Below, one piece after another: positions 1-64,000 of a stretch of 64,000 bases of DNA. This stretch comes from Prochlorococcus sp. AG-402-N17 (lineage in GTDB: Bacteria; Cyanobacteriota; Cyanobacteriia; PCC-6307; Cyanobiaceae), in contig QCIV01000001.1 in NCBI GenBank assembly GCA_003216455.1, positions 151,862 through 215,861 on the forward strand, given 5' to 3'. Under the pieces are notes generated by a model. It did no database searches. It saw only the letters and a list, made by a program, of their open reading frames with translations, and was not told where the DNA came from. Within the stretch, counting starts at the first letter, position 1. Every line of letters starts with the position of its first letter. Both the position numbers and the translations under genes were made by a program.

Positions 1-420
1 TCCTCTGAAGCGGTCTTAATTTATGATGATCAAAGAGAACCTAGTCCCAGACCTCATTTTCTAAATGACTGGTTGAAAAATTCTCATGGTAATGTCAGTG
101 CAATTGTCGATAATAATGGTATGTGCCATGGATTTGGCAGGATAAGACCTTGTGTATTGGAAGATAATGAGCAAGGCTGGAGAATCGGACCTCTTTTAGC
201 GGATACTCCACCACTTGCTGAATTATTAATAAGAGAGTTGGCTGGTGATTTAGATGCTCAAATCTTATTGGATTGCTCTAATCTGAATCCATATGCAAAT
301 TATCTATTATCAAGTTTGGGATTTGAGGAAATTTCAAAAACTTACAGAATGTATAAAGGCATTCAACCTCCCTGCCCAATGAATCAAGTTTACGGACTTG
401 CTTGCTTGGAACTGGGTTAA
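1..420 (+). CDS. GNAT-family acetyltransferase, C-terminal part (5' end outside window)
   Basis: The frame is open from base 1, upstream of the TTG at 73 used by the ORF track, so the gene is cut by the window edge and the TTG is not its start. The visible protein has a GNAT-like stretch (GRIRPCVLEDNEQGWRIGPL) followed by a C-terminal half (LLDCSNLNPYANYLLSSLGF, then RMYKG) resembling the YitH/HolE-type acetyltransferase domain that follows a GNAT fold in some bacterial proteins. Such enzymes transfer an acetyl group from acetyl-CoA; the substrate cannot be read from the sequence. The family call is from memory and moderately sure. Confidence 0.7.
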   Translation, partial: SSEAVLIYDDQREPSPRPHFLNDWLKNSHGNVSAIVDNNGMCHGFGRIRPCVLEDNEQGWRIGPLLADTPPLAELLIRELAGDLDAQILLDCSNLNPYANYLLSSLGFEEISKTYRMYKGIQPPCPMNQVYGLACLELG

Positions 421-492
421 TTCCCTTTGAAGCGAGCATTTTGCCTTTTATTTTTGTAATACTTAAGCAAGTTTGTTTGATTATCCATAAGC

Positions 493-741
493 TTAACTTT
501 CAGAAGGTTTCAAAATTTTTTCTACAATATCTGCGTTGATTATAGTGATCTCTCCATTATCAATATTGGCAACTTGAAACAAGGTCCATGAATTTGGATT
601 TCTAGCTCCTCCAATACAGTCGATAACTTGACCGACCCAATAATTTTTATTCTTTTCATTAGTATTTTCGCAATTTTCTTTTTTAATTGCGACATAATCA
701 CCAGTCCTAACGAAAAGAAACTCAGGAGTTGCTGAGCTCAC
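493..741 (-). CDS. DUF3104-like conserved small protein
   Basis: An 82-residue soluble protein with the pattern GDYVAIKKE, YWVGQVIDCIGGARNP, LFQVANID and INADIV that I associate with DUF3104, a family found mainly in marine picocyanobacteria and of unknown function. It looks like a small beta-barrel, SH3-like fold, which is inference. It has its own upstream region with a dyad-symmetric sequence (754-771), suggesting separate regulation. It converges with the acetyltransferase gene to its left. No catalytic residues are evident. Confidence 0.7.
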   Translation of the reverse strand: MSSATPEFLFVRTGDYVAIKKENCENTNEKNKNYWVGQVIDCIGGARNPNSWTLFQVANIDNGEITIINADIVEKILKPSES

Positions 742-753
742 GATAAATAGATC

Positions 754-771
754 ATAGTATATACGTACTAT
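754..771. promoter_or_regulatory. Dyad-symmetric candidate operator upstream of the DUF3104 gene
   Basis: ATAGTA-tatacg-TACTAT is a perfect 6-bp inverted repeat, and it runs into a second palindrome, TACTATAGTA (766-775). Read on the minus strand it contains AGTACGTATATACT, one mismatch from the cyanobacterial LexA-type consensus RGTACNNNDGTWCB as I remember it. It lies 13 bases upstream of the minus-strand start codon, where a repressor could act. The palindrome is seen; the LexA link is inference. Confidence 0.4.
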
Positions 772-838
772 AGTAAGTTATTTGTTTTGTTGCCGAACTT
801 TGAGTTATTTAGCAAACTAGGGGTAATTCAAAAATAAA

Positions 839-931
839 ATGGAATCAACTGAAATCGCTATATTTTCAACATTGTTGGGGTTAATTTTAGCTTTAACTGA
901 CGCTTATATAGAAAGAAATATTCCTGGATAA
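839..931 (+). CDS. Small single-span membrane protein (30 aa)
   Basis: ATG-to-TAA ORF below the track cut-off. Residues 6-20 (IAIFSTLLGLILALT) form one hydrophobic segment followed by a charged tail, DAYIERNIPG. The size and layout fit the many one-helix proteins of photosynthetic complexes, but I do not recognise the sequence as a named Psb, Psa or Pet subunit. It sits just before, and convergent with, the hli gene at 949-1080. Confidence 0.5.
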   Translation: MESTEIAIFSTLLGLILALTDAYIERNIPG

Positions 932-948
932 TACTTACAATTCATTTC

Positions 949-1080
949 TTAAATTAAATAAGATTTAAGCTGGTCTAATATGTCGGCACGATTGGAAACT
1001 AATTTTGTAAAAACTAAATAAATCAACCCTCCCATTGCTAGTCTTCCGTTGATTTTTTCTAACTGCTTTAGTTTTCTCAA
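949..1080 (-). CDS. hli: High-light-inducible protein (Hli/Scp), TTG start
   Basis: A 43-residue ORF absent from the ORF track. It carries the chlorophyll-binding signature of the CAB/ELIP/Hli superfamily: ExxNGRxAMxG, here EKINGRLAMGG at about residues 8-18, followed by one hydrophobic helix (LIYLVFTKLV) and a polar tail ending SYLI. An in-frame TAA precedes the TTG by two codons, so TTG is the only usable start. Hli proteins are one-helix thylakoid proteins that bind pigment and help in photoprotection and photosystem assembly under light stress; Prochlorococcus genomes carry many. The short form without an N-terminal extension is the usual picocyanobacterial type. Motif and frame are directly seen; induction by light is inferred from the family. 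Confidence 0.82.
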   Translation of the reverse strand: MRKLKQLEKINGRLAMGGLIYLVFTKLVSNRADILDQLKSYLI

Positions 1081-1200
1081 AAATTAATCTTGTGATTAAA
1101 CAAAATTTAAAGGGTTTAGAAAATAAAAAGGTATTGATTACTTCAAAATTAAAAAATTTTTAAAAATTTATAGGAATATTATTTCAAACACGAATTAAAT

Positions 1201-1338
1201 TTAAAGCCAAGCTTCTTTCATCTCAAGATAAAGTCTCTCGCTCTCCGCAGAATTAATTTTGCTGTCTGAATAGGATTGCTGCTGTTGCTGTTGTTGCTGC
1301 TGAGTTGAGTTAGTATTAGGGTTTTGGACTTCGCTCAT
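1201..1338 (-). CDS. Small polyglutamine-containing protein (45 aa)
   Basis: ATG-to-TAA minus-strand ORF that reads without interruption through nine consecutive glutamine codons (residues 13-21, mixed CAG/CAA) into a charged helix ending RLYLEMKEAWL. Mixed codons over the Q run argue that the amino acids, not just a DNA repeat, are maintained. The N-terminus (MSEVQNPNTNST) is polar and probably disordered. No homologue is recognised and no Shine-Dalgarno is obvious. Confidence 0.55.
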   Translation of the reverse strand: MSEVQNPNTNSTQQQQQQQQQSYSDSKINSAESERLYLEMKEAWL

Positions 1339-1454
1339 TTGTGGAGATCATTATTTGTGTTTATTCTCTCATATGTAGAGCTTTTTTTGTCAACTTAAAT
1401 TCTTAAATTTTATTTAAATTTTCTACGCTTTTAATTTTCCTGTTTTGAGTGAAG

Positions 1455-1556
1455 TTATTTCGCTACAGTGGTTTTGGCGTATAGGAATTTAACTTCCCAA
1501 TATACAATTCCTAGGAAGATAGCACTTGCAATAATAATTTCAGAAATGGCTAACAT
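1455..1556 (-). CDS. Small single-span membrane protein (33 aa)
   Basis: Minus-strand ORF with one predicted helix, ISEIIIASAIFLGIVYW, followed by a short basic tail (EVKFLYAKTTVAK). Below the ORF-track length limit. The layout is that of a thylakoid or plasma-membrane one-helix protein, but it matches no subunit I can name. Coding potential is inferred from the clean hydrophobic/basic organisation. Confidence 0.5.
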   Translation of the reverse strand: MLAISEIIIASAIFLGIVYWEVKFLYAKTTVAK

Positions 1557-1704
1557 TTTATTTTTCAATACTAATTTAATTTTGGTATCAATTTACACAG
1601 AATGCAATAGGTACTAATTACATTTAAGATTTTAAAAAATCTTATTTAATAAAATAAGGCGTCGAAATAATATAAAATTTTAAGTTAGATACATATTTTT
1701 TTTC

Positions 1705-2139
1705 GTGGGAAATTTCATAAATTCAACAACTCTTATACCTTTAATACCTTTAGTAACCTCTTTATTTATTTTTATTTTGTTGGCAAGTTTTAACAGAACA
1801 CTTAACAGGTTAACAAAACCAGTTACTGCACTGGTTGTATTATCTTTATTAAGTTCTGCTTTTATAAGCGGATTTGACTATTTTAAGAAAATAGAAGAAG
1901 AATTAGTTTTATCTGAATTTCTCAAGTTTTTTGATGAAAAAAATTTAGTTATACATCTCAATTTAGTAAATGAAAAAATTATAATTTTTTTCTCGCTAAT
2001 AATGATATTTATTATTGGAATATCTTTTTATAAATTGCCTAGAAAAAAAGGTTATGTCTCATTAATGATTAGTCTAGGCTTAATATCTTCTTCGGTGATG
2101 CTCTCAATATTGCTAATAGATTTCCCAGCACTATTTTAA
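1705..2139 (+). CDS. Conserved membrane protein, possibly NDH-1 chain-5-like
   Basis: A 144-residue protein with a GTG start and about four hydrophobic segments (around residues 10-28, 40-58, 90-106 and 117-138). The beginning (LIPLIPLVTSLFIFILL) recalls the first helix of NdhF/NuoL-type proton-translocating subunits, and I recall picocyanobacterial proteins annotated as possible proton-conducting transporters of this size. It is far shorter than NdhF (over 600 residues) and has no conserved charged helix residues I can identify, so the link is weak. Its last four bases overlap the end of the PTOX gene on the other strand, so the two are convergent rather than an operon. Confidence 0.45.
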   Translation: MGNFINSTTLIPLIPLVTSLFIFILLASFNRTLNRLTKPVTALVVLSLLSSAFISGFDYFKKIEEELVLSEFLKFFDEKNLVIHLNLVNEKIIIFFSLIMIFIIGISFYKLPRKKGYVSLMISLGLISSSVMLSILLIDFPALF

Positions 2140-2645
2140 ACTTCTGTAAGCATTGATAAGGCTTCGTTAAGTTCTTGGACATGATTTAATTCATCTTGAG
2201 CAATTTCTTTTATTTTTTGATCATTTGGATTATCTATTAAATATTTGGAATAAGTTTCAAATGCATGTTCTTCGATTTTTATGTTGACATCATAAGCATT
2301 AGCTGGAGAGAGGAAATAATAAAAAACCATGATCCAGTAATAGACAAGCACAAGGTGTCTCGCAAAAAATCTATCAATCCAGAACCTATCTCCTCCTCTT
2401 TTCTCCATTTCTTTAAGATGCTCAGTTTCGTTAATAGCTTGATAAAAATGTTCTTTCATTAAAATCATTGTTTTCTCATTTTTAATTCCTAGTGATTCTT
2501 TAAAATGAAGAACTGAAAGAAATGCAAAATAAGGTGATCTAGCTATAACTTCTAAAACCCAAAATCTTTGTAAAGATCTACCAGAGTATATGAAGTCCAA
2601 GAAGTTAACAGTACTATTCAAAATCAAAGAATTTAATTTCTTCAT
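2136..2645 (-). CDS. ptox: PTOX / alternative-oxidase-family plastoquinol terminal oxidase
   Basis: A 169-residue di-iron carboxylate oxidase. The four-helix ligand pattern of the AOX/PTOX family is visible: LEVIARSPYF (first Glu), NETEHLKEM (ExxH), EEHAFETY (third Glu) and DELNHVQEL (ExxH). It oxidises plastoquinol and reduces oxygen to water without pumping protons, at the thylakoid membrane surface, acting as an electron valve when the photosynthetic chain is over-reduced. The hydrophobic stretch LVYYWIMVFYYFL (near residue 100) fits the interfacial membrane helix. High-light picocyanobacteria commonly carry this short form. It has its own upstream region (2646-2800) and converges with the membrane protein to its left. 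Confidence 0.88.
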   Translation of the reverse strand: MKKLNSLILNSTVNFLDFIYSGRSLQRFWVLEVIARSPYFAFLSVLHFKESLGIKNEKTMILMKEHFYQAINETEHLKEMEKRGGDRFWIDRFFARHLVLVYYWIMVFYYFLSPANAYDVNIKIEEHAFETYSKYLIDNPNDQKIKEIAQDELNHVQELNEALSMLTEV

Positions 2646-2800
2646 AAATTTTATTTTTCTTTAAGTATAATTACTCAGCCGCTCGAAGGCTATAACGTAT
2701 TGAAGTAATTAACCAAAAATTAATATTTATGGTCAAAAAATTGTTTCTTCCATTGAAATATTTTTTTTTCATGCATTAATTGGATAGATAAAAATTTTAT

Positions 2801-2941
2801 ATGACAAATACTGAAAAAATTGCAAATGCCAAAAAGAGGATTGATGAATTAGAAAGACTTATAAAATGTTGGAATGATTCAGAACAGGATGAGTCAAAAA
2901 TAGTAAATTTTACAAGGAACATTGAAAATAAAGTTGCTTAG
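2801..2941 (+). CDS. Small helical hypothetical protein (46 aa)
   Basis: ATG-to-TAG ORF not in the track. The product is soluble, highly charged and probably a helical hairpin: KIANAKKRIDELERLIKCW, then SKIVNFTRNIENKVA. It has one Cys-Trp pair and no recognisable motif. No Shine-Dalgarno is visible. Kept because residue use (alternating charged and aliphatic positions) looks like a coiled-coil protein rather than chance. Confidence 0.5.
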   Translation: MTNTEKIANAKKRIDELERLIKCWNDSEQDESKIVNFTRNIENKVA

Positions 2942-3087
2942 ATTGTAATGATTAAGGCTGATTAACTTTATCTACTTAAAGTGATTCAATACCTTTGAGG
3001 TTTCGAATATTGTTTATTTTATAAATAGAGCAATTAAACCTATTCTCAAAAACGGTAAGTAAGAAATAATCTAAAAGAAAAATCTAT

Positions 3088-3201
3088 ATGAAAACCTTTT
3101 CAAAAAAATATTTAGTTCCGATTAAATTTATACCATGGGTTTTTTGGGTATTTATATCTTTTATGAGTATATATTTGTGTAAGATAGCCTGGGCAAATTA
3201 A
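3088..3201 (+). CDS. Small single-span membrane protein (37 aa)
   Basis: ATG-to-TAA ORF with a basic N-terminus (MKTFSKKYLVPIKF) followed by one hydrophobic helix (IPWVFWVFISFMSIYLC) and a short KIAWAN tail. It could be a one-helix membrane protein or a short secreted peptide with an uncleaved signal. It ends 13 bases before the convergent gene at 3215-3523. Not recognised. Confidence 0.5.
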   Translation: MKTFSKKYLVPIKFIPWVFWVFISFMSIYLCKIAWAN

Positions 3202-3214
3202 ATAATTAATGAAT

Positions 3215-3523
3215 CTAGCTTCTCCTTAGCCAACCAGGAGCACCGCCAAACCAATCCGATATATCATCTTCATTTGGGTTGAAATGATTTTCTTTATCTA
3301 GCCCATCTATCCCAAATGATTGTAAGAGGTTATCAATCCCCCCATCATTTTTTGTACCATTCCTTCTAAAGCTGTTAGCTTTTTTCAGCCAAAGAGAAAT
3401 TGTCGAATTATGGTGTGCAAATTTCTCAACATATATCCTTTCTTCTAATGTAATTGATTTATCTTGGGCAATTTTTTTAATTATTCCTTGGATCTTTAGT
3501 CTTTTTGAGTTACTAAGAAGCAT
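3215..3523 (-). CDS. Conserved hypothetical protein (102 aa)
   Basis: A soluble protein with a basic helical N-terminal half (KRLKIQGIIKKIAQDKSITLEERIYVEKFAHH, heptad-like) and an acidic, glycine-rich C-terminal half ending DWFGGAPGWLRRS. The first half reads like a small helical bundle; the end is aromatic and conserved-looking. I cannot assign a family. It is transcribed toward the small membrane protein at 3088-3201. Confidence 0.6.
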   Translation of the reverse strand: MLLSNSKRLKIQGIIKKIAQDKSITLEERIYVEKFAHHNSTISLWLKKANSFRRNGTKNDGGIDNLLQSFGIDGLDKENHFNPNEDDISDWFGGAPGWLRRS

Positions 3524-3666
3524 TTTCTATCAATTCATTATTCTTTTTATAGGAAGGATTACTAAATATATCTTGTCAATGTTAATTTCAACAAATTAAC
3601 AACTTTAAGAGGTTTTTAAGCAAGAAAAGTCTTAAGACACTAAAAAAAGGGATCAATAAGTTACTC

Positions 3667-3783
3667 ATGATACTTTTATTCATTTATCAAACTTATAATT
3701 CCTACAAATTAGATAACAAAAATCAATCCATTCTCAAAGACACTTTATTATTAAGATCAGTCGATGCAGCTGTTGCAGAATAG
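3667..3783 (+). CDS. Possible small ORF (38 aa)
   Basis: ATG-to-TAG ORF encoding a hydrophobic start (MILLFIYQTY) and a polar helix ending LLLRSVDAAVAE. It ends five bases before a perfect inverted repeat (3788-3809). No ribosome-binding site and no family; it could be chance in AT-rich DNA. Confidence 0.3.
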   Translation: MILLFIYQTYNSYKLDNKNQSILKDTLLLRSVDAAVAE

Positions 3784-3787
3784 TAAA

Positions 3788-3809
3788 TCTGTACTATTAT
3801 TAGTACAGA
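3788..3809. repeat. Perfect 9-bp inverted repeat (hairpin or operator)
   Basis: TCTGTACTA-ttat-TAGTACAGA has fully complementary nine-base arms around a four-base loop. It starts five bases after the small ORF at 3667-3783 and ends 14 bases before the ATG of the gene at 3824. With no T-run after it, it fits an operator or leader hairpin for the downstream gene better than a terminator. The repeat is seen; the role is inference. Confidence 0.55.
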
Positions 3810-3823
3810 CGTATTATTAAGAT

Positions 3824-4030
3824 ATGAAAGTGATTTCATCTTCTCCTTATGCCCCTTTTAATTCAAAAGAGTGGAATTCCCTAATAGGCAAAAATGCAAA
3901 GTTTGAAAATACTCCAATAAAGATTCAAAAAAAATTTTATAGAACTTTTACTCTAAAAAAGATTGAAAAGGATAAAATTTTGCAAGAGAAGAATGAATTG
4001 CATCAACAAATGCAACTTGTATTTGGATAG
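3824..4030 (+). CDS. Hypothetical basic protein (68 aa)
   Basis: ATG start; the product is lysine-rich (NSLIGKNAKFENTPIKIQKK, then KKIEKDKILQEKNELHQQM) with a probable C-terminal coiled helix. No catalytic motif. It lies directly behind a perfect inverted repeat that overlaps its probable promoter or leader. It is followed at 4121 by the TIGR03894-like gene on the same strand, with a 90-base gap, so co-transcription is possible. Family not recognised. Confidence 0.5.
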   Translation: MKVISSSPYAPFNSKEWNSLIGKNAKFENTPIKIQKKFYRTFTLKKIEKDKILQEKNELHQQMQLVFG

Positions 4031-4120
4031 AAAAATATTAACTAACAATCTTTTTATTGAATATTATTTTACGAGATCCAATTTTTTGTTAGATTAGTAG
4101 AAATACAAGAAGGATTTAAT

Positions 4121-4411
4121 TTGGCTGTAGATCGAGAACTTTTAAAAGAAGTTACCCAAGAACTTTGGAATACCGTAAAAAAACTAAGACCTGAAATAGA
4201 TCGGCAGACTCGACTTCAATTAGTTTTAAAGGCCTTATTAACTATTGGAGATTTGCCAGATCAAATGCAAGCTGCCATGGTAGTGGGTGTTTGCGCAGAA
4301 ATGGATAAGAGTGATGTTGATAATGTTGAAACTGATTTACAAACTAATGATTCAAGCGGAGTTGATAATTCTACAGGCAGAAAAGTAGTTAGAAGAAGTT
4401 CAGCTAAATGA
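4121..4411 (+). CDS. TIGR03894-like picocyanobacterial conserved protein
   Basis: The TTG start at 4121 is supported by an AGAAGGA Shine-Dalgarno-like stretch eight bases upstream (4107-4113). The N-terminal 65 residues (VDRELLKEVTQELWNTVKKL, then RQTRLQLVLKALLTIGDLPD) match what I remember of TIGR03894, a conserved family of Prochlorococcus and marine Synechococcus with unknown function. It appears as a compact helical domain followed by a low-complexity acidic and serine-rich tail ending in basic residues (GRKVVRRSSAK). No membrane segment. The function cannot be inferred. Confidence 0.72.
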   Translation: MAVDRELLKEVTQELWNTVKKLRPEIDRQTRLQLVLKALLTIGDLPDQMQAAMVVGVCAEMDKSDVDNVETDLQTNDSSGVDNSTGRKVVRRSSAK

Positions 4412-4422
4412 ACCTTAAACGA

Positions 4423-4626
4423 TCATCCTTTAATTTTCTTTGATTCGTTTTTATTAAGTCTATTGAATAGGTAATATGAAATTACAAGTAAGAGAGGAAC
4501 GAATATTGAATGTAAAGTCATCATTAATTCTGTTTGGCCCATCCCTATAAGATTTGACTCGCTTGGAAGTTGTTCTGACCAAGTGCCAACTAAATGCCAG
4601 GCTTGAGGAATTGATAAGAAAAACAT
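4423..4626 (-). CDS. Small membrane protein (67 aa)
   Basis: One clear hydrophobic helix at about residues 36-54 (LMMTLHSIFVPLLLVISYYL) precedes a basic tail (NRLNKNESKKIKG), and an amphipathic N-terminus contains two Trp. The positive-inside pattern predicts the C-terminus in the cytoplasm. No family recognised. It converges with the TIGR03894-like gene. Confidence 0.55.
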   Translation of the reverse strand: MFFLSIPQAWHLVGTWSEQLPSESNLIGMGQTELMMTLHSIFVPLLLVISYYLFNRLNKNESKKIKG

Positions 4627-4743
4627 ATAAGAGCTATAAGTTATGTTTATGTTCAGATAAAGATTATCATTATTGAACGTTTTTGCTTTCTTTATTCTTA
4701 TTTCTTAACTAAGTATTTGTAGCGTTATGAAAAAGAACTTGAT

Positions 4744-6273
4744 TCATAAATTTATTTTCTTAAGAAGAGTTTTAAATTCTTTTTTACCAATAATTTTTTC
4801 GGCTGCGTAAGCACCACTTGCTGAAACAGCAGGAATTCCAATACCTGGAAATGTACTTGCACCGCAAGTAAATAAATTTTTCACTGGAGTTTTGCAGCCT
4901 GGGAAAAGACCTTTTGCTGCAGATAATGCAGGGCCGTAACTACCGCAATAGGTATTGGTGAATTTTTTATGAGTGATTGGGGTTCCTAGCATCTTTAAAT
5001 CAATCCTTTCATCTATGTCAGGGATGAATTTTCGCACTGTATTAAGGAATATTGAACATCTTTCTTCTTTCAAATTTCTATAGGTTAATTCCTCTGGATT
5101 AAGGTTTTCCCAAATTTCCCAAGGTTCATTTGCGGGAGTATATCCATGAAGAACATGTTTCCCTTTAGGGGCCATATTTTTATCTAAAACAGATGGGATT
5201 GAAAATACAGCTATATTTCTTTCTGCGGTTATACCCTTTTCCCACTCATCAACATATATCGCATGTATTGGCAAATCTTCAAGACCATCAGCATCAAAAC
5301 CTAGATGTATATGTAGGAAAGAATCACATTTATTAGGGCTCAAAACTTTTGTATTCCATTTTTTTGAAATTTCATTTGGAATTAACTTTTTTAAATTCCA
5401 AACATCCGTATTCGTGACAACAGATTCACAACTATAACTAGAACCATTGTTAAGAGTTATACCTGTCGCTAAATCTTTGTTGAAGTTAATTGTCTTTACT
5501 CTCGAAGATAGAATTAATTCTCCTCCGTTTTTTTTAAATCCATTAATCAATGCTTTTACGATAGATTCACTACCTCCTTTGGGATATTCAAGGTATGAAT
5601 TTGGTTCAAACCATTCGTTAAATAAAGTAGCCATCGCAGCTGTATTTGTATCATGCATTGACATACCACTTATCAAAAAGCTCAATAAATCAACCCAATT
5701 TCTTAGAAAAGGATCCTCTAGATGATTATTTACTAAATTTCCAAAACCCTTATTAATTTTTGGTATTTGCTTGATATTAGGCAAAAATTTTGAGGTTAAA
5801 TTTATTAGATCTAAGAAATTTATTGATTCGGGAGAAAATGAGAGTAAAGGTATTTCATTTATTATTTTGCTAAGAGGTTTTATTCCGGAAATAAATGATT
5901 CCCATTCTTTAACAGATTTCTCACCTCTTAAAGTTTTAATTGTTTGTTTAAAAGGTTCTTCCCCCACATCAAGATTAAAATTGCCTTCTGGGACAATTAC
6001 TTTCCAACCTTTGTATTGAAATAGTTCAACTTCTTCATCAAGTAATTTAAGAATTTGCCCTAAGGGATTAGTTGTCGGCCATTTACCTATTCCACTCCAC
6101 AATGAAGGACCTGATTCGAAGGTGTAACCTTTTCTTTTGAAACTATGAGCAACACCTCCAGGTTGAGTATGTGCTTCACATATAAGAACTTTTTTGCCTG
6201 ATAAAGCAAGAATCGAACCGCAACATAATCCACCTATTCCACTACCAATTATTACTACATCGTATTTGTTCAT
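4744..6273 (-). CDS. Carotenoid-isomerase-like FAD-dependent oxidoreductase
   Basis: A 509-residue flavoprotein of the CRTISO/phytoene-desaturase/RetSat superfamily. The dinucleotide-binding site is at the N-terminus (VVIIGSGIGGLCCGSILALSG) with the acidic residue at the end of beta-2 (KVLICEAH), then PGGVAHSF and GPSLWSG. The C-terminal FAD-contact region is LFTCGASTFPGIGIPAVSASG. Relatives isomerise poly-cis-lycopene or saturate retinoid double bonds; which reaction this copy performs is not decidable here, because cyanobacteria carry several paralogues. The length is normal. The gene stands alone on its strand apart from a small membrane-protein ORF 39 bases upstream. It probably acts at the membrane in carotenoid metabolism (inference). 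Confidence 0.75.
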   Translation of the reverse strand: MNKYDVVIIGSGIGGLCCGSILALSGKKVLICEAHTQPGGVAHSFKRKGYTFESGPSLWSGIGKWPTTNPLGQILKLLDEEVELFQYKGWKVIVPEGNFNLDVGEEPFKQTIKTLRGEKSVKEWESFISGIKPLSKIINEIPLLSFSPESINFLDLINLTSKFLPNIKQIPKINKGFGNLVNNHLEDPFLRNWVDLLSFLISGMSMHDTNTAAMATLFNEWFEPNSYLEYPKGGSESIVKALINGFKKNGGELILSSRVKTINFNKDLATGITLNNGSSYSCESVVTNTDVWNLKKLIPNEISKKWNTKVLSPNKCDSFLHIHLGFDADGLEDLPIHAIYVDEWEKGITAERNIAVFSIPSVLDKNMAPKGKHVLHGYTPANEPWEIWENLNPEELTYRNLKEERCSIFLNTVRKFIPDIDERIDLKMLGTPITHKKFTNTYCGSYGPALSAAKGLFPGCKTPVKNLFTCGASTFPGIGIPAVSASGAYAAEKIIGKKEFKTLLKKINL

Positions 6274-6312
6274 TAAATATTTACTTTAATCTTCTCTTGA
6301 AACTAATTCGTT

Positions 6313-6423
6313 TTAGACGAATATATTAGTTGAAGTTGTAATACTCAGAACAACAGCTAGGAAAAATATGTAAGGGACAGCTTTTAGAGGTATGTATCCT
6401 TGGCCTTTAGAAATAAAATCCAT
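6313..6423 (-). CDS. Small single-span membrane protein (36 aa)
   Basis: Minus-strand ATG-to-TAA ORF with a polar start (MDFISKGQGYIPL) then one helix (AVPYIFFLAVVLSITTST). It lies 39 bases upstream of the carotenoid-isomerase-like gene and could share its transcript. The organisation is that of a one-helix thylakoid protein; no named subunit recognised. Confidence 0.5.
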   Translation of the reverse strand: MDFISKGQGYIPLKAVPYIFFLAVVLSITTSTNIFV

Positions 6424-6573
6424 AAGATTAGTTACTTAATGTAAATATATTAACGAGATCTTGTTCCTTATGTGTGCCAAAAAAATTATTTTTTGGAAAT
6501 ATATTGAAACAAAGAAATCTTTTTGTAGAGATTTTTTGATTAAGAACATTTTTTTATGAAGTTATCTTAGTAT

Positions 6574-7083
6574 TTGAGTCTTAGATTAAAATCTATTATG
6601 AAACACTTTCCTGATATTAATGAGATAAAACTATTAGAAAAAAATTCTCAAAAAAATGGTAGCGGAATTGTATATGAGGAATTGTTAGGAATATGGAAGT
6701 TTAAGTGTGTATGGGGAAAGGAGTCAGATGAAATCAAAAATATACCTAGTTCGATTCTCCAAGTATTGTCGGCAAGACTCGAATTAAAAATTAAAAATAA
6801 AGAGGATCAAATAAATTATGAAATAAAAAATTCAATAAATTTCGGATTATTAAATATTACTTTTATAGGTAGCGCAGAATTAAAAGGGCTTAGACCTCTA
6901 TTGGCTTTTTATTTTGAAGAATTGAAAATTAGTATTAGTAGTATTCTAATATTTAATAAGGAATTAAAAAAACCAGAAGATAAAAAAATGCCTTTTTTCT
7001 CACTTGTAGGAATTAGCACTAAAGATGATTGGTTATGTGCTCGAGGCAGGGGCGGAGGGCTTGCAATATGGGTTAAGTCTTAA
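6574..7083 (+). CDS. Conserved cyanobacterial protein, possibly PAP/fibrillin-like
   Basis: The 169-residue form uses a TTG; ATG at 6598 (MKHFPDINE) is an equally good start, and neither has a clear Shine-Dalgarno. The sequence has a beta-rich pattern: LLGIWKFKCVWGKE, INFGLLNITFIGSAELKG, RPLLAFYFEELKI, and a conserved end GRGGGLAIWVK. The layout LLGxWkl near the start and a glycine-rich strand at the end resembles plastid-lipid-associated (fibrillin) proteins of cyanobacteria, which bind hydrophobic molecules at thylakoids. This is a weak memory-based match and the function is unknown. Confidence 0.6.
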   Translation: MSLRLKSIMKHFPDINEIKLLEKNSQKNGSGIVYEELLGIWKFKCVWGKESDEIKNIPSSILQVLSARLELKIKNKEDQINYEIKNSINFGLLNITFIGSAELKGLRPLLAFYFEELKISISSILIFNKELKKPEDKKMPFFSLVGISTKDDWLCARGRGGGLAIWVKS

Positions 7084-7084
7084 T

Positions 7085-7300
7085 TTAGTGGTATTCTCCT
7101 GGATGGTCTACCTTTCTAACGGTAACTTTATCAACTTTTTGTCCATTAAATCTTAAGAGATCATCTCCTGAAAAGTCATAACCTAAGCTTTGACCTATTA
7201 GGGCTACATCATCCGCTGTGGAGGATGTAGTAACTTGCTCTTTTAAGTCTTCATCAGATTGCATCTTAATTAAAAATTTTCTTATTTCAGAAAAACTCAT
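7085..7300 (-). CDS. Nif11-domain small protein
   Basis: A 71-residue protein whose first 50 residues fit the Nif11 pattern: a helical start (FSEIRKFLIKMQSDEDLKEQ), then DDVALIGQSLGYDFSGDDLL. Nif11 domains occur as leader peptides of ribosomally made natural products in picocyanobacteria, including the prochlorosins. Here the tail (RFNGQKVDKVTVRKVDHPGEYH) has no cysteine, no Gly-Gly/Gly-Ala processing site and no Ser/Thr-Cys core, and no lanthionine synthetase is nearby. It is therefore more likely a stand-alone Nif11 protein than a precursor. Confidence 0.72.
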   Translation of the reverse strand: MSFSEIRKFLIKMQSDEDLKEQVTTSSTADDVALIGQSLGYDFSGDDLLRFNGQKVDKVTVRKVDHPGEYH

Positions 7301-7391
7301 TACTAGAATTTGATAGATTGATGTTAAAAAAATTTATAAAATCTTTTTCTTAGTAAGAACAAGATAAATAGATAATCATTATACTATTTTT

Positions 7392-7709
7392 ATGACTTAC
7401 TTATTCCTCTATATAGTTGGCATAGTTTTAATATGGTGGACATATCGTGTTGGTTGGCTTGAGGCTCTCAAAACAGTAGTTAAAGTTATAGTTCCCTCAG
7501 CGCTTATTATTTTATTTAACATTAAAGCCGGAAGATTACTTTTTAAAAGTCCTGTAGTCGGTTTGGTTAGCGCTTTGCCTACCTCTATTTTTATTTTTAG
7601 AGGTTCATTGCCTTTAGTTAGTTATATAAATAACTGGATTGAAAATAAAATAAATAAGTATGATGATTCGGAAGTTATAGATACTGATTCTGTGCCTTTA
7701 GATGATTAA
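7392..7709 (+). CDS. Conserved membrane protein (105 aa)
   Basis: About three hydrophobic segments: LFLYIVGIVLIWWTY, TVVKVIVPSALIILFNI and a region around VVGLVSALPTSIFIF, followed by an acidic tail (YDDSEVIDTDSVPLDD). No signature residues. It converges with 7716-8108. The acidic tail is unusual for a small inner-membrane protein and may be a binding surface (inference). Confidence 0.6.
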   Translation: MTYLFLYIVGIVLIWWTYRVGWLEALKTVVKVIVPSALIILFNIKAGRLLFKSPVVGLVSALPTSIFIFRGSLPLVSYINNWIENKINKYDDSEVIDTDSVPLDD

Positions 7710-7715
7710 TTTAAT

Positions 7716-8108
7716 TTAATCAAAGCCAAGAAATAATTCTTTGTGTACAACAAGAACATCAAATAAAGTTGTTCCATGAATAGGACTTAATGGGATTTTG
7801 TCTATATTTAATGCTTCTGCGCAAATTAAATGAGCATCCCATTTTGTATCGTGATCACTTATTTCAATTGACCACTCAATTACTTTTTTAAAATGATCTG
7901 GCATCTCCGAACCAATTTTTCTGCAAATTTGACAGAGAATTGTCAAAAGAGGAGGCTTTGATGGCCTTTTTAAATCTTTAATAAGACTAGGCTGTGTAAA
8001 GACACTTGTATAGCGAATGTAATCTATCAATTCATATTCTTCTTTAGTAAGAGCTGCTTTATTTAATGCTCTTTCAAATTCGTCTATTGGAGTTATGGGC
8101 CTATCCAA
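7716..8108 (-). CDS. Conserved cyanobacterial hypothetical protein (130 aa)
   Basis: A soluble, probably all-helical protein with RPITPIDEFERALNKAALT, EEYELIDYIRYTSVFTQP and CQICRKIGSEMPDHF. It begins four bases after the tatA stop codon on the same strand, so the two are probably co-transcribed. I recall the protein as conserved across cyanobacteria next to tat genes, but not a function. No catalytic or metal motif is clear apart from CxxC in CQIC. Confidence 0.6.
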   Translation of the reverse strand: MDRPITPIDEFERALNKAALTKEEYELIDYIRYTSVFTQPSLIKDLKRPSKPPLLTILCQICRKIGSEMPDHFKKVIEWSIEISDHDTKWDAHLICAEALNIDKIPLSPIHGTTLFDVLVVHKELFLGFD

Positions 8109-8112
8109 GATA

Positions 8113-8403
8113 TTAGTTATTGCTGTTCTCTTTATTTGAAAAATTATTGTTTTCTGAATCTATTTTTTCTTGATTAATTTCATTGGCTTGATTGCTTTCT
8201 ATAGATTTAAGAGATTCATCTTTATCTTCTTCGTTCATAACTTGATCGATTTCATTTTGAAATTCATTCGACGCTTTTTTAAGACTTTTCAAAGTTTTGC
8301 CAAGCTGTTTTCCTAATTCTGGAAGCTTTTTTGGACCAAAAATTAAAAGAGCTAAGATAAGTATTACAGTAACTTCAGGCAAACCTACACCAAAAATATT
8401 CAT
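8113..8403 (-). CDS. tatA: Twin-arginine translocase subunit TatA/E family
   Basis: Classical TatA layout. A short periplasmic start (MNIFGVGLPE) leads into one transmembrane helix (VTVILILALLIFGPKKLPEL, with the FGPKKLPELG hinge), an amphipathic basic helix (GKQLGKTLKSLKKASNEF) and an acidic, Asn-rich disordered tail. TatA forms the size-variable pore that moves folded proteins with twin-arginine signals across the plasma and thylakoid membranes, with TatC as receptor; no tatC is in the window. The length (96 residues) is normal. It is the first gene of a two-gene unit with 7716-8108. Confidence 0.92.
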   Translation of the reverse strand: MNIFGVGLPEVTVILILALLIFGPKKLPELGKQLGKTLKSLKKASNEFQNEIDQVMNEEDKDESLKSIESNQANEINQEKIDSENNNFSNKENSNN

Positions 8404-8493
8404 AGCTGATAACTATTTAACTAATTAGGTAATCTATTATTAAATATAGTCAAATCATGCGGGAATTTCATTCTTGGAATAGCTTTATTAATA

Positions 8494-8631
8494 TTAAAAA
8501 ATTTTGAAAAATATTATTGTTATTAATACTCCTTTAAAGAAAACTAACCAAAGTAATTGATAATCGCTCAATTTGAATTTTTTTTGGTACCAATTTATAA
8601 GAGTTTTATGTTTATCAATTAATTTCCTCAT
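8494..8631 (-). CDS. Small membrane protein (45 aa)
   Basis: ORF not in the track. A basic start (MRKLIDKHKTLINWYQKKF) is followed by LSDYQLLWLVFFKGVLITII, one hydrophobic segment ending FFKIF. The sharp split between basic and hydrophobic halves and the LSDYQ hinge look like a real protein. It occupies the otherwise gene-free 400-base gap between tatA and 8811; the rest of that gap is A/T runs without further signal. No family. Confidence 0.55.
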   Translation of the reverse strand: MRKLIDKHKTLINWYQKKFKLSDYQLLWLVFFKGVLITIIFFKIF

Positions 8632-8810
8632 TTTCACTGAGATTATTTATTACTATCACTTATTTTATCTTAATTTTTTTTATTATAATTTTTATAGAAA
8701 TACTAGATTCAATTCAAACTAAATTATTCTATTAAATTTTAATCTTTTTCTAAATTAATTTTTTTCTAAATTATTGAAACTATTCGCTAAATATCTATTA
8801 TCTTAAAAAA

Positions 8811-9050
8811 ATGAAGTACTTATTTGTTGTTTTTTACCTATTTTTTCTAATTTATCCCGCTGAAGCCGTTACTACAAAAATGTTTAAAGTATTGGATACG
8901 TGTGCAAGATATCGACTCGGTGAGATTAATGCTAACGAGGCTATAGAAAAACTAAAATTAAAATTAACTAATTCTTCCGCTAGTCAGCCAAAGGACCTAG
9001 TAAAAAAATATTGCTCAGTATTTACTCCAAATGAAAAAATTGAATTTTAA
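8811..9050 (+). CDS. Exported small protein with signal peptide (79 aa)
   Basis: Signal peptide MKYLFVVFYLFFLIYPAEA with a consensus AxA-like cleavage site after residue 19, leaving about 60 residues. The mature part has two Cys (TCARYRLGEI, KKYCSVF), suggesting one disulfide, and a helical middle (EAIEKLKLKLTN). Likely periplasmic or lumenal. Function unknown; no neighbours on the same strand. Confidence 0.65.
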   Translation: MKYLFVVFYLFFLIYPAEAVTTKMFKVLDTCARYRLGEINANEAIEKLKLKLTNSSASQPKDLVKKYCSVFTPNEKIEF

Positions 9051-9066
9051 TCTTAGCATTACATAT

Positions 9067-9201
9067 TTAATTATTCTTTTTTGAATAATCTTTAGCTTTG
9101 TTTCGTATTTCTTTAACTTTTTTAAAATTAGTTATTTTTAAGTTAAAAATAACTCCCAAAAAAAGAATAAGAAATAAAAAAATATAAATTATTAATTCCA
9201 T
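9067..9201 (-). CDS. Small membrane protein (44 aa)
   Basis: Minus-strand ORF, below the track limit: a hydrophobic helix (LIIYIFLFLILFLGVIF) and then a strongly basic cytoplasmic tail (KKVKEIRNKAKDYSKKNN). Converges with the exported protein at 8811-9050. The topology follows the positive-inside rule. No family recognised. Confidence 0.5.
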   Translation of the reverse strand: MELIIYIFLFLILFLGVIFNLKITNFKKVKEIRNKAKDYSKKNN

Positions 9202-9365
9202 ATTATTGAATTAATAAATTCACTATAGTTAAATTCACCCTAGTTTATTTCAATAATTTTTTAGTATCTTTTAAAACAAAAAAACTGACTTTAATATCAG
9301 TTATTTACTTTAAGGCCACAATAAAAACATATTAACCTCTAATATGTAACTTTATAAGAATCATT

Positions 9366-9815
9366 GTGCAGATTGGAGATAAAATTCCAGAATTTTCTTT
9401 ACTGGATCAAAATGGAGTAAAAAGATCAAATAAGGGTTTAAAAAATCCCCTTGTTTTGTTTTTTTATCCAAAAGATGATACGCCCGGTTGCACTATAGAA
9501 GTTTGCGGATTTAGAGATAAATATGACTTATTTAAAGTATTAGGTGCACAAGTTTGGGGAGTAAGTAATGGGAGTACCTCAAGTCATTTGGCATTTGCTA
9601 ATAAAAATAAATTACAATATCCATTACTTTGTGATACGAATGACTCTCTTAGGAAAACTTTTAAAGTTCCAAAAGTATTAGGTTTTATGGATGGTAGGGT
9701 AACTTACGTTATTGATCGCAAAGGGACAGTTAGGCATATTTTTAGAGATTTATTGAATGGTCCTGAACACATCAAAGAGGCTATTAGAGTACTTAAGGAA
9801 ATTCAAAATCAATAA
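9366..9815 (+). CDS. bcp: Peroxiredoxin Q (bacterioferritin comigratory protein)
   Basis: A 149-residue thioredoxin-fold peroxidase with a GTG start. Peroxidatic Cys motif DDTPGCTIEVCGFRD: the first Cys attacks peroxide, and the second, five residues later, is the usual resolving Cys of atypical 2-Cys PrxQ. Other conserved features are VLFFYPKD, GVSNGS and the C-terminal strand VTYVIDRKG. It reduces hydrogen and organic peroxides using thioredoxin, protecting the photosynthetic cell. It is single, preceded by a 160-base region without genes. Length is typical. Confidence 0.92.
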   Translation: MQIGDKIPEFSLLDQNGVKRSNKGLKNPLVLFFYPKDDTPGCTIEVCGFRDKYDLFKVLGAQVWGVSNGSTSSHLAFANKNKLQYPLLCDTNDSLRKTFKVPKVLGFMDGRVTYVIDRKGTVRHIFRDLLNGPEHIKEAIRVLKEIQNQ

Positions 9816-9882
9816 ATTATTATTCAAATAATTTTAGATTAATAAGTTTTGTTTTATTATAGTTTCAGCTTTTTTTTAGTAT

Positions 9883-10155
9883 ATGAAGAAAATGGGAATG
9901 CAGGCTGTTGATCTTGCTATTCAAAATGGAGTGGATCTTGACGGTACTCCAATCCCTCAAAAAATGCTAGATCTATACAACAGAATTATGGATGAGGAGA
10001 GTAAAAGAAAAAGGAGTGGTGTTAAAAAATCAATGAGAAATAGATGCGTCAAAACCGGTTCTAAGCATTTTGATAAAGAAACATTGAATCAATTATTAAT
10101 AGACTCGGGATGGGAAGGTCTCAAAGAAAAGGAAATTTTATTTTTTTATAATTAA
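9883..10155 (+). CDS. Conserved picocyanobacterial protein (90 aa)
   Basis: A basic soluble protein: KMLDLYNRIMDEESKRKRSG, VKKSMRNRCVKTGSKHFDKE and a conserved-looking end LNQLLIDSGWEGLKEKEI. The basic central part could bind nucleic acid (inference). I recall similar proteins only in marine picocyanobacteria, without a function. It lies 67 bases after bcp on the same strand. Confidence 0.55.
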   Translation: MKKMGMQAVDLAIQNGVDLDGTPIPQKMLDLYNRIMDEESKRKRSGVKKSMRNRCVKTGSKHFDKETLNQLLIDSGWEGLKEKEILFFYN

Positions 10156-10255
10156 AAAAAATTTTTAATTATCTTAAAATTACATATCATAATTTTTACT
10201 TATATTAAAAAACTGAGAACTAATTAAATATTTTTTTAGATCTAATTTTTTTAAA

Positions 10256-10600
10256 TTATTTAAACCATCCTTTTTTGTTAGAGGACATTATTTCCTCTTT
10301 TTCAGCTTTTGTTTTATTACTTGCATTTTTGAAAGCCAAGTTGGCTTCTATAACTGTAATTATTGATATGAAAAAAAGACCAGAAATTCCAATTATTTGT
10401 TCATTTTGTGAAGGTTCTGAATCTCCTTGTAAAAAAATACCTAAAGCGAACCATGCAGTACTAGCAGTGATGGTAAAAAAATAGGGTTTCCATCTTCTTT
10501 GATATAAGTAACCCGATCCTAAACCAGGAAGTAAATTTAAAAAAGATGCGACCCACCCTTTTGAAGATGCAAGTATTTCATCTTTTGAGGGATAAGACAT
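10256..10600 (-). CDS. Conserved membrane protein (114 aa)
   Basis: The N-terminus SKGWVASFLNLLPGLGSGYLYQRRWKPYF has the PGLGxxYLyqrrw pattern seen in small TM2-like cyanobacterial membrane proteins. Then come two hydrophobic segments (ITASTAWFALGIFL and IIGISGLFFISIITVIEA) and a lysine-rich tail. No enzyme motif. A 34-residue ORF starts 110 bases upstream and ends five bases before this start, probably in the same transcript. Confidence 0.6.
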   Translation of the reverse strand: MSYPSKDEILASSKGWVASFLNLLPGLGSGYLYQRRWKPYFFTITASTAWFALGIFLQGDSEPSQNEQIIGISGLFFISIITVIEANLAFKNASNKTKAEKEEIMSSNKKGWFK

Positions 10601-10605
10601 TTACG

Positions 10606-10710
10606 TTAGGTATTTATTAAATGTGAATTTATGTAAGCAAAAGATATTGCTGCACAAATTACCCAACTAAAGGGTAAGAACATCCTTATTTTTTCTTTAT
10701 TATTGTTCAT
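10606..10710 (-). CDS. Small membrane protein upstream of 10256-10600 (34 aa)
   Basis: ORF with a basic start (MNNNKEKIRMFLP) and one helix (SWVICAAISFAYI). Its stop is five bases before the start codon of the next minus-strand gene, a spacing typical of translational coupling. Not recognised. Confidence 0.5.
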   Translation of the reverse strand: MNNNKEKIRMFLPFSWVICAAISFAYINSHLINT

Positions 10711-10779
10711 TTTTTCATTATGGAAAATATTTTTAAAATCTGTGGATTTAATAGATACTTTAAAAATAGAAGAATTAAA

Positions 10780-10802
10780 AAAGACGGTTTTTAACCGTCT
10801 TT
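10780..10802 (-). terminator. Rho-independent terminator after the 10830-11186 gene
   Basis: AAAGACGGTT-ttt-AACCGTCTTT is a perfect ten-base stem. Read on the minus strand it is followed by a run of T (CCGTCTTTTTTAATTC). It lies 28 bases beyond the stop codon of the minus-strand gene at 10830. Confidence 0.85.
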
Positions 10803-10829
10803 GAAAAAAGCAATTTCTCTAAAAATAAA

Positions 10830-11186
10830 TTATTTATCTTTTGAGGCTGAGAGTACTTTAAGTTCTTTTTTTACTTCTTTTTCTCTCTCTTCGAGATGTT
10901 TTAGTTGAGTTTTAAAAGCATCTTCAAGTCTTACTTTTTGTGTTGTAATTTCATCAAGTTCTTCTTGATGTTGGTTTTTCTTTAATTCCTTCATTTCACT
11001 ATCGGAAATAACATATACAGGGCGATATGAAGGTGTTTCAAAAAGAAGATCAAACATTGAATACATAAGTGACCTTTGAATTAGTACAAATTCAATATCT
11101 GATAATTCTTTGGAATATGAAAGGATAAATACCGAAGATATTGATACGGTAAATACACCGAATTTCGGTTTACCTAACATAACCAC
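10830..11186 (-). CDS. Membrane-anchored coiled-coil hypothetical protein (118 aa)
   Basis: A hydrophobic N-terminal stretch (FGVFTVSISSVFILSYS) may anchor the protein. The C-terminal half is strongly charged with heptad spacing (EMKELKKNQHQEELDEITTQ, then LEEREKEVKKELKVL), a coiled coil. The middle (SLMYSMFDLLFETPSYRPVY) is conserved-looking. A strong terminator follows, so it is a single-gene transcript. Function unknown. Confidence 0.6.
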   Translation of the reverse strand: MVMLGKPKFGVFTVSISSVFILSYSKELSDIEFVLIQRSLMYSMFDLLFETPSYRPVYVISDSEMKELKKNQHQEELDEITTQKVRLEDAFKTQLKHLEEREKEVKKELKVLSASKDK

Positions 11187-11270
11187 CCAGTATTTACCGA
11201 TCTAATTTTAAGGTATGTTTTAAAGTATTAAGGAAATTACTCTAAAAATCTAAATCAAAAAGAACGCAAA

Positions 11271-11699
11271 ATGGATTTAAAAATTACTAAAACATTAGTA
11301 ATCCCATCAAACGAAATTAAGTGGCGATTTTCCAGATCCTCGGGTCCTGGAGGACAAAATGTAAATAAAATTGAAAGCAGAGTAGAAATTATTTTTGATT
11401 TAGAAGATTCCAAAGTATTAAATGATTATCAGAAAGAAATTCTTAAAAGAAACTTGAAAAATAAATTAGTAAATAATAGCTTACGTTTAGCGGTTCAAGA
11501 ACACAGAAATCAATTATTAAATAGGCAGCTAGCTTTAATGAAATTTAGTTCAATCATAAAAAATGCTTTAAATAAACCATTTAAATTAAGAAAATCTACA
11601 CAACCTACTAAAGCATCACAAAAGAAAAGAGTTGAGGTTAAGAAAAAACGTGGCGAATTGAAAAAAAGTAGACAAAAAGAAAAAATATATCAAATATGA
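11271..11699 (+). CDS. arfB: Alternative ribosome-rescue factor ArfB (YaeJ), peptidyl-tRNA hydrolase
   Basis: A 142-residue protein with the GGQ release-factor motif in the context SRSSGPGGQNVNKIESRVE, which hydrolyses peptidyl-tRNA. There is no codon-recognition domain; instead a lysine-rich C-terminal tail (KKRVEVKKKRGELKKSRQKE) that in the family enters the empty mRNA channel of stalled ribosomes. Length matches ArfB and not RF1/RF2. It is the backup to trans-translation. Single gene, with a 50-base leader. The only alternative would be another class-I-like truncated factor, which is unlikely given the tail. Confidence 0.9.
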   Translation: MDLKITKTLVIPSNEIKWRFSRSSGPGGQNVNKIESRVEIIFDLEDSKVLNDYQKEILKRNLKNKLVNNSLRLAVQEHRNQLLNRQLALMKFSSIIKNALNKPFKLRKSTQPTKASQKKRVEVKKKRGELKKSRQKEKIYQI

Positions 11700-11771
11700 A
11701 TAAACTAAATAAATATTTTCCTCGTAGATTGTAATCCAAGCATATGATAAATTTAATTTTATTTTGTTTTA

Positions 11772-12020
11772 TTGAATTCAACTAATGATTTCTGGTTAAT
11801 TGACTCCAATTTTGTAGGGGTGATGCGTTTCTACAAAGATAGAGATTATTCTGATAAATCTATTGAATATATGTTTATTGAAGAAGGAATTATTATGGGA
11901 ATTCATGGAGAAAATCCTCCATTAATGAAAACTAGAAAAAAAATTGTTATTGAAGAAGCAAGATTATTATGGCAAAAATTGTTAAATGCAGGTTGGCAAA
12001 AAACTAATAAAAAATGGTGA
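11772..12020 (+). CDS. DUF1651-family protein
   Basis: An 82-residue protein with a TTG start. The pattern fits DUF1651, a small-protein family multiplied in picocyanobacteria: a start with WLIDSNFVGVMRFYKDR, basic MKTRKKIVIEEARLLWQKLL and an end GWQKTNKKW. Function unknown. A downstream in-frame ATG (11823, MRFYKD) is a possible shorter start, but the family usually includes the preceding W/G region. Confidence 0.75.
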   Translation: MNSTNDFWLIDSNFVGVMRFYKDRDYSDKSIEYMFIEEGIIMGIHGENPPLMKTRKKIVIEEARLLWQKLLNAGWQKTNKKW

Positions 12021-12048
12021 GGAAATTCTACAAAAACTTTTTTTAATT

Positions 12049-12213
12049 TCAGAAAATAAATGAACCTTTAGGGTATAGCCTGGAAATTTTTTGCTGTTGT
12101 AAATATTTCTTTTTTTTGATTTCGTTTTTATATCTTTTCAACATCATTAGATAGTTTGTAACTCCAAAAATTATTAAAAACACAATAAATCTTATTCCTG
12201 CCTCAAAGTTCAT
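12049..12213 (-). CDS. Small membrane protein (54 aa)
   Basis: The ORF track starts at 12255, but the ATG at 12213 (MNFEAGIRFIVFLIIFGVTN) is preferred because the hydrophobic helix then starts near the N-terminus, as in similar small membrane proteins. The tail is strongly basic (KRYKNEIKKKKYLQQQK). No family. Confidence 0.5.
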   Translation of the reverse strand: MNFEAGIRFIVFLIIFGVTNYLMMLKRYKNEIKKKKYLQQQKISRLYPKGSFIF

Positions 12214-12275
12214 ATGAGTATTAAGCTTTATTCTAATCTGACAATTACTAATCAAAAATCAATCGGTATTTATAT

Positions 12276-13136
12276 CTAATTAAAACGTTTAGTAAAAACT
12301 TTTTTTGATTTTACTGTATAAAAAATACATAACAAAAGTAATATCAAAATTGCACTAAAGCTTCCTATTGGGTTTGGAATATTTTGTGTAAAAGGCCCTG
12401 CTAAAAAAGAAGGTGTATTTTCTTTGAATTCTATTAATCCGTTATTTAACAAAAACCAAATACCCACAAGTCCTCCATGAATTCCTATGCAATTCCATAA
12501 AGAACCTTTATCTCTAATTTTTACTAATGATAGAAATATCCCAAGTAAAATTAATCCCAATCGTAATCCTACTATTTTCCAAAATATCTCATTTGATAAA
12601 TTATGAACGAAGCTAAAAATTATAGCTTGTAAAGCTATTGAAATTTTTATACCATATTCAAATTTTAATTCTTCTAGTAACCAGCCTCTAAAAATTATTT
12701 CCTCTGCGAATCCAACACCTAATCCCAGTACAATAGAATTTAAAAATATTATTGGCGAGAATTCACCTATCCAAGAAATATAATTTTTTTGTAATAGTGG
12801 TACCAGAATTAGAATTATTAAAACTAAAGCAAATAAAATACCTTGAGAAAAATTGACAAAGTTTTTTAAGAATTTGTCTTTTGTTATCCCAAGAATTATC
12901 CAAGCACTTGATTTATTTCGTTTGATATAAAACCAATATGGGAGTAAAAAGATAAAAAGTAAGAAAGTAATAATAGTACCAATTAAGGATAAATTTTCTT
13001 TTTCAAAATTAAATAATAAAAGTGGCTGAGATAAAGCCCAGCCAATGCCATAAAGAATAGGAATAAAAAATATAGTGGATAAAAATCTTGGTTTTAAAAG
13101 AAAAAAACTTCTAATTAGTATCATTACATTTTTCAT
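12276..13136 (-). CDS. CPBP-family intramembrane metalloprotease
   Basis: A 286-residue protein with about eight hydrophobic segments and the CPBP/Abi signature: EEIIFRGWLLEEL (motif 1, EExxxR), FSFVHNL (motif 2, FxxxH) and GIHGGLVGIWFLLNN (motif 3, HxxxxxxxxN). These residues form the metal site of the Rce1/CPBP glutamyl protease superfamily, which cleaves membrane-bound substrates; some members act in bacteriocin self-immunity or protein sorting. Substrate unknown. It is followed, 17 bases away across the strand end, by the hypothetical at 13154-13351, which is upstream on the same strand and probably shares the transcript. Confidence 0.82.
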   Translation of the reverse strand: MKNVMILIRSFFLLKPRFLSTIFFIPILYGIGWALSQPLLLFNFEKENLSLIGTIITFLLFIFLLPYWFYIKRNKSSAWIILGITKDKFLKNFVNFSQGILFALVLIILILVPLLQKNYISWIGEFSPIIFLNSIVLGLGVGFAEEIIFRGWLLEELKFEYGIKISIALQAIIFSFVHNLSNEIFWKIVGLRLGLILLGIFLSLVKIRDKGSLWNCIGIHGGLVGIWFLLNNGLIEFKENTPSFLAGPFTQNIPNPIGSFSAILILLLLCIFYTVKSKKVFTKRFN

Positions 13137-13153
13137 TTTAGTTTGAATATTAA

Positions 13154-13351
13154 TTAACCCCAGACTGTGCTTTTTATTATTCTAACTACTTGTTCAAAAA
13201 GTTTTAGCTTTTTCTTTTTACTATAATTTATGTTTTTTGAAAGATTAGATAAATCTTTATAAAATTGCCGAGTTATTTTATCTTCTTTATCACTAGGCCA
13301 TAGTAAGTCTGAGCCCTCTTCATATTCTTCTTTATATCTTTCTTTATTCAA
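13154..13351 (-). CDS. Hypothetical charged protein (65 aa)
   Basis: Highly charged soluble protein with an acidic start (KERYKEEYEEGSDLLWPSDK), then basic helices (SKKKKLKLFEQVVRIIKSTVWG). It ends 17 bases before the CPBP protease start on the same strand. No family recognised. Confidence 0.5.
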   Translation of the reverse strand: MNKERYKEEYEEGSDLLWPSDKEDKITRQFYKDLSNLSKNINYSKKKKLKLFEQVVRIIKSTVWG

Positions 13352-13440
13352 TTTTTTTTTATATCGTAATAATTTAAATTTTACTTATTGCAAATGCTTA
13401 AAAGTGATGTTTATTAAATTTATGTATTTATTTAAAATTT

Positions 13441-13530
13441 ATGCTGATTAATCTTTCAACTTTAGTTTTTACATTATTATCCCCACTGCTTATTTTTGCA
13501 GTAATAATATCGGTTTACTTATTTAGTTAG
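13441..13530 (+). CDS. Small single-span membrane protein (29 aa)
   Basis: ATG-to-TAG ORF made almost entirely of one helix, LSTLVFTLLSPLLIFAVIIS, ending VYLFS. Similar in size to PetL/PetN/Psb30-type subunits but matching none I remember. It converges with the 31-residue ORF at 13559-13654. Confidence 0.45.
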   Translation: MLINLSTLVFTLLSPLLIFAVIISVYLFS

Positions 13531-13558
13531 GGAGTATTTACAAATAAACTTAATTAAT

Positions 13559-13654
13559 TTAAGGGTGTATTATGCCTACTTTTTCTAATGCAAATGATAA
13601 AACTGCAATTACAGCCATTAGTGTTAAGATCTTGTTCTTTTTGATGAAATCCAT
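13559..13654 (-). CDS. Small single-span membrane protein (31 aa)
   Basis: Basic start MDFIKKNKIL followed by one helix TLMAVIAVLSFALEKVGI. A clear positive-inside one-helix protein below the track cut-off. Not recognised. Confidence 0.5.
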   Translation of the reverse strand: MDFIKKNKILTLMAVIAVLSFALEKVGIIHP

Positions 13655-13728
13655 AATGCATATTAATAATCTATTTATTAATTTCTTATATAAAAGAATA
13701 AATGATTAAAATTATTATAGTAATTACA

Positions 13729-13888
13729 ATGGAAACAATATATAGGAGATTTAATTCCCTCAATAGCTTCTTATAAAAAGATAATTGAAAAATATAATAA
13801 AGGTATAAAAGAAGGGGAATTTTATGAAGAACCTATTGGAGGAGATTTTAATTACCCTGATTGGTCAATATGCTTACTACAAAAATAA
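13729..13888 (+). pseudogene. Frameshifted small gene remnant
   Basis: ATG at 13729 opens METIYRRFNSLNSFL and stops at 13774. The shifted frame immediately continues as SYKKIIEKYNKGIKEGEFYE, then GGDFNYPDWSICLLQK, to TAA at 13888. Removing one T near 13771 joins the frames into a 52-residue protein (SFYKKIIEKYN). The downstream part has no start codon of its own, so a single-base indel in a real gene is the simplest reading. It overlaps the next broken gene by 19 bases. A sequencing error is possible. Confidence 0.5.
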
Positions 13889-14034
13889 CTTTTGCCTTAG
13901 CAGATTAGATTAGAGAGTGGCGTAAGTGCTGGGATAAGAATCCTTCTATTAATGAGTGTGTAAAATTTGTTCAGTGGAAATTAGAAGATTATAAACTTTC
14001 TGATAGTGATAAAAGATTAATTGAATCTATTTAG
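13870..14034 (+). pseudogene. Small gene interrupted by an in-frame amber codon
   Basis: ATG at 13870 reads MLTTKITFALAD, then TAG (13906-13908), then continues in the same frame as IREWRKCWDKNPSINECVKF and on to LSDSDKRLIESI, ending with TAG at 14034. The post-stop part has strong protein character (Trp, Cys and a charged helix). The likely original codon is a Gln or Tyr codon one base away. Either a pseudogene or a sequencing error; amber read-through cannot be shown. Family not recognised. Confidence 0.5.
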
Positions 14035-14559
14035 CTCTATAAATCTGAATAAATAAGGGATCATAGACTTTAATTTTTATATTTATATATAAAAAACAAA
14101 GGATCATTAAAATCCTCTTACAAATTTAGAAAAAAGTAAATCAGCATATTTACGGATTTACTGAAAATATAAAAAGGAGTAATTTATAAATGTTGAGTTC
14201 GGAGGCAATCTAAATGATTGATAGTCCGCCTGAAATTTAGCAAATTCCAAAATATAGGAAGCGTATTCCTGAGAATGGGATTATTCGAAAATTCAAGTTC
14301 AATCAATTAGTCTGATAAGACTTCGCTTTAAAATTACTAGCGACAATAGGGACTGAAATTATCGAGAGAAATCCCCGAATTCACGTATTCTAGGTTTATG
14401 AGTAAATAGACTTTAAAATATGTAATTTTATATCCTGTTAGAAGGAAATCAAATATCAAAAAGGACTGTACCAACAGTCCTTTTTTTTTACAAACTACTT
14501 CTAAACTAGACCTCTTTTTGGATAATATGGATTTATTAAGTGTTTAAAAATATTTCACA
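14035..14559 (+). other. Gene-free interval with possible non-coding transcript
   Basis: No intact ORF of convincing quality in 525 bases. The part from about 14190 to 14440 is less AT-rich than its flanks and has short stems, for example AGGAA-gcgta-TTCCT (14258-14272) and a near-match CGACAAT/ATTATCG pair. The interval ends in a strong plus-strand terminator at 14460-14489. A transcript ending there has no intact CDS, so this could be a small RNA or the 3' remnant of decayed genes. An ATG at 14214 gives MIDSPPEI, TAG, then QIPKYRKRIPENGIIRKFKF, which may be another broken ORF. It matches no RNA family I know. Confidence 0.35.
14460..14489 (+). terminator. Strong rho-independent terminator
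   Basis: AAAGGACTGT-acca-ACAGTCCTTT forms a perfect ten-base stem, and the plus strand continues in an uninterrupted run of T to 14489. It ends whatever is transcribed rightward from the 13.7-14.4 kb interval and insulates the proline iminopeptidase gene. Confidence 0.88.
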
Positions 14560-15510
14560 ATGAAAGATCAAGCCTTGTTTCCTAAAATTGAAGTTCGTGA
14601 AAAGGGTTTTTTAGAAGTAAGTGATATTCATACGATTTATTGGGAAAGATCTGGCAATCCAAATGGTAAAAAAATACTAGTTATTCATGGAGGCCCAGGA
14701 GGAGGAAGTCAACCAAGATATAGAAGATACTTTGATCCAGATAAATTCGATATCATACAATTTGACCAAAGAGGTTGCGGTTCTTCAACTCCTTTCTCCG
14801 AATTAAAAGAAAATACGACTAATCATTTAGTTGATGATATTGAGAAATTAAGGATTCTATTAAAAATAGATAGTTGGCATTTATTTGGTGGATCTTGGGG
14901 CTCAACACTTTCACTTATATATGCAATTAAAAATCCCTCAAGAGTTACGAGCTTAACTTTGCGAGGAATATTTTTATGTAGAAAGTTTGAATTATTGTGG
15001 TTCTATCAATATGGAGCAAGTGAGATATTCCCTGATGTATTTGAAGAATATATTTCTGTCATACCAAAAGAAGAAAGAAATGATTTAATAAGTTCTTTTT
15101 ATAAATATCTAACATCTTCAGATGCGAATCTTAGATCAAAAGCAGCAGCAGCTTGGACAAAATGGGAACTCTCAACAAGTCATTTAATAAATAAAAAATT
15201 TGATTTTGATAAGTCTGAAGTTAATTCTTTTTCAGATGCTTTTGCAAGGATAGAATGTCATTATTTTATTAATAATATTTTCTTAGAAGATGATTTTATT
15301 TTGAAAAATATAAAAACAATAGAATTGATTCCAACAAAAATCATTCAAGGGAGGTATGACGTTGTATGTCCTGTTAGGAGTGCTTGGGATCTAAATAAGA
15401 AATTAAAGAATTCTGAATTAATTATTGTTAATGATGCTGGTCATTCAATGAGTGAAAAAGGTATTAGTATCGAATTAATAAAAGCTGTAAAAGGAATTCA
15501 AAATCTCTAA
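14560..15510 (+). CDS. pip: Proline iminopeptidase
   Basis: A 316-residue alpha/beta-hydrolase of peptidase family S33. Visible features are the oxyanion strand HGGPGGGSQPRYRRYFDP, FDQRGCGSS, the nucleophile elbow GGSWGS (about residue 110), and near the C-terminus GRYDVVCP (Asp) and DAGHSMSE (His) to complete the Ser-Asp-His triad. It removes N-terminal proline from peptides in the cytoplasm and so recycles amino acids. Length and motif order are standard. It is preceded by a strong terminator, so it has its own promoter. Confidence 0.92.
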   Translation: MKDQALFPKIEVREKGFLEVSDIHTIYWERSGNPNGKKILVIHGGPGGGSQPRYRRYFDPDKFDIIQFDQRGCGSSTPFSELKENTTNHLVDDIEKLRILLKIDSWHLFGGSWGSTLSLIYAIKNPSRVTSLTLRGIFLCRKFELLWFYQYGASEIFPDVFEEYISVIPKEERNDLISSFYKYLTSSDANLRSKAAAAWTKWELSTSHLINKKFDFDKSEVNSFSDAFARIECHYFINNIFLEDDFILKNIKTIELIPTKIIQGRYDVVCPVRSAWDLNKKLKNSELIIVNDAGHSMSEKGISIELIKAVKGIQNL

Positions 15511-15533
15511 AAAAGAGAATATTCATTTAAAAA

Positions 15534-15707
15534 TTAAAGGCCATCATCTTCAATATTTTGTGCAATACTCCTAAGAAGTTCAACAATATCAGAATCTTCG
15601 CATTGAGTATCTTTTTTAAGTAAAATGCACTCGTCTCTAATACTTACATTAGTACTCCACCATATTCCTGAACTATTGGTATCATCCCATTCAAATCTTT
15701 CAGACAT
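15534..15707 (-). CDS. Hypothetical acidic protein (57 aa)
   Basis: ORF just under the track limit: MSERFEWDDTNSSGIWWSTN, then a conserved-looking basic and Cys patch (IRDECILLKKDTQCED) and the helix IVELLRSIAQNIEDDGL. Acidic, soluble, tryptophan-rich. It converges with pip, with 23 bases between the stops. No family recognised. Confidence 0.55.
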   Translation of the reverse strand: MSERFEWDDTNSSGIWWSTNVSIRDECILLKKDTQCEDSDIVELLRSIAQNIEDDGL

Positions 15708-15834
15708 AATTAATAAAATCTAATAAATACATTAAAGCTTGCATTACTTCATCGTGGATTTATATATTCAATTTCAAAATTTAAAAAGCTTTCCAATGCA
15801 TTAAAAGGAATCTGGAAATTTCTGACAATAAAAT

Positions 15835-17331
15835 TTAGACATCTAATTTCAGTTCGTATTGCTTTTCCTTTTCCTTAAAAACAATTTTTTTATTATTTAT
15901 ATTTTTTCTAAGCCTTTTTCTAGAGCCATGCTTTAAGTAAATTTCTTCTGAGATATCCCAATATCCATCCTTTTTAGTGATTTCCTGAATTTTCTTCTTT
16001 GCAGTTTTAGTGCTATTTGGGATGTCAATTATTGGTCTTATGTAATTAATTTGTTCATATTCTTCTTGATTAAATTTAGATAATAGCCATGGTTCATGAA
16101 TGAAATTAAGTGATATATCCTTTAATTCTGGTATCCATTTTTTTATAAATTTTCCTTGAGGATCATGATCTTTTCCCTGCTTAATAGGATTATAAATTCT
16201 ATTGGTATTTATAGACGTAGTTCCAGATTGCATTTGGCATTGATTCCAATGTATTCCAGGCTCATAATCTACAAATTTATTTGCTAATTCAGAACCTGAA
16301 TCTTGCCATGGTAGCCATAAATTATAGCTAGCAAAAGACATTAGCATCGCTCGCATCCTGAAGTTAATCCATCCATTGAAATTTAATGAACGCATACATG
16401 CATCTATAAAAGGAAAGCCGGTATTACCTGAACTCCATGAATAAAGTAATTCATTATTTTTTTCTCTAATATTTTTAAAAAAAGGGTGGCATTCCCTAAA
16501 CTCTAGTTCTGGTTCACTTTCAAGTTTCTGAATAAAATGACAATGCCAAGTTAATCTGCTTTTTAACATCCTGGAATTATTGTTTTTTGATATTTTTGCC
16601 TTATTAAAAATTTCTTTTAATGAAATGCATCCCCAACAAATATATGGGGATAGTCTTGTACAACTATCAAATGATTTTTCTGGGCTTGATATATCTTTTG
16701 AATAAGAATCTAATTTATTACTAAAGAAGTATCCCATTCTCTCTAAACCTTTCTTTCTTCCACCTTGCATTCTTCCTGGACAAGTTTCTTTTTTAAAGGT
16801 AAAAATTTCGTCTGAGGGTATTTCTCCAATATTAAAGTTAATAGAATTAATTCTTAATGGAGCTTTAAGTAAGTTTTTTTCGGAATTTTTTTGCCACTTT
16901 TTAGACCAATCATTCCTATCTAAATTTCCTCTAAAAACTGAAAATTGTAGAAATTCCTTCGAAATAATATTTTTGCTTAAAGCCCATTCTCTTACTTTTT
17001 GATCTCTTTTATAGGTAAGCCAATCTCCGGTTTCTTGATGGCTATATATACCTTTGATTTTAAATTTTGAACTAATTTCATCAAAAATATTAATAACATT
17101 TCCAGTTCTAATAATTAATGGTTGTCCGATCTCAGCAAGTGCATTCCTTAAATCTATTAAACTTTCTTTGCAAAATTGCCATTGTCTATATGAATGCGTA
17201 TTTTGGCTCCAAATATCTAACTCAATAATGTAAATAGGTAAAATATCACAATCTTTTATAGCCTCACAAATAGCTTCGTTATCATAAATTCTTAAATCTT
17301 TTTTAAACCATAAGATATTTATTTCTTTCAT
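15835..17331 (-). CDS. phr: DNA photolyase / cryptochrome-family protein
   Basis: A 498-residue class with an N-terminal Rossmann-like antenna domain (INILWFKKDLRIYDNEA, VRDW-like region) and a C-terminal FAD domain with TRLSPYICWGCIS, TGFPFIDACMRSLNFNGWIN, FRMRAMLMSFASYNLWLPW and INTNRIYNPIKQGKDHDPQG. These are the photolyase FAD-binding and catalytic blocks; the Asn in INTNRIYNP is near the flavin. It repairs UV-made pyrimidine dimers in light. The form IHWNQCQMQSGTTSINTNRI differs from E. coli-type PhrB and is of a cryptochrome-like subgroup, so lesion specificity is uncertain. Its promoter lies in the 86-base gap shared with tenA, transcribed the other way. Confidence 0.85.
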   Translation of the reverse strand: MKEINILWFKKDLRIYDNEAICEAIKDCDILPIYIIELDIWSQNTHSYRQWQFCKESLIDLRNALAEIGQPLIIRTGNVINIFDEISSKFKIKGIYSHQETGDWLTYKRDQKVREWALSKNIISKEFLQFSVFRGNLDRNDWSKKWQKNSEKNLLKAPLRINSINFNIGEIPSDEIFTFKKETCPGRMQGGRKKGLERMGYFFSNKLDSYSKDISSPEKSFDSCTRLSPYICWGCISLKEIFNKAKISKNNNSRMLKSRLTWHCHFIQKLESEPELEFRECHPFFKNIREKNNELLYSWSSGNTGFPFIDACMRSLNFNGWINFRMRAMLMSFASYNLWLPWQDSGSELANKFVDYEPGIHWNQCQMQSGTTSINTNRIYNPIKQGKDHDPQGKFIKKWIPELKDISLNFIHEPWLLSKFNQEEYEQINYIRPIIDIPNSTKTAKKKIQEITKKDGYWDISEEIYLKHGSRKRLRKNINNKKIVFKEKEKQYELKLDV

Positions 17332-17417
17332 AATTTTTTCTTTTAATCCTAGAAAAATAAGATTAAGTTTGTAGGTAAAAAATATAAAAAATTTTAGAAT
17401 AACTAAAAATCAAAAAA

Positions 17418-18041
17418 ATGAAAATAACAAAAAAACTTTGGGAGGATAATTATGAGATTGCTTTACTAAGTTTAAATACAAAATTTATACAAGGTTTAAA
17501 GAATGGAAGTCTCCCTAAAAATATATTTCAAGAATATTTAGCTCAAGATTATTTCTTTTTAGAGACTTTTGCTAAGGCATATGGTCTTGCAGTTTCTAAA
17601 TCAAAAGATAAATATTCAATAAGGAAGTTGAGTGAACTTTTAATGGGAGTTTCAGAGGAGTTAATACTTCATGAAACTTATGCAAAAGAATGGGATATTG
17701 ATTTATCTAATAACTATATAAAAAAAGCTACAAAAAATTATACAGATTTCCTTGATGATACATCCAAAAGACTTAGCTCTCTTGAAATAATGTTTGCAAT
17801 GTCGCCATGTATGCGACTTTATTCTTGGATAGGTAAAAGTTTGTATAAAGAGGATTTTGACATTAAATATAAAGAATGGATAATTACTTACTCTGATGAG
17901 AGCTTTGAAAAGCTAGCAGATTCACTTGAAAATCTTATTGAGACCAATAAAGAAACATATGATATTGATCAGGCCAAATATTTATACAGGAGAGCTATGG
18001 AATTGGAGTTAGATTTTTTTAATGCATATTCAGATTTCTGA
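17418..18041 (+). CDS. tenA: TenA-family thiaminase II / aminopyrimidine aminohydrolase
   Basis: A 207-residue all-helical protein of the TenA/THI-4/PQQC family. Seen: QEYLAQDYFFLETFAKAYGL near the start, ELILHETYAKEWDI in the middle and FAMSPCMRLYSWIGKSL, where the Cys is at the position of the catalytic Cys of Cys-type TenA. The acidic residue in ELELDFFNAY near the end matches the conserved glutamate. The enzyme salvages degraded thiamin by hydrolysing aminopyrimidines to HMP. The next gene, thiD, phosphorylates HMP, so the pair forms a thiamin salvage unit with 48 bases between. Confidence 0.87.
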   Translation: MKITKKLWEDNYEIALLSLNTKFIQGLKNGSLPKNIFQEYLAQDYFFLETFAKAYGLAVSKSKDKYSIRKLSELLMGVSEELILHETYAKEWDIDLSNNYIKKATKNYTDFLDDTSKRLSSLEIMFAMSPCMRLYSWIGKSLYKEDFDIKYKEWIITYSDESFEKLADSLENLIETNKETYDIDQAKYLYRRAMELELDFFNAYSDF

Positions 18042-18089
18042 TTTAAATTAAAATTTATTTATAGTACTTTTAAAACGAGTTAATAAATT

Positions 18090-18869
18090 ATGTATTCTAA
18101 AATTGCACTTTCTATAGGCGGTAGTGACTCTGGTGGTGGAGCAGGCATACAGGCTGACTTGAGAACTTTCATGGCACTTAATGTACATGGATGTTCTGTT
18201 ATTACATGTATTACCGCACAAAATAGTATAGAGGTTACATGCGTTCAACCAGTAGAGAAGAATACTTTATTAAATCAGTTAGATACTTTATTTGCTGATT
18301 TTGGTATTGATGCCTTAAAAACCGGAATGTTATTAAATGAAAAGATAATAAATGATACTTCTTCAAAATTAAATACATATAAAATAACCAAAATTATTGA
18401 CCCAGTAATGGTTACAAGAACTGGTTCTAAATTACTGGAAGATTCTGCTATTAATGCTTATAAAAAACTCTTATTACCAATTGCTGATTTGGTAACTCCA
18501 AATATTTATGAAGCAAATCTACTTTCTGGTTTAGAAATAAGGAGTAAAGAAGATATCGAAAATTCAGCAAGAAAAATTATTGGTCTTGGAGCTAAAGCGG
18601 TACTTATAAAAGGTGGCGGTTTAAAAGATATGAAAGGGAAGGATTTTTTTCTTGACTTAAATGGTAGAAAAGAGTGGCTATTTAATAATTTTATAAATAC
18701 AAAAAATACCCATGGTAGCGGCTGTACTTTGAGTGCTGCTATTTGTGGTTACAAGGCTTTAGGTTTTGATCTATTTGATTCCATACAAAAAGCGAAATTA
18801 TTTGTTGAGAAATCTTTAGAAAATTCTTATAAAATAGGATCTGGCCCTGGTCCCTTAGGCCATCATTAA
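18090..18869 (+). CDS. thiD: Hydroxymethylpyrimidine/phosphomethylpyrimidine kinase
   Basis: A 259-residue ribokinase-fold protein: SIGGSDSGGGAGIQADLRTF at the N-terminus (HMP binding), TAQNS, IDPVMVTRTGSKLL and the anion-hole motif TKNTHGSGCTLSAAICGY near the C-terminus with the catalytic Cys/Asp-type loop. It phosphorylates HMP to HMP-P and HMP-PP for thiamin synthesis. Directly follows tenA, same strand. Normal length. It ends GSGPGPLGHH, a family-typical tail. Confidence 0.95.
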   Translation: MYSKIALSIGGSDSGGGAGIQADLRTFMALNVHGCSVITCITAQNSIEVTCVQPVEKNTLLNQLDTLFADFGIDALKTGMLLNEKIINDTSSKLNTYKITKIIDPVMVTRTGSKLLEDSAINAYKKLLLPIADLVTPNIYEANLLSGLEIRSKEDIENSARKIIGLGAKAVLIKGGGLKDMKGKDFFLDLNGRKEWLFNNFINTKNTHGSGCTLSAAICGYKALGFDLFDSIQKAKLFVEKSLENSYKIGSGPGPLGHH

Positions 18870-18887
18870 TTATTTATAGAAGTGGAG

Positions 18888-19073
18888 TCAGAACCACCAT
18901 TTTCTGTAGGGCTTCTTCAAAAATAAGATTTCTTCAGTCTCCCATCCTCCCTCCAACCACTCAAGATGCTCAAGTAATAAAGACTCACTTTCCCTTTTGC
19001 TTAATTGTCCAATTCTATTAGCAATACCATCGAACCTTACTTTCATCAATTCCTCAATCTTGATGTTATTCAT
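18888..19073 (-). CDS. Small conserved hypothetical protein (61 aa)
   Basis: Helical soluble protein: KIEELMKVRFDGIANRIGQL, SKRESESLLLEHLEWLEGGW and an aromatic end KKPYRKWWF. It converges with thiD. The pattern (helix-turn-helix-sized with conserved Trp) is reminiscent of small picocyanobacterial proteins, but I cannot name the family. Confidence 0.55.
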   Translation of the reverse strand: MNNIKIEELMKVRFDGIANRIGQLSKRESESLLLEHLEWLEGGWETEEILFLKKPYRKWWF

Positions 19074-19256
19074 AGGTTAAATAATAAATTTTTTTCTACT
19101 CTTACTTGTATACATTTTCTTGTCAACGATTTAATTTTATTTGTTTACTAGCAGTTTATAAAAATGTATTAAATACAACTTTTTAAAATAGATAGTAATT
19201 AAGACTTATTCACATAGATTTAATTAAAGACTAATTTACATAAAAATACTTTAACT

Positions 19257-19400
19257 ATGAATAAAAAAGAAACAGCAAGGCAAAAAACTATTTTAAATGT
19301 AGGCTATTGTGAAACGACCTCTGAATGGCTCAATAGAATCATTACTGAACTGGCAGATGAAAATAAAAATTTCGTAGATTTGTCAGTTATTTGTTCTTAA
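19257..19400 (+). CDS. Small hypothetical protein (47 aa)
   Basis: ATG-to-TAA ORF: MNKKETARQKTILNVGYCET, then SEWLNRIITELADENKNFVD. Soluble, helical, with two Cys. Lies 77 bases before the cupin gene. No clear Shine-Dalgarno. The residue pattern favours coding over chance. Confidence 0.45.
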   Translation: MNKKETARQKTILNVGYCETTSEWLNRIITELADENKNFVDLSVICS

Positions 19401-19477
19401 TTTTTTAGAAAATATATTTTGATTTATTTTGAGGTAGCTTTTAACTATAAGAGAAATTTAAAAGATATTTTTGTGAT

Positions 19478-19945
19478 GTGAATCCTAATAAAAAAAACAT
19501 AGAAATAATTAAACAATTCAATTTATCTCCTCATCCTGAGGGTGGATGGTTTAGAGAGATAGTAAGGAGTGAGAATTCTCTAATGAGGGCAGATGGCCAA
19601 AGTAGAAACTTTATTACTGGAATATATTATCTTTTGGAGAGAGATGCAAAAAGTGCTTGGCACAGAGTAAAAAATGCTGATGAAATTTGGATTTATCTAA
19701 GGGGTGATCCTCTGAATTTATGGTGCCTAGATAATGATAATAAGTTAATAAGAAATTTAATTTTAGATTCTAATAATCCAGTAGAAATGATCCCATCTGG
19801 GTATTGGCAAGCTGCAAAAAGTAAAGGCGAATTTACTTTAATGTGTTGTTGTGTTGGCCCTGGCTTTGATTTTAAGGATTTTGAATTACTCAGAAATACA
19901 AATCATGCTTCTAGATTAGATAAAGCAATTAATGATCTTATTTGA
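19478..19945 (+). CDS. DUF985-family cupin protein
   Basis: A 155-residue single-domain cupin with a GTG start. Family landmarks are LSPHPEGGWFREIVRS, TGIYYLLERDAKSAWHRVKN, ADEIWIYLRGDPL, VEMIPSGYWQAA and FTLMCCCVGPGFDFKDFELL. This is the DUF985/Cupin_5 pattern, structurally epimerase-like, of unknown biochemical role. The conserved His and Glu of the first motif (HRVKNADE) could bind a metal. Single gene. Confidence 0.85.
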   Translation: MNPNKKNIEIIKQFNLSPHPEGGWFREIVRSENSLMRADGQSRNFITGIYYLLERDAKSAWHRVKNADEIWIYLRGDPLNLWCLDNDNKLIRNLILDSNNPVEMIPSGYWQAAKSKGEFTLMCCCVGPGFDFKDFELLRNTNHASRLDKAINDLI

Positions 19946-20015
19946 GACATTTTTTTGTTTATATTTTTGAAATTATCCTCTAGATTTATAAGGCTACTCA
20001 ATCAATCTATATTTA

Positions 20016-20393
20016 ATGAATCAAAATTCTGTCAAAACAATTGGTATTAATGATGAACCAAGAAAAGATTCATACTTAGTATATTTAAATCAGGCTGATG
20101 GATTAAAAGGCATCCTTAATAGGGATTTTGATGAATGGTCCAATTTTGATAGTTGGGAAAGTATTTCAGTACAGCAATGGATTTTTTCTAGAGCTTTGGA
20201 GGTTTTCAGAGGTAAGAAAATTGATATTAAATGCGATTGTTGTGAACATAATGATTTAATACCAAATGATTTTGAGAGTATTAAAAAAGAAAAATGCTTT
20301 GGTAAAAAAAGTGCTTACATGATTGAAAAAGTTGTAGATGAGATTGTATTAGCTAAGGCAAGAAGAGAAAGTGATGGAACATATTCTGCGTAA
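20016..20393 (+). CDS. Conserved hypothetical protein (125 aa)
   Basis: Soluble protein with NQADGLKGILNRDFDEWSNF, SVQQWIFSRALEVFRGKKID, a Cys-rich patch KCDCCEH and a helical end IEKVVDEIVLAKARRESDGT. The CDCC-H cluster could bind a metal (inference). Single gene; not recognised beyond being picocyanobacterial in style. Confidence 0.55.
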   Translation: MNQNSVKTIGINDEPRKDSYLVYLNQADGLKGILNRDFDEWSNFDSWESISVQQWIFSRALEVFRGKKIDIKCDCCEHNDLIPNDFESIKKEKCFGKKSAYMIEKVVDEIVLAKARRESDGTYSA

Positions 20394-20429
20394 GATTTAT
20401 AAATATTTATGGAGTGAAAAATCTTTTAC

Positions 20430-20618
20430 TTACCAGTGAAAATTATCAGAAGAACCAATCGTTAAATTTCTAGTGGACATCTTATGGAACTTAAAGTGTA
20501 CCGAATCACTGAACTCCTTTTCATCTGAGTAATTCACAAGATCAACTGGGTCGATATTTTCATCGAACCATGCATCATATTCAATATGGTTTGGTTCAGC
20601 AAAATAACTCATATCCAA
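20430..20618 (-). CDS. Hypothetical acidic protein (62 aa)
   Basis: Acidic, aromatic-rich start (MDMSYFAEPNHIEYDAWFDE), middle VDLVNYSDEKEFSDSVHFKF. A small dyad, ACCGT-ataa-ACGGT (20635-20648), lies just upstream of its start and could be an operator. No family. Confidence 0.45.
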   Translation of the reverse strand: MDMSYFAEPNHIEYDAWFDENIDPVDLVNYSDEKEFSDSVHFKFHKMSTRNLTIGSSDNFHW

Positions 20619-20752
20619 TTAATAGCTTCCTAAAACCGTATAAACGGTACATGCGATACCAAATTAAAATTCTTAATTTTTAGATAGTCCATATTTTTAA
20701 CTTGTTCATCAAGATTAGTTAATAAAAAGATAGGAGAAATATCTATAAATTC

Positions 20753-21105
20753 ATGTCTCTCGATACAACTATGGTTTCTATCCATCCCCAATTTACAATC
20801 AAGGATGGGAAGATGGACAAGTGCATAGCTATTTTAGAAGAAATTTTGGTACTGACAAAAGCTAATGAACCTGACTGCCTTTTTTAAATATCACTTCATG
20901 CGGTTCAGATAAGGCTTATGTAAGAGAGGCATATAAATATGATGCTGCCGCTTTATTTCATCTCAAAAATATGGAAAATATGATTCCCAAGCTTTTTGAA
21001 GTGTCAGATATTACTGTGCTGGTCCAAGGCTCAGCAAAGGAGATTGAACCCTTGAAGGAAATACTGCCAGAAGCTGATTTCTATGAAGCAATGTCTGGAT
21101 TCTGA
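20753..21105 (+). pseudogene. Frameshifted small dimeric-barrel (monooxygenase-like) gene
   Basis: ATG at 20753 encodes MSLDTTMVSIHPQFTIKDGK and continues to DCLF before TAA at 20885, inside a run of six T. In the shifted frame the protein continues NITSCGSDKAYVREAYKYDA, then LHLK-like and LVQGSAKEIEPLKEILPEAD, ending MSGF at 21105. One extra T in the run would restore a single ORF of about 117 residues. The joined sequence has the alternating strand/helix pattern of the antibiotic-biosynthesis-monooxygenase superfamily and resembles the intact gene at 22249. A homopolymer sequencing error is the alternative. Confidence 0.65.
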
Positions 21106-21120
21106 TTTAGATTGTAAATA

Positions 21121-21132
21121 TTGACAGTCGAT
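21121..21132 (+). promoter_or_regulatory. Promoter-like repeat TTGACAGTCGAT, copy 1
   Basis: TTGACAGTCGAT, beginning with a consensus -35 hexamer, lies 16 bases after the broken gene and about 100 bases before the ATG at 21236. The same 12 bases recur at 21587-21598 in the next intergenic region, each followed by a TTTAGT(C/T)CC-like pyrimidine stretch. This suggests a duplicated regulatory region. Confidence 0.45.
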
Positions 21133-21235
21133 AGCTAGTAGCTTTTAGTCCCTTTTTTATTTAGGAATTCAAAATAAATTAATCTTCCCTTTGCTTATAT
21201 CAAGTAACTTTATTATCAGCTCAAATATTATTTTT

Positions 21236-21583
21236 ATGGCATCAACTTTTTATATCGTTCATCATGAATTTAAGGCAGGAAAAGCTGAAAAATGGTGGGA
21301 AACAGCTTATGCAGCAATGTCACCAGGTGGTGGATGGGATGATGCGGTAGCAGCTAATAAAGAAAAAGGATTTTTTAACCATTCTGCAAATGCAGTAACT
21401 AAAACTGGTCCCGTATATTGTTTTTGGGAAGTAAAAGAGGGTATTTCAGCTGAGGATTTTCAGGAGTTTATAGATGGTCCCTCTGGTCCAGGTTTCGGAC
21501 AAGATGCATTGATGAATATCTGTAAACCAATTGACACATCATTAATGAATGGACAAACACCTTACCCACCAGTTTTTTCTTAA
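21236..21583 (+). CDS. Small cyanobacterial protein, probable dimeric alpha-beta barrel (115 aa)
   Basis: The ATG at 21236 (MASTFYIVHHEFKAGKAEKW) is preferred over 21191 because the extension is a run of unconserved residues and the conserved strand starts here. The pattern is FYIVHHEFKAGKAEKWWETA, then VYCFWEVKEGISAEDFQEFI, then FIDGPSGPGFG, two strand-helix units typical of ABM/DUF3303-like ferredoxin-fold barrels. It lies with three related-looking small genes between 20.7 and 22.6 kb. Role unknown; a role in redox or stress chemistry is only inference. Confidence 0.6.
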   Translation: MASTFYIVHHEFKAGKAEKWWETAYAAMSPGGGWDDAVAANKEKGFFNHSANAVTKTGPVYCFWEVKEGISAEDFQEFIDGPSGPGFGQDALMNICKPIDTSLMNGQTPYPPVFS

Positions 21584-21586
21584 TAA

Positions 21587-21598
21587 TTGACAGTCGAT
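21587..21598 (+). promoter_or_regulatory. Promoter-like repeat TTGACAGTCGAT, copy 2
   Basis: Second copy of the 12-base element seen at 21121, here starting three bases after the stop of the preceding gene and 33 bases before the DUF3764 start codon. TACAAT follows seven bases later, too close to be its -10; ATCATT, 17 bases downstream of TTGACA, is the better-spaced candidate. Confidence 0.45.
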
Positions 21599-21630
21599 CT
21601 ACAATAGGAATCATTTAGTTCCTTTTTAAT

Positions 21631-21909
21631 ATGTCCCTTGAAACTACGGTTTTCACATTCAAAATTAGCGTCCCATTTGAAGAATGGGCTGCGGTTTATG
21701 ACAGCGAAGAAAATATACAAATGAATAAAGAGCGTGGAATTATTTGCTTATACAAAGGTGTAAAGAAAGATGATCCAACAAGTGTAATTCTTATTGAGCA
21801 GGGTGAAGAAGGTAAATCAATAGCTATGTTTGAAGATCCAGCAGTGAAACCATTAATTGAGAGTGCAGGTCATATTTACGATTCAACGGTTATATCCAGT
21901 TATTTTTAA
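21631..21909 (+). CDS. DUF3764-family protein
   Basis: A 92-residue protein with the DUF3764 pattern: TTVFTFKISVPFEEWAAVYD, RGIICLYKGVKKDDPTSVIL and a conserved end ESAGHIYDSTVISSYF. The family is cyanobacterial, often present in several copies, fold related to small ferredoxin-like barrels, function unknown. It is followed without a gap by the 49-residue ORF at 21910, so they are probably co-translated. Confidence 0.8.
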   Translation: MSLETTVFTFKISVPFEEWAAVYDSEENIQMNKERGIICLYKGVKKDDPTSVILIEQGEEGKSIAMFEDPAVKPLIESAGHIYDSTVISSYF

Positions 21910-22059
21910 GTGAAACGTTTACTACTGACTCCTATATTCAAACGTTTTAAAAAAAATGCTTTCTTCTCATCACTCAATCAAAATACTTGTCCTGTTTATG
22001 ATGCTGAAGAAATAAAAAAACAAGAACAACAAGAAGCTATTAAAAAGTTATACCCATAA
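21910..22059 (+). CDS. Small basic protein coupled to DUF3764 gene (49 aa)
   Basis: The GTG start (21910) begins on the base after the DUF3764 stop codon. Product MKRLLLTPIFKRFKKNAFFS, then a glutamine/lysine helix EEIKKQEQQEAIKKLYP. Tight spacing suggests translational coupling. No family. Confidence 0.5.
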   Translation: MKRLLLTPIFKRFKKNAFFSSLNQNTCPVYDAEEIKKQEQQEAIKKLYP

Positions 22060-22130
22060 AAAAAGGGGCGTTTGCTTCGCCACAGCCAAAAAGCGGGATA
22101 ATCCCCATCACCCGGCTTTTATAAAATCCT
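22060..22130 (+). other. Structured intergenic element with repeat copy 1
   Basis: Contains GGCG-tttgctt-CGCC (22067-22081) and GGGA-taa-TCCC (22095-22105), and the sequence AATCCCCATCACCC at 22100-22113, which recurs exactly at 22212-22225. A run of T is short here, so it may be a weak terminator for the DUF3764 unit or a small structured RNA. No known RNA family recognised. Confidence 0.35.
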
Positions 22131-22211
22131 AGCACTATATATGGTGTTTGTAAGTAATAAAAATTAACTATTGATGGAGTTGTTTGTTTCTAATAAATTT
22201 GTCATGATGGA

Positions 22212-22248
22212 AATCCCCATCACCCAGGCTCGTAAGAGTCTTTTTTTT
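22212..22248 (+). terminator. Terminator-like hairpin immediately upstream of an ATG
   Basis: After the second AATCCCCATCACCC copy (22212-22225) comes AGGCTC-gtaa-GAGTCT, a six-base stem with one G-T pair, and then T up to 22248, one base before ATG 22249. A terminator at this position would cut off transcription of the following gene, as in attenuation. Alternatively, the T-run is simply the gene's leader. Seen: stem and T-run. Role: inference. Confidence 0.45.
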
Positions 22249-22638
22249 ATGCCCATTTTTGGATCAGATACTCCATTTATGCTTCTTGCAAAACTAAAAG
22301 TTAAGGAAGATAAGGTTGCAGAATACTTAGAAATTGCAGATAAGACAGATAAAGCTGTTGAAGCTTATGAACCAGGAATGCTCCATCATACTTTTGATCA
22401 AGATCCTGATGACCCTCTTCGTTTCGTATGGTCAGAAGTTTATAAAAATGATGATGCTTTACTAGCTCATTTAGCTAATCCAGCATTAGGTGTTTATCTT
22501 GAGGCTCATGCTGATCTGGGAACTGATTTTTCTGTTGAATTTTACGGAACTGTGGGAGATAAAGTAATTGAAGCCATGAACGGAACAGGAGTTCCATATA
22601 AGATCTTTAAAACAAAATTAGGATATAGCAGAGTTTAA
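22249..22638 (+). CDS. Antibiotic-biosynthesis-monooxygenase-like protein (129 aa)
   Basis: The ATG at 22249 (MPIFGSDTPFMLLAKLKVKE) is preferred over the track start 22171, since the longer form would translate the hairpin and T-run of the leader. Barrel pattern: FMLLAKLKVKEDKVAEYLEI, GMLHHTFDQDPDDPLRFVWS, SEVYKNDDALLAHLANPALG. This matches ABM-type quinol monooxygenases such as YgiN, where paired ferredoxin-like domains form a cavity. It is longer than typical ABM domains by a C-terminal extension (VEFYGTVGDKVIEAMNGTGV). No active-site residue is decisive. Confidence 0.68.
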   Translation: MPIFGSDTPFMLLAKLKVKEDKVAEYLEIADKTDKAVEAYEPGMLHHTFDQDPDDPLRFVWSEVYKNDDALLAHLANPALGVYLEAHADLGTDFSVEFYGTVGDKVIEAMNGTGVPYKIFKTKLGYSRV

Positions 22639-22666
22639 GATTAAGAGTATTAAATAATTAGTCCGA

Positions 22667-22786
22667 CTAAATTATTAATAAGAATCTGAGTGCAAGTGGT
22701 AACCACAAACACAGAAGAAGCATTAGTAAAAGAGTGATAGCATGAACATTCGGAATGTATTGCTCTTTAAAAATTTGTGTCTTCAT
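22667..22786 (-). CDS. Small single-span membrane protein (39 aa)
   Basis: Start MKTQIFKEQYIPNVHAIT followed by one very hydrophobic helix (LLLMLLLCLWLPLALRFLLI). It begins three bases after the end of the ORF at 22790-22879 on the same strand, so the two small ORFs look like one transcript. Confidence 0.5.
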   Translation of the reverse strand: MKTQIFKEQYIPNVHAITLLLMLLLCLWLPLALRFLLII

Positions 22787-22789
22787 AAT

Positions 22790-22879
22790 CTATCTAGCTT
22801 TCTTAAGTTTGATTTCTCTTCTGATAAGCAAAGCTATAACTACAACACACATATTCATTAAAAATACGTCTAATGGCAT
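22790..22879 (-). CDS. Small single-span membrane protein (29 aa)
   Basis: One helix (DVFLMNMCVVVIALLI) and a basic tail (RREIKLKKAR). Stop codon three bases before the start of the next small membrane ORF; that spacing supports both as real genes. Not recognised. Confidence 0.48.
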   Translation of the reverse strand: MPLDVFLMNMCVVVIALLIRREIKLKKAR

Positions 22880-23020
22880 TTAATAAAAAGTCTCTACTAA
22901 ATTAATAGCAAAATTATTGATCTGCGAATCAATAAATGATTGCTAGTGTTTGTAGGCTTAATAAAATGAATTCAAAAATTAAATTTATGCTTAAATATCT
23001 CAGTTCTTTTAACAATATAA

Positions 23021-23323
23021 ATGGCTTATTCAGAAACAAGGATAGTAATTGGTGGTCTAGCCCATGTACCTGTTCTTATTTTTATAGCCAATTTTATTAA
23101 AGGTAAATTTCGAATTAAAACTGGAGAGACAAAAGATACTGTAGTTAAAGAAGAGCAAGTTAAAATTATTGAGGTAAAAGATACCGCAGTTAAAAAAGTA
23201 AAAGCAGAAGCTAAAAAGGAACTTTCAAATAAGCTAGATAGTATTGAACAGAAGGCTGATGAGATTTATGAAAAGGTAAAGAAGAAAAAAAAACAAGAAG
23301 AAGAAGAAAAAAAGAATAACTAA
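23021..23323 (+). CDS. Membrane-anchored lysine-rich coiled-coil protein (100 aa)
   Basis: A short hydrophobic start (IVIGGLAHVPVLIFIANFI) is followed by about 70 residues of charged heptad-like sequence (VKKVKAEAKKELSNKLDSIE, KADEIYEKVKKKKKQEEEE). Resembles a membrane-tethered coiled-coil or histone-like tail. The last four bases overlap the end of the convergent gene 23320-23517. Function unknown. Confidence 0.55.
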   Translation: MAYSETRIVIGGLAHVPVLIFIANFIKGKFRIKTGETKDTVVKEEQVKIIEVKDTAVKKVKAEAKKELSNKLDSIEQKADEIYEKVKKKKKQEEEEKKNN

Positions 23324-23517
23324 ATTGAGATCCTATCAAGCATTAATATATCTTGAGCTTGGACTGTATCTCTCTTATCTTCATCTTCGGGATCTTTGTA
23401 TGATTCAATTTCAGCTTGAATTTTTCTCTTATAAACTCCTTTGATATAGTCAATTTCTCTTCTCTCTTTATTCAAGATTGAGAATGGTGATCTTTTTAAA
23501 TACATAACTTTCTCCAA
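23320..23517 (-). CDS. Hypothetical charged protein (65 aa)
   Basis: Soluble, charged: MEKVMYLKRSPFSILNKERR, EIDYIKGVYKRKIQAEIESY, ending QAQDILMLDRISI. An internal ATG (MYLKRS, five codons in) is an equally possible start. It is immediately downstream of the acidic ORF at 23533-23670 on the same strand. No family. Confidence 0.5.
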   Translation of the reverse strand: MEKVMYLKRSPFSILNKERREIDYIKGVYKRKIQAEIESYKDPEDEDKRDTVQAQDILMLDRISI

Positions 23518-23532
23518 ATAAATGAGTTTTGA

Positions 23533-23670
23533 TCAGCTCCAGTTTTTATCAGATTCAACAAAGCTATCCAATGTTTGCTGATTCCTGATTTTTTCCTCAA
23601 GAAGTTCTTCTTCTGATCTTTCTTCAATCTCAGATTTTTTATCTTCTTTTAGTGTGGATTTGGTAGACAT
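23533..23670 (-). CDS. Small acidic helical protein (45 aa)
   Basis: ORF below the track limit: MSTKSTLKEDKKSEIEERSE, then EELLEEKIRNQQTLDSFVES, ending DKNWS. Strongly acidic single helix. It ends 15 bases before the next minus-strand gene and may be co-transcribed with it. Confidence 0.5.
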   Translation of the reverse strand: MSTKSTLKEDKKSEIEERSEEELLEEKIRNQQTLDSFVESDKNWS

Positions 23671-23804
23671 TTGCTCATGACGACTACAATTATGTTCTAA
23701 CTAGTCAGGCAAGCTATCCGACTAATAAATATGTACGGTTTGAGGAACCCCCTTATACGGATAAAGGATCAACAATTGAATTTGAATATGGTTAAAATCA
23801 TTGT

Positions 23805-23903
23805 TTATTTTCGATTAGTTTTTTTTCCTTTAAAAATCATCAATAAGGGCAGACCAACAAGCATAAGACTCCCATCAATTAATAAAAAAGTATTTAGATT
23901 CAT
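23805..23903 (-). CDS. Small membrane ORF behind the integrase remnant (32 aa)
   Basis: ATG overlaps the stop of the integrase remnant (ATGA). The product has a short start (MNLNTFLLIDG), a helix (SLMLVGLPLLMIF) and a basic end (KGKKTNRK). One-helix protein layout. It might be what replaced the lost integrase 3' end, or chance. Confidence 0.38.
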   Translation of the reverse strand: MNLNTFLLIDGSLMLVGLPLLMIFKGKKTNRK

Positions 23904-24375
23904 TTATCTATTTCTTCGGGGTTATCTTGCAATTCCGCTCCTCTTTCATCTCTTGCCCAGTCCAGCAATACTCTCAATATCCTCAGTTCCCTCATAACTG
24001 TATTTGGCTTCACCTTCACTAATCTTTCATCTCGCCATACTGCAAAATGCTTAATCTGCAGATCACTTAGTGGAATATCTCCGAGCCAGCTTTCTGCAGT
24101 CACCCTGAGAGCATATTTTTCATTCTCCTCACTGCGGTGCAGAAGCAATAGACCTTTATATAGTCATTAATTGCCTCTCCAAGGGTTATCGGGACATCTC
24201 TGAAAACCTTTTTTGTTCTCTCTTCGACTGCATTAGCCCATGATTGGGCAAGATCCTTGGAAAGAAAAGTTCTTGACCTAGGGCCTATATAATTCTTCCT
24301 TCTGATAAGGACTTGCCAGCCGCTGCCGCTTCTTCTGATTGTTGCCATTTCGGTGTCATCGTATGTGTGATGCAC
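23900..24375 (-). pseudogene. int: Tyrosine recombinase (phage-type integrase) remnant, frameshifted and truncated
   Basis: Two overlapping minus-strand ORFs read as one protein after a single-base shift near 24140. The first gives the arm-binding-like N-terminus (MATIRRSGSGWQVLIRRKNY, RTFLSKDLAQSWANAVEERT, LGEAINDYIK). The second gives the core-binding SAM-like domain (LLHRSEENEKYALRVTAESW, PLSDLQIKHFAVWRDERLVK, VMRELRILRVLLDWARDERG). The catalytic domain with its R-H-R-Y residues is absent; the frame ends at 23900. The region is visibly richer in G and C than the surroundings. It sits downstream of tRNA-Thr, the usual location of site-specific integrases. The product cannot recombine DNA. 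Confidence 0.82.
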
Positions 24376-24402
24376 CTCCAGATGTCTGCCTTAAAAACAG
24401 AA

Positions 24403-24430
24403 AAGTGGACCCGAAAACGGACGTCCACTT
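24403..24430 (-). terminator. Terminator of the tRNA-Tyr/tRNA-Thr transcript
   Basis: AAGTGGAC and GTCCACTT are perfect eight-base arms enclosing a smaller CCG-aaaa-CGG hairpin. Read on the minus strand the stem is followed by TTCTGTTTTT. It lies about 60 bases past the 3' end of tRNA-Thr, so it most likely ends the tRNA transcript. Confidence 0.65.
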
Positions 24431-24488
24431 CTGAATAATTTCTTTGTGCGATAGTGGTAATCTCACTGATACCAAGCTATCCCGCGAG

Positions 24489-24560
<72 letters not shown>

Positions 24561-24570
24561 AATTTTAAAG

Positions 24571-24652
24571 TGGGCCGGGTTGGATTTGAACCAACGTAGG
24601 CAGAGCCAGCGGATTTACAGTCCGCCCCCTTTAACCACTCGGGCACCGACCC
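24571..24652 (-). tRNA. trnY: tRNA-Tyr (GTA anticodon)
   Basis: Minus strand: acceptor GGGTCGG pairs with CCGGCCC (one T-G pair); D-arm GCCCGAGTGGTTAAAGGGG; anticodon stem GCGGA-CTGTAAA-TCCGC with GTA; class II long variable arm TGGCTCTGCCTACG; T-arm GTTGG-TTCAAAT-CCAAC. Length 82, no encoded CCA. The long variable arm and GTA identify Tyr. Confidence 0.95.
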
Positions 24653-24753
24653 CCACTATTTGAACTTATCAGTTAATGGTCACTTTGTGTGAAAATGTTT
24701 TGGTTTTTTTGTTTCTTTCTAGATAGCATTTAATAGAAAAGACTTTATTGATG

Positions 24754-25194
24754 ATGAATATCTTATTGATAAATGGACCGAATCTAAATCTTTTGGGAAC
24801 TAGAGAACCTGAAATATATGGTGATAAAACACTAAGTGATATAGAAAAAGATTTAACTAAAGTTGCTAAAGAAAAAAGTATTAATCTTGTATGTTTTCAA
24901 AGTAATCATGAAGGAGAAATAGTAGATAAAATTCAAGAGTCTGTAAAAAATATCCAAGGTATTCTTATAAATGCTGGCGCTTTTACTCATACCTCGATTT
25001 CTATTCGTGATGCATTAATTGGATCAAAAATTCCGTTTGTAGAGTTACATATTTCAAATATCTTCAGTAGAGAAGATTTTCGTAAAGAATCTTTTCTTAC
25101 AGATAAAGCTATAGGAATTATTAGTGGGTTCGGCATATCAAGTTATTCCTTAGCTCTTGAAGGAATTATTGGATATTTAAGTAGTAAAGATTAA
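24754..25194 (+). CDS. aroQ: Type II 3-dehydroquinate dehydratase
   Basis: 146 residues from the ATG at 24754, chosen because the family begins [15 protein letters not shown]; the upstream ATG (24751) and TTG (24748) add only one or two residues. Active-site features: [17 protein letters not shown] (catalytic Tyr near residue 22), [31 protein letters not shown] (lid and His) and [14 protein letters not shown]. It dehydrates 3-dehydroquinate in the shikimate pathway. miaE begins on the next base after its stop, so the two form a tight operon. Confidence 0.94.
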
Positions 25195-25803
25195 ATGCTA
25201 GTCGATTTCAAAAGGCCAACTTCTCATATTAAATACCTATCGTCATTTACCTCAGATGAGTGGATCAAACTCGCATTATCTAATCCAATTGATATTCTTA
25301 TTGACCATGCTCATTGTGAAAGAAAAGCAGCTGGAGTAGCTATTCAATTAATGTTTAGATATCCATCAGAACCAAATCTGGCAGAAGTTCTAAGTCCAAT
25401 AGCGAGAGAGGAATTAGAGCATTTTGAAAAAATACTCTATTTTTTAAAGGATCTTGGACATTCTCTTGAGTCCTTAAAACCGCCTCCATATGGAGCTGAA
25501 TTGTCCAAGAACATAAGAAAGGAAGAGCCAAATAGAATGCTTGATAGTTTCTTAATAGCAGGACTTATTGAAGCAAGAAGTCATGAAAGATTAAGTTTGC
25601 TTGCGCTAAATGCTGAAGATAAATCGTTTAGATCCCTTTATGAGTCTCTGCTTGAGAGTGAGGCAAGACATTTTGGAGTTTACTGGAAACTAGCGCAAAC
25701 TAAATTCTCTAAAAATCAAACTTTCAAAAGGTTACAGGAATTGTCTGAAATTGAGTCATCAATACTAGCTGAAACTTTCTTATTGCCAAGGGTACATAGC
25801 TAA
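25195..25803 (+). CDS. miaE: tRNA-(2-methylthio-N6-(hydroxy)isopentenyl-A37) hydroxylase MiaE
   Basis: A 202-residue ferritin-like di-iron protein. Ligand patterns: IDHAHCERKAAGVAIQLMFR (Glu in helix 1), IAREELEHFEKILYFL (ExxH), LIEARSHERLSLLAL (Glu and ExxH-like) and LLESEARHFGVYWKLA (E..H). It hydroxylates the isopentenyl group of ms2i6A37 in tRNAs reading U-starting codons, using oxygen. Begins directly after aroQ. Length is standard for MiaE. Confidence 0.9.
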   Translation: MLVDFKRPTSHIKYLSSFTSDEWIKLALSNPIDILIDHAHCERKAAGVAIQLMFRYPSEPNLAEVLSPIAREELEHFEKILYFLKDLGHSLESLKPPPYGAELSKNIRKEEPNRMLDSFLIAGLIEARSHERLSLLALNAEDKSFRSLYESLLESEARHFGVYWKLAQTKFSKNQTFKRLQELSEIESSILAETFLLPRVHS

Positions 25804-25818
25804 AGTTAATAAAATAAA

Positions 25819-26574
25819 ATGATAATAAACAAGTTTTTAAGTTTACTTAATCGATATAAAACTGATTTACCAACATTCACAATCGTTGGTGTAGGCCCTG
25901 GAGATCCATCGCTTTTAACACTTGCTGCTGTGGATGCAATAAAAAAAGCGAAAGTTATAGTTTTTCCAATATCAGATGATAATAAAAAGAGTTTCGCTGC
26001 GGAAATAGTCAAGAAATACACCAAATTTAAAAAAAATATACCTATCATCTTTCCAATGGCTAGGAAGGATTTTGATCCAGATGAAATATGGTCTAACGCA
26101 GTAGATAAAATTGTGAAATTTATAAAAAATGGAGAATCAGTTGTTTTACTTTGTCTTGGAGATACTTCACTATTTGCAAGTTCTTCTAATATTTTGAGGT
26201 TAATAAAAAACAATCATGCTGAAATTATTACCAAAACCATACCTGGTATTTCCTCTGTTTCGGCAGCAGCAGCTTTAAATGATTTTGATTTGGTAAAAAA
26301 AGGGGAGACCCTGATCATCAAAGAATGCCCTTCTTTAGAATCTGAATTAACAACCCTAATTAGGGAAAATAAGGAAAATAAAACGGTATTGGCCATTATG
26401 AAAGTTGGCAAAAGATGGAATTTAGTCAGGGAAATTTTAAAGAAAGAGAATATCATCAATACATCATTAATAGCTTTGAGTGTTGGTATGCCTGATCAAA
26501 TTATTCAATATGCATCTCAATATAAAAAGGAATTTATGCCTTATTTTTCTTTGATTTTGATAAGGTTCGATTAA
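25819..26574 (+). CDS. cobI: Precorrin-2 C20-methyltransferase
   Basis: A 251-residue class III methyltransferase of the CobI/CbiL group: TIVGVGPGDPSLLTLAAVDA (SAM-binding start of tetrapyrrole methylases), VIVFPISDDNKKSFAAEIVK, VVLLCLGDTSLFASSSNILR and TKTIPGISSVSAAAALN. It transfers a methyl from SAM to C20 of precorrin-2 on the way to cobalamin (pseudocobalamin in picocyanobacteria). The next gene starts on its last base. An earlier ATG than 25819 is not available in frame. Confidence 0.87.
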   Translation: MIINKFLSLLNRYKTDLPTFTIVGVGPGDPSLLTLAAVDAIKKAKVIVFPISDDNKKSFAAEIVKKYTKFKKNIPIIFPMARKDFDPDEIWSNAVDKIVKFIKNGESVVLLCLGDTSLFASSSNILRLIKNNHAEIITKTIPGISSVSAAAALNDFDLVKKGETLIIKECPSLESELTTLIRENKENKTVLAIMKVGKRWNLVREILKKENIINTSLIALSVGMPDQIIQYASQYKKEFMPYFSLILIRFD

Positions 26575-27059
26575 TGTATAAAAAAGAAAAATTAGTTGAA
26601 AATCAATTTACATGGCCAATATGTAAGGATCTATTATTTTTTGTTCTTGAAGATAAGGTTAGTGATGTATTTGTTTGTGAATTAGTTTGGGAAAGACTTT
26701 TTTATACTAGAGAAATATTTTTAAATAATTGGGTTTCTAGCTCATTAACTCCTCCTTATTGGGCAGAAAAATTTGAAAAAGCTCCTCAAATCATTTCAGA
26801 GCGACCAGCCTCAGTACATTTGACTCGATCAATTCCAAAAGACTATAAACAGGGATTGAAAAATTTTCTTAATTTTAAAGGTTATAAGATTAATGAAATC
26901 TATCCAAGAAGAACTAGAAGAGCGACGGCAGTAAATTGGTTAATTTATTGGGCGATTGAAAATGATTGTTTTTCAAAAGATAGTGGATTAATGCCAAGTC
27001 CTAGTTCGCCCCCAGTTAATCCAGTTAAAGGACATTTTGGCGATCCAGAAATTAAATAA
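26574..27059 (+). CDS. DUF1823-family conserved cyanobacterial protein
   Basis: A 161-residue protein overlapping cobI by one base. Conserved look: FTWPICKDLLFFVLEDKVSD, SSLTPPYWAEKFEKAPQIIS, ERPASVHLTRSIPKDYKQGL and YPRRTRRATAVNWLIYWAIE. I associate this with DUF1823, found in cyanobacteria and plastid-bearing plants; function unknown. It ends with a proline-rich segment (SPSSPPVNPVKGHFG). Probably co-expressed with cobI. Confidence 0.75.
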   Translation: MYKKEKLVENQFTWPICKDLLFFVLEDKVSDVFVCELVWERLFYTREIFLNNWVSSSLTPPYWAEKFEKAPQIISERPASVHLTRSIPKDYKQGLKNFLNFKGYKINEIYPRRTRRATAVNWLIYWAIENDCFSKDSGLMPSPSSPPVNPVKGHFGDPEIK

Positions 27060-27133
27060 GTTTTTTTGAAAAAGGTAAATGATTCTATTAAAGGTATAGT
27101 TGTAATGGATACTACTTTCTTTGGAGAGAAGAA

Positions 27134-28507
27134 TTGATTCTCCCTACAATAGCAATCATCGGAAGACCTAACGTTGGGAAATCAACCTTAGTAAATCGTC
27201 TTTGCCAAAGTAATGATGCAATAGTATTTGATAAGCCTGGTGTTACAAGAGATAGAACTTATCAAAATGCTTCATGGGGAGGTAAGGAATTCCAAATAGT
27301 TGATACTGGAGGTTTAGTTTTTGATGATGATAGTGAATTTCTCCCCGAGATAAGGACACAAGTTTTCTTGGCTCTAGAGGAGGCTTCACTAGCGTTACTG
27401 GTAGTAGATGGGAATCAAGGCGTTACTGATGGTGATTTATCAATAGCAAAATGGTTAAGAAACTCAAGCTGTAAAATAATTGTTGCTGTTAATAAATGCG
27501 AATCGACTACTCTTGGAATATCCCTAGCTTCAGAGTTCTGGAAATTAGGATTGGGCGAACCAAACCCTGTTTCGGCAATTCATGGTTCAGGTACTGGAGA
27601 TCTTTTAGATCTCGTTATTGGCGAGCTTCCTGAAAATAATATCAAGGATGATGAAGAAAAGATAATGATGTCTATTATTGGTAGGCCTAATGTTGGTAAA
27701 TCTAGTTTGTTAAATTCAATCTGTGGAGAAAAGAGAGCAATAGTTAGTGATATTAGTGGTACGACAACTGATTCAATAGATACGCTTATTAAAAAAGGTG
27801 ATAATCATTGGAAAATTATTGATACTGCAGGGATTAGAAGAAAGAAAAATGTTAAATATGGTACTGAATTCTTTGGTATTAACAGGGCTTTTAAATCAAT
27901 AGATAGAAGTGATGTTTGTGTTTTAGTTATAGATGCGGTTGACGGAGTAACTGATCAAGACCAGAAGCTGGCTGGACGCATTGAAGAACAAGGTAGAGCT
28001 TGCATAATTGTTGTTAACAAATGGGATCTTGTAGAAAAAAATAGTTCAACAATTTATCAAGTAGAAAAAGAACTTAGATCTAAACTTTATTTTTTACACT
28101 GGTCAAAAATGATTTTTATATCTGCCTTAACTGGTCAAAGAGTTGATAATATTTTTGAGCATGCTCTTAATGCTGTAAATCAACATAGAAGAAGAGTTGT
28201 AACATCAGTAGTTAATGAAGTACTTAAAGAATCAATCAGTTGGAAAAGTCCTCCAACGAAGAGAAGTGGCAAGCAAGGTAGGCTTTATTACGGTACTCAA
28301 GTAAAGAACAAACCTCCCACTTTTACTCTTTTTGTAAATGACCCTAAATTATTCGGAATTACTTATAGAAGATATATTGAAAAACAAATTAGAGTAAATT
28401 TAGGCTTTGAAGGTACACCCCTCATTTTACTTTGGAGAGGAAAACAGCAAAGAGCCTTAAATAAAGAAGTCGAAAGAGAAAATATTGAGTTAATTCAAAA
28501 AGATTAA
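27134..28507 (+). CDS. der: GTPase Der (EngA), ribosome 50S assembly
   Basis: A 457-residue tandem-GTPase protein with a TTG start. Both G domains are complete: first [13 protein letters not shown] and NKCE; second [13 protein letters not shown] (in [12 protein letters not shown]) and NKWD. The KH-like C-terminal domain follows ([20 protein letters not shown]). NKCE in place of NKxD in the first domain is a familiar variation. It assists maturation of the large ribosomal subunit. It is followed by an overlapping permease gene; length is standard. Confidence 0.95.
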
Positions 28508-29421
28508 TGAATTTGCTAACCAAATTTCCTGTTGGTCAATACGTTCATGGTAATAGAAGTTGGCTAAGAATTATAGATAGTAGATTAAAGATAATTATCG
28601 TAATGATATTTTTAATCACTCCAATTTGGGCAGGTCCAATATGGAGATTGAGTTTAGTTGGTTTTTTACTATTAATTACTTTTTTAAGTTTATTGCCATC
28701 TAGAGTATGGTGGCGATCATTATTTTTTCTCTCGTGTTTATCACTATTAATTGGATGTATATCAATACTTGCCTCGTCTGATATTCAATCTCTTGATGGC
28801 TATTTAAGAAATCCCAATGAGTTACAAGTATTACTTGAAAGCCAAAAAGAATGGAATATTTTGCAAATTCCTTCGCAGAAGATATGGTTTATTAATTTTG
28901 GTCCCTACAACTTATCAAGGAAAGCCTTTGAACTAGGAATAAAAACCTCCACTTTGATATTTACCGTTATTCATAGTGTGAATTTGATGCTTTTAACCAC
29001 ATTGCAGGAAGACATTGTATGGGGTTTAAGTTGGTTTATGTATCCATTAAGAAAGATTGGATTGCCAACTAGTAAGTGGCTTTTTCAGTTGTTAATTGCA
29101 TTACGTTTTATTCCTCTAGTGCAGGAAGAACTTCAAAATATCATTAAATCAGTGTCAGTTAGATCAATAAATTTTCGAAATTTAGGATTAAAGAAATCCT
29201 TTAATGTTTTATTAATCTTAGTGGAAAGGTTATTTCAAAATATATTTCTGAGAATTGATAATGGAGCAGAATCATTACTATCAAAGAAAAAAATTATTAT
29301 AAAAACTAACAGATTTAGAACTCTTTATCCTGCAAAACCTCTCAATGTAATTGTTAATACATTATCGATTTGTTTTATTTGCATAGCAATTTTTCTTAGA
29401 AAACTGTATGGTGCATTATAA
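28507..29421 (+). CDS. EcfT/CbiQ-like energy-coupling-factor transporter transmembrane protein
   Basis: A 304-residue membrane protein starting on the last base of der. It has four to five hydrophobic segments (IIIVMIFLITPIWAGPIW, LSLVGFLLLITFLSLLPSR, LFFLSCLSLLIGCISILASS, TLIFTVIHSVNLMLLTTL, and a last one near the end) and the EcfT-like cytoplasmic region ALRFIPLVQEELQNIIKSVS followed by VRSINFRNLG. EcfT couples ATPases to a substrate-binding S component for vitamin or metal uptake; no S component or ATPase is in the window, so the substrate is unknown. Confidence 0.8.
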   Translation: MNLLTKFPVGQYVHGNRSWLRIIDSRLKIIIVMIFLITPIWAGPIWRLSLVGFLLLITFLSLLPSRVWWRSLFFLSCLSLLIGCISILASSDIQSLDGYLRNPNELQVLLESQKEWNILQIPSQKIWFINFGPYNLSRKAFELGIKTSTLIFTVIHSVNLMLLTTLQEDIVWGLSWFMYPLRKIGLPTSKWLFQLLIALRFIPLVQEELQNIIKSVSVRSINFRNLGLKKSFNVLLILVERLFQNIFLRIDNGAESLLSKKKIIIKTNRFRTLYPAKPLNVIVNTLSICFICIAIFLRKLYGAL

Positions 29422-29440
29422 ATAACACAATATTTTAGGT

Positions 29441-29707
29441 TTGAGTTCTGAGCGTTATTTAAACCATCCAACATTTGGCATGTTATACCAAGTTTCTCCT
29501 GGAAATGATGGGAGAGATATTTATGCGACTTTATACGCTCAAAAAATGTTTTTCTTGGTAGAAGTTCGACAGAGAGAGGTTTTTTTTGAAGTTATACCTT
29601 ATTTAGATGCCAGAAATCAGGCTGAATTAAACCTACAAAAAGCTAGAAGAAAAGGTTCTGAAGAACTGTCCAAATGGGAGAATTTATTTACGCAAACTTT
29701 CTTATAA
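29441..29707 (+). CDS. pipX: PII-interacting protein PipX
   Basis: An 88-residue protein with the PipX pattern: YLNHPTFGMLYQVSPGNDGR, ATLYAQKMFFLVEVRQREVF, FFEVIPYLDARNQAELNLQK and a C-terminal helical end. Its Tudor-like domain bridges PII and the nitrogen regulator NtcA; when 2-oxoglutarate is high, it leaves PII and co-activates NtcA. It starts with TTG 20 bases after the EcfT-like gene, and pipY follows three bases later. The pipX-pipY arrangement is conserved in cyanobacteria. Confidence 0.93.
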   Translation: MSSERYLNHPTFGMLYQVSPGNDGRDIYATLYAQKMFFLVEVRQREVFFEVIPYLDARNQAELNLQKARRKGSEELSKWENLFTQTFL

Positions 29708-29710
29708 AAG

Positions 29711-30346
29711 GTGAACCCTGCAAATTATTTAAAAATAAAAAATAAAATACCATCAAATGTAAATATTCTTGCGGTAAGTAAAGGATTTAAAAGTCAAGAA
29801 ATCAAGACTATTCAAAATATAGGTCAGAATGATTTTGGTGAAAGTAAGGTTCAAGAGGCGTTTGAAAAACAATTAACCTTAAAAGATCTTAAACAAATAA
29901 ATTGGCACTTTATTGGAAGAATACAAAGTAATAAAATAAGAAAAATAGTTCAAAATTTTAAGTACATTCATTCAGTAGATTCATTTGAAAAGTTGCAAAA
30001 GATTTCTAATATTTCAGGTGAAGAGATGAAAAATCCATTAATAATGTTGCAGGTTAAGTTGAGTGATGACCCTACTAAAGGAGGCTTTAATCCTGAGTTT
30101 TTAATATTGAAATGGAGAGAAATTCAAGAGTTGAAAAATATTTCATTAACCGGTTTGATGACTATCAATCCTAAAGGACTTAGCTCTAAAGAAAATTCAG
30201 GGTTGTTCAAAAAATGTCGTGCTCTCGCTGATTCACTGCAACTACCAGATTGTTCCATGGGGATGTCAGGTGATTGGGAGGAAGCTATTGACGCTGGATC
30301 AACTTGGTTAAGATTAGGATCATTGATTTTTGGAGGTAGGTCCTAA
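29711..30346 (+). CDS. pipY: PLP homeostasis protein PipY (YggS/YBL036C family)
   Basis: A 211-residue single-domain PLP protein with a GTG start. Lys that binds PLP lies in NILAVSKGFKSQEI, then GENKVQE-like NDFGESKVQEAF, INWHFIGRIQSNKIRKIVQN, SVDSF, GLMTINPKG and MGMSGDWEEAIDAGSTWLRL. It keeps free PLP and vitamin B6 balanced and is functionally linked to PipX. It is three bases after pipX; a sepF gene follows at 150 bases. Confidence 0.93.
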   Translation: MNPANYLKIKNKIPSNVNILAVSKGFKSQEIKTIQNIGQNDFGESKVQEAFEKQLTLKDLKQINWHFIGRIQSNKIRKIVQNFKYIHSVDSFEKLQKISNISGEEMKNPLIMLQVKLSDDPTKGGFNPEFLILKWREIQELKNISLTGLMTINPKGLSSKENSGLFKKCRALADSLQLPDCSMGMSGDWEEAIDAGSTWLRLGSLIFGGRS

Positions 30347-30496
30347 TTATTTATTTTTTTATAAAAATCTTATCTATAAACTTGCAGTAAAGTTCAACTA
30401 ACGTTATTTAAGTATAGGTAGTTTATTCATTTAAAAAATGAATCTATTACTTAAGGTTCTTAAACCTTAGTAATCAATTTCAAGAGGATTTAAAAG

Positions 30497-31072
30497 GTGT
30501 CACTTATTTCTAGATTAAAGGCAGTTGTTGCAGGGGATGAGTATCTCGATGATGATTTTGATGAGTTGGATTATGCTTCAGAGGATGAATTAAATGATGT
30601 TAATAATTTCAAACAAAATCCAAAGAATTCAAATACCCTTGCAAATTCAAATCCATTCGATTTTATGACTAACAATAGATCATCAAAAGTAGTTGGGATG
30701 CCTGGGATCTCAAATTCATCCTCAGAAGTAAGCTTAATGGAACCAAGAAGTTTTGATGAGATGCCTCAAGCTATTCAAGCATTAAGAGAGAGAAAAACCG
30801 TAATTCTCAATTTAACTATGATGGACCCTGATCAAGCTCAAAGAGCGGTTGATTTTATTGCTGGGGGCACATATGCAATTGATGGACATCAAGAAAGAGT
30901 CGGTGAAAGTATTTTTCTTTTTGCTCCAAGTTGTGTAAATGTAACTAGTTCTTCACAAGAAGAAGCTTCTCCTTCTTCCGTAGCTACAGAAAACTCACCA
31001 CAATATAGTTTGGGCAAAAATACTACTCCTGAACCAGCATGGGGTAATTCTAAATTAAGTGCTTATTCATGA
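30497..31072 (+). CDS. sepF: Cell-division protein SepF
   Basis: A 191-residue protein: the N-terminal membrane-binding amphipathic segment ([18 protein letters not shown]), an acidic linker and a C-terminal SepF (DUF552) core: [60 protein letters not shown]. It anchors FtsZ to the membrane. The final 40 residues are low complexity. The GTG start is preceded by a 150-base upstream region holding ATTCATTT-aaa-AAATGAAT; proC starts seven bases after its stop. Confidence 0.9.
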
Positions 31073-31079
31073 TTAATCT

Positions 31080-31892
31080 GTGATTGATAAAATTGCGATT
31101 ATTGGTTTTGGAAATATTGCAAGTGCTATAGTAACTCCTCTATTAGATAACAAATTAATTCAGCCAGAGAATGTTTTTTGTGTTGTAAATTCAGAAAAAA
31201 GTTTAGAAAATATAAAAAAAAATTACAAACATAATATAAACGTTTATAGTTCAGGTTCTAAAGATTCAAAAATAATTTGGGATTGTCAATATAAGCTTCT
31301 TTCGATAAAACCCCAACAATTTAATAATATAAGTGAGGCTCATCATATAAAAAACAAGGACAATTTAATAGTTTCAATTCTTGCGGGGGTTTCATTAAAT
31401 AGACTTACTCAGAAGTTCCCTAATCATAAATGTGTGAGGGTGGTTACAAATATTCCAATAATTATTAGTAAAGGTTTAACAGGGATTTCTTGGGGAGAAG
31501 AAATTACGGAAGATCAGAAACAATTTACAAAAAAATTATTTGAAAATACTAGTAAAATTTATGAATTTACTGAAGACTACCTTGATATATTTTTAGCTTT
31601 AACTTCATCAGGTCCTGCAATTATTGCTTTAATTATAGAAGCATTAAGTGATGGAGGATTAAGCGGGGGATTACCAAAAATAATTTCAGAGGAACTTGTT
31701 ATGGAAATGATACTAGGGACTATTTGTCTAATAAAAGAAAATAAACTTACTACTTCTGAGCTTAAAAATTTAGTAACCTCTCCGGGAGGAACAACTATTT
31801 CTGCTTTAAGAGTTTTAGAAAAAAAGAGTGTAAGGTCAGCATTAATTGAATCAATAGTTTCAGCTAGTAATCGAAGTAAAGAGTTTCGTTAG
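31080..31892 (+). CDS. proC: Pyrroline-5-carboxylate reductase
   Basis: A 270-residue oxidoreductase with an N-terminal dinucleotide fold (IAIIGFGNIASAIVTPLLDN), VSILAGVSLNRLTQKF, RVVTNIPIIISKGLTGISWG and the C-terminal substrate domain TSSGPAIIALIIEALSDGGL, TSPGGTTISALRVLEK. It makes proline from pyrroline-5-carboxylate. The usual RxMPN motif is modified (RVVTNIP). Its stop overlaps the glycosyltransferase end on the other strand by four bases. Confidence 0.93.
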   Translation: MIDKIAIIGFGNIASAIVTPLLDNKLIQPENVFCVVNSEKSLENIKKNYKHNINVYSSGSKDSKIIWDCQYKLLSIKPQQFNNISEAHHIKNKDNLIVSILAGVSLNRLTQKFPNHKCVRVVTNIPIIISKGLTGISWGEEITEDQKQFTKKLFENTSKIYEFTEDYLDIFLALTSSGPAIIALIIEALSDGGLSGGLPKIISEELVMEMILGTICLIKENKLTTSELKNLVTSPGGTTISALRVLEKKSVRSALIESIVSASNRSKEFR

Positions 31893-33055
31893 TTTTTTAA
31901 ATTATCTTTTAGGTTCATATAAACTTTTTCAAGTGAATTTATATTTTTAGTAATTGTGTATCTCTCAAGTATACGTTCTCTAGCTTTTTCTCCAAGATCT
32001 TTTGTAAATGAGGGGTGTTCTACAAGAATTGGGATTATAGTTTTTAATTGTGCAGCCACATTGTCAGTTGAAATTACTATTCCTGCTCCGTTATCTAAAA
32101 CTTCACCATCAGCTCCGGCATCTGTAGCTACACAAGCAGTACCAGCAGACATTGCCTCTAAAAGTGATAATGATAAACCTTCTACTAAGCTTGGCAAGAA
32201 AAATACCTCTGCTATTTGCATTATTGCTACCCTAGTTTCTAAATCTAATTCGGCACCCCACCAAATTAATTTCTCATTACCAAGGTTAGAAAAACTATTT
32301 TCAAGTGTTGGCTTCATTGGTCCATCCCCAACAATAACTAATTTGCAATTTTGAGTTTTTGTTTGGCGCCAAGAACGTAAAAGTGCCTCGATATTTTTCT
32401 CATTTGCAATCCTTCCCATATATAAAAAGATTCTTTCATTTCCAAGTTTGTTTTTTACCTGATCATATTTTTTACTTTTTTCGCAAAAAGGTTTCCAAAT
32501 ATTTTCATCAACGCCGTTTGGAATAACTATTTGTTTTTTTGTAGGTACTCCTAATTTATCAAGAACATTTTTTTGAGGTTCAGAAAAAATAATTATTTTA
32601 TCGAACTTTGCTAAAGATGGAGCATAAAGTTGATAGGTTAATTGTTGAGTGCTCGCAGTTAGATTTCTATTTTTTGCATCAAATGGTGGATGAAATGTTC
32701 CTATAAGAGGAACATTAATTTCATTACACAGCTCTGGAAGTCTAAAGTCTAATGGAGATAAAGTTAGGCTTGCATGTACTATGTCAGGTTTTAATCTTTC
32801 CAATGATAGTCTTAGCTCTTTTTCTGCCCTTGGTGAAGGTATTGTATAAACTTGAGATTTAATTAAATATGGGAGACTTACATCAGGATCATTTGCAAGA
32901 AATAATGGTTCTGATGAATTTGAACTAGAGGGATTGTCGAAATGAATAAAACTAATTTTATGCCCTCTGGCCTTCAATTCCTTAGTAGTTGAATTGCCAT
33001 AAGTTACATTTCCGCAAAAAGGGGATTTTTTACCCAGCCAGGCAATATGAACCAC
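31889..33055 (-). CDS. Glycosyltransferase family 4
   Basis: A 388-residue GT-B enzyme: an N-terminal acceptor domain (HIAWLGKKSPFCGNVTYGNS, PDIVHASLTLSPL) and a C-terminal donor domain with NGVDENIWKP, YMGRIANEKNIEALLRSWRQ, LVIVGDGPM and the E-x7-E motif in LPSLVEGLSLSLLEAMSAGT. It transfers a sugar from a nucleotide donor to lipid or carbohydrate; the acceptor is unknown. Transcribed with recO and the deoC homologue in the same direction but separated by 85 bases. Length is normal. Confidence 0.88.
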   Translation of the reverse strand: MVHIAWLGKKSPFCGNVTYGNSTTKELKARGHKISFIHFDNPSSSNSSEPLFLANDPDVSLPYLIKSQVYTIPSPRAEKELRLSLERLKPDIVHASLTLSPLDFRLPELCNEINVPLIGTFHPPFDAKNRNLTASTQQLTYQLYAPSLAKFDKIIIFSEPQKNVLDKLGVPTKKQIVIPNGVDENIWKPFCEKSKKYDQVKNKLGNERIFLYMGRIANEKNIEALLRSWRQTKTQNCKLVIVGDGPMKPTLENSFSNLGNEKLIWWGAELDLETRVAIMQIAEVFFLPSLVEGLSLSLLEAMSAGTACVATDAGADGEVLDNGAGIVISTDNVAAQLKTIIPILVEHPSFTKDLGEKARERILERYTITKNINSLEKVYMNLKDNLKN

Positions 33056-33140
33056 ATTAATTGATTTAGCTATTTATAAAGTTAACAGTAAGAGCCGCTA
33101 TGATCATAATTTTTAAATTTTTTTATGATTTATGAAAATC

Positions 33141-33926
33141 TTAACTATATATTTCTCTCAACATTTTTAGTGAAGATAATTCTTTCTCTAGTTGAGAAGA
33201 GATCCAAGTCTCAATAATAAATAATATTTTAAGCCAGACTTTTTTAGGTCCTAATAACTCTCCATTAGATTTTATTGGTAATTCGGGAAAAAGAAGTCTT
33301 TGTAATAGAGCAACTTCAGATGAATTTATTTTTAGATTACTTTGAGGATCTTCAATTGACGAAAACCCTTCACTTGGCAAATAATAACAACGCCAGTCCC
33401 AATTTCCTAAAGGCGGAATAATAGGTTCTCCAGTTTTACAGCAATGATGAATTGGTAAATTTATACCTCCAATGGCTAATAGATGGATTAAAGATTGAAT
33501 ACTCATTGAGAGCATTTTAATATCTTCTTCTTTAGATTCTTCATACAAATAAATCCTATCTAGATGTGCAAGAACACAAGATAAATAGTTTTGTTGCTTA
33601 TCATTATTACCTACTAATAAAAAAGTTAATTCAGTTATTGCTTGCGCGGCTGCAAGACATTCAATATTTTTCCCTAGACCAGAATAGCTTTTTAATATTT
33701 TAATTTGACGTACAGATTTAAGATTTCTTTTCCCAAAAATTTGCAGACTTAAATATGTTAATGGAGTAGCTGCGGCAAGACTACTTTTAGGACGTCTAGC
33801 ACCAGGTACCGCTAATCGAACAATCCCCTGCTCATCAGTAAGAATAGTTATTAATCTATCATTCTCGCCTAATGGAGAAGCTTTAATACAGAGTCCCTCT
33901 AGTCTGCACTCACCAGAACCAGACAT
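33141..33926 (-). CDS. recO: DNA repair protein RecO
   Basis: A 261-residue protein: the N-terminal OB domain (LCIKASPLGENDRLITILTD, GIVRLAVPGARRPKSSLAAA, YLSLQIFGKRNLKSVRQIKI) followed by the helical domain, with a remnant of the zinc region (HHCCKTGEPIIPP). RecO loads RecA on SSB-coated DNA with RecR. The gene starts where deoC-like ends, with no gap (33926/33927). Confidence 0.9.
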   Translation of the reverse strand: MSGSGECRLEGLCIKASPLGENDRLITILTDEQGIVRLAVPGARRPKSSLAAATPLTYLSLQIFGKRNLKSVRQIKILKSYSGLGKNIECLAAAQAITELTFLLVGNNDKQQNYLSCVLAHLDRIYLYEESKEEDIKMLSMSIQSLIHLLAIGGINLPIHHCCKTGEPIIPPLGNWDWRCYYLPSEGFSSIEDPQSNLKINSSEVALLQRLLFPELPIKSNGELLGPKKVWLKILFIIETWISSQLEKELSSLKMLREIYS

Positions 33927-34583
33927 TTAAAAATTTACTTCTTGGAAAATCTCACAAAAATTAGAAGTTCCAACGCAACTAATTCCATTATCAAACAAAT
34001 CAATAACTTGTGTCAGTTTTTTTATACCACCTACAACTTTTATTTGATTTTGAGAGCCTGTTATTTTTAGTATTTCGGGGACATCATTAGATGTAAGAGG
34101 AGATCCAAACCCGTCCCCAAATTGAAAATTTTTTATTCCTAATTCCAAACATATTTCTATCGCATTAATAAAAACTTCTTCTTGTAGTTTTGATTTATTT
34201 ATGATTATTGAAACTGGTAATCCAGATAATTTAACTTGCTCAATTTCAGCAGCGAAAGTTTCTAAATTTCTTTTGGATAAATTGATAAAGTTTGGGATAT
34301 ATTCAATTCCTTTTGCACCCTTATCTTTTGCAAAACAAACTAATTCTTCAATAAATGAAACTGGTAAATCTGCTAAAGGGTAAGAAATAAGTGCGTTTAT
34401 ATCCGCACTGTAATTACCCAAACAGTTTTTAAGATCAGTTAAATAATTTAGTGAAGTAGAAATATTTTTGATATTGTATTTTCTTATTAAATCGCAATTC
34501 ACACAGAAATCTTCCCATGATAAATAAGGGTTAATAATAATCGCATGAATTTTCTCGTTTAATTCATATTCAATATTGGGCAT
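33927..34583 (-). CDS. deoC: DeoC-like deoxyribose-phosphate aldolase homologue, catalytic residues altered
   Basis: A 218-residue TIM-barrel protein with the overall layout of DeoC: IHAIIINPYLSWEDFCVNCD, DINALISYPLADLP, the strand VSIIINKSKLQEE, then FQFGDGFGSPLTSNDVPEIL and IKVVGGIKKL. In the known enzymes the Schiff-base lysine lies in a KTSTGF motif; here that motif reads FQFGDGF with Gln at the lysine position. The aspartate of helix strand DxVV also appears as Asn in DINALI. The second lysine (IKVVGG) remains. The protein may be inactive or have a new role. Its start is seven bases from the hpf stop on the same strand. Confidence 0.75.
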   Translation of the reverse strand: MPNIEYELNEKIHAIIINPYLSWEDFCVNCDLIRKYNIKNISTSLNYLTDLKNCLGNYSADINALISYPLADLPVSFIEELVCFAKDKGAKGIEYIPNFINLSKRNLETFAAEIEQVKLSGLPVSIIINKSKLQEEVFINAIEICLELGIKNFQFGDGFGSPLTSNDVPEILKITGSQNQIKVVGGIKKLTQVIDLFDNGISCVGTSNFCEIFQEVNF

Positions 34584-34590
34584 TTAAAAC

Positions 34591-35175
34591 TTATTTAGAT
34601 TGAATCAATCCATAACCTCCATGATTCCTTTTATATATAACTTGAAGTTCATTATTTTTCTTGTTTCGAAAAACATAAAAATCATGATCAATTAGATCTA
34701 ATTGTTTTCTTGCTTCGTCTGATGAAATTGGAGTCATTTCAAAGTATTTATTTTTTATAGATGGCTCAGGCAGACTTGCTTCAGTTCCTTCTTTAAAAAA
34801 AGCTTTATCTAACAAATTTGATTCCATACTTTCAATTGGTAAAGAATCTTTATTTTTAAATTGTTTATTATGAATTGTTTTATTGTTTCTTTCTTTGTAT
34901 TTGCGTAATTTTCTACAAAGTTTATTTGAAACTAAATCAATGCTTGAGTATAGATTTTCAGTTTTTTCTTCAGCTCTAATTACGGTACCATTTGCAAAAA
35001 TAGTAACTTCTGCAGTTTGGAACGAGACTCTTGGATTCTTTTCAATTGAAAGGTGTATGTCAGCTTCTTTAACGATATCCTTATAGTGATGTGTTGCTTT
35101 TTCTATCTTTGCCTCAGTATATTCTTTTAATGCTCCAGTGAGCTCAAGATTCTTTCCATGGATTAAAATTTTCAT
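34591..35175 (-). CDS. hpf: Ribosome hibernation promoting factor, long form (LrtA/HPF)
   Basis: A 194-residue protein. The N-terminal HPF domain (MKILIHGKNLELTGALKEYT, KIEKATHHYKDIVKEADIHL, RAEEKTENLYSSIDLVSNKL) is followed by a disordered linker and the dimerising C-terminal domain (EMTPISSDEARKQLDLIDHD, FYVFRNKKNNELQVIYKRNH, GGYGLIQSK). Long HPF forms 100S ribosome dimers in darkness or stress; LrtA is the light-repressed cyanobacterial form. Upstream of deoC-like, recO and GT on the same strand, so it may head a four-gene transcript. Confidence 0.93.
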   Translation of the reverse strand: MKILIHGKNLELTGALKEYTEAKIEKATHHYKDIVKEADIHLSIEKNPRVSFQTAEVTIFANGTVIRAEEKTENLYSSIDLVSNKLCRKLRKYKERNNKTIHNKQFKNKDSLPIESMESNLLDKAFFKEGTEASLPEPSIKNKYFEMTPISSDEARKQLDLIDHDFYVFRNKKNNELQVIYKRNHGGYGLIQSK

Positions 35176-35219
35176 AACAAATCTAAAAATATTTACTTAC
35201 TTTCTAAATCTACTTAAAT

Positions 35220-35870
35220 ATGGATAATAGAACAGCAATAATTAAACAACCTGATAATATTTCTTCTTTTAATGATGTTTATAAATTACAAAAAGAATAT
35301 CAGGAGGCATTGATTTTAGATAATTCTAACCCTGATTTTATTTGGATAGGGGAGCATCAACTCTGTTATACATTGGGGAGAGGATCTAATTACGATAATT
35401 TACTATTTTCTCTAAATGATACTAAATATGATGTTTTTAAGATTGATAGAGGTGGTGAGGTAACTTGTCATATGCCAGGACAATTAGTAACGTATTTGGT
35501 TTTAGATTTGAAAAATTTTAATAAAGATTTAAATTGGTACTTAAGAAAAATTGAAGAAATTATTATAAAAATCCTTGGAGCTTTTAATATAGATTGTCAC
35601 TCTAGAAAAGGGTTTACTGGTGTTTGGATAGGAAATAAGAAAATCGCATCAATTGGAATTGGGTGTAAAAGATGGATTACGATAAATGGATTTTCAATCA
35701 ATATTGACTGCGAATTAGAAAACTTTAATAAGATTGTTCCTTGCGGAATAGAAAATTGTCTTATGGCAAATATGATTGATTACAACAAAAATTTAAATAT
35801 TCAAGAAGTCAAGAGAATTGTTAAAAAAACCATCGAGGAAGAATTTAATTTTGATTTTATATCAAAATAG
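35220..35870 (+). CDS. lipB: Octanoyl-[acyl carrier protein]:protein octanoyltransferase
   Basis: A 216-residue Lip[41 protein letters not shown] (the substrate-binding region), [20 protein letters not shown] with the catalytic Lys, and [11 protein letters not shown] with the catalytic Cys. It moves octanoate to lipoyl domains, the first step of lipoate synthesis; the pdhC gene product three genes downstream carries such a lipoyl domain. Divergent from hpf with a short 44-base intergenic region. Confidence 0.93.
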
Positions 35871-35897
35871 AAATTAAAATTTCAAAATCAATTTAAT

Positions 35898-37841
35898 ATG
35901 GGTGATTTAGCCTATTGGCCTGCAGCCAAACCTCTTTCTAAAAAAAATACATTTGCCAAAAATAGAGATTTTATTAAGAACCTTGATCATATAGATCAAA
36001 TTTGGGAAAAATTAAAATTTAAATGTGGTGATACTTTAGCTGTTTGCGATTTAAGAGGGAAATACAAAGAAAAATTTTCTTATTCTGAACTAGCTGATTT
36101 AATAACAAAAATCTCTTTTTCTTTCGAAAATTATGGTTTAAAAAAGGGGGATGTAGTTACTGTAATATCTGAAAATTCTCCAAGATGGCTAGCAGTAGAT
36201 CAAGGCTTAATGCGTTTAGGAGCGATAAATGCAGTGAGAGGTATAAATTCTCCTTCAGTAGAATTAGACTATATTATTGAGCACTCTAATTCAGTAGGAC
36301 TAATAGTTCAATCTAAGGAACTTTGGCTAAAGTTAAAGAACAAAGAAGAATTAAAAAAAAGACTAAAATTTATAATCAATTTAGAAGATGAACAATTTGA
36401 AAGTTTAATAAGTTGGAGTACATTCATAAGTGCAGTAGAAAAAGAAAATTCACAAAATAATAACCTTGAAAAATTTAATCCAGAAATTGATGACGTCGCT
36501 ACTATTCTTTACACTTCTGGGACGACCGGAAAACCTAAAGGTGTGCCTTTGACTCATGCAAATTTTTTACATCAAATAATCAATTTAGCCTATATCGCTG
36601 ATCCAGAACCAGGTACCTCTGTTTTAAGCGTTTTGCCTATCTGGCATTCTTATGAGAGAAGTGCTGAATACTTCTTTTTTTCATGCGGCTGTTCTCAATA
36701 CTATACAATTCCAAAATTTCTTAAAGATGATATTACACAAATAAAACCTGTTGTCATGGCTACCGTACCGAGACTATGGGAAGCAATACATGATGGTTTT
36801 TTTCAGGCTTTAAAAAAAATGCCTTCCAAAAAGCAAAAACTTATTAAGTTTTTGATTAGTAATAGTTCGGTTTTCAAAAGAAGCCTTAGAAAGATAAGAA
36901 ATATAGATATAAATCAAATAACTTTTAAATCAAAAATCCTCTTACTGGGTTCTGTTATTAGCCGATATCCTTTACATAAATTGTCTACTATTTTTTTATG
37001 GCCGAATATTCTTAGACAACTATGCGGAGAAAGACTGAAATTTCCCATTAATGGTGGAGGTGCATTGCCAGAACATGTAGATCTTTTTTTTGAATCTTTA
37101 GGTGTAGATGTTTTGGTGGGATATGGACTCACAGAAACAAGTCCAGTATTGACTTGTAGGAGAAGAGAATTAAATGTTAGAGGATCATCTGGGCAGCCTC
37201 TTTCATCTACTGAAATCAAAATAGTGAATGATGATAAAAAAAAGATTCTGAAGTTCAGAGAAGTCGGGAAAATTCTTGTTAGGGGGCCGCAAGTAATGAA
37301 AGGTTATCTTAATAATGAAATAGCTACAAATGATGTTTTATCCAAGGATGGTTGGTTTGATACTGGTGATTTAGGTTTTCTAATACCAAATGGTTCTCTC
37401 TTTATAACAGGAAGAGCCAAGGATACAATAGTGCTATCAAGTGGTGAAAATATAGAACCGAATCCGCTAGAGACTGAAATTCTTAGTTCTGAATTTATTA
37501 ATCAGATTCAATTAGTAGGACAAGATAAGAAATGTTTAACAGCCCTTGTAGTCCCTAATGTCGAATTGGTTAAAAGCAAATTTTTGGAAGAAGACCTTTC
37601 AAAATTAAACCTGAATAAGAAAATTGGTGCATTTTTCAAATCACAAATTAATAATTTGCTTAAAAATCGATTAGGAGCAAGATCAGAAGAACAAATATTA
37701 GATTGTTATTTTGTTGATGCCTTTACTCTAGAAAACGGGTTATTAACACAAACTCTTAAACAAAAAAGAAAAGAAATAGAAAAAAAGTATTCATTACAAA
37801 TAGAAAATATGTATGAAAACAAATTTAGTAAGAAAATTTGA
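35898..37841 (+). CDS. Long-chain acyl-CoA/acyl-ACP synthetase, AMP-binding family
   Basis: A 647-residue adenylate-forming enzyme: AMP-binding signature LYTSGTTGKPKGVPLTHANF, VGYGLTETSPVLTCRRR, KDGWFDTGDLGFLI and the C-terminal hinge FITGRAKDTIVLSSGENIEP. It activates fatty acids via acyl-AMP. In cyanobacteria a homologous synthetase (Aas) recycles free fatty acids by attaching them to ACP; which carrier is used here is not visible. Starts 28 bases after lipB. Confidence 0.9.
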   Translation: MGDLAYWPAAKPLSKKNTFAKNRDFIKNLDHIDQIWEKLKFKCGDTLAVCDLRGKYKEKFSYSELADLITKISFSFENYGLKKGDVVTVISENSPRWLAVDQGLMRLGAINAVRGINSPSVELDYIIEHSNSVGLIVQSKELWLKLKNKEELKKRLKFIINLEDEQFESLISWSTFISAVEKENSQNNNLEKFNPEIDDVATILYTSGTTGKPKGVPLTHANFLHQIINLAYIADPEPGTSVLSVLPIWHSYERSAEYFFFSCGCSQYYTIPKFLKDDITQIKPVVMATVPRLWEAIHDGFFQALKKMPSKKQKLIKFLISNSSVFKRSLRKIRNIDINQITFKSKILLLGSVISRYPLHKLSTIFLWPNILRQLCGERLKFPINGGGALPEHVDLFFESLGVDVLVGYGLTETSPVLTCRRRELNVRGSSGQPLSSTEIKIVNDDKKKILKFREVGKILVRGPQVMKGYLNNEIATNDVLSKDGWFDTGDLGFLIPNGSLFITGRAKDTIVLSSGENIEPNPLETEILSSEFINQIQLVGQDKKCLTALVVPNVELVKSKFLEEDLSKLNLNKKIGAFFKSQINNLLKNRLGARSEEQILDCYFVDAFTLENGLLTQTLKQKRKEIEKKYSLQIENMYENKFSKKI

Positions 37842-37879
37842 TTTGTTCTATCTATATTGAAAAGGTAATTTAATTTTTT

Positions 37880-38323
37880 ATGGAAACAAAAAACTCAATA
37901 TCTATAAAGCGCTCAATAGCTATTAAAGCTGTAGTTACACCAACTTGGAAGGAAGATGCTGAAAAAGAATTAAGTAAAGCAATTTCAAACATTGACCAGC
38001 AATTATCTCAACTTGAGCAGGAGGGGCAGCAAATAGTAAATAATATTAGATCCCAGTCAGTTAATCCTCTAGATCCAAGAGTTCAAGAACAGGTTAGTCA
38101 GGTACAACAACAAGTCGCAGCAAAACGAAATGAAATTGAAGAACAAAAAAGAAATCTACTTCAACAGCAGAGTCAAGTTCGCGAATTGAAAATGGATGAA
38201 ATTGTTGATCAAGGACAAGTGGATAGTTTCTGTGATGTCACTGTTGGCGACAATCTTATTGAAAAAATGCAAGTCTCGATAACTGTTAAAGATGGAGTTA
38301 TTCAATCTATAGATAATAATTAA
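37880..38323 (+). CDS. YlqD-family protein
   Basis: A 147-residue protein with an N-terminal strand (ISIKRSIAIKAVVTPTWKED), a long coiled coil (KAISNIDQQLSQLEQEGQQI, QVSQVQQQVAAKRNEIEEQK) and a C-terminal beta domain (QGQVDSFCDVTVGDNLIEKM, SITVKDGVIQSI). This matches YlqD, a conserved Firmicutes and cyanobacterial protein of unknown function. Glutamine-rich coiled coil is typical. Separate from pdhC by 218 bases that contain a TATAAT hexamer (38447-38452) and no gene. Confidence 0.78.
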   Translation: METKNSISIKRSIAIKAVVTPTWKEDAEKELSKAISNIDQQLSQLEQEGQQIVNNIRSQSVNPLDPRVQEQVSQVQQQVAAKRNEIEEQKRNLLQQQSQVRELKMDEIVDQGQVDSFCDVTVGDNLIEKMQVSITVKDGVIQSIDNN

Positions 38324-38541
38324 AGAGAAGATTTAGTATTTTTGATAAAAGTAAGTAAATATTAACGTCGAAAAGTTTTAAATTCTAATCCATCTAAATT
38401 ATTACTTTCTTAAGTTTTAAGAGTTCCCACTGTGAACTTGATTTCGTATAATTAAAACAAGAGTTTAAAGGGTTCTTAATCATAAAAACTTTAGGAAGTT
38501 TGGAAGAAATCCCTTGAAACTTATGCAATAACAATTTTCTT

Positions 38542-39909
38542 ATGTCTCACGAAATATTCATGCCTGCCTTGAGTTCTACTATGACGGAGGGCAAGATTGT
38601 GGAATGGTTGAAAAATCCAGGAGATAAAGTTGAAAGAGGAGAATCTGTCTTGGTCGTTGAATCTGATAAAGCAGATATGGACGTTGAATCTTTTCAAGAT
38701 GGATATCTTGCAGCAGTTTTAATGCCTGCCGGCAGCACTGCACCTGTTGGAGAAACTATCGGTCTCATTGTTGAAAATGAGGATGAGATAGCGTCTGTCC
38801 AAGAACAAAATAAAGGAAATCAAACCGAAGTCTCAACTTCAGACCAACTTGAATTGGTAAGCAATAAAACTGAAGAAAAACCAGTAGTCCAGACTGAAAA
38901 TATCAAGAAAGAAGCCGAAGAAGTCATCTTAAAGAGTGAAAAGCCTGTCCCATCTTTTAATGTCGATCAAATTAATGCCGCAACAAGTAATGTTTCTTCG
39001 AGGATAATTGCATCTCCAAGAGCTAAAAAACTAGCCTCTCAAATGGGTGTTGATTTAGCAAAGGTTCATGGATCTGGCCCTCACGGAAGGATTCAAGCCG
39101 ATGATATTTTAAAAGCTAATGGCCAACCTGTTTCTATACCATGGATAGGAGAAGGTGGTTCTCCTGCAAGTATTCCTGGTGCACATTTGGGAGTTGAAAG
39201 TAAACCAGAATCTTCAGGAAATAGTTTTGGTAATCCTGGAGAAACAGTTCAATTTAATACTCTTCAAAAAGCGGTAAATAAAAATATGGAATCTAGTTTA
39301 GATGTTCCATGTTTTAGGGTAGGTTACTCTATCAATACAGATAAATTAGATAATTTCTACAAAAAGGTAAAACAGAACGGAGTTACAATGACTGCTTTAC
39401 TTGTAAAGGCAGTTGCAAAGACACTAAAGAAACATCCTCAAGTTAACTCAAGCTTTTCAGAAAATGGAATTTCTTATCCAGAAAATGTAAATATTGCTGT
39501 TGCTGTTGCAATGGAAGATGGGGGATTAATAACTCCAGTTTTAAAAGAACCATGCAATACTGATTTATTTGAATTATCTAGGGAATGGAAAGATCTCGTA
39601 AAAAGATCGAGATCAAAACAATTAGAACCAGATGAATACTCAACGGGAACATTTACTTTATCTAACCTTGGTATGTTTGGTGTTGATAGATTTGACGCAA
39701 TACTACCCCCAGGGACCGGTGCGATCTTAGCGATAGCATCATCGAAACCAACTGTTGTAGCTAATAGTGATGGTTCAATATCTGTTAAAAAAATAATGCA
39801 AGTAAATCTTACAGCTGATCACAGAGTGATCTATGGAGCTGATGGTGCTTCATTCCTGAAAGACTTGGCTAACCTGATTGAAAATGAGCCAGAAACACTT
39901 GTATCTTAA
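38542..39909 (+). CDS. pdhC: Pyruvate dehydrogenase E2 (dihydrolipoamide acetyltransferase)
   Basis: A 455-residue E2: an N-terminal lipoyl domain with the lipoylated Lys in VVESDKADMDVESFQDGY, a flexible linker, the peripheral-subunit-binding domain (ASPRAKKLASQMGVDLAKVH, GSGPHGRIQADDIL) and the C-terminal acetyltransferase core with FTLSNLGMFGVDRFDAILPP and the active-site ADHRVIYGADGASFL (HxxxDG). One lipoyl domain, as usual in cyanobacteria. It makes acetyl-CoA from pyruvate as part of the E1-E2-E3 complex. queA follows six bases later. Confidence 0.95.
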   Translation: MSHEIFMPALSSTMTEGKIVEWLKNPGDKVERGESVLVVESDKADMDVESFQDGYLAAVLMPAGSTAPVGETIGLIVENEDEIASVQEQNKGNQTEVSTSDQLELVSNKTEEKPVVQTENIKKEAEEVILKSEKPVPSFNVDQINAATSNVSSRIIASPRAKKLASQMGVDLAKVHGSGPHGRIQADDILKANGQPVSIPWIGEGGSPASIPGAHLGVESKPESSGNSFGNPGETVQFNTLQKAVNKNMESSLDVPCFRVGYSINTDKLDNFYKKVKQNGVTMTALLVKAVAKTLKKHPQVNSSFSENGISYPENVNIAVAVAMEDGGLITPVLKEPCNTDLFELSREWKDLVKRSRSKQLEPDEYSTGTFTLSNLGMFGVDRFDAILPPGTGAILAIASSKPTVVANSDGSISVKKIMQVNLTADHRVIYGADGASFLKDLANLIENEPETLVS

Positions 39910-39915
39910 ATTTAA

Positions 39916-41040
39916 TTGATTTCTCAAATTAATAAAGAAGAAAGAGATTATAGGCTTGAATCTTATGATTATTTACTTGATCCTTCATTAATTGCTAGTA
40001 AACCTTCTGCAATTAGGCATGAATCAAGATTGATGATAGTTAGAAATAGTGTTTTAGAAGAAGACTGCTTAACTAATAAATTTACCAAGAATCTTTTAGA
40101 TGAATTTAGGGAAGGCGATCTTGTAGTTGTTAACAATACTAAGGTAATGAAAGCTAGGTTAAAGGTTGAATTAGAAAATGGGACGCTAGTCGAATTATTA
40201 GTCTTAGAAAGATCCCATGAATGTGTTTGGTTATGTTTGGCAAAGCCAGCGAAAAAGTTAAAAATAAATAGAAAAATAATATTAAAATCTCCTTCTGCAC
40301 AAGATATTAATTTGATGGTTGATGGGGCTGATGAAGAAACTGGAGGGAGATTTATTAAATTTCCTGAAAATATAACTGATCTCAATTCAATGAATGACCT
40401 TCTTGATAAATACGGGGAAATCCCTCTCCCGCCTTATATAAAAAATACCGAAGAAGAATCTTTTCATGAGAATAGTTATCAAACTGAGTATGCAACTAAT
40501 CCAGGGGCCGTCGCTGCTCCAACTGCTGGTTTACACTTAAGCAAAAGTCTTATTTTCAATCTAAAAAAAAAAGGAGTAATAATTTTACCGATAACTTTGC
40601 ACGTGGGCTATGGAACATTCAAACCAATTGATCAAGAAGATCTAAGTAACTTAAAACTTCATAAAGAATGGGTAAGTGTTAATAAGGAAGTAGTCGAGGA
40701 AATAAAAAAAATAAAGAAAACAGATAGAAAAATAATTGCTATTGGGACAACTAGCGTGAGAGCTCTTGAAAGTTGTTATTCTCACGAAATTAATGACTAT
40801 ATTCCCATAGCGAAGTACGTGGATTTAGTAATTAAGCCAGGTTATAAATTTAAGGTAGTTGATGGATTATTAACTAATTTTCATCTCCCTAAAAGTTCAT
40901 TATTACTTTTAGTAAGTGCAATGATTGGTAGAGAAAGATTATTAGATTTGTATAAAAAAGCCATAAGAGAAAAATTTAGATTTTTCTCTTATGGCGATGC
41001 GATGTATATTTCACCAGATTCATTAATGGAGAAAAAATAG
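39916..41040 (+). CDS. queA: S-adenosylmethionine:tRNA ribosyltransferase-isomerase
   Basis: A 374-residue QueA with a TTG start six bases after the pdhC stop. Motifs: YDYLLDPSLIASKPSAIRHE (YxLPxxxIA-like start), RLMIV, GDLVVVNNTKVMKARLKVEL, TEYATNPGAVAAPTAGLHLS, VGYGTFKPIDQEDL and LLTNFHLPKSSLLLLVSAMI. It makes epoxyqueuosine from the 7-deaza precursor in tRNA. Length standard. Confidence 0.94.
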   Translation: MISQINKEERDYRLESYDYLLDPSLIASKPSAIRHESRLMIVRNSVLEEDCLTNKFTKNLLDEFREGDLVVVNNTKVMKARLKVELENGTLVELLVLERSHECVWLCLAKPAKKLKINRKIILKSPSAQDINLMVDGADEETGGRFIKFPENITDLNSMNDLLDKYGEIPLPPYIKNTEEESFHENSYQTEYATNPGAVAAPTAGLHLSKSLIFNLKKKGVIILPITLHVGYGTFKPIDQEDLSNLKLHKEWVSVNKEVVEEIKKIKKTDRKIIAIGTTSVRALESCYSHEINDYIPIAKYVDLVIKPGYKFKVVDGLLTNFHLPKSSLLLLVSAMIGRERLLDLYKKAIREKFRFFSYGDAMYISPDSLMEKK

Positions 41041-41042
41041 AT

Positions 41043-42029
41043 TTAGGCTTTGACTGGTTCTTGAATGATTCCGCTTGGAACTTCAGTAAACATAATTGAT
41101 GATAAATACCTCTCTGCTAAATCAGGTAGAACAACTACAATTGTCTTCCCAGCATATTCATCTTGTTCAGCTAATCTAACAGCAGCAGCAGCGGCAGCCC
41201 CACAAGATATTCCTACTAATAGACCTTCCTCTTTAGCTAACCTAAGAGCCATCTCAATTGATTCGTCATTTGTTACTTGTTCGACCTTATCAACAATTGA
41301 TAAGTCAAGGTTCTTAGGAATAAATCCTGCTCCAATTCCTTGGATTTTATGTGGTCCGGATTTAACCTCTTCTCCATTCATTGTCTGTGTAATAACAGGA
41401 CTGTGTGATGGTTCTACAGCTACAGAAGTAATATTCTTGCCCTTCTCTTGCTTAATGTATCTTGAAACTCCTGTAATTGTACCGCCAGTTCCAACCCCTG
41501 CAACTAGGACATCAATTTCACCATCGCAATCATCCCAGATTTCTGGTCCAGTAGTTTTGTAATGAATTTCAGGGTTTGCTGGATTATCAAATTGACCAGG
41601 CATGAAATATTGAGAAGGATTACTTTCTGCAATTTCTTTAGCCTTAGCTATTGCTCCAGGCATACCTTTAGATGCCTCTGTTAAAACAATTTCAGCACCC
41701 AACACTGCCATAACCCTTCTTCTTTCAATTGACATGGATTCTGGCATTGTAAGGATCAGTTTATAACCTCTTGCTGAAGCAGTAAAAGCTAGAGCAATGC
41801 CTGTATTTCCAGAAGTTGGCTCAACAATAGTTTTGTCTTTTGTAAGTTTCCCACTTTTCTCGGCATCCCAGATCATGTTTGCGCCGATCCTACATTTGAC
41901 ACTATAAGCAGGGTTTCTACCTTCAATTTTTGCAAGTACTGTAGCTTTTGCGTTTTTAGTAACTGATTTTAATTTTACTAATGGAGTGTTTCCAATAGCA
42001 AAACTGTTGTCCTCATAAATTTTTGCCAT
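41043..42029 (-). CDS. cysK: Cysteine synthase A (O-acetylserine sulfhydrylase)
   Basis: A 328-residue PLP enzyme: PLP Lys in [20 protein letters not shown], substrate loop [20 protein letters not shown], the phosphate-binding [16 protein letters not shown] and [19 protein letters not shown]. It condenses O-acetylserine with sulfide to cysteine. Converges closely with queA (two bases between). The next genes on the same strand (two CGS-like enzymes) use cysteine for methionine synthesis. Confidence 0.95.
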
Positions 42030-42111
42030 TTATATTAAGAAAATATATATTAATACTAACTATTATTCAGAAAAAGAGTATATAAGTTTCTATACGGTAA
42101 ATACTAGGAAT

Positions 42112-43581
42112 TTAGAAATTATTTAGTGCTTCAGAAAAGGTTTTCCATAATTGATCTTGGTCTTCTAATCCAACTGATACTCTAATAAGGTGCGAGGGTA
42201 TACCAAAACTTTCAGCCCAATCCAACTCGTCATAATGAGCTAGTAAAACATAAGGACAAACTAGAGTAAATTTTGTACCTAAACTAGGTCCTTTAGATAC
42301 TTTAAGAGAATCATAAAATTTTTTAGCTTTGTTCAATCCTCCATTTAATTCAAACGATAATAAGCAGCCGTATCCCCCATTGGAAGTAAGTAAAGAATTA
42401 AAATTTGGACAATTTTCAGGATGGAAAATATTTTTAATCTCGCTATGAGTCTCTAATCTTTTTTTTAATTCTAAACATGCTTTATTTTGTTCAAAAACTC
42501 TTTGATTTACATCTCTACTAACTTTCTCTAGATAAACTATATCTCCATCGGAAAGTATTGGAATATTAATCTCATTTAATGCATTTCTAAACTGATCAAT
42601 CCATTTGCTTTTTGGATTTAGTATTAATGATCCGGCAAGAATATCACCACTACCTGAAAAAATTTTTGTAAGTGAAGTAAAAACTATATCTGCATGTTCT
42701 ATGGAATTTATATTTAAATTCGAACCAATTGTATCGTCAACAATTAACGGAATATTTAGCTTTTTTGCAATTTTTGAAATTTTTTTAATGTTTACACATT
42801 TGAGCATTGGATTACTTGGAAGTTCAATAATTAATGCTGATGGATTTATTCTTTTGATTTCTAATTCAATATCAGCGCAACTTTCTTCTGTAATTAACTT
42901 TGCTCCGTGAAAGATTTTCATTGGTAATTTAAGTACATCTACATATGGAAAACCAACTTGGAGTGTTGGTTTAGCTGGAAATAATTTATATATGATTTCT
43001 AGTGATGTATGCAATGCAGACATTCCAGATGAAGTTAAGTGAATATCATTAGAGTCAATTTTTGTAGATTTAGAAATTCTATTTTTTATTCTTTGAGAAC
43101 ATTCATTTACGTAAGATTTTGGAGGGCAATCTTCAAGACCTAGTTCTATAGCGGCAGCTCTTGAAGATAGACCAAGACCAGTATGTTGCCAAAAATATTT
43201 TGCATAAATACTTCCTTCTTTTTCAGTTATTAAGAAAGCTAAATTATTTCTTTTTTCTATTAACGAGAATTGTCCAGAAGTATTTCTATCAATGTATTTT
43301 TTAGCTTTAAAAGCTATGCTTTCATTCGGATATGGCCAGATACTTTTATTGTTGTAGTAATTTTGCTCTTTTACTTTTTCGCATAATCTTTTAACTATGG
43401 GGTTTAGCCCGAATCGTGGGTAAATGGACTTCAATAAATTTATGCATTCTTGATCTTTTTCCTCGTAATTTATTACATCATTCCAAGTTGGTAATGCTAC
43501 AGAAACGGCATGAATACTATCAGGAATTGCATATCCCAACTCTAAATTTTTCCATATAGGTTTTTTAAGTAAATCTCTCAA
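42112..43581 (-). CDS. Cystathionine gamma-synthase-like enzyme, long (fungal-type) form
   Basis: A 489-residue PLP protein of the Cys/Met-metabolism family. The C-terminal two thirds carry LTSSGMSALHTSLEIIYKLF, LIVDDTIGSNLNINSIEHAD (Asp for the pyridine N) and FTSLTKIFSGSGDILAGSLI with the Schiff-base Lys. The N-terminal ~110 residues (SIHAVSVALPTWNDVINYEE, IYPRFGLNPIVKRL) are an extension that I recall from fungal cystathionine gamma-synthases (STR2/MET7 type). It could condense activated homoserine with cysteine. It starts three bases from the end of the shorter paralogue. Confidence 0.8.
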   Translation of the reverse strand: MRDLLKKPIWKNLELGYAIPDSIHAVSVALPTWNDVINYEEKDQECINLLKSIYPRFGLNPIVKRLCEKVKEQNYYNNKSIWPYPNESIAFKAKKYIDRNTSGQFSLIEKRNNLAFLITEKEGSIYAKYFWQHTGLGLSSRAAAIELGLEDCPPKSYVNECSQRIKNRISKSTKIDSNDIHLTSSGMSALHTSLEIIYKLFPAKPTLQVGFPYVDVLKLPMKIFHGAKLITEESCADIELEIKRINPSALIIELPSNPMLKCVNIKKISKIAKKLNIPLIVDDTIGSNLNINSIEHADIVFTSLTKIFSGSGDILAGSLILNPKSKWIDQFRNALNEINIPILSDGDIVYLEKVSRDVNQRVFEQNKACLELKKRLETHSEIKNIFHPENCPNFNSLLTSNGGYGCLLSFELNGGLNKAKKFYDSLKVSKGPSLGTKFTLVCPYVLLAHYDELDWAESFGIPSHLIRVSVGLEDQDQLWKTFSEALNNF

Positions 43582-43584
43582 TTT

Positions 43585-44748
43585 TCAGAATTTATTTAAA
43601 GCAAATAAAATGTCCGAGATTAAATCGTTTGTATCTTCACATCCAATTGATAATCTGACAAGAGCATCATCTATCCCTAGTAGATTTTTTGTTTTGTCAT
43701 CAACAGAAGCATGAGTCATCGTTGCAGGGTGACAAATTAAACTTTCAACTCCTCCAAGGCTTTCTGCTAGAGAGAAATATTTGAGAGATTTGCAAAATTT
43801 AAAAGTATCCTCTTTATTTAAATTTAATTTTAGGGTGATCATTGAACCTCCAGATTTCATTTGCGATTTTGCTAAGTTAAATTGTGGATGTTCTTGATTA
43901 AAAGGGTAAATAACTTTACTAATAATTTTATGATTACCTAATTCTTCAGAAATAAATTCTGCACTTTTAGTTTGCTGTTCGATTCTTAAAGGAAGAGTTT
44001 TTACTCCTCTCGTAATGAGCCAACTATCAAAAGGAGATGGTTGAAGCCCGAGAGCTTTTTGAGAGAAAAGCATCTTACTATTCCATACCTCATTATTTGT
44101 CAGTACTGCTCCGCCAAGTGCGTCACTATGTCCATTAATGAATTTTGTGGTGCTTACAACCGATAGTGTTGCACCAAGGTCCAATGGTTTTTGAATAAGC
44201 GCTGTAGAAAATGTGTTGTCTACAACTACTGGTATTTCGAGTTTATTCGCTTCATCACAAATCGCCTTAATATCAAGTACCTTCAAAAGTGGATTAGTTG
44301 GACTTTCTAGCCATATCAAGGTTGGCTCGAAGTTTGAAATCTTTTTGATATTATTTTCGTTTGTAAAATCTGTGTATAAAACTTCTAGTCCAAATTTCTT
44401 GAAAACTTTTTCGAACATCCTCACTGTACAACCATAGAGATTTGACTCGCAGAGTATCTTGTCACCTGATTTTAGTGTTGATGAAATTGCAGTTACCGCG
44501 CTAATTCCAGATCCAAAAACTGTACAGTATTTAGAATCTTCTATTGATTTAAGGATGTTTTCTAGAATTCTAAAGTTTGGATTGCCTGATCTGGTGTAGT
44601 CGAAATTATCTTTATTTCCATGCTTGAAAGTAGATGTAGAAAATATAGGAGGCATAACGCATCCAGTGTCTTCTGCAAATGTTTCCCCATGGTGAATAGA
44701 TAGGGTCTTAAAACCTGGCTTTTTGATATTATTTTCCTTATTTCCCAT
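43585..44748 (-). CDS. metB: Cystathionine gamma-synthase / gamma-lyase family enzyme
   Basis: A 387-residue classical member: KTLSIHHGETFAEDTGCVMP, STFKHGNKDNFDYTRSGNPN, FGSGISAVTAISSTLKSGDK, VVDNTFSTALIQKPLDLGAT and VSTTKFINGHSDALGGAVLT with the PLP Lys. The family includes CGS, gamma-lyase and sulfhydrylases that differ by few residues, so the reaction direction is unsettled. Next to a second, longer CGS-like gene and cysK; an operon for transsulfuration is likely (inference). A terminator separates it from rpsD upstream. Confidence 0.87.
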   Translation of the reverse strand: MGNKENNIKKPGFKTLSIHHGETFAEDTGCVMPPIFSTSTFKHGNKDNFDYTRSGNPNFRILENILKSIEDSKYCTVFGSGISAVTAISSTLKSGDKILCESNLYGCTVRMFEKVFKKFGLEVLYTDFTNENNIKKISNFEPTLIWLESPTNPLLKVLDIKAICDEANKLEIPVVVDNTFSTALIQKPLDLGATLSVVSTTKFINGHSDALGGAVLTNNEVWNSKMLFSQKALGLQPSPFDSWLITRGVKTLPLRIEQQTKSAEFISEELGNHKIISKVIYPFNQEHPQFNLAKSQMKSGGSMITLKLNLNKEDTFKFCKSLKYFSLAESLGGVESLICHPATMTHASVDDKTKNLLGIDDALVRLSIGCEDTNDLISDILFALNKF

Positions 44749-44774
44749 TATTTTTAAAAATAAGAATTAAATTA

Positions 44775-44800
44775 AATCTCTCTTTTTTAAAAGAGAGATT
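44775..44800 (-). terminator. Rho-independent-like terminator after rpsD
   Basis: AATCTCTCTTTT-tt-AAAAGAGAGATT is a perfect 12-base inverted repeat. It lies 23 bases past the rpsD stop and before the metB-like start. On the minus strand it continues with TTTAATTTAATT. Confidence 0.75.
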
Positions 44801-44823
44801 TCATAATCCAAAGAAAAGTAGTA

Positions 44824-45432
44824 TTAAACTTTTCTTGAATAATATTCAACAACTAGTAGTTCGTTTATTTCAAGAGCCACCCACTCTCTATCGCATTTTC
44901 CATTTATTTTTCCCGTTAATTTAGGTTTGTCTAAATCAAGATGAGGTGGGACATTTGCTAAACCAGGGAATTCTATATTACCTTCTACAAGTTTTTTGCT
45001 TGCTTTGTTTTCTTTAATTCCGATTACATCGCCTGACTTGCATTGATAACCAGCAATATCAAGAACCTTTCCATTAACGGTTACATGGCCATGATTTACT
45101 AATTGTCTTGAGCCTGGGATTGTACCTCCAAAACCTAATCTAAAACAAACATTATCAAGTCTGTTTTCTAAAAGTCTTAGTAGGTTAGTTCCTGTAGATC
45201 CTTCTTGAGCTCTAGCTTTTTTTACATAACGTACTAGTTGTTTTTCAGAAACTCCATAATTAAATCTAAGTTTCTGCTTTTCTTCTAGACGAATTGCATA
45301 TTCTGATCGCTTGCGACGGGCTTGGCCGTGCTGACCTGGAGGATTAGACTTCTTTGAAGCTTTCCTGGTGAGACCTGGTAGTTCTCCCAAGCGACGCGTA
45401 ACCCTTAATCTGGGGCCGCGGTATCTTGACAT
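44824..45432 (-). CDS. rpsD: 30S ribosomal protein S4
   Basis: A 202-residue S4: N-terminal basic segment ([20 protein letters not shown]), [20 protein letters not shown] and the S4 RNA-binding domain ([40 protein letters not shown]). It initiates assembly of the 30S body and autoregulates in some bacteria. Length typical. It has its own 95-base divergent promoter region shared with yidD. Confidence 0.97.
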
Positions 45433-45527
45433 AATTTTAAATTAAATAGAAATTTGCAATAAATTGGATAATTGATTAAATTCAATTAAACTAATTACTA
45501 CTCGAAATAATATTTTACATCATCAAA

Positions 45528-45764
45528 GTGTTCAAAACTATTAATAAATCAATTACTTCTATACTTCTTTTTATGATTTCTTTTTATCAAAAGTGGTTTT
45601 CACCTTTTTTCGGACCAAGATGCAGATTTATTCCAAGTTGCAGCTCTTATGGATATGAGGCAATTACTAGACATGGTCCTTGGAAGGGAGGGTGGTTAAC
45701 TTTAAGGAGATTAAGCAGATGTCATCCTTTAACTCCCTGTGGATGTGACCCTGTGCCTGACTAA
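45528..45764 (+). CDS. yidD: Membrane protein insertion efficiency factor YidD
   Basis: A 78-residue protein with a GTG start. Pattern: ISFYQKWFSPFFGPRCRFIP, SCSSYGYEAITRHGPWKGGW, LTLRRLSRCHPLTPCGCDPV. Amphipathic N-terminus and Cys-rich middle are typical YidD (Haemolytic domain), which helps YidC insert inner-membrane proteins. The usual HPGGxDPVP end is here HPLTPCGCDPVP. Four bases before the next gene. Confidence 0.93.
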   Translation: MFKTINKSITSILLFMISFYQKWFSPFFGPRCRFIPSCSSYGYEAITRHGPWKGGWLTLRRLSRCHPLTPCGCDPVPD

Positions 45765-45768
45765 ATGA

Positions 45769-46071
45769 ATGAAAATATTTATTTTTGTAAGGCAGGGATG
45801 TTGCCTTTGTGATTCATTAAAAAACAAACTGGCAAAAATAAATCTTAATGAATTATTCCCTAATCTAGAGGAGCTTAAAGAAATTGATATAGATAGGGTC
45901 GATTTATATAAAGATAAATATAAAAAATATGATTATGAAGTACCGGTTATTGCTGTTGAAAGAATTAGGTCCGAGGAGATCATAGAATTGCCTCGCATTT
46001 CTCCAAGATTAAAAGATGATCAATTAAAGAATTGGTTTCAAAAAAATATTATTACCATTCTGGAGAAATAA
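45769..46071 (+). CDS. Glutaredoxin-like protein (DUF836 family)
   Basis: A 100-residue thioredoxin-fold protein: MKIFIFVRQGCCLCDSLKNK with CCLC at the redox position, then ELKEIDIDRVDLYKDKYKKY and the cis-Pro-like VPVIAVERIRSEEIIELPRI. Matches the DUF836/glutaredoxin-like family that often accompanies yidD or murE in cyanobacteria. Substrate unknown. Short spacing (4 and 9 bases) to both neighbours indicates co-transcription with murE. Confidence 0.85.
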   Translation: MKIFIFVRQGCCLCDSLKNKLAKINLNELFPNLEELKEIDIDRVDLYKDKYKKYDYEVPVIAVERIRSEEIIELPRISPRLKDDQLKNWFQKNIITILEK

Positions 46072-46080
46072 TTTTTTTAT

Positions 46081-47625
46081 ATGAGATCTATAAAATTATT
46101 TAAACTTTTAGATTTGGTAGGAATTATTCCTTCATCAAATCTTATCGATCAAGAAATCAATAATATTTCTTTTAACTCTAAAGAAGTACAAAAAGGAACT
46201 TTATTTTTAGGAATGCCTGGTTTAAATGTTGATGGAGGAAAATTTTGTATTGAGGCAATTGAAAATGGCGCAGAGGCCGCCATTATTGGCCCTGCTGCAA
46301 AACAGAAAATTGGATCTATTGATCGAGAAAGGATTTTGGTTATAGATGATAATTTAGATTATATTTTTGGTCAAATAGTCGCTGAGTTTTGGAATAGGCC
46401 TTCAAGAAAACTTAAACTTATTGGTGTTACGGGTACAAATGGAAAAACGACGATTACTTTTTTATTGGAATATCTTTTAAAAAAATTAGGAAAAAAAACT
46501 GCATTATTTGGGACCTTATTCAATAGATGGCCTGGCTACTCTGAAGTTGCTTCTCATACAACTGATTTCGCTGATAAACTTCAAAAGAAATTAAATGCTG
46601 CTGTTGAGGCAGAATCTGAATTCGCGATATTGGAGGTAAGCTCACATTCTATTGCTCAAAACAGGATATCAGGCTGCGAATTTGAGGCGGCTATTTTTAC
46701 TAATTTAACTCAAGATCATCTTGATTATCACTCAGATATGGAATCTTATTTTCAAACAAAGAGAAAATTATTTTTCCCACCTTACTTAATAGAAAAGGAT
46801 GGTATTTCTATATTAAATCACGATGACCCTTGGATATCTAAATTATCGTCTGATCTTGAAAAAGGATCTTCATTAGTCTCGACAAAGGTTACTGACAGTG
46901 AGTTTGAAAATGATGATTTTTTTTTCGTAACAGAAAAAAAATTTACTGAAAATGGCTCAACCTGCATTTTTCATACACCCAAGGAAAAAATTAAACTTTT
47001 TGTTCCACTTGTTGGTGAATTTAATTTAATGAATGCGATTCAAGCAATAACAATTTTGTATAAACTTAATTTCTCTTTAAAAGATTTATCAAAGTTAATA
47101 AAATCTTTTCCTGGCGCTCCTGGGCGAATGGAGAAAATAGAAATTGATAATGATGACGTTTCAAGATCACTCCCAACAGTAATTGTTGATTATGCCCACA
47201 CGCCTGATGGGTTAAAAAAAGTTTTGCAATCAATTAAAAAACTTTGTACGGGGAAACTCATAACTGTTTTTGGCTGTGGCGGAGATCGAGATTGTAGTAA
47301 AAGGCCTTTAATGGGATCAATAGCTGAAGAGTTTTCTGATCAACTTTTTATAACATCAGATAATCCAAGATCAGAAGAACCTCAAAAGATAGTAAATGAT
47401 ATTTTGATGGGTATTAAAAAAAGAGAAAAAATAATAATTGAGATTGATAGATTTAAAGCAATAAATGAATCTATTAAATTTGCCAATAAAGCAGATATTG
47501 TTTTAATTGCAGGAAAAGGACATGAAGACTACCAAATTCTCAATGATAAAATTATTAATTTTGATGATAGAAAAATAGCTTATAAATTATTAAAAGAAAA
47601 AAGTAATCTCAATAAAATTTTCTAA
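46081..47625 (+). CDS. murE: UDP-N-acetylmuramoyl-tripeptide synthetase MurE
   Basis: A 514-residue Mur ligase: Walker-type GVTGTNGKTTITFLLEYLLK, DHLDYHSDMESYFQTKRKLF, FNLMNAIQAI, DYAHTPDGLKKVLQSI and the C-terminal FGCGGDRDCSKRPLMGSIAE followed by TSDNPRSEEP. DNPR near the end binds meso-diaminopimelate, so it adds mDAP to UDP-MurNAc-L-Ala-D-Glu. Length standard for MurE. Follows yidD and the glutaredoxin-like gene closely. Confidence 0.96.
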   Translation: MRSIKLFKLLDLVGIIPSSNLIDQEINNISFNSKEVQKGTLFLGMPGLNVDGGKFCIEAIENGAEAAIIGPAAKQKIGSIDRERILVIDDNLDYIFGQIVAEFWNRPSRKLKLIGVTGTNGKTTITFLLEYLLKKLGKKTALFGTLFNRWPGYSEVASHTTDFADKLQKKLNAAVEAESEFAILEVSSHSIAQNRISGCEFEAAIFTNLTQDHLDYHSDMESYFQTKRKLFFPPYLIEKDGISILNHDDPWISKLSSDLEKGSSLVSTKVTDSEFENDDFFFVTEKKFTENGSTCIFHTPKEKIKLFVPLVGEFNLMNAIQAITILYKLNFSLKDLSKLIKSFPGAPGRMEKIEIDNDDVSRSLPTVIVDYAHTPDGLKKVLQSIKKLCTGKLITVFGCGGDRDCSKRPLMGSIAEEFSDQLFITSDNPRSEEPQKIVNDILMGIKKREKIIIEIDRFKAINESIKFANKADIVLIAGKGHEDYQILNDKIINFDDRKIAYKLLKEKSNLNKIF

Positions 47626-47696
47626 TCAAATAAGAAAGATCTTTACGCAAATCACAAGAAAAGTTTCTTAGAATCAATGGAGTTATTTTTGATAAA

Positions 47697-48401
47697 ATGA
47701 AAGGCTTAGCCTTAGTTGTAGGCGCAGGTGGAATTGGAACGCAAATAGCTAAAGATCTGAGTGAAAGTGAAAAAGATTTAGATGTTGTTTTGTGTGGAAG
47801 AAAAAGTGAATTTAATTCTTTTTGGGAATTAGATATAGAGGATTCGCAATCCCTTTTGCAGTTTAAAAATAAAATATCAAATCATTCTTCAAAATTAAGA
47901 TTAGTCATTAACGCTACAGGGAGACTTCATAGTGATTCTCTTCAACCAGAAAAAAGATTACAACATCTTGATAAAAAAAATATGATTGAAAGTTTTTCAA
48001 TAAATGCCTTTTCTCCTATTTTATTAGCTAAAACTATTGAAGAATTCATACCAAAAGATCTTGATTTTAATTTTGCAAGTATAAGTGCAAGAGTGGGAAG
48101 CATTGGAGATAATCAAACTGGAGGTTGGTATTCATATAGAGCTGCAAAATCTGCCCAAAATCAGTTTTTTAAATCTTTAAGTATTGAGTGGGGTAGACGT
48201 TTCCCAAAGGCTACTATCACATTGCTTCATCCAGGAACAGTAGATACTGATTTATCTAGACCTTTTCATAAATTTATTCCAGAACATAAATTATTTAGTA
48301 AAGAAAAATCCTCCCAATTCTTGATCAATATTATTAAAAATCAAACTCCAGAATCTACAGGAAAATTTATTGCATGGGACAACTCGGAGATACCTTGGTA
48401 A
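47697..48401 (+). CDS. Short-chain dehydrogenase/reductase
   Basis: A 234-residue Rossmann protein: VVGAGGIGTQIAKDLSESEK (a modified glycine motif), DIEDSQSLLQF, INATGRLHSDSLQPEKRLQH (NxxG region), FASISARVGSIGDNQTGGWY and SYRAAKSAQNQFFKSLSIEW (catalytic YxxxK), LHPGTVDTDLSRPF. It is a C-factor-like SDR; substrate unknown. Standalone with a 71-base gap to murE. Confidence 0.82.
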   Translation: MKGLALVVGAGGIGTQIAKDLSESEKDLDVVLCGRKSEFNSFWELDIEDSQSLLQFKNKISNHSSKLRLVINATGRLHSDSLQPEKRLQHLDKKNMIESFSINAFSPILLAKTIEEFIPKDLDFNFASISARVGSIGDNQTGGWYSYRAAKSAQNQFFKSLSIEWGRRFPKATITLLHPGTVDTDLSRPFHKFIPEHKLFSKEKSSQFLINIIKNQTPESTGKFIAWDNSEIPW

Positions 48402-48429
48402 ACTAAATTTTTTTTATATCAATAGATCT

Positions 48430-49605
48430 TTAAGTCAATATTTTTTTTATTTCTCTAGCTAGTAAATCAATCTCAGCCTCTGTAGTCATTTGATGTACGC
48501 ATGCTCTAAACCATTTTGGATCTTCTAAAACTCTAATCCAAATTTTCTTTTCTCCCAGTTTATTTACAAATTTATCCTTATCTTTAATATTTTCGATATT
48601 AAAACTAACAATCCCATTTAAATATTTTTTTTCTAAAACTAATTCAACACCCTTTGATTGATTTAATTCATCCCAAAGTTTTCCACTTAATTTTTTGATA
48701 TTTTTGTTTTTTTCTTTTTCATGGCAGTCTTTATCCAAAAGATCTAAAGAATTGCGCAGCCCAGCAAGTAAAGGAATACAAGAGGTAGCTATTTCAAATT
48801 TCCTTGCATCATCATGAAAAAGATTATCTGAGGGCTCATAAATGCCTTGTTCTTTTTTTAATGATTTCCAACCAATTATTGTTGGATCTGTTTCATGAAT
48901 AAATTTATCTGAGACATAAATGGCTCCAAGTCCTTCTGGTCCACATGCCCATTTATGAGAAGTAATTGAATATAAATCAGAATAAAAAACTTCTTTTTCA
49001 ATATTTATGTGCCCAAAGGTTTGTGCACCATCAACAAGTAAATAAGAATCTTCTCGATTATTTTTTAATTCGATAGAAATTTGTTTTAAAGGAATTTTAT
49101 ATCCAAAGTTCCATAAGATATGAGAAATAATTAGGATCTTAGTCTTACTATTTAGATTTTTCAAAATCTCTAAAATTATATTTTCGTCGTTTAGATTTTT
49201 AATTTTTTGGATTGGCAAAATTTTGAATATTAATTTATTTCTTCTGCAAAACTCTCGACTTGCAGCCACTACTCCAGGATGTTCACAGTCACTTATTAAC
49301 AACTCTTCTCCCTCTTCTACTTTTATTCCCCAAAAGGGCAAAATCATACCGGAAGAGATATTTTCGGTACAAGCTACATTCTTTGAATTGACACCTAATT
49401 TTTGCGCGATAATTCTTTTTGTGGTCAATATTTCTTTGTAAATAAAAGGCCACATATCATTGGTAAATGGCCCTAAATCTTGGATAATTTCCCAAGTTTT
49501 AACTATTGCTTCTAAAGAAGATTTTGGTAATGGTCCTTGACCGCCATAGTTGAAATAATACTTATTTTTTAATGCGGGTATTTGATCTCTTAGATTGTTT
49601 CTCAT
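48430..49605 (-). CDS. Class V aminotransferase (cysteine-desulfurase-like)
   Basis: A 391-residue PLP enzyme of the NifS-like fold: YYFNYGGQGPLPKSSLEAIV, VACTENISSGMILPFWGIKV, ISDCEHPGVVAASREFCRRN, YLLVDGAQTFGHINIEKEVF (Asp for pyridine N) and YSITSHKWACGPEGLGAIYV with the PLP Lys. The active-site Cys loop of IscS/SufS is not evident (region RKFEIATSCIPLLAGLRNSL), so it may be an isopenicillin-epimerase/lyase-like member rather than a desulfurase. Upstream of arsM-like but on the same strand and separated by 36 bases. Confidence 0.78.
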   Translation of the reverse strand: MRNNLRDQIPALKNKYYFNYGGQGPLPKSSLEAIVKTWEIIQDLGPFTNDMWPFIYKEILTTKRIIAQKLGVNSKNVACTENISSGMILPFWGIKVEEGEELLISDCEHPGVVAASREFCRRNKLIFKILPIQKIKNLNDENIILEILKNLNSKTKILIISHILWNFGYKIPLKQISIELKNNREDSYLLVDGAQTFGHINIEKEVFYSDLYSITSHKWACGPEGLGAIYVSDKFIHETDPTIIGWKSLKKEQGIYEPSDNLFHDDARKFEIATSCIPLLAGLRNSLDLLDKDCHEKEKNKNIKKLSGKLWDELNQSKGVELVLEKKYLNGIVSFNIENIKDKDKFVNKLGEKKIWIRVLEDPKWFRACVHQMTTEAEIDLLAREIKKILT

Positions 49606-49641
49606 GGAAGTTTATATTATATTTTCAACTCTTGAATTTTT

Positions 49642-50436
49642 TTAAATATTGCCCACTAAAGTTACTGTTCTAAATTCAATATCCTCAATTACTTTCCAAG
49701 GTTCAGGACTCCTTTCTGCAAATTTTAAATTTTTAAATCCTAGTTCTTTAAAATCACTTATAAACTCTGGTTCATACCATGCTCCACTAATACATCCTGT
49801 CCATAAATCATGATCATTTTGCAATCTTAAAGGAACTTTTTTGTTAGAGACGATGTCGCTGATTGCAATTCTTCCATTATCGTTTAAAACTCTTTTTATG
49901 TTATTTAGAAGGTTATTTCTAGATTCTGGACTTACCAAGTTTAAAACGCAATTACTTAATATAATATCAACTGATTTATCTGCGATTAATGGATTTAAAT
50001 TTTTATCTAATTCATCAAGTTTTTCAATTAAACCTTCTAGAAATTCTGTATTGTTGAAACCTATATTTTTTGTAACTTCTTTAGAGGCTGATCTTGATAA
50101 AGAAAGCATATCAGGATTCTGATCAACTCCAATAACTTTCCCTTCTTTCCCAACAATTTGGGCACAAATGAAAGCATTTTTGCCGCTCCCACTTCCAAGG
50201 TCTAAGACTATATCATTTTTTTGAACATATTTTGTTGGATCACCACAGCCATAGTCTCTTTCTATAACCTCTTGAGGAATTGCTTCAAGTAAAACGGGAT
50301 TAAACCCAACTGGTGTACAAAGACAACTTTCTTTTTCTTGTGCTGCTGAGCCATATCTTTCTTGAATCGCATCTTTATGATCGAATTGATTAGGTGCTTT
50401 ATTCGATGTGTTTGTATTACAGCAACTTTCAGACAT
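49642..50436 (-). CDS. arsM: Arsenite S-adenosylmethyltransferase (ArsM-like)
   Basis: The ATG at 50436 (MSESCCNTNTSNKAPNQFDH) is chosen instead of 50532: the longer frame would run through the terminator of the upstream gene. 264 residues. SAM site: VLDLGSGSGKNAFICAQIVG, EGKVIGVDQNPDML. The three cysteines used by ArsM are recognisable: ESCLCTPVGF, LSNCVLNLVSPESRNNLLNN and HDLWTGCISGAWYEPEF. ArsM methylates arsenite to volatile or less toxic forms; high phosphate mimicry makes arsenic a hazard for marine picocyanobacteria. The substrate is inferred from the cysteine pattern. Confidence 0.82.
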   Translation of the reverse strand: MSESCCNTNTSNKAPNQFDHKDAIQERYGSAAQEKESCLCTPVGFNPVLLEAIPQEVIERDYGCGDPTKYVQKNDIVLDLGSGSGKNAFICAQIVGKEGKVIGVDQNPDMLSLSRSASKEVTKNIGFNNTEFLEGLIEKLDELDKNLNPLIADKSVDIILSNCVLNLVSPESRNNLLNNIKRVLNDNGRIAISDIVSNKKVPLRLQNDHDLWTGCISGAWYEPEFISDFKELGFKNLKFAERSPEPWKVIEDIEFRTVTLVGNI

Positions 50437-50471
50437 ATTTTTTAAAGGATTCTTGATAAATATAGCCAAAA

Positions 50472-50496
50472 AAAAGCCCCTGAAAAAGGGGCTTTT
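50472..50496 (-). terminator. Rho-independent terminator of the DUF4278 gene
   Basis: AAAAGCCCC-tgaaaaa-GGGGCTTTT, a perfect nine-base stem; on the minus strand it is followed by TTTTTTTT. It lies 16 bases after the DUF4278 stop and 36 bases before the arsM-like start, so it both ends the first gene and fixes the start of the second. Confidence 0.88.
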
Positions 50497-50512
50497 AATT
50501 TGTTTAATTAAA

Positions 50513-50686
50513 TTATTTAGTGTAATTAACACCTCTGTAATTTAATTCTGCTTTTTCATTACTTGAAGAAGCGTCATCCATTCTGTTGGTGTATACGTTT
50601 CTTCTGTAGGTAAGTTCAACAAGTTGCTTTTTAGCAGCTTCTTTGTTTTGAACGTAGTTTTTACCTCTGTAAGTTAAAGTAGTCAT
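50513..50686 (-). CDS. DUF4278-family protein with three YRG-type repeats
   Basis: 57 residues from the ATG at 50686 (MTTLTYRGKNYVQNKEAAKK). Upstream in-frame ATGs at 50710 and 50722 are possible (MERGMAVLSHRN), but the family begins at MTTLTYRG. Repeated core: LTYRGKNYVQN, LTYRRNVYTNR, LNYRGVNYTK. DUF4278 is a cyanobacterial family of unknown function. It has a strong promoter (TATAAT), a leader with two perfect stem-loops and a strong terminator, which points to a highly expressed, leader-controlled small protein. Confidence 0.8.
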   Translation of the reverse strand: MTTLTYRGKNYVQNKEAAKKQLVELTYRRNVYTNRMDDASSSNEKAELNYRGVNYTK

Positions 50687-50740
50687 GTTTCGATGTGACA
50701 ACACGGCCATCCCCCGTTCCATGGTATGACTCGAACTGCG

Positions 50741-50779
50741 CCCTCAATTGAGGGTGAACGAAAAAGTAGCGAATGCTAC
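50741..50779 (-). promoter_or_regulatory. Structured 5' leader of the DUF4278 gene
   Basis: On the minus strand the leader holds GTAGC-attc-GCTAC followed by TTTTT (50766-50779) and then CCCTCAATTGAGGG, a perfect 14-base palindrome (50741-50754). The first hairpin would lie at the very 5' end of the transcript predicted from the promoter at 50786-50815. Such ends can stabilise RNA or attenuate transcription; which one applies is inference. Confidence 0.55.
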
Positions 50780-50785
50780 CAAATC

Positions 50786-50815
50786 ATTATAAGCGTATTT
50801 TTAACTACATGTCTA
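50786..50815 (-). promoter_or_regulatory. Sigma-70-type promoter of the DUF4278 gene
   Basis: On the minus strand, TAGACA (50815-50810), an 18-base spacer, then TATAAT (50791-50786). Both hexamers are within one base of consensus and the predicted start is directly before the GTAGC hairpin. One of the best promoter matches in the window. Confidence 0.65.
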
Positions 50816-50941
50816 GTTTTTACAAATAGAAACGAAGATTTAATGTTTTTTTAATTATTATCTTAGGTAAATTTTTTTATAAATAGTCTCTAAAAAGGTT
50901 TATGTTTATATTTGGTTTAATCTTCATTTAACTATTTATTT

Positions 50942-51199
50942 ATGACAGGTTTTTTATATTTCTTGGGAAATACTTTAAGGTGGCCAGTGTTAAAGCCAAA
51001 AGAATTTTTTTCACTACATGCTTATTTTTCAATTATTTATTTGATAACTTTTACTTTGAGTAAATATGATGTAAGCCAATCAAATTTAGTTTTTACTTTA
51101 GGAATTCTTGCACCTCTTTTAATCGCTATTGGTCAAGGACTTCCAATTGATTGCCTTGATATGGAATCATCTTTGTTGAAGGAATTAAAAACTAAATAA
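50942..51199 (+). CDS. Small conserved membrane protein (85 aa)
   Basis: Two hydrophobic segments (LHAYFSIIYLITFTL and LVFTLGILAPLLIAIGQGL) with a start GFLYFLGNTLRWPVLKPKEF and a polar end DCLDMESSLLKELKTK. No signature. It converges with nfu, 22 bases between the stops. Family unknown. Confidence 0.55.
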   Translation: MTGFLYFLGNTLRWPVLKPKEFFSLHAYFSIIYLITFTLSKYDVSQSNLVFTLGILAPLLIAIGQGLPIDCLDMESSLLKELKTK

Positions 51200-51221
51200 T
51201 ATGTATTTCAGTTAAAAATTT

Positions 51222-51467
51222 TTATAAAACCTGGACGACTTCACTTATTTCAGGAATCATTTCTTTTAACTTTCTTTCAATACCCATTTTGAGAGTCATA
51301 GTGCTACTTGGGCAACTACCACATGCTCCTTGAAGTCTGACTTTGACAATTGGACCATCTATTTCTGCAATCTCTACATTACCTCCATCAGAAATTAAAA
51401 AAGGTCTTAGCTCGTCAAGGACTTTTTCTACATTTTCGTTTGTCAGCGAGAGTGTTTCAGTACTCAT
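51222..51467 (-). CDS. nfu: NifU C-terminal-type iron-sulfur scaffold protein (Nfu)
   Basis: An 81-residue protein: [40 protein letters not shown] and [16 protein letters not shown], with the CxxC of Nfu (ACGSCPSS). It assembles [4Fe-4S] clusters and transfers them, in cyanobacteria particularly to photosystem I. Single domain, as in plastid/cyanobacterial CnfU. It faces away from mqo with a 70-base shared upstream region. Confidence 0.94.
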
Positions 51468-51537
51468 AATTTTGAATTAACTTTATAATAAGCCTAGAAA
51501 GAAATCTGATTAATTGCAAAAAAGATAATTTTCTGTT

Positions 51538-53034
51538 GTGACTTCATCTAAAAATCCCACTAATGACAATAGCTACTTTGATGCAGTCTTAGTAGGGGCA
51601 GGGGTAATGAGTAGTACTTTAGCCCTCCTAATTTCAGAAGTTTTACCAGATATAAAATTTCTTATTATAGAAAAATTAAATTCTCCAGGAAGTGAAAGTA
51701 CTGGCGCTTTTAATAATGCAGGTACAGGACATGCGGCTAATTGCGAATTAAACTATACCCCTTTAGATGAAAAAGGAAATCTAAAAATAGATAAAGCGCT
51801 CTCAATAAATCGTTCTTTTGAAACATCCATGTCTTTATGGGCTTCATTGTATGAAGCAGGAAAAATTGATATTAAGAAGTTTCTAAAATTTATTCCTCAT
51901 ATTAGCTTTGTGTCTGGTCAGGATAATATTTCTTTTTTAAAAAAAAGATTTCAGAAAATGACTGAAAATCCTGAATTTATCGATATGGAATTTTCTACAT
52001 CTTTTGATGAAATTTCATCATGGGCTCCTCTAATAACAAAAGATAGAAATCCATCTACTCAAATTGCTGCTACCAGAATAGGTAGAGGAACTGATATTAA
52101 TTTTGAGGCTTTAACTAAAGAGTATTTGTCATTAGTTTCCTTAAACAAAAATGTTGAAATTAGATACAAAACAGAATTAGTAGATTTAAAGAAAATAGAT
52201 AAAAAACAATGGGAACTAGAAATCAGTTCTGAAGGTAGAAAAACTTCAATTAGAACTGGCTACGTTTTTCTTGGTGCTGGTGGAAAAACAATTAATTATT
52301 TACAAAAATCAAAAATTCCAGAAGCAAAAAGTTATGGTGGATTTCCTGTTAGTGGGAAATGGCTTATTTGCGAGAAAAAAGATCTAACAGAAAAACATAA
52401 CTCAAAAGTTTATGGTAAAGCTGATATTGGATCGCCACCAATGTCTGTACCTCATTTAGACACCAGATGGATTGATAATAAAAAACTTCTTTTATATGGA
52501 CCTTTTGCTGGATTTACAACGAAATTTCTAAAACAAAGTTCATACTTTGACTTATTTAGTTCAATTAAAAAGAATAATATTTTTTCTATGTTAGAAGTTG
52601 GTTTCAAGAACAACGATTTAATTAATTACCTAATATCACAATCATTAAAGAACCATAACTCAAGAGTTGAGAATTTAAAGAATATGATGCCATCAGCTAA
52701 TCCTTCTGATTGGTATTTAAAGAATGCTGGTCAAAGAGTTCAAATAATTAAAAAAACTGAAGGTGGTGGTTCTTTGAAATTTGGAACTGAGATTGTAAAT
52801 TCATCTGATGGATCATTATCTGCTTTGTTGGGAGCCTCTCCGGGAGCAAGTACTGCGGTTTTAATTATGGTTGAGGTTTTAGAAAAATCTGTTTTATTTT
52901 TAAACGATAAGCATAATCTTCAGAAAAAAATAAATGACTTAATTTATCCAGAACTATCAGTCTCTGAAAATGACAGTACCTTCATAAAAGAAATTAAAAA
53001 AAGAAATAATTCCATTTTTGGTTTCCATCCATAA
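51538..53034 (+). CDS. mqo: Malate:quinone oxidoreductase
   Basis: A 498-residue flavoprotein with a GTG start: [20 protein letters not shown] (FAD-binding), [80 protein letters not shown] and [18 protein letters not shown]. It oxidises malate and passes electrons to quinone at the membrane, replacing NAD-malate dehydrogenase. Length is standard; the family identity is clear. It is followed by lepA after 55 bases. Confidence 0.94.
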
Positions 53035-53089
53035 TTCTTATTAGCTAATATTAATCAAGATGTAATAAGAGGAGAATTTTTATTTCTAT

Positions 53090-54898
53090 ATGACTGATAT
53101 ATCGGTTTCAAAAATTAGAAATTTCTGCATAATCGCTCATATTGACCATGGTAAATCTACCCTTGCAGATAGGTTGCTTCAAGATACTGGTACTGTGCAG
53201 CAAAGGGATATGCAAGAACAATTTTTGGACAGTATGGATCTTGAAAGAGAGAGAGGAATTACTATCAAGTTACAGGCCGCTAGGATGAAATATAAAGCTG
53301 ACGATTCCCAAGAATATGTTTTGAACTTAATAGATACTCCAGGACATGTTGATTTCTCTTATGAGGTTAGTAGATCTCTTCAAGCTTGTGAAGGCGCCTT
53401 ACTTGTTGTTGATGCAAGTCAAGGAGTAGAAGCTCAAACCTTAGCTAATGTTTATCTTGCCTTAGAAAATAATCTTGAAATAATTCCTGTTTTAAATAAA
53501 GTTGATTTACCAGGGGCTGATGCTGAAAAAATAAAACAAGAAATAGAGGAAATTATTGGACTTGATACATCTAATGCAATAAATTGTTCAGCAAAAACTG
53601 GAGTTGGTATTAAAGATATTTTGGAAGCAATCGTAACAAGAGTACCTCCTCCTCAAGATGAAATTAAACTCCCTACAAAGGCACTGATTTTTGATTCTTA
53701 CTATGATCCGTACAGGGGAGTTATTGTTTATTTCAGGGTGATATCTGGGTCTCTAAATAAGAGAGAAAAAATATTATTAATGGCAAGTAAGAAAAATTAT
53801 GAACTAGATGAGATAGGAATAATGGCGCCTGATCAGCAGCAAGTTGATGAATTACATGCAGGAGAAGTTGGTTATTTAGCTGCTTCTATAAAATCAGTTG
53901 CTGATGCGAGAGTGGGAGATACGATTACTCTTTTAAATTCACCTGCCAATGATCCTTTGCCTGGATATAAGACAGCAAATCCTATGGTTTTTTGTGGCTT
54001 ATTCCCGACTGATGCTGATCAATTCCCAGATTTAAGAGTATCACTAGAAAAATTACAATTATCTGATGCAGCTTTAAAATATGAGCCCGAAACAAGTAGC
54101 GCAATGGGCTTCGGATTTAGGTGCGGATTCCTAGGACTTCTGCATATGGAGATTGTTCAAGAAAGATTAGAAAGAGAATATGACTTGGATCTAATCGTAA
54201 CGGCACCATCAGTTATCTATAAAGTTAATTTAAATCAGCAGGAACATATCTTTATTGATAATCCTTCTACAATTCCTGATCCACAACTTAGAGAATCAAT
54301 AGAAGAGCCTTATGTGAAAATGGAAATTTATGCTCCCAATGAATTTAATGGAACATTAATGGGTTTATGTCAGGAAAGAAGGGGAGTATTTATAGATATG
54401 AAATACATAACAACAGATCGAGTTACCTTGATTTATGAAATTCCATTAGCAGAAGTTGTTACTGATTTCTTTGATCAAATGAAAAGTAGAACCCAAGGTT
54501 ATGCATCAATGGAATATCATTTGATTGGCTATAGAAAAAATGACCTTGTTAGATTAGATGTTCTAATAAATTCAGAAAGAGCAGACCCATTAACTTCTAT
54601 TGTTCATAAAGATAAGGCTTATGGAATTGGCAGAAGTTTAGTTGAGAAATTAAAAGAACTTATTCCTAAACAACAATTTAAAATACCTATTCAAGCATCA
54701 ATCGGTAGCAGGATTATTGCAAGTGAAAGCATAAGTGCTTTGCGAAAAGATGTTTTATCTAAATGCTATGGAGGGGATATTTCTAGGAAAAAGAAACTTT
54801 TAAAGAAACAAGCCAAAGGTAAAAAGAGGATGAAGGCAATGGGTAAAGTTGAAGTCCCTCAAGAAGCTTTTATGGCAGTCTTGAAATTAAACCAGTAA
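53090..54898 (+). CDS. lepA: Elongation factor 4 (LepA)
   Basis: A 602-residue translational GTPase: G1 [10 protein letters not shown]2 RERGIT, G3 DTPGHVDF, G4 NKVDLPGA, then EF-G-like domains II-V and the LepA-specific C-terminal domain ([40 protein letters not shown]). It acts on ribosomes during elongation and assembly. Length standard. Followed by a permease gene after 80 bases. Confidence 0.97.
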
Positions 54899-54979
54899 TT
54901 TCTTTTAAATTAAAATTTTATAGCTATTTATTTTTAAAAGAATTGGGTATATTTCATTTATATCTTTAAAAAAAAGATT

Positions 54980-55825
54980 TTGGATATTAACTCATTTAAT
55001 CGTGTCGCCGCAAATATCAGAAAAGCTGGATTTTTAATTGTACTTTTTTATCTTCTTGTTGTTTTAATAATGAAATTTTTAGAGGCCAATAATTTTTTTG
55101 GCTATTCATTTTCAATGTTAAGCAATGATATCTTTGCCCCTCCTTCTCTTAATCATTTTTGTGGCACAGATAGATTAGGAAGAGATGTTTGCTTAAGAAC
55201 TTTGCAAGGATCATCATTAGCGATAGAAGTTGTATTCTTAGCTATTCTTTTTTCATTAAGTTTGGGTTTGCCATTGGGATTATTAAGTGGATATTTTGGT
55301 GGTTTTTTTGATAAATGCTTATCACTAATAATGGATACTATTTTTTCAATACCTGTAATTTTGCTTTCAGTTGTTGTGGCTTTTGTATTGGGTAAGGGTA
55401 TCCTTAACGCGGCTTTGGCATTGTGTATTGTTTACTCTCCTCAATATTTTAGATTAATCAGAAATCAGACAATATTGGTTAAATCCGAAACTTATGTGGA
55501 GGCAGCTCAAGTTGCAGGAGCTGATGTTAAAAAAATTATTTTTAAATATATTCTCCCAAATGTAATAACACCATTGCCTATTCTGCTTACCCTAAATGCT
55601 GCAGATGCTGTTTTGGTATTAGGAAGTTTAGGATTTTTAGGCCTTGGCGTTCCTGCAGATGTCCCAGAGTGGGGAAGTGATTTAAATCTTGCTCTTGCTG
55701 CTTTACCTACAGGTATCTGGTGGACGGCTTTGTTCCCAGGTTTGGCAATGTTTTTTTTAGTTTTAGGTCTTTCTTTTATAGGAGAGGATCTTGAAGAAAT
55801 TTTTGATAGTCAAAATTCTGAATAA
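54980..55825 (+). CDS. ABC-transporter permease, OppC/DppC type
   Basis: A 281-residue membrane protein with a TTG start: N-terminal helix (IVLFYLLVVLIMKFLE), then the OppC region APPSLNHFCGTDRLGRDVCL, permease helices, and the EAA loop EAAQVAGADVKKIIFKYILP that contacts the ATPase. The end is SFIGEDLEEIF. It imports oligopeptides, dipeptides or nickel with separate ATPase and OppB-like subunits, which are elsewhere. A lone permease gene outside an opp operon is usual in picocyanobacteria. Confidence 0.87.
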   Translation: MDINSFNRVAANIRKAGFLIVLFYLLVVLIMKFLEANNFFGYSFSMLSNDIFAPPSLNHFCGTDRLGRDVCLRTLQGSSLAIEVVFLAILFSLSLGLPLGLLSGYFGGFFDKCLSLIMDTIFSIPVILLSVVVAFVLGKGILNAALALCIVYSPQYFRLIRNQTILVKSETYVEAAQVAGADVKKIIFKYILPNVITPLPILLTLNAADAVLVLGSLGFLGLGVPADVPEWGSDLNLALAALPTGIWWTALFPGLAMFFLVLGLSFIGEDLEEIFDSQNSE

Positions 55826-55827
55826 AT

Positions 55828-56499
55828 TTAGTTATCTGTAATAGGATCAAGTTCTCCTTGATTATTCAACTTTGGATATTCTTTAGCTGATTTTTTATAC
55901 ACCGCAGCTAATTCTGGGTAACACCATTCAAAAAGTGTTTTTTGATATTCATCCATATTTAACCCTTCTCCATTAGAGGGTAATATACCTTTATTTTTTC
56001 TTTGGCGAACAGCTTCAAATAATAATATAGAAGCAGCAACTGAAACATTCAGAGATTGAACCATACCTCTCATAGGTATAAAAATTGATTGATCAACCAT
56101 TGATATAAGTTCATTACTTAGTCCCCATTTTTCTGCTCCTAAAACAAAACATGTATTTTGAGAATAATCAAAATTTCTATAATCTACTGATTCACTATTA
56201 AGAGTAGTTCCATATAATTTAAAACCCTTATTCTTTAAATCAGATATTGCCGTGATAGTGTTTTCATGATTATTCAGTTTAACCCATTTTTGACTTCCTT
56301 GAGCAGTACTATTAAAAGTCTTAACGGCATTCGTTTTGCTAATAAAATTTGCTTCGAAAACTCCTGCCGCATCACATGTCCTTAATATCGCAGATAAATT
56401 ATGTGGTTTATTGACATCCTCAACTAAAACAGTCAAGTTTTTCATTCTGCAATCTAAAACTCTTTTGATTCGTTCAAATCTTCTTGGCAAAATTGACAT
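55828..56499 (-). CDS. trmH: tRNA (guanosine-18-2'-O)-methyltransferase TrmH
   Basis: A 223-residue SPOUT enzyme: MPLRFxRIxxV-like start (LPRRFERIKRVLDCRMKNLT), VLVEDVNKPHNLSAILRTCD, then AGVFEANFI, CFVLGAEKWGLSNELISMVD and IPMRGMVQSLNVSVAASILL. The SPOUT knot motifs are complete. It methylates the 2'-O of G18 in tRNAs. Converges with the OppC-like gene, two bases between. Confidence 0.93.
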   Translation of the reverse strand: MSILPRRFERIKRVLDCRMKNLTVLVEDVNKPHNLSAILRTCDAAGVFEANFISKTNAVKTFNSTAQGSQKWVKLNNHENTITAISDLKNKGFKLYGTTLNSESVDYRNFDYSQNTCFVLGAEKWGLSNELISMVDQSIFIPMRGMVQSLNVSVAASILLFEAVRQRKNKGILPSNGEGLNMDEYQKTLFEWCYPELAAVYKKSAKEYPKLNNQGELDPITDN

Positions 56500-56595
56500 T
56501 TATAATTTTTTCACACTTTTAAATTATATTCAAAAAACATTGATTACCTATTAAATCCCTTGGTTTATAATATTTTGGTAGTTTAAATTAACTCA

Positions 56596-56799
56596 ATGGC
56601 ATACATAGAATGGGACTATACAGTAATAACAAGTATGGTAGAAAAACAAGGGTGGGATTTACCTGATCGTGAATCGGAAGAATGGAATAAATTTAACGAT
56701 GAATTAGGAGAAAAAATGAGAGGCGTTGGACTTATTTTTGAAAAATATTGTAAGTTTACTCCTGACGTAGGAGAAGGAGTTCATCTTCTAGATGACTGA
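56596..56799 (+). CDS. Small conserved hypothetical protein (67 aa)
   Basis: Soluble acidic protein: YIEWDYTVITSMVEKQGWDL, PDRESEEWNKFNDELGEKMR, VGLIFEKYCKFTPDVGEGVH. Trp- and Tyr-rich, probably a small helical domain. A weak hairpin, CCATTGA-n12-TCAATGG (56817-56842), follows and may end its transcript. Family not recognised. Confidence 0.55.
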   Translation: MAYIEWDYTVITSMVEKQGWDLPDRESEEWNKFNDELGEKMRGVGLIFEKYCKFTPDVGEGVHLLDD

Positions 56800-56816
56800 T
56801 CATAAATAGTTTTAAA

Positions 56817-56842
56817 CCATTGATGTATCCCTTAATCAATGG
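56817..56842 (+). terminator. Candidate weak terminator
   Basis: CCATTGA and TCAATGG are perfect seven-base arms around a 12-base loop, followed only by CTTATT. It lies 17 bases after the stop at 56799. The loop is long and the T-run poor, so it may be a pause or chance hairpin. Confidence 0.35.
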
Positions 56843-56976
56843 CTTATTAATTAATAAGATAATATAATTTCGCTAAATTAGAACTGGCAATTATTAAGGC
56901 TTTATAAAGCTTGTACTCTAAAAAAAAATTTTTATTCCACAAAAAAGTTATTTAATTTCTATATTTGAATAAAAAT

Positions 56977-57369
56977 ATGAAAAATAAATTAACCTTTTTA
57001 TTTGATGGTGGTTGTCCACTTTGTTTAAGAGAGACAAATTTTCTTAAAAAAAGAGATACCTTAAATCAAATTGCATTTATAGATATTAATAGTAAGGATT
57101 ATGATCAAAGTCTTTTTATTGACATCTCATATTCAGAAGCTATGTCAAACCTGCATGGGATTATTGAAAATGGTGAAATTATTAGGGGACTAGATGTACT
57201 TGCATATTCTTATGAATTAGTTGGTTTAGGTTGGGTTTATTATCCCTTGAAGATTAAGCTCTTATCTCCATTATTGAGATTGGTTTACAGATATTGGGCA
57301 AAATATAGACTTCAAATTACAGGTAGATCCGATATTGAAAAACTTTGTACCTCACAATGTGAACAATAA
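56977..57369 (+). CDS. DCC-family thiol-disulfide oxidoreductase (DUF393)
   Basis: 130 residues from ATG 56977 (MKNKLTFLFDGGCPLCLRET); the track start is a TTG four codons earlier. The DxxCPxC motif (FDGGCPLC) defines the DCC/DUF393 family, a thioredoxin-like group of redox proteins. The rest has AFIDINSKDYDQSL, LHGIIENGEIIRGLDVLAYS and a C-terminal helical part. Partner unknown. First in a unit with TIGR03643, DUF2256 and the photolyase-related gene: spacing 2, 3 and -4 bases. Confidence 0.87.
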   Translation: MKNKLTFLFDGGCPLCLRETNFLKKRDTLNQIAFIDINSKDYDQSLFIDISYSEAMSNLHGIIENGEIIRGLDVLAYSYELVGLGWVYYPLKIKLLSPLLRLVYRYWAKYRLQITGRSDIEKLCTSQCEQ

Positions 57370-57371
57370 AT

Positions 57372-57608
57372 ATGGAAAGTATCGACATAGACAGAATAAT
57401 AGAAATGTGTTGGGAAGATAGAACACCCTTCGAAGCTATCGAGTATCAATTTGGTTTAAAAGAGGAAGAGGCGATAAAAATTATGCGTCAACATCTTAAA
57501 CCCAAATCTTTCAAAGTCTGGAGAAAGAGAGTTTCGGGAAGAAATACAAAACATATGGCCCTTAAAGATTCAACTAGATTTAAATCTACTCATAAAAGAA
57601 AATTATAA
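57372..57608 (+). CDS. TIGR03643/DUF2805-family protein
   Basis: A 78-residue protein: DRIIEMCWEDRTPFEAIEYQ, FGLKEEEAIKIMRQHLKPKS, FKVWRKRVSGRNTKHMALKD, matching my memory of TIGR03643 (DUF2805). Basic C-terminus (TRFKSTHKRKL). The family is often adjacent to the photolyase-related gene in bacteria; the molecular role is unknown. Between DCC and DUF2256 genes with 2-3 base spacing. Confidence 0.85.
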   Translation: MESIDIDRIIEMCWEDRTPFEAIEYQFGLKEEEAIKIMRQHLKPKSFKVWRKRVSGRNTKHMALKDSTRFKSTHKRKL

Positions 57609-57611
57609 ATT

Positions 57612-57743
57612 TTGAAAAATCTTTCTACTAAAACTTGTCCTGTTTGCAATAGGCCGTTTGAGTGGCGTAAAAAATGGAAAAACTGTTGGGATGATGTTAT
57701 CTACTGTTCAAAAAGATGCAGTAACAGGAAGTCGCAAAGATGA
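57612..57743 (+). CDS. DUF2256-family zinc-ribbon-like small protein
   Basis: A 43-residue ORF, absent from the track, with a TTG start three bases after the TIGR03643 stop. Four Cys arranged as [20 protein letters not shown] and [12 protein letters not shown], matching DUF2256 (KxCPxCxRPFxWRKKW..CWdxVxYCSxRC). Likely a zinc-binding module. Its stop TGA overlaps the ATG of the photolyase-related gene (ATGA), which implies translational coupling. Confidence 0.88.
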
Positions 57744-59230
57744 AACAAGTATCAATTATTTTCCCGAATCAACTTTTTAGAGATAGCTCAATTTTAAAAA
57801 TAAATTGTGATATTTTAATTTTGGAAGACTCATTATTTTTTGGAAATGATAAATTTCATAAATTAATTAACCATAAAAATAAGTTAGTTTTTCATAGAGC
57901 ATCTATGCTCGCTTATAAAAATTACTTAGAAATATCTGGCTTTAAAGTTTTATATATCGAAAACAAGAATAATGTTTCTACAGTTGAGTACTTATCGGAA
58001 TTTATTAAAAATAAATATCAGAAAATAAATCTCATTGACCCTCATGATTTTTTAATAATGAAGAGGATTAATAATTTTGTTAAAAGTAATAATTTAGCTT
58101 TAAATATTTTGCCTTCTCCTATGTTTATGAGCAGTGAAGATTTAAAAGATTTATTTGCATCAAATGCAAAAAAACCTCTTATGGGGAGATTTTATGAGAA
58201 TCAAAGAAAGAGCCAAAAGATATTAGTTAATCCTGATGATACACCTGAAGGTGGTAAATGGAGTTTCGATGAAATGAACAGAAAAAAATTACCAAAAAAA
58301 ATAAATATACCCGATACACCTAAATTACAAAAAAATAAATTTGTAGTTAATGCAGAAAGGTCATTAGCCAATTGTGATATTGAGTCTATTGGAGAAAGTA
58401 ATAACTTTTTATATCCAACTAATTTTGAAGAGGCAGATGAATGGTTAAATGATTTTTTTAAACATAGATTTTTCTTATTTGGAGATTATGAGGATGCTAT
58501 TTCTAAAGAAAATTCTTTTTTATGGCACAGTTTACTTTCTCCTCTTTTAAATAGCGGCTTATTAACCCCAGATTTAGTAGTAAATAAAGCATTACTTTTT
58601 GCAAAAAATAATAATGTTCCTATTAACTCTTTAGAGGGTTTTATTCGTCAAATTATTGGATGGAGAGAATTTATTTGCCTCGTCTATAAAAAGTACGGAA
58701 CAAAGATGCGAAATAGTAATTTTTGGAATTTTGAAGATAAGCCAATTCCAAAATCTTTTTATCAAGGAAATACAGGAATTGAACCAGTAGACAATGTTAT
58801 AAAAAATATTATTAAATTTGGTTATTGTCATCATATTGAGCGGCTAATGATTGTTGGCAACTTTATGCTTCTATGTAGAATTCACCCAAACCAAGTTTAT
58901 AAATGGTTTATGGAAATGTTTATTGATTCCTATGATTGGGTTATGGTCCCAAATGTTTACGGAATGAGTCAGTTTAGTGATGGTGGTATCTTTTCAACAA
59001 AGCCATATATATCAAGCTCTAATTATGTAAAAAAAATGTCTAATTTTAAAAGTGGCCCATGGTGTGAAATATGGGATGGCTTATTTTGGAAATTTATTAA
59101 AGATAATGAAAGCTTTTTTCGAAAGCAATATCGTCTGGCAATGTTAACGAGAAATCTCGATAAAATGTCAGAGGAAAAATTAAATAATCACTTAAAAACG
59201 GCCGATAAATTTTTAAGAGATATTCAATAA
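57740..59230 (+). CDS. Prokaryotic (6-4)-photolyase/cryptochrome-related protein (FeS-BCP/CryB type), iron-sulfur ligands apparently missing
   Basis: A 496-residue protein with the DPRP architecture: N-terminal antenna-like domain ([35 protein letters not shown]), then a FAD domain ([76 protein letters not shown]). In the family as I know it, the end carries CxxC and a CPF motif that, with an earlier Cys, bind [4Fe-4S]. Here that region reads [20 protein letters not shown], shorter and with one Cys only. So the cluster probably cannot form. Coupled to DUF2256 and TIGR03643, usual companions. Probably still a light-dependent repair or photoreceptor protein. Confidence 0.83.
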
Positions 59231-59335
59231 ATTAAGATTAATAATCTACAGTTGTCTTTGGAAAATTAAAAGAATATTATGTTATGAAGAAATATTAAGT
59301 ACGGATGTTAATTTAGAAAAAATTAGATTTATCTA

Positions 59336-59515
59336 ATGGAAATTGGAACACTTTTTTTAAAAAGTAATTCGACGGGAATTATCACTTTTTCTGAATTAGA
59401 TTGGATAACTACCCATCAATCTAATTTCACTAGGTTGGAGGAATCAATAGCAATTAAATTAGGCAGAATGCTTGATGCAGGATCTATCAATATTGGTTGC
59501 CGTTTGAAATCCTGA
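59336..59515 (+). CDS. Small conserved hypothetical protein (59 aa)
   Basis: One residue below the track limit. MEIGTLFLKSNSTGIITFSE, LDWITTHQSNFTRLEESIAI, KLGRMLDAGSINIGCRLKS. The pattern (Ser/Thr-ElxWittHQxxFxRxExxxaxxLGRxlDxGxIxxGCRL) is one I associate with conserved small proteins of cyanobacteria, no function known. Soluble. The interval that follows (59516-59729) has no start codon for the hydrophobic frame FLGFNHSLISILGFIWFNSA, which ends at 59678. Confidence 0.6.
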   Translation: MEIGTLFLKSNSTGIITFSELDWITTHQSNFTRLEESIAIKLGRMLDAGSINIGCRLKS

Positions 59516-59729
59516 ATAAGTTTTTATTTTAATAATTAAGTATCAAAAAAAGAAAAAAATATTTTTTTCGGAAAAGAATCCATTCTTTAAATATCTTTCT
59601 TTTTTAGGATTTAATCATTCACTTATTTCTATCTTAGGTTTTATTTGGTTTAATTCTGCAATTGAAAAAGTAGTTTAAATTTTTGAATTTTTTGTATATT
59701 AAAGTTATCTTTAAAAAATTTATTATATT

Positions 59730-61046
59730 TTGAGCACAGGATATTTACAAAGAAAGGCAGCTTGGGAAATTTTATTAAAAGTTAGTTCTGGTGATTTTTC
59801 TGATCATGCTCTTGAAAAGGTTTTAAAAAATTATCAATTTAATCCTCTTGATATAGCTTTTATTACGGAATTATCTTTTGGATGCATAAGGTATAGAAAA
59901 TTTCTTGATCTTTGGACGGATCATACATCAAAAATTACTCATAAAAAGCAGCCTCCAAAGTTAAGATGGCTTCTACATATAGGTTTGTATCAACTATTGA
60001 AAATGGATAAAATCCCATTTCCTGCTGCTATTTCTACTACTGTAGAAGTAGCTAAAAAAACAGATTTAAATGGTTTAGCGGGAACTGTAAATGCGATATT
60101 GAGAAATGCATCAAGAAAATTAGAACAAAAAATCTTTCCGGAATTATCTTCTGATAGAAAAGAAAGAATTTCATATCTTGAATCATTTCCCTTATGGCTT
60201 GTGAAGGATCTTTATAAATGGGTCGGCATTAGCGAGGGTGAAAATATCATTAAGGCATTTAATAAAAAACCATCAATTGATTTGAGAATTAACCAATTAA
60301 AAACTAATTTAGATAACTTTTTGAAAGTACTTCATGAAAATAATATTTGTGCTGAAATTATTAATGATTTACATAATGGAATTACTTTAAAATCTAATCC
60401 AAGATCTATAAAAAATTTACCAGGATATAATGATGGACTTTGGACAATTCAAGATAGATCTTCTCAGTGGATAGCACCTCTCTTAAATCCAAAAGAAGGT
60501 GAAAAGATTTTAGATGCTTGTGCAGCTCCAGGAAGTAAGTCCACCCACCTTGCAGAATTAACAAATGATAGTGCTGAAATCATTGCCGTAGATAGATCAG
60601 CAAAAAGATTAAAAATACTGCAATCAAATTTAGAAAGGTTAAATTTGAAATCTGTTAATACCCTTAAGGCTGATGCTACGAGTTTGATTGAATTAAATCC
60701 TAAGTTTATATCTTATTTTGATAAGATTTTATTAGATGCTCCATGTTCAGGCATTGGAACTCTTTCCAGGAATCCAGATTCTAGATGGTCTTTAAGTAAA
60801 GAAAAAATAAAATCTTTAACTTTATTACAGGAAAAACTTTTGGAGAGTATTTTCCCTCTTTTGAAAAAAGATGGCACTTTAGTTTATTCAACTTGTACTA
60901 TTTGTCCCGATGAAAATAATCTATTAATTGAACGATTTATTGAAAAAAACAAAACTTTAAAATTGGTTAGCCAAAAGCAAATTTTACCTAGCTTGGATTA
61001 TCCTGGTGATGGATTTTATTCTGCAATAATTTCTTATAAATCTTAA
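59730..61046 (+). CDS. rsmB: 16S rRNA (cytosine-967-C5)-methyltransferase RsmB
   Basis: A 438-residue protein with a TTG start: N-terminal NusB-like helical domain (RKAAWEILLKVSSGDFSDHA, ITELSFGCIRYRKFLDLWTD, INAILRN-like VNAILRNASRKLE) and a C-terminal SAM domain with ILDACAAPGSKSTHLAELTN, VDRSAKRLK, LLDAPCSGIGTLSRNPDSRW (catalytic Cys) and VYSTCTICPDENN (second Cys). It methylates C967 of 16S rRNA. Converges with the PBP gene, ten bases apart. Confidence 0.95.
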   Translation: MSTGYLQRKAAWEILLKVSSGDFSDHALEKVLKNYQFNPLDIAFITELSFGCIRYRKFLDLWTDHTSKITHKKQPPKLRWLLHIGLYQLLKMDKIPFPAAISTTVEVAKKTDLNGLAGTVNAILRNASRKLEQKIFPELSSDRKERISYLESFPLWLVKDLYKWVGISEGENIIKAFNKKPSIDLRINQLKTNLDNFLKVLHENNICAEIINDLHNGITLKSNPRSIKNLPGYNDGLWTIQDRSSQWIAPLLNPKEGEKILDACAAPGSKSTHLAELTNDSAEIIAVDRSAKRLKILQSNLERLNLKSVNTLKADATSLIELNPKFISYFDKILLDAPCSGIGTLSRNPDSRWSLSKEKIKSLTLLQEKLLESIFPLLKKDGTLVYSTCTICPDENNLLIERFIEKNKTLKLVSQKQILPSLDYPGDGFYSAIISYKS

Positions 61047-61055
61047 AAATATAAT

Positions 61056-62834
61056 TTAATTGTTAACTGGAATTTTATAAATTTCAGATATGAACTTCTT
61101 CCATAAATAAGCTGCATTCCCACTAGATAATTCAGATTCCTTGTTATCGTCGTAACCTATCCAGATCCCTGTTGTAAGGTTATCAATGGAACCAATAAAC
61201 CAAAGATCTTTATTTCCATCAGATGTTCCTGTTTTCCCAAAAATTTTCTTTCCTTTTATAGAGGCTGCTTTTGAAGTGCCTTCTTTTACTGATTTTTCAA
61301 GTAGTTTATTCATTTGTTTGTTTACGTTTAAATTTAATATTTTCTTGGAAATAGATTTGTTTTCCCAAATAGTTTTTTTATTAAATGATTCTATTTTTTC
61401 TATGATTTCAGGGCTTTGAATCTTCCCATTATTGTTTATTGCAGAATATGCATTTGTGATGTTTAATAGATTATCTCCGTAGGAGCCAATAGCTAATGAT
61501 GGGAATTCCTCAAACTCTTGCTTGTAACCTAGTCCAAATGAATTCGCTAAATTAATAATATTTTTTAAGCCGATTTTTTTCGTTATTGATATCGGAACGA
61601 TATTTGATGAACTTTTAAATGATTCAATCAAAGATATTGAACCTCTATAGTCTTCTGAAAAATTTTTTGGGCAATAACTTTCCCAGCATATTGGTAAGTC
61701 TTCAAATTTATCGCTTAATTTTATTCCTTCTATTAATGCAGCAGCATAAGGGATTATTTTAAAAGTAGAACCTAAAGGTCTTACAGATGAAATCACTCTA
61801 TTGTATTCATTAATTGATGGATTTTTGCTGGTTATCATTGTCCTGATTAGTCCTGTGTTTGATTCGATAGATAAGAGACTAAATTCAAGTTCTTTAGGCC
61901 CTGCATATCTTGATATTTTTTGACCTTTTTCTTGCCAATCTTTCTTGATAGAAGATTGAATTCTTAAAAATTTATAATCATTTTTAGTTCCAATTCTTTT
62001 ATCTGTTTCCTGAAGAATAAAGTTTATTAGTAATTTATCATCTAAAAAATTATCAGCTGTTTGATAATTTAATTTTATTTTTTCTTTAATAGCCTTATTC
62101 TTGTTTGCAAGAGAAATATATCCATCAACATGCATTGATTCAAGAACTTTATTTCTATTTTTAATAGCTAGTTCTAAATTTTGATAAGGTGAATAAATTG
62201 ATGGAGCGGGAGCTAATCCTGCAATTAATGCGATCTCTGATAATGTCAATTCTTCTATAAATTTTCCAAAATAAACTTGGGCAGCCTCGTCTACCCCGTA
62301 TGCTCCTGATCCTAGATAAATATTATTTAAATATAATTTTAAAATTTGATTTTTGTCATATCTAAATTCAAGTATGAGTGATATAAATATTTCTTTGATT
62401 TTTCTTTGAAAACTTAGATCATTATTTAGAAAAAGTAATCTAGCAACTTGTTGTGTAATCGTACTGCCTCCCTCTTTAACATAACCACTTCTAATATTTT
62501 GAATAAGGGCACGTGAAATACTTTTTAAATCTGTTCCATTATGTTTATAAAATCTTTTATCCTCAGAAGATATAAAAGAATGTTTAAGAAAAAATGGAAT
62601 TTTATGATAACTATTATCTATTTCAAATTTGCGGCTTAATTTGCTCAGTATCTTATTATCAGAAGATAATATTACATAAGAATATTTGGTTTCCCGAAAC
62701 TTTTTATTTTTAGATAAGTCAAATCTTAACGTACTAAATATTAGACTAAAAAAATAAAAAGATATTCCAGAAAAAATTAATATTGGAATTATTAAAACAA
62801 AAGATTTGAATTTAATCTTTTGCACCTTAAGCAA
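61056..62834 (-). CDS. Class A penicillin-binding protein (PBP1A-like)
   Basis: A 592-residue bifunctional murein synthase. N-terminal membrane anchor (SFVLIIPILIFSGISFYFFS), GT51 glycosyltransferase (FISSEDKRFYKHNGTDLKSI, EGGSTITQQVARLLFLNNDL, KIKEIFISLILEFRYDKNQI, LYLNNIYLGSGAYGVDEAAQ) and transpeptidase with PLGSTFKIIPY (SxxK), KSSSNIVPI (SxN) and GKTGTSDGNKDLWF (KTG). It polymerises and cross-links peptidoglycan. It overlaps chlG by eight bases (62827-62834). Shorter than E. coli PBP1A; typical of cyanobacterial class A PBPs. Confidence 0.9.
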   Translation of the reverse strand: MLKVQKIKFKSFVLIIPILIFSGISFYFFSLIFSTLRFDLSKNKKFRETKYSYVILSSDNKILSKLSRKFEIDNSYHKIPFFLKHSFISSEDKRFYKHNGTDLKSISRALIQNIRSGYVKEGGSTITQQVARLLFLNNDLSFQRKIKEIFISLILEFRYDKNQILKLYLNNIYLGSGAYGVDEAAQVYFGKFIEELTLSEIALIAGLAPAPSIYSPYQNLELAIKNRNKVLESMHVDGYISLANKNKAIKEKIKLNYQTADNFLDDKLLINFILQETDKRIGTKNDYKFLRIQSSIKKDWQEKGQKISRYAGPKELEFSLLSIESNTGLIRTMITSKNPSINEYNRVISSVRPLGSTFKIIPYAAALIEGIKLSDKFEDLPICWESYCPKNFSEDYRGSISLIESFKSSSNIVPISITKKIGLKNIINLANSFGLGYKQEFEEFPSLAIGSYGDNLLNITNAYSAINNNGKIQSPEIIEKIESFNKKTIWENKSISKKILNLNVNKQMNKLLEKSVKEGTSKAASIKGKKIFGKTGTSDGNKDLWFIGSIDNLTTGIWIGYDDNKESELSSGNAAYLWKKFISEIYKIPVNN

Positions 62835-63774
62835 CTAAAAAACTATGTCCTATCGCTAAAGCTGTAACTAACATTCCAGTTATAAGGAACGGTTGGGCAC
62901 TTGCTTGATATTTGACATCAAACTTTAGAGGATCTCTTAGTAACCACATATCTTGAAATGTAATTTGTGGAATTACCAATAAAACCAAAATTACTGAAGC
63001 TAAATGTTGACCAATAACGACTAATACTACAACCATTGCTAATTGAAAAATGTCAATCAGTCCTGCACTTATTCTACTTGCATTTTTAATTCCAAATACT
63101 ACTGGTAGAGAATTTAAGCCTAGCTTTGAGTCTCCTTCAACACTTTTGAAATCATTAATAACAGCAATTCCAAGTCCTGAGAGGCTATAAGCAAGTGTTA
63201 GTATCGCCGTCACGATAGTTAATTTCCCAAACAAGGCTTGTCCTGCCCACCAAGGTAAAGCTATATAAGATGCTCCTAATGCATAATTTCCAAGCCAACC
63301 ATTCTGTTTTAATTTGAGTGGTGGAGCAGAATATATATAACTAACAAAGGAACCTCCTAATGCCAAAAGTAAGACAGAGGGGAAGCTGTGCTTAGCATAT
63401 AAATCTAATAGAAAAGCAACTATTAAACCCCCTATAAGTAATATCCAGATTTGTATTTTTACATCTTTAATTGAAATTTTGCCAGAAGGAATTGGTCTAT
63501 TTGGTTCATTAATCGCATCAATTTCCTTATCAAAAAAATCATTTATGGTTTGGGTATAACCAGCCAGAAGTGGCCCACTCATTAACATACATGCTAATGA
63601 AGCTAAAACATTACTAAATGTCCATTCAAAATTCCCACTTGCGGCTGCTCCACAAATAACTCCCCATATCAAAGGGATCCAGGTAATTGGCTTCATTAGC
63701 TGTATACGAAGTTTCCATATACTTGAAGTTTCAGATGCACCCTTAATTCCTAATAGTTGTTTTGGATCATTCAC
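62827..63774 (-). CDS. chlG: Chlorophyll synthase ChlG
   Basis: A 315-residue UbiA-family prenyltransferase with about nine hydrophobic segments: WKLRIQLMKPITWIPLIWGV, GYTQTINDFFDKEIDAINEP with the NDxxDxxxD motif, NRPIPSGKISIKDVKIQIWI, PPLKLKQNGWLGNYALGASY and the second Asp motif region IAVINDFKSVEGDSKLGLNS. It esterifies (divinyl) chlorophyllide with phytyl or geranylgeranyl pyrophosphate in the thylakoid membrane; in Prochlorococcus the chlorophylls are divinyl. The DUF2862 gene lies directly upstream (eight bases) on the same strand. Confidence 0.95.
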   Translation of the reverse strand: MNDPKQLLGIKGASETSSIWKLRIQLMKPITWIPLIWGVICGAAASGNFEWTFSNVLASLACMLMSGPLLAGYTQTINDFFDKEIDAINEPNRPIPSGKISIKDVKIQIWILLIGGLIVAFLLDLYAKHSFPSVLLLALGGSFVSYIYSAPPLKLKQNGWLGNYALGASYIALPWWAGQALFGKLTIVTAILTLAYSLSGLGIAVINDFKSVEGDSKLGLNSLPVVFGIKNASRISAGLIDIFQLAMVVVLVVIGQHLASVILVLLVIPQITFQDMWLLRDPLKFDVKYQASAQPFLITGMLVTALAIGHSFLVA

Positions 63775-63782
63775 TTTAATCT

Positions 63783-64000
63783 TTAACCTTTCTCAATTTC
63801 TTCTGGGAAAAACCAGTTTTGTTCACCATTCTGAAATTTTGCAGTGATTCCAATACTCCTGCCATCTGTCATCTTATAGCCTGTTATTACGGCTTTAGGA
63901 TTAGAGGATATTTGATCAATTAATTTCGCTGGTAGTCTATCTTTTACTTTGTTAATGTTAATTTTGATTTTACTACCGATTTTGGGTAATAATTTTGTTT
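63783..64000 (-). CDS. DUF2862-family protein, partial (5' end outside window)
   Basis: The minus-strand frame is open to the window edge and ends at TAA 63783. Visible part: LPKIGSKIKININ, KVKDRLPAKLIDQISSNPKA, VITGYKMTDGRSIGITAKFQ, NGEQNWFFPEEIEKG. This matches DUF2862, a small SH3-like cyanobacterial family near chlG in picocyanobacteria. Function unknown. The start codon is not in the window. Confidence 0.8.
   Translation of the reverse strand, partial: TKLLPKIGSKIKININKVKDRLPAKLIDQISSNPKAVITGYKMTDGRSIGITAKFQNGEQNWFFPEEIEKG

Follow-up and report, generated by a model that had tools for sequence, protein, structure and literature searches.

In 2-deoxyribose-5-phosphate aldolase (DERA, DeoC), the imine-forming lysine, Lys167 in the E. 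coli numbering used throughout for alignment positions, cannot be exchanged without loss of function, and the role of Lys201 is to lower the pKa of Lys167 (PMC6016325). In the transcriptome of Prochlorococcus NATL2A in darkness, deoC was counted under 'sugar degradation' (PMC5974335). A cyanobacterial essentiality study lists DERA as conserved and non-essential, the essentiality being derived from S. elongatus (PMC5464585). A search of the open literature, whose scope did not extend to most subscription journals and preprints, yielded no description of a lysine-less DeoC in picocyanobacteria. Here we analyze a deoC gene of this kind found in a stretch of 64,000 nucleotides from Prochlorococcus sp. 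AG-402-N17, further referred to as the window. In the S. elongatus-like genomes that we examined, the DeoC homologue likewise lacks the catalytic lysine.

Fold and active site of the protein

The open reading frame runs from ATG to TAA on the minus strand and fills exactly the interval given in Table 1. The NCBIfam deoC model TIGR00126 matches residues 26–212 of the 218-aa protein (E 1.1e-13) with a score of 51.1 bits against a curated cut-off of 117.3, which is below the DeoC equivalog level. The protein has no Pfam match over the threshold, and the Pfam DeoC model PF01791 has no match in its own genome, which is only 67% complete. DERA chains in PDB are matched at 2.6e-7 (phmmer). The AlphaFold (AF2) model, built with 45 homologues, contains eight strands (pLDDT 94.2, pTM 0.90). 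The best 50 PDB matches of this model in Foldseek are all DERA or aldolase entries of the DERA family, and the TM-score to DERA structures is about 0.89, with values up to about 0.9 among the matches listed. A marine relative from another genus likewise has the DERA fold (AF2 and Foldseek). By sequence and fold homology the protein is a member of the DeoC/DERA family. Pfam DHO_dh matches of some marine members reflect a shared phosphate-loop/TIM-barrel signal, not membership.

Table 1. Features of the deoC locus in the window.
Feature	Positions	Strand	Basis
DeoC-fold protein without the Schiff-base lysine, 218 aa	33927..34583	-	ORF, TIGR00126 below cut-off, AlphaFold model
Gln154 codon, aligned with the imine-forming Lys167 of E. 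coli	34122..34124	-	alignment, codon counts
FQFGDGF, residues 153–159, counterpart of (F/I)KTSTGF	34107..34127	-	alignment
Glu94 codon on strand 4, aligned with Asp102 of E. coli	34302..34304	-	alignment, model
Lys182 codon on strand 7, aligned with Lys201 of E. coli, kept	34038..34040	-	alignment, model
GTS, residues 205–207, C-terminal phosphate-loop motif, kept; together with GG185–186	33963..33971	-	(nearly) invariant, all groups
recO, beginning immediately behind the stop codon of deoC, gap 0	33141..33926	-	
hpf, ribosome hibernation factor, long form, upstream in the hpf-deoC-recO cluster	34591..35175	-	

The initial annotation had described a DeoC homologue with the barrel layout, with FQFGDGF at the place of KTSTGF and with the other lysine retained in IKVVGGIK. 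The family model, the PDB chains and the predicted structure with its fold matches bear out the first of these statements, and the alignment with E. coli DeoC bears out the other two: Lys167 aligns with Gln154 on strand 6, leaving the protein without the imine lysine, and the second DERA lysine is present as Lys182. The claim that the aspartate of DxVV reads Asn in DINALI proved to be a misalignment. DINALI (residues 61–66) forms strand 3, where the E. coli counterpart reads IRIATVTNFP, and the position of Asp102 falls on Glu94 in GIEYI, a conservative D to E replacement. E. coli T170, K137, C47 and D16 correspond to D157, S125, S42 and H13.

Distribution and history of the lysine loss

Homologues were collected with each species represented by a single genome (201 genomes in the family, 61 in the order and 98 in the phylum) and supplemented with 80 named loci, nearly all from Prochlorococcus, and with further fetched regions; the alignment set comprised 285 distinct proteins. 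'Marine', 'high-light' and 'freshwater-type' are our working group labels, based on inferred genome identities. The gene was found in all 130 high-quality family genomes, and the 13 genomes without a match are all incomplete. In the sampled genomes, which yielded no second DeoC, replacement by a paralogue was rejected; each genome of the order sample has a single DeoC match, one weak partial extra (G078) excepted. Phage carriage was rejected as well, the phage collection yielding just two weak Listeria phage records. A DeoC on an IMG/VR contig (L309:3001-3636) keeps the lysine motif as VKTGTGY.

The change is shared by the marine homologues. Position 167 is Gln in 174 of the 175 distinct marine proteins, which comprise 94 of the high-light Prochlorococcus type (Q167, D170; named records include MIT 9201, 9314 and 9401) and 81 from other marine picocyanobacteria (Q in 80, I in one). 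Sequencing or local error and chance are thereby rejected as the source of the replacement. All 107 other DeoCs of the phylum, the S. elongatus-like pair aside, have Lys at this position: 61 mostly freshwater-type proteins (60 from Cyanobiaceae and one from outside) in KTGSGF-type motifs, and 46 in canonical motifs. The codons, CAA/CAG for Gln and AAA/AAG for Lys, are one transversion apart. Six of the freshwater-type Cyanobiaceae DeoCs (L114, L123, L259, L260, L268, L286) have K167 and lack K201 (E, S or Q instead), which suggests that aldolase chemistry may be weakened there too.

The rest of the marine pocket is partly conserved and partly remodelled. Position 102 is D or E in 175/175 proteins (among the 81 non-high-light ones, 67 have D and 14 have E), and K201 is present in 172/175, no other pocket lysine being conserved throughout the marine set. 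The positions of G171, G204, G205, G224 and A225 (mostly T) are nearly invariant, and the phosphate loops, GG204–205 and GTS, are kept. Substitutions accompanying K167Q in the marine clade are D16 to mostly H, H17 to Q, K137 to mostly R, T170 to N and E141 to D or N. Only H17Q, in the column adjoining D16, and K167Q are fixed differently between the marine and K-bearing sets (at least 90% on each side). At a mean pairwise identity of 51%, the Q167 column ranks 16th of 218 by conservation in the marine set, and the replacement motif is itself conserved, as QxGNGFG in the marine clade and QFGDGF in the high-light clade. The marine Synechococcus/low-light group varies at pocket positions 137 (R/T/N/H) and 16 (H/D/N/Y). 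The marine exceptions are one protein with Ile167 and three with T or Q at 201 (loci L164 in G003, L186 in G053, L229 and L230).

The maximum-likelihood tree was built with the active-site columns removed. On this tree K167 changes twice: the marine clade lost it at its base (SH-aLRT 100), and the S. elongatus-like pair did so independently; a thinned sequence set gives the same two changes. A single loss common to the marine clade and S. elongatus was rejected by the AU test (p 3.7e-5). The motif passes from KTSTGF in most cyanobacteria through KTGSGF in freshwater-type Cyanobiaceae and QTGNGF in the marine group to QFGDGF in high-light strains, and the TIGR00126 scores drop along the lineage from about 250–300 to 100–137 and then to about 50 bits. 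One genome that keeps the lysine (G024) is presumably RCC307, in which case the loss would postdate the divergence of Synechococcus subcluster 5.3. In the S. elongatus-like DeoC (L304, L218, L306:3934-4728; genomes G307 and G245) all three textbook catalytic residues are replaced, giving N102, Q167 and H201.

The high-light stem is long for deoC (2.42, against 0.69 for recO and 1.21 for hpf), and deoC is stable afterwards. Since the hpf stem is accelerated too, part of the deoC acceleration is lineage-wide; the accelerated stem fits relaxed constraint as well as functional change. Within the high-light group the gene is under purifying selection, with dN/dS of 0.17 for deoC, 0.08 for recO and 0.13 for hpf (simple NG86 estimates). 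The deoC genes of high-light strains are highly identical, and the copies listed contain no internal stops.

Gene neighbourhood and the deo pathway

The position between recO and hpf reported in the initial annotation was confirmed, and the cluster is conserved. All 94 high-light loci have the order hpf-deoC-recO, as do 79/81 of the other marine and 58/61 of the freshwater-type ones. Of the 46 loci with canonical K, 23 of them belonging to the same class, 17 have recO behind deoC, and both S. elongatus-like loci share this arrangement. The gap between deoC and recO is 0 in 94/94 high-light loci and most often −4 in other Cyanobiaceae. Similar glycosyltransferases (M(V/R)(H)IAWLGKKSPFCGNVTY...) are encoded near recO-deoC at 31889-33055 of the window and at L306:576-1727 of an S. 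elongatus-like genome, a deep conservation of gene order.

Phosphopentomutase (deoB) gave no match over the cut-off in 35 cyanobacterial genomes, K-bearing ones included; 6 of the 14 controls pass. As deoB is missing from K-bearing cyanobacteria too, its absence does not separate the K from the Q lineages, and loss of the deo pathway as the cause of K167 loss was set aside as uninformative. Without deoB, the cyanobacterial DeoC is not part of a classical deo pathway even where it bears the lysine. In a survey of PF01048 (PNP), G307 was the sole genome of 35 without a match, and the named S. elongatus control likewise had none; this result is uninformative on the lysine loss and gives partial support to G307 being S. 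elongatus-like.

Candidate roles of the altered protein

With no lysine at position 167 the K167 imine would be impossible, and the protein is therefore very probably not a 2-deoxyribose-5-phosphate aldolase, this activity having very probably been lost. The initial annotation had concluded that the protein should not be an aldolase under known chemistry, which is well supported by the clade-wide absence of the imine lysine, by the lack of any conserved pocket lysine other than K201 and by the published irreplaceability of K167 (PMC6016325). The 'DERA' annotation of the marine picocyanobacterial gene is probably wrong, and, as far as sequences can tell, this conserved core protein of the sampled marine Prochlorococcus and related Synechococcus very probably has a function other than the annotated one.

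The account that we favour, and hold to be fairly probable, is that of a vertically inherited cyanobacterial deoC orthologue which lost the imine and was retained because it acts non-covalently on a phosphorylated ligand. Glutamine took the place of the imine-forming lysine in the ancestor that Prochlorococcus shares with its marine Synechococcus relatives. The product is still a DeoC barrel with phosphate-binding loops and the D/E102–K201 acid/base pair; with the nucleophile, K137 and T170 lost, its pocket could, on the most economical view, still take a phosphorylated ligand and move protons. Most likely a phosphorylated sugar-type ligand would be bound and acted upon without a covalent intermediate, by either a non-covalent proton-transfer enzyme or a ligand-binding pseudoenzyme presumably co-expressed with RecO and Hpf. 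The odds of turnover and of mere binding are about equal, and any naming of the ligand, chemistry or partner would be speculative. Against this account, K201 remains and could in principle be a poor substitute nucleophile, the variation at pocket positions 137 and 16 exceeds that expected of a fixed new active site, and the accelerated high-light stem also fits relaxed constraint. Tentatively, and with less confidence than an even chance would warrant, we propose further that in the marine ancestor the sole DeoC, converted in place with no duplication of its gene, became a new non-covalent enzyme or a sensor of sugar phosphates encoded by a core gene, and that it was remodelled a second time in the high-light clade.

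It is quite possible that the protein is a pseudoenzyme without catalysis, which binds its ligand to sense a sugar phosphate (e.g. dR5P or a pentose phosphate) or scaffolds a protein, perhaps in connection with RecO or Hpf. This would agree with a missing nucleophile, retained phosphate loops and a conserved neighbourhood, and with the independent S. elongatus-like loss, where D102 (N) and K201 (H) are replaced too and the adjacency to recO with its 4-base overlap is kept. The loss of the acid/base pair favours a binding or structural role in that lineage. In the marine clade, however, a pure scaffold would have no need of the near-invariant D/E102 and K201, and adjacency of genes alone is no proof of interaction. 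The regulatory or structural role suggested in the initial annotation was a guess; given the retained acid/base pair and phosphate motifs, catalysis without a covalent intermediate is no less plausible.

Such a catalytic role, possible to about the same degree as the pseudoenzyme, would have D/E102–K201 move protons on a phosphorylated sugar in an isomerase-, epimerase- or dehydratase-like reaction, with Q167 and N/D170 binding a carbonyl or hydroxyl. It would explain the near-invariance of D/E102, K201, Q167, G171, F172 and G173 in so divergent a set, and the presence of 8fmd, 'Kemp Eliminase KE70-core', among the PDB matches points to a barrel capable of proton abstraction without its natural chemistry. 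A substrate candidate is lacking, however, no sugar-pathway genes are adjacent, and three marine proteins do without K201.

A decaying gene, kept merely as the operon predecessor of recO with coupled translation, would fit the 0 to 4 bases between the deoC stop and the recO start in most loci, the falling TIGR00126 scores and the long high-light stem; it is unlikely in view of the dN/dS value, the identity and lack of stops among high-light copies, the high-confidence intact barrel model and the conserved replacement motif, and streamlined genomes usually drop useless genes. Aldolase activity persisting through K201 (K182) as the imine lysine is very improbable, for although K201 is the sole conserved pocket lysine of the marine set, three marine proteins carry Q or T in its place, it is known to serve in lowering the pKa of K167, and K167 is irreplaceable (PMC6016325).

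If the loss of the lysine means the loss of the aldolase, the DERA annotations are wrong, as are the metabolic models, and RecO and a ribosome hibernation factor would share their gene cluster with a conserved protein of another role. If the conversion took place in situ, the gene concerned would belong to the core set of the most abundant photosynthetic cells. The motifs KTSTGF, KTGSGF, QTGNGF and QFGDGF in living strains offer a natural path along which to study an in-place loss of aldolase chemistry.

Compared with DERA and the TIGR00126 family, the marine proteins share the fold (TM about 0.89 for the protein encoded in the window), orthology, the phosphate loops, K201 and D or E at 102; they differ by Q at 167, D or N at 170, S or R at 137 and, in the high-light clade, S at 47, and the protein encoded in the window scores below the family cut-off. 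The nearest K-bearing relatives, the freshwater-type Cyanobiaceae DeoCs (KTGSGF), have the same hpf-deoC-recO cluster and already carry S169G, but unlike the marine proteins they retain K167 and K137 in 61/61 cases and have lost K201 in 6/61. The S. elongatus-like homologue (L304, L218) resembles the marine ones in its independent K167 to Q change and in recO being next with a 4-base overlap, and differs in D102 to N, K201 to H, the retention of K137 and T170, and the absence of an adjacent hpf among the genes found. Cyanobacterial pseudo-orthocaspases (PMC6426788) offer a parallel, with a conserved fold and replaced catalytic residues; they belong to another fold and family, whereas in the present case the altered protein is the genome's only copy of its family.
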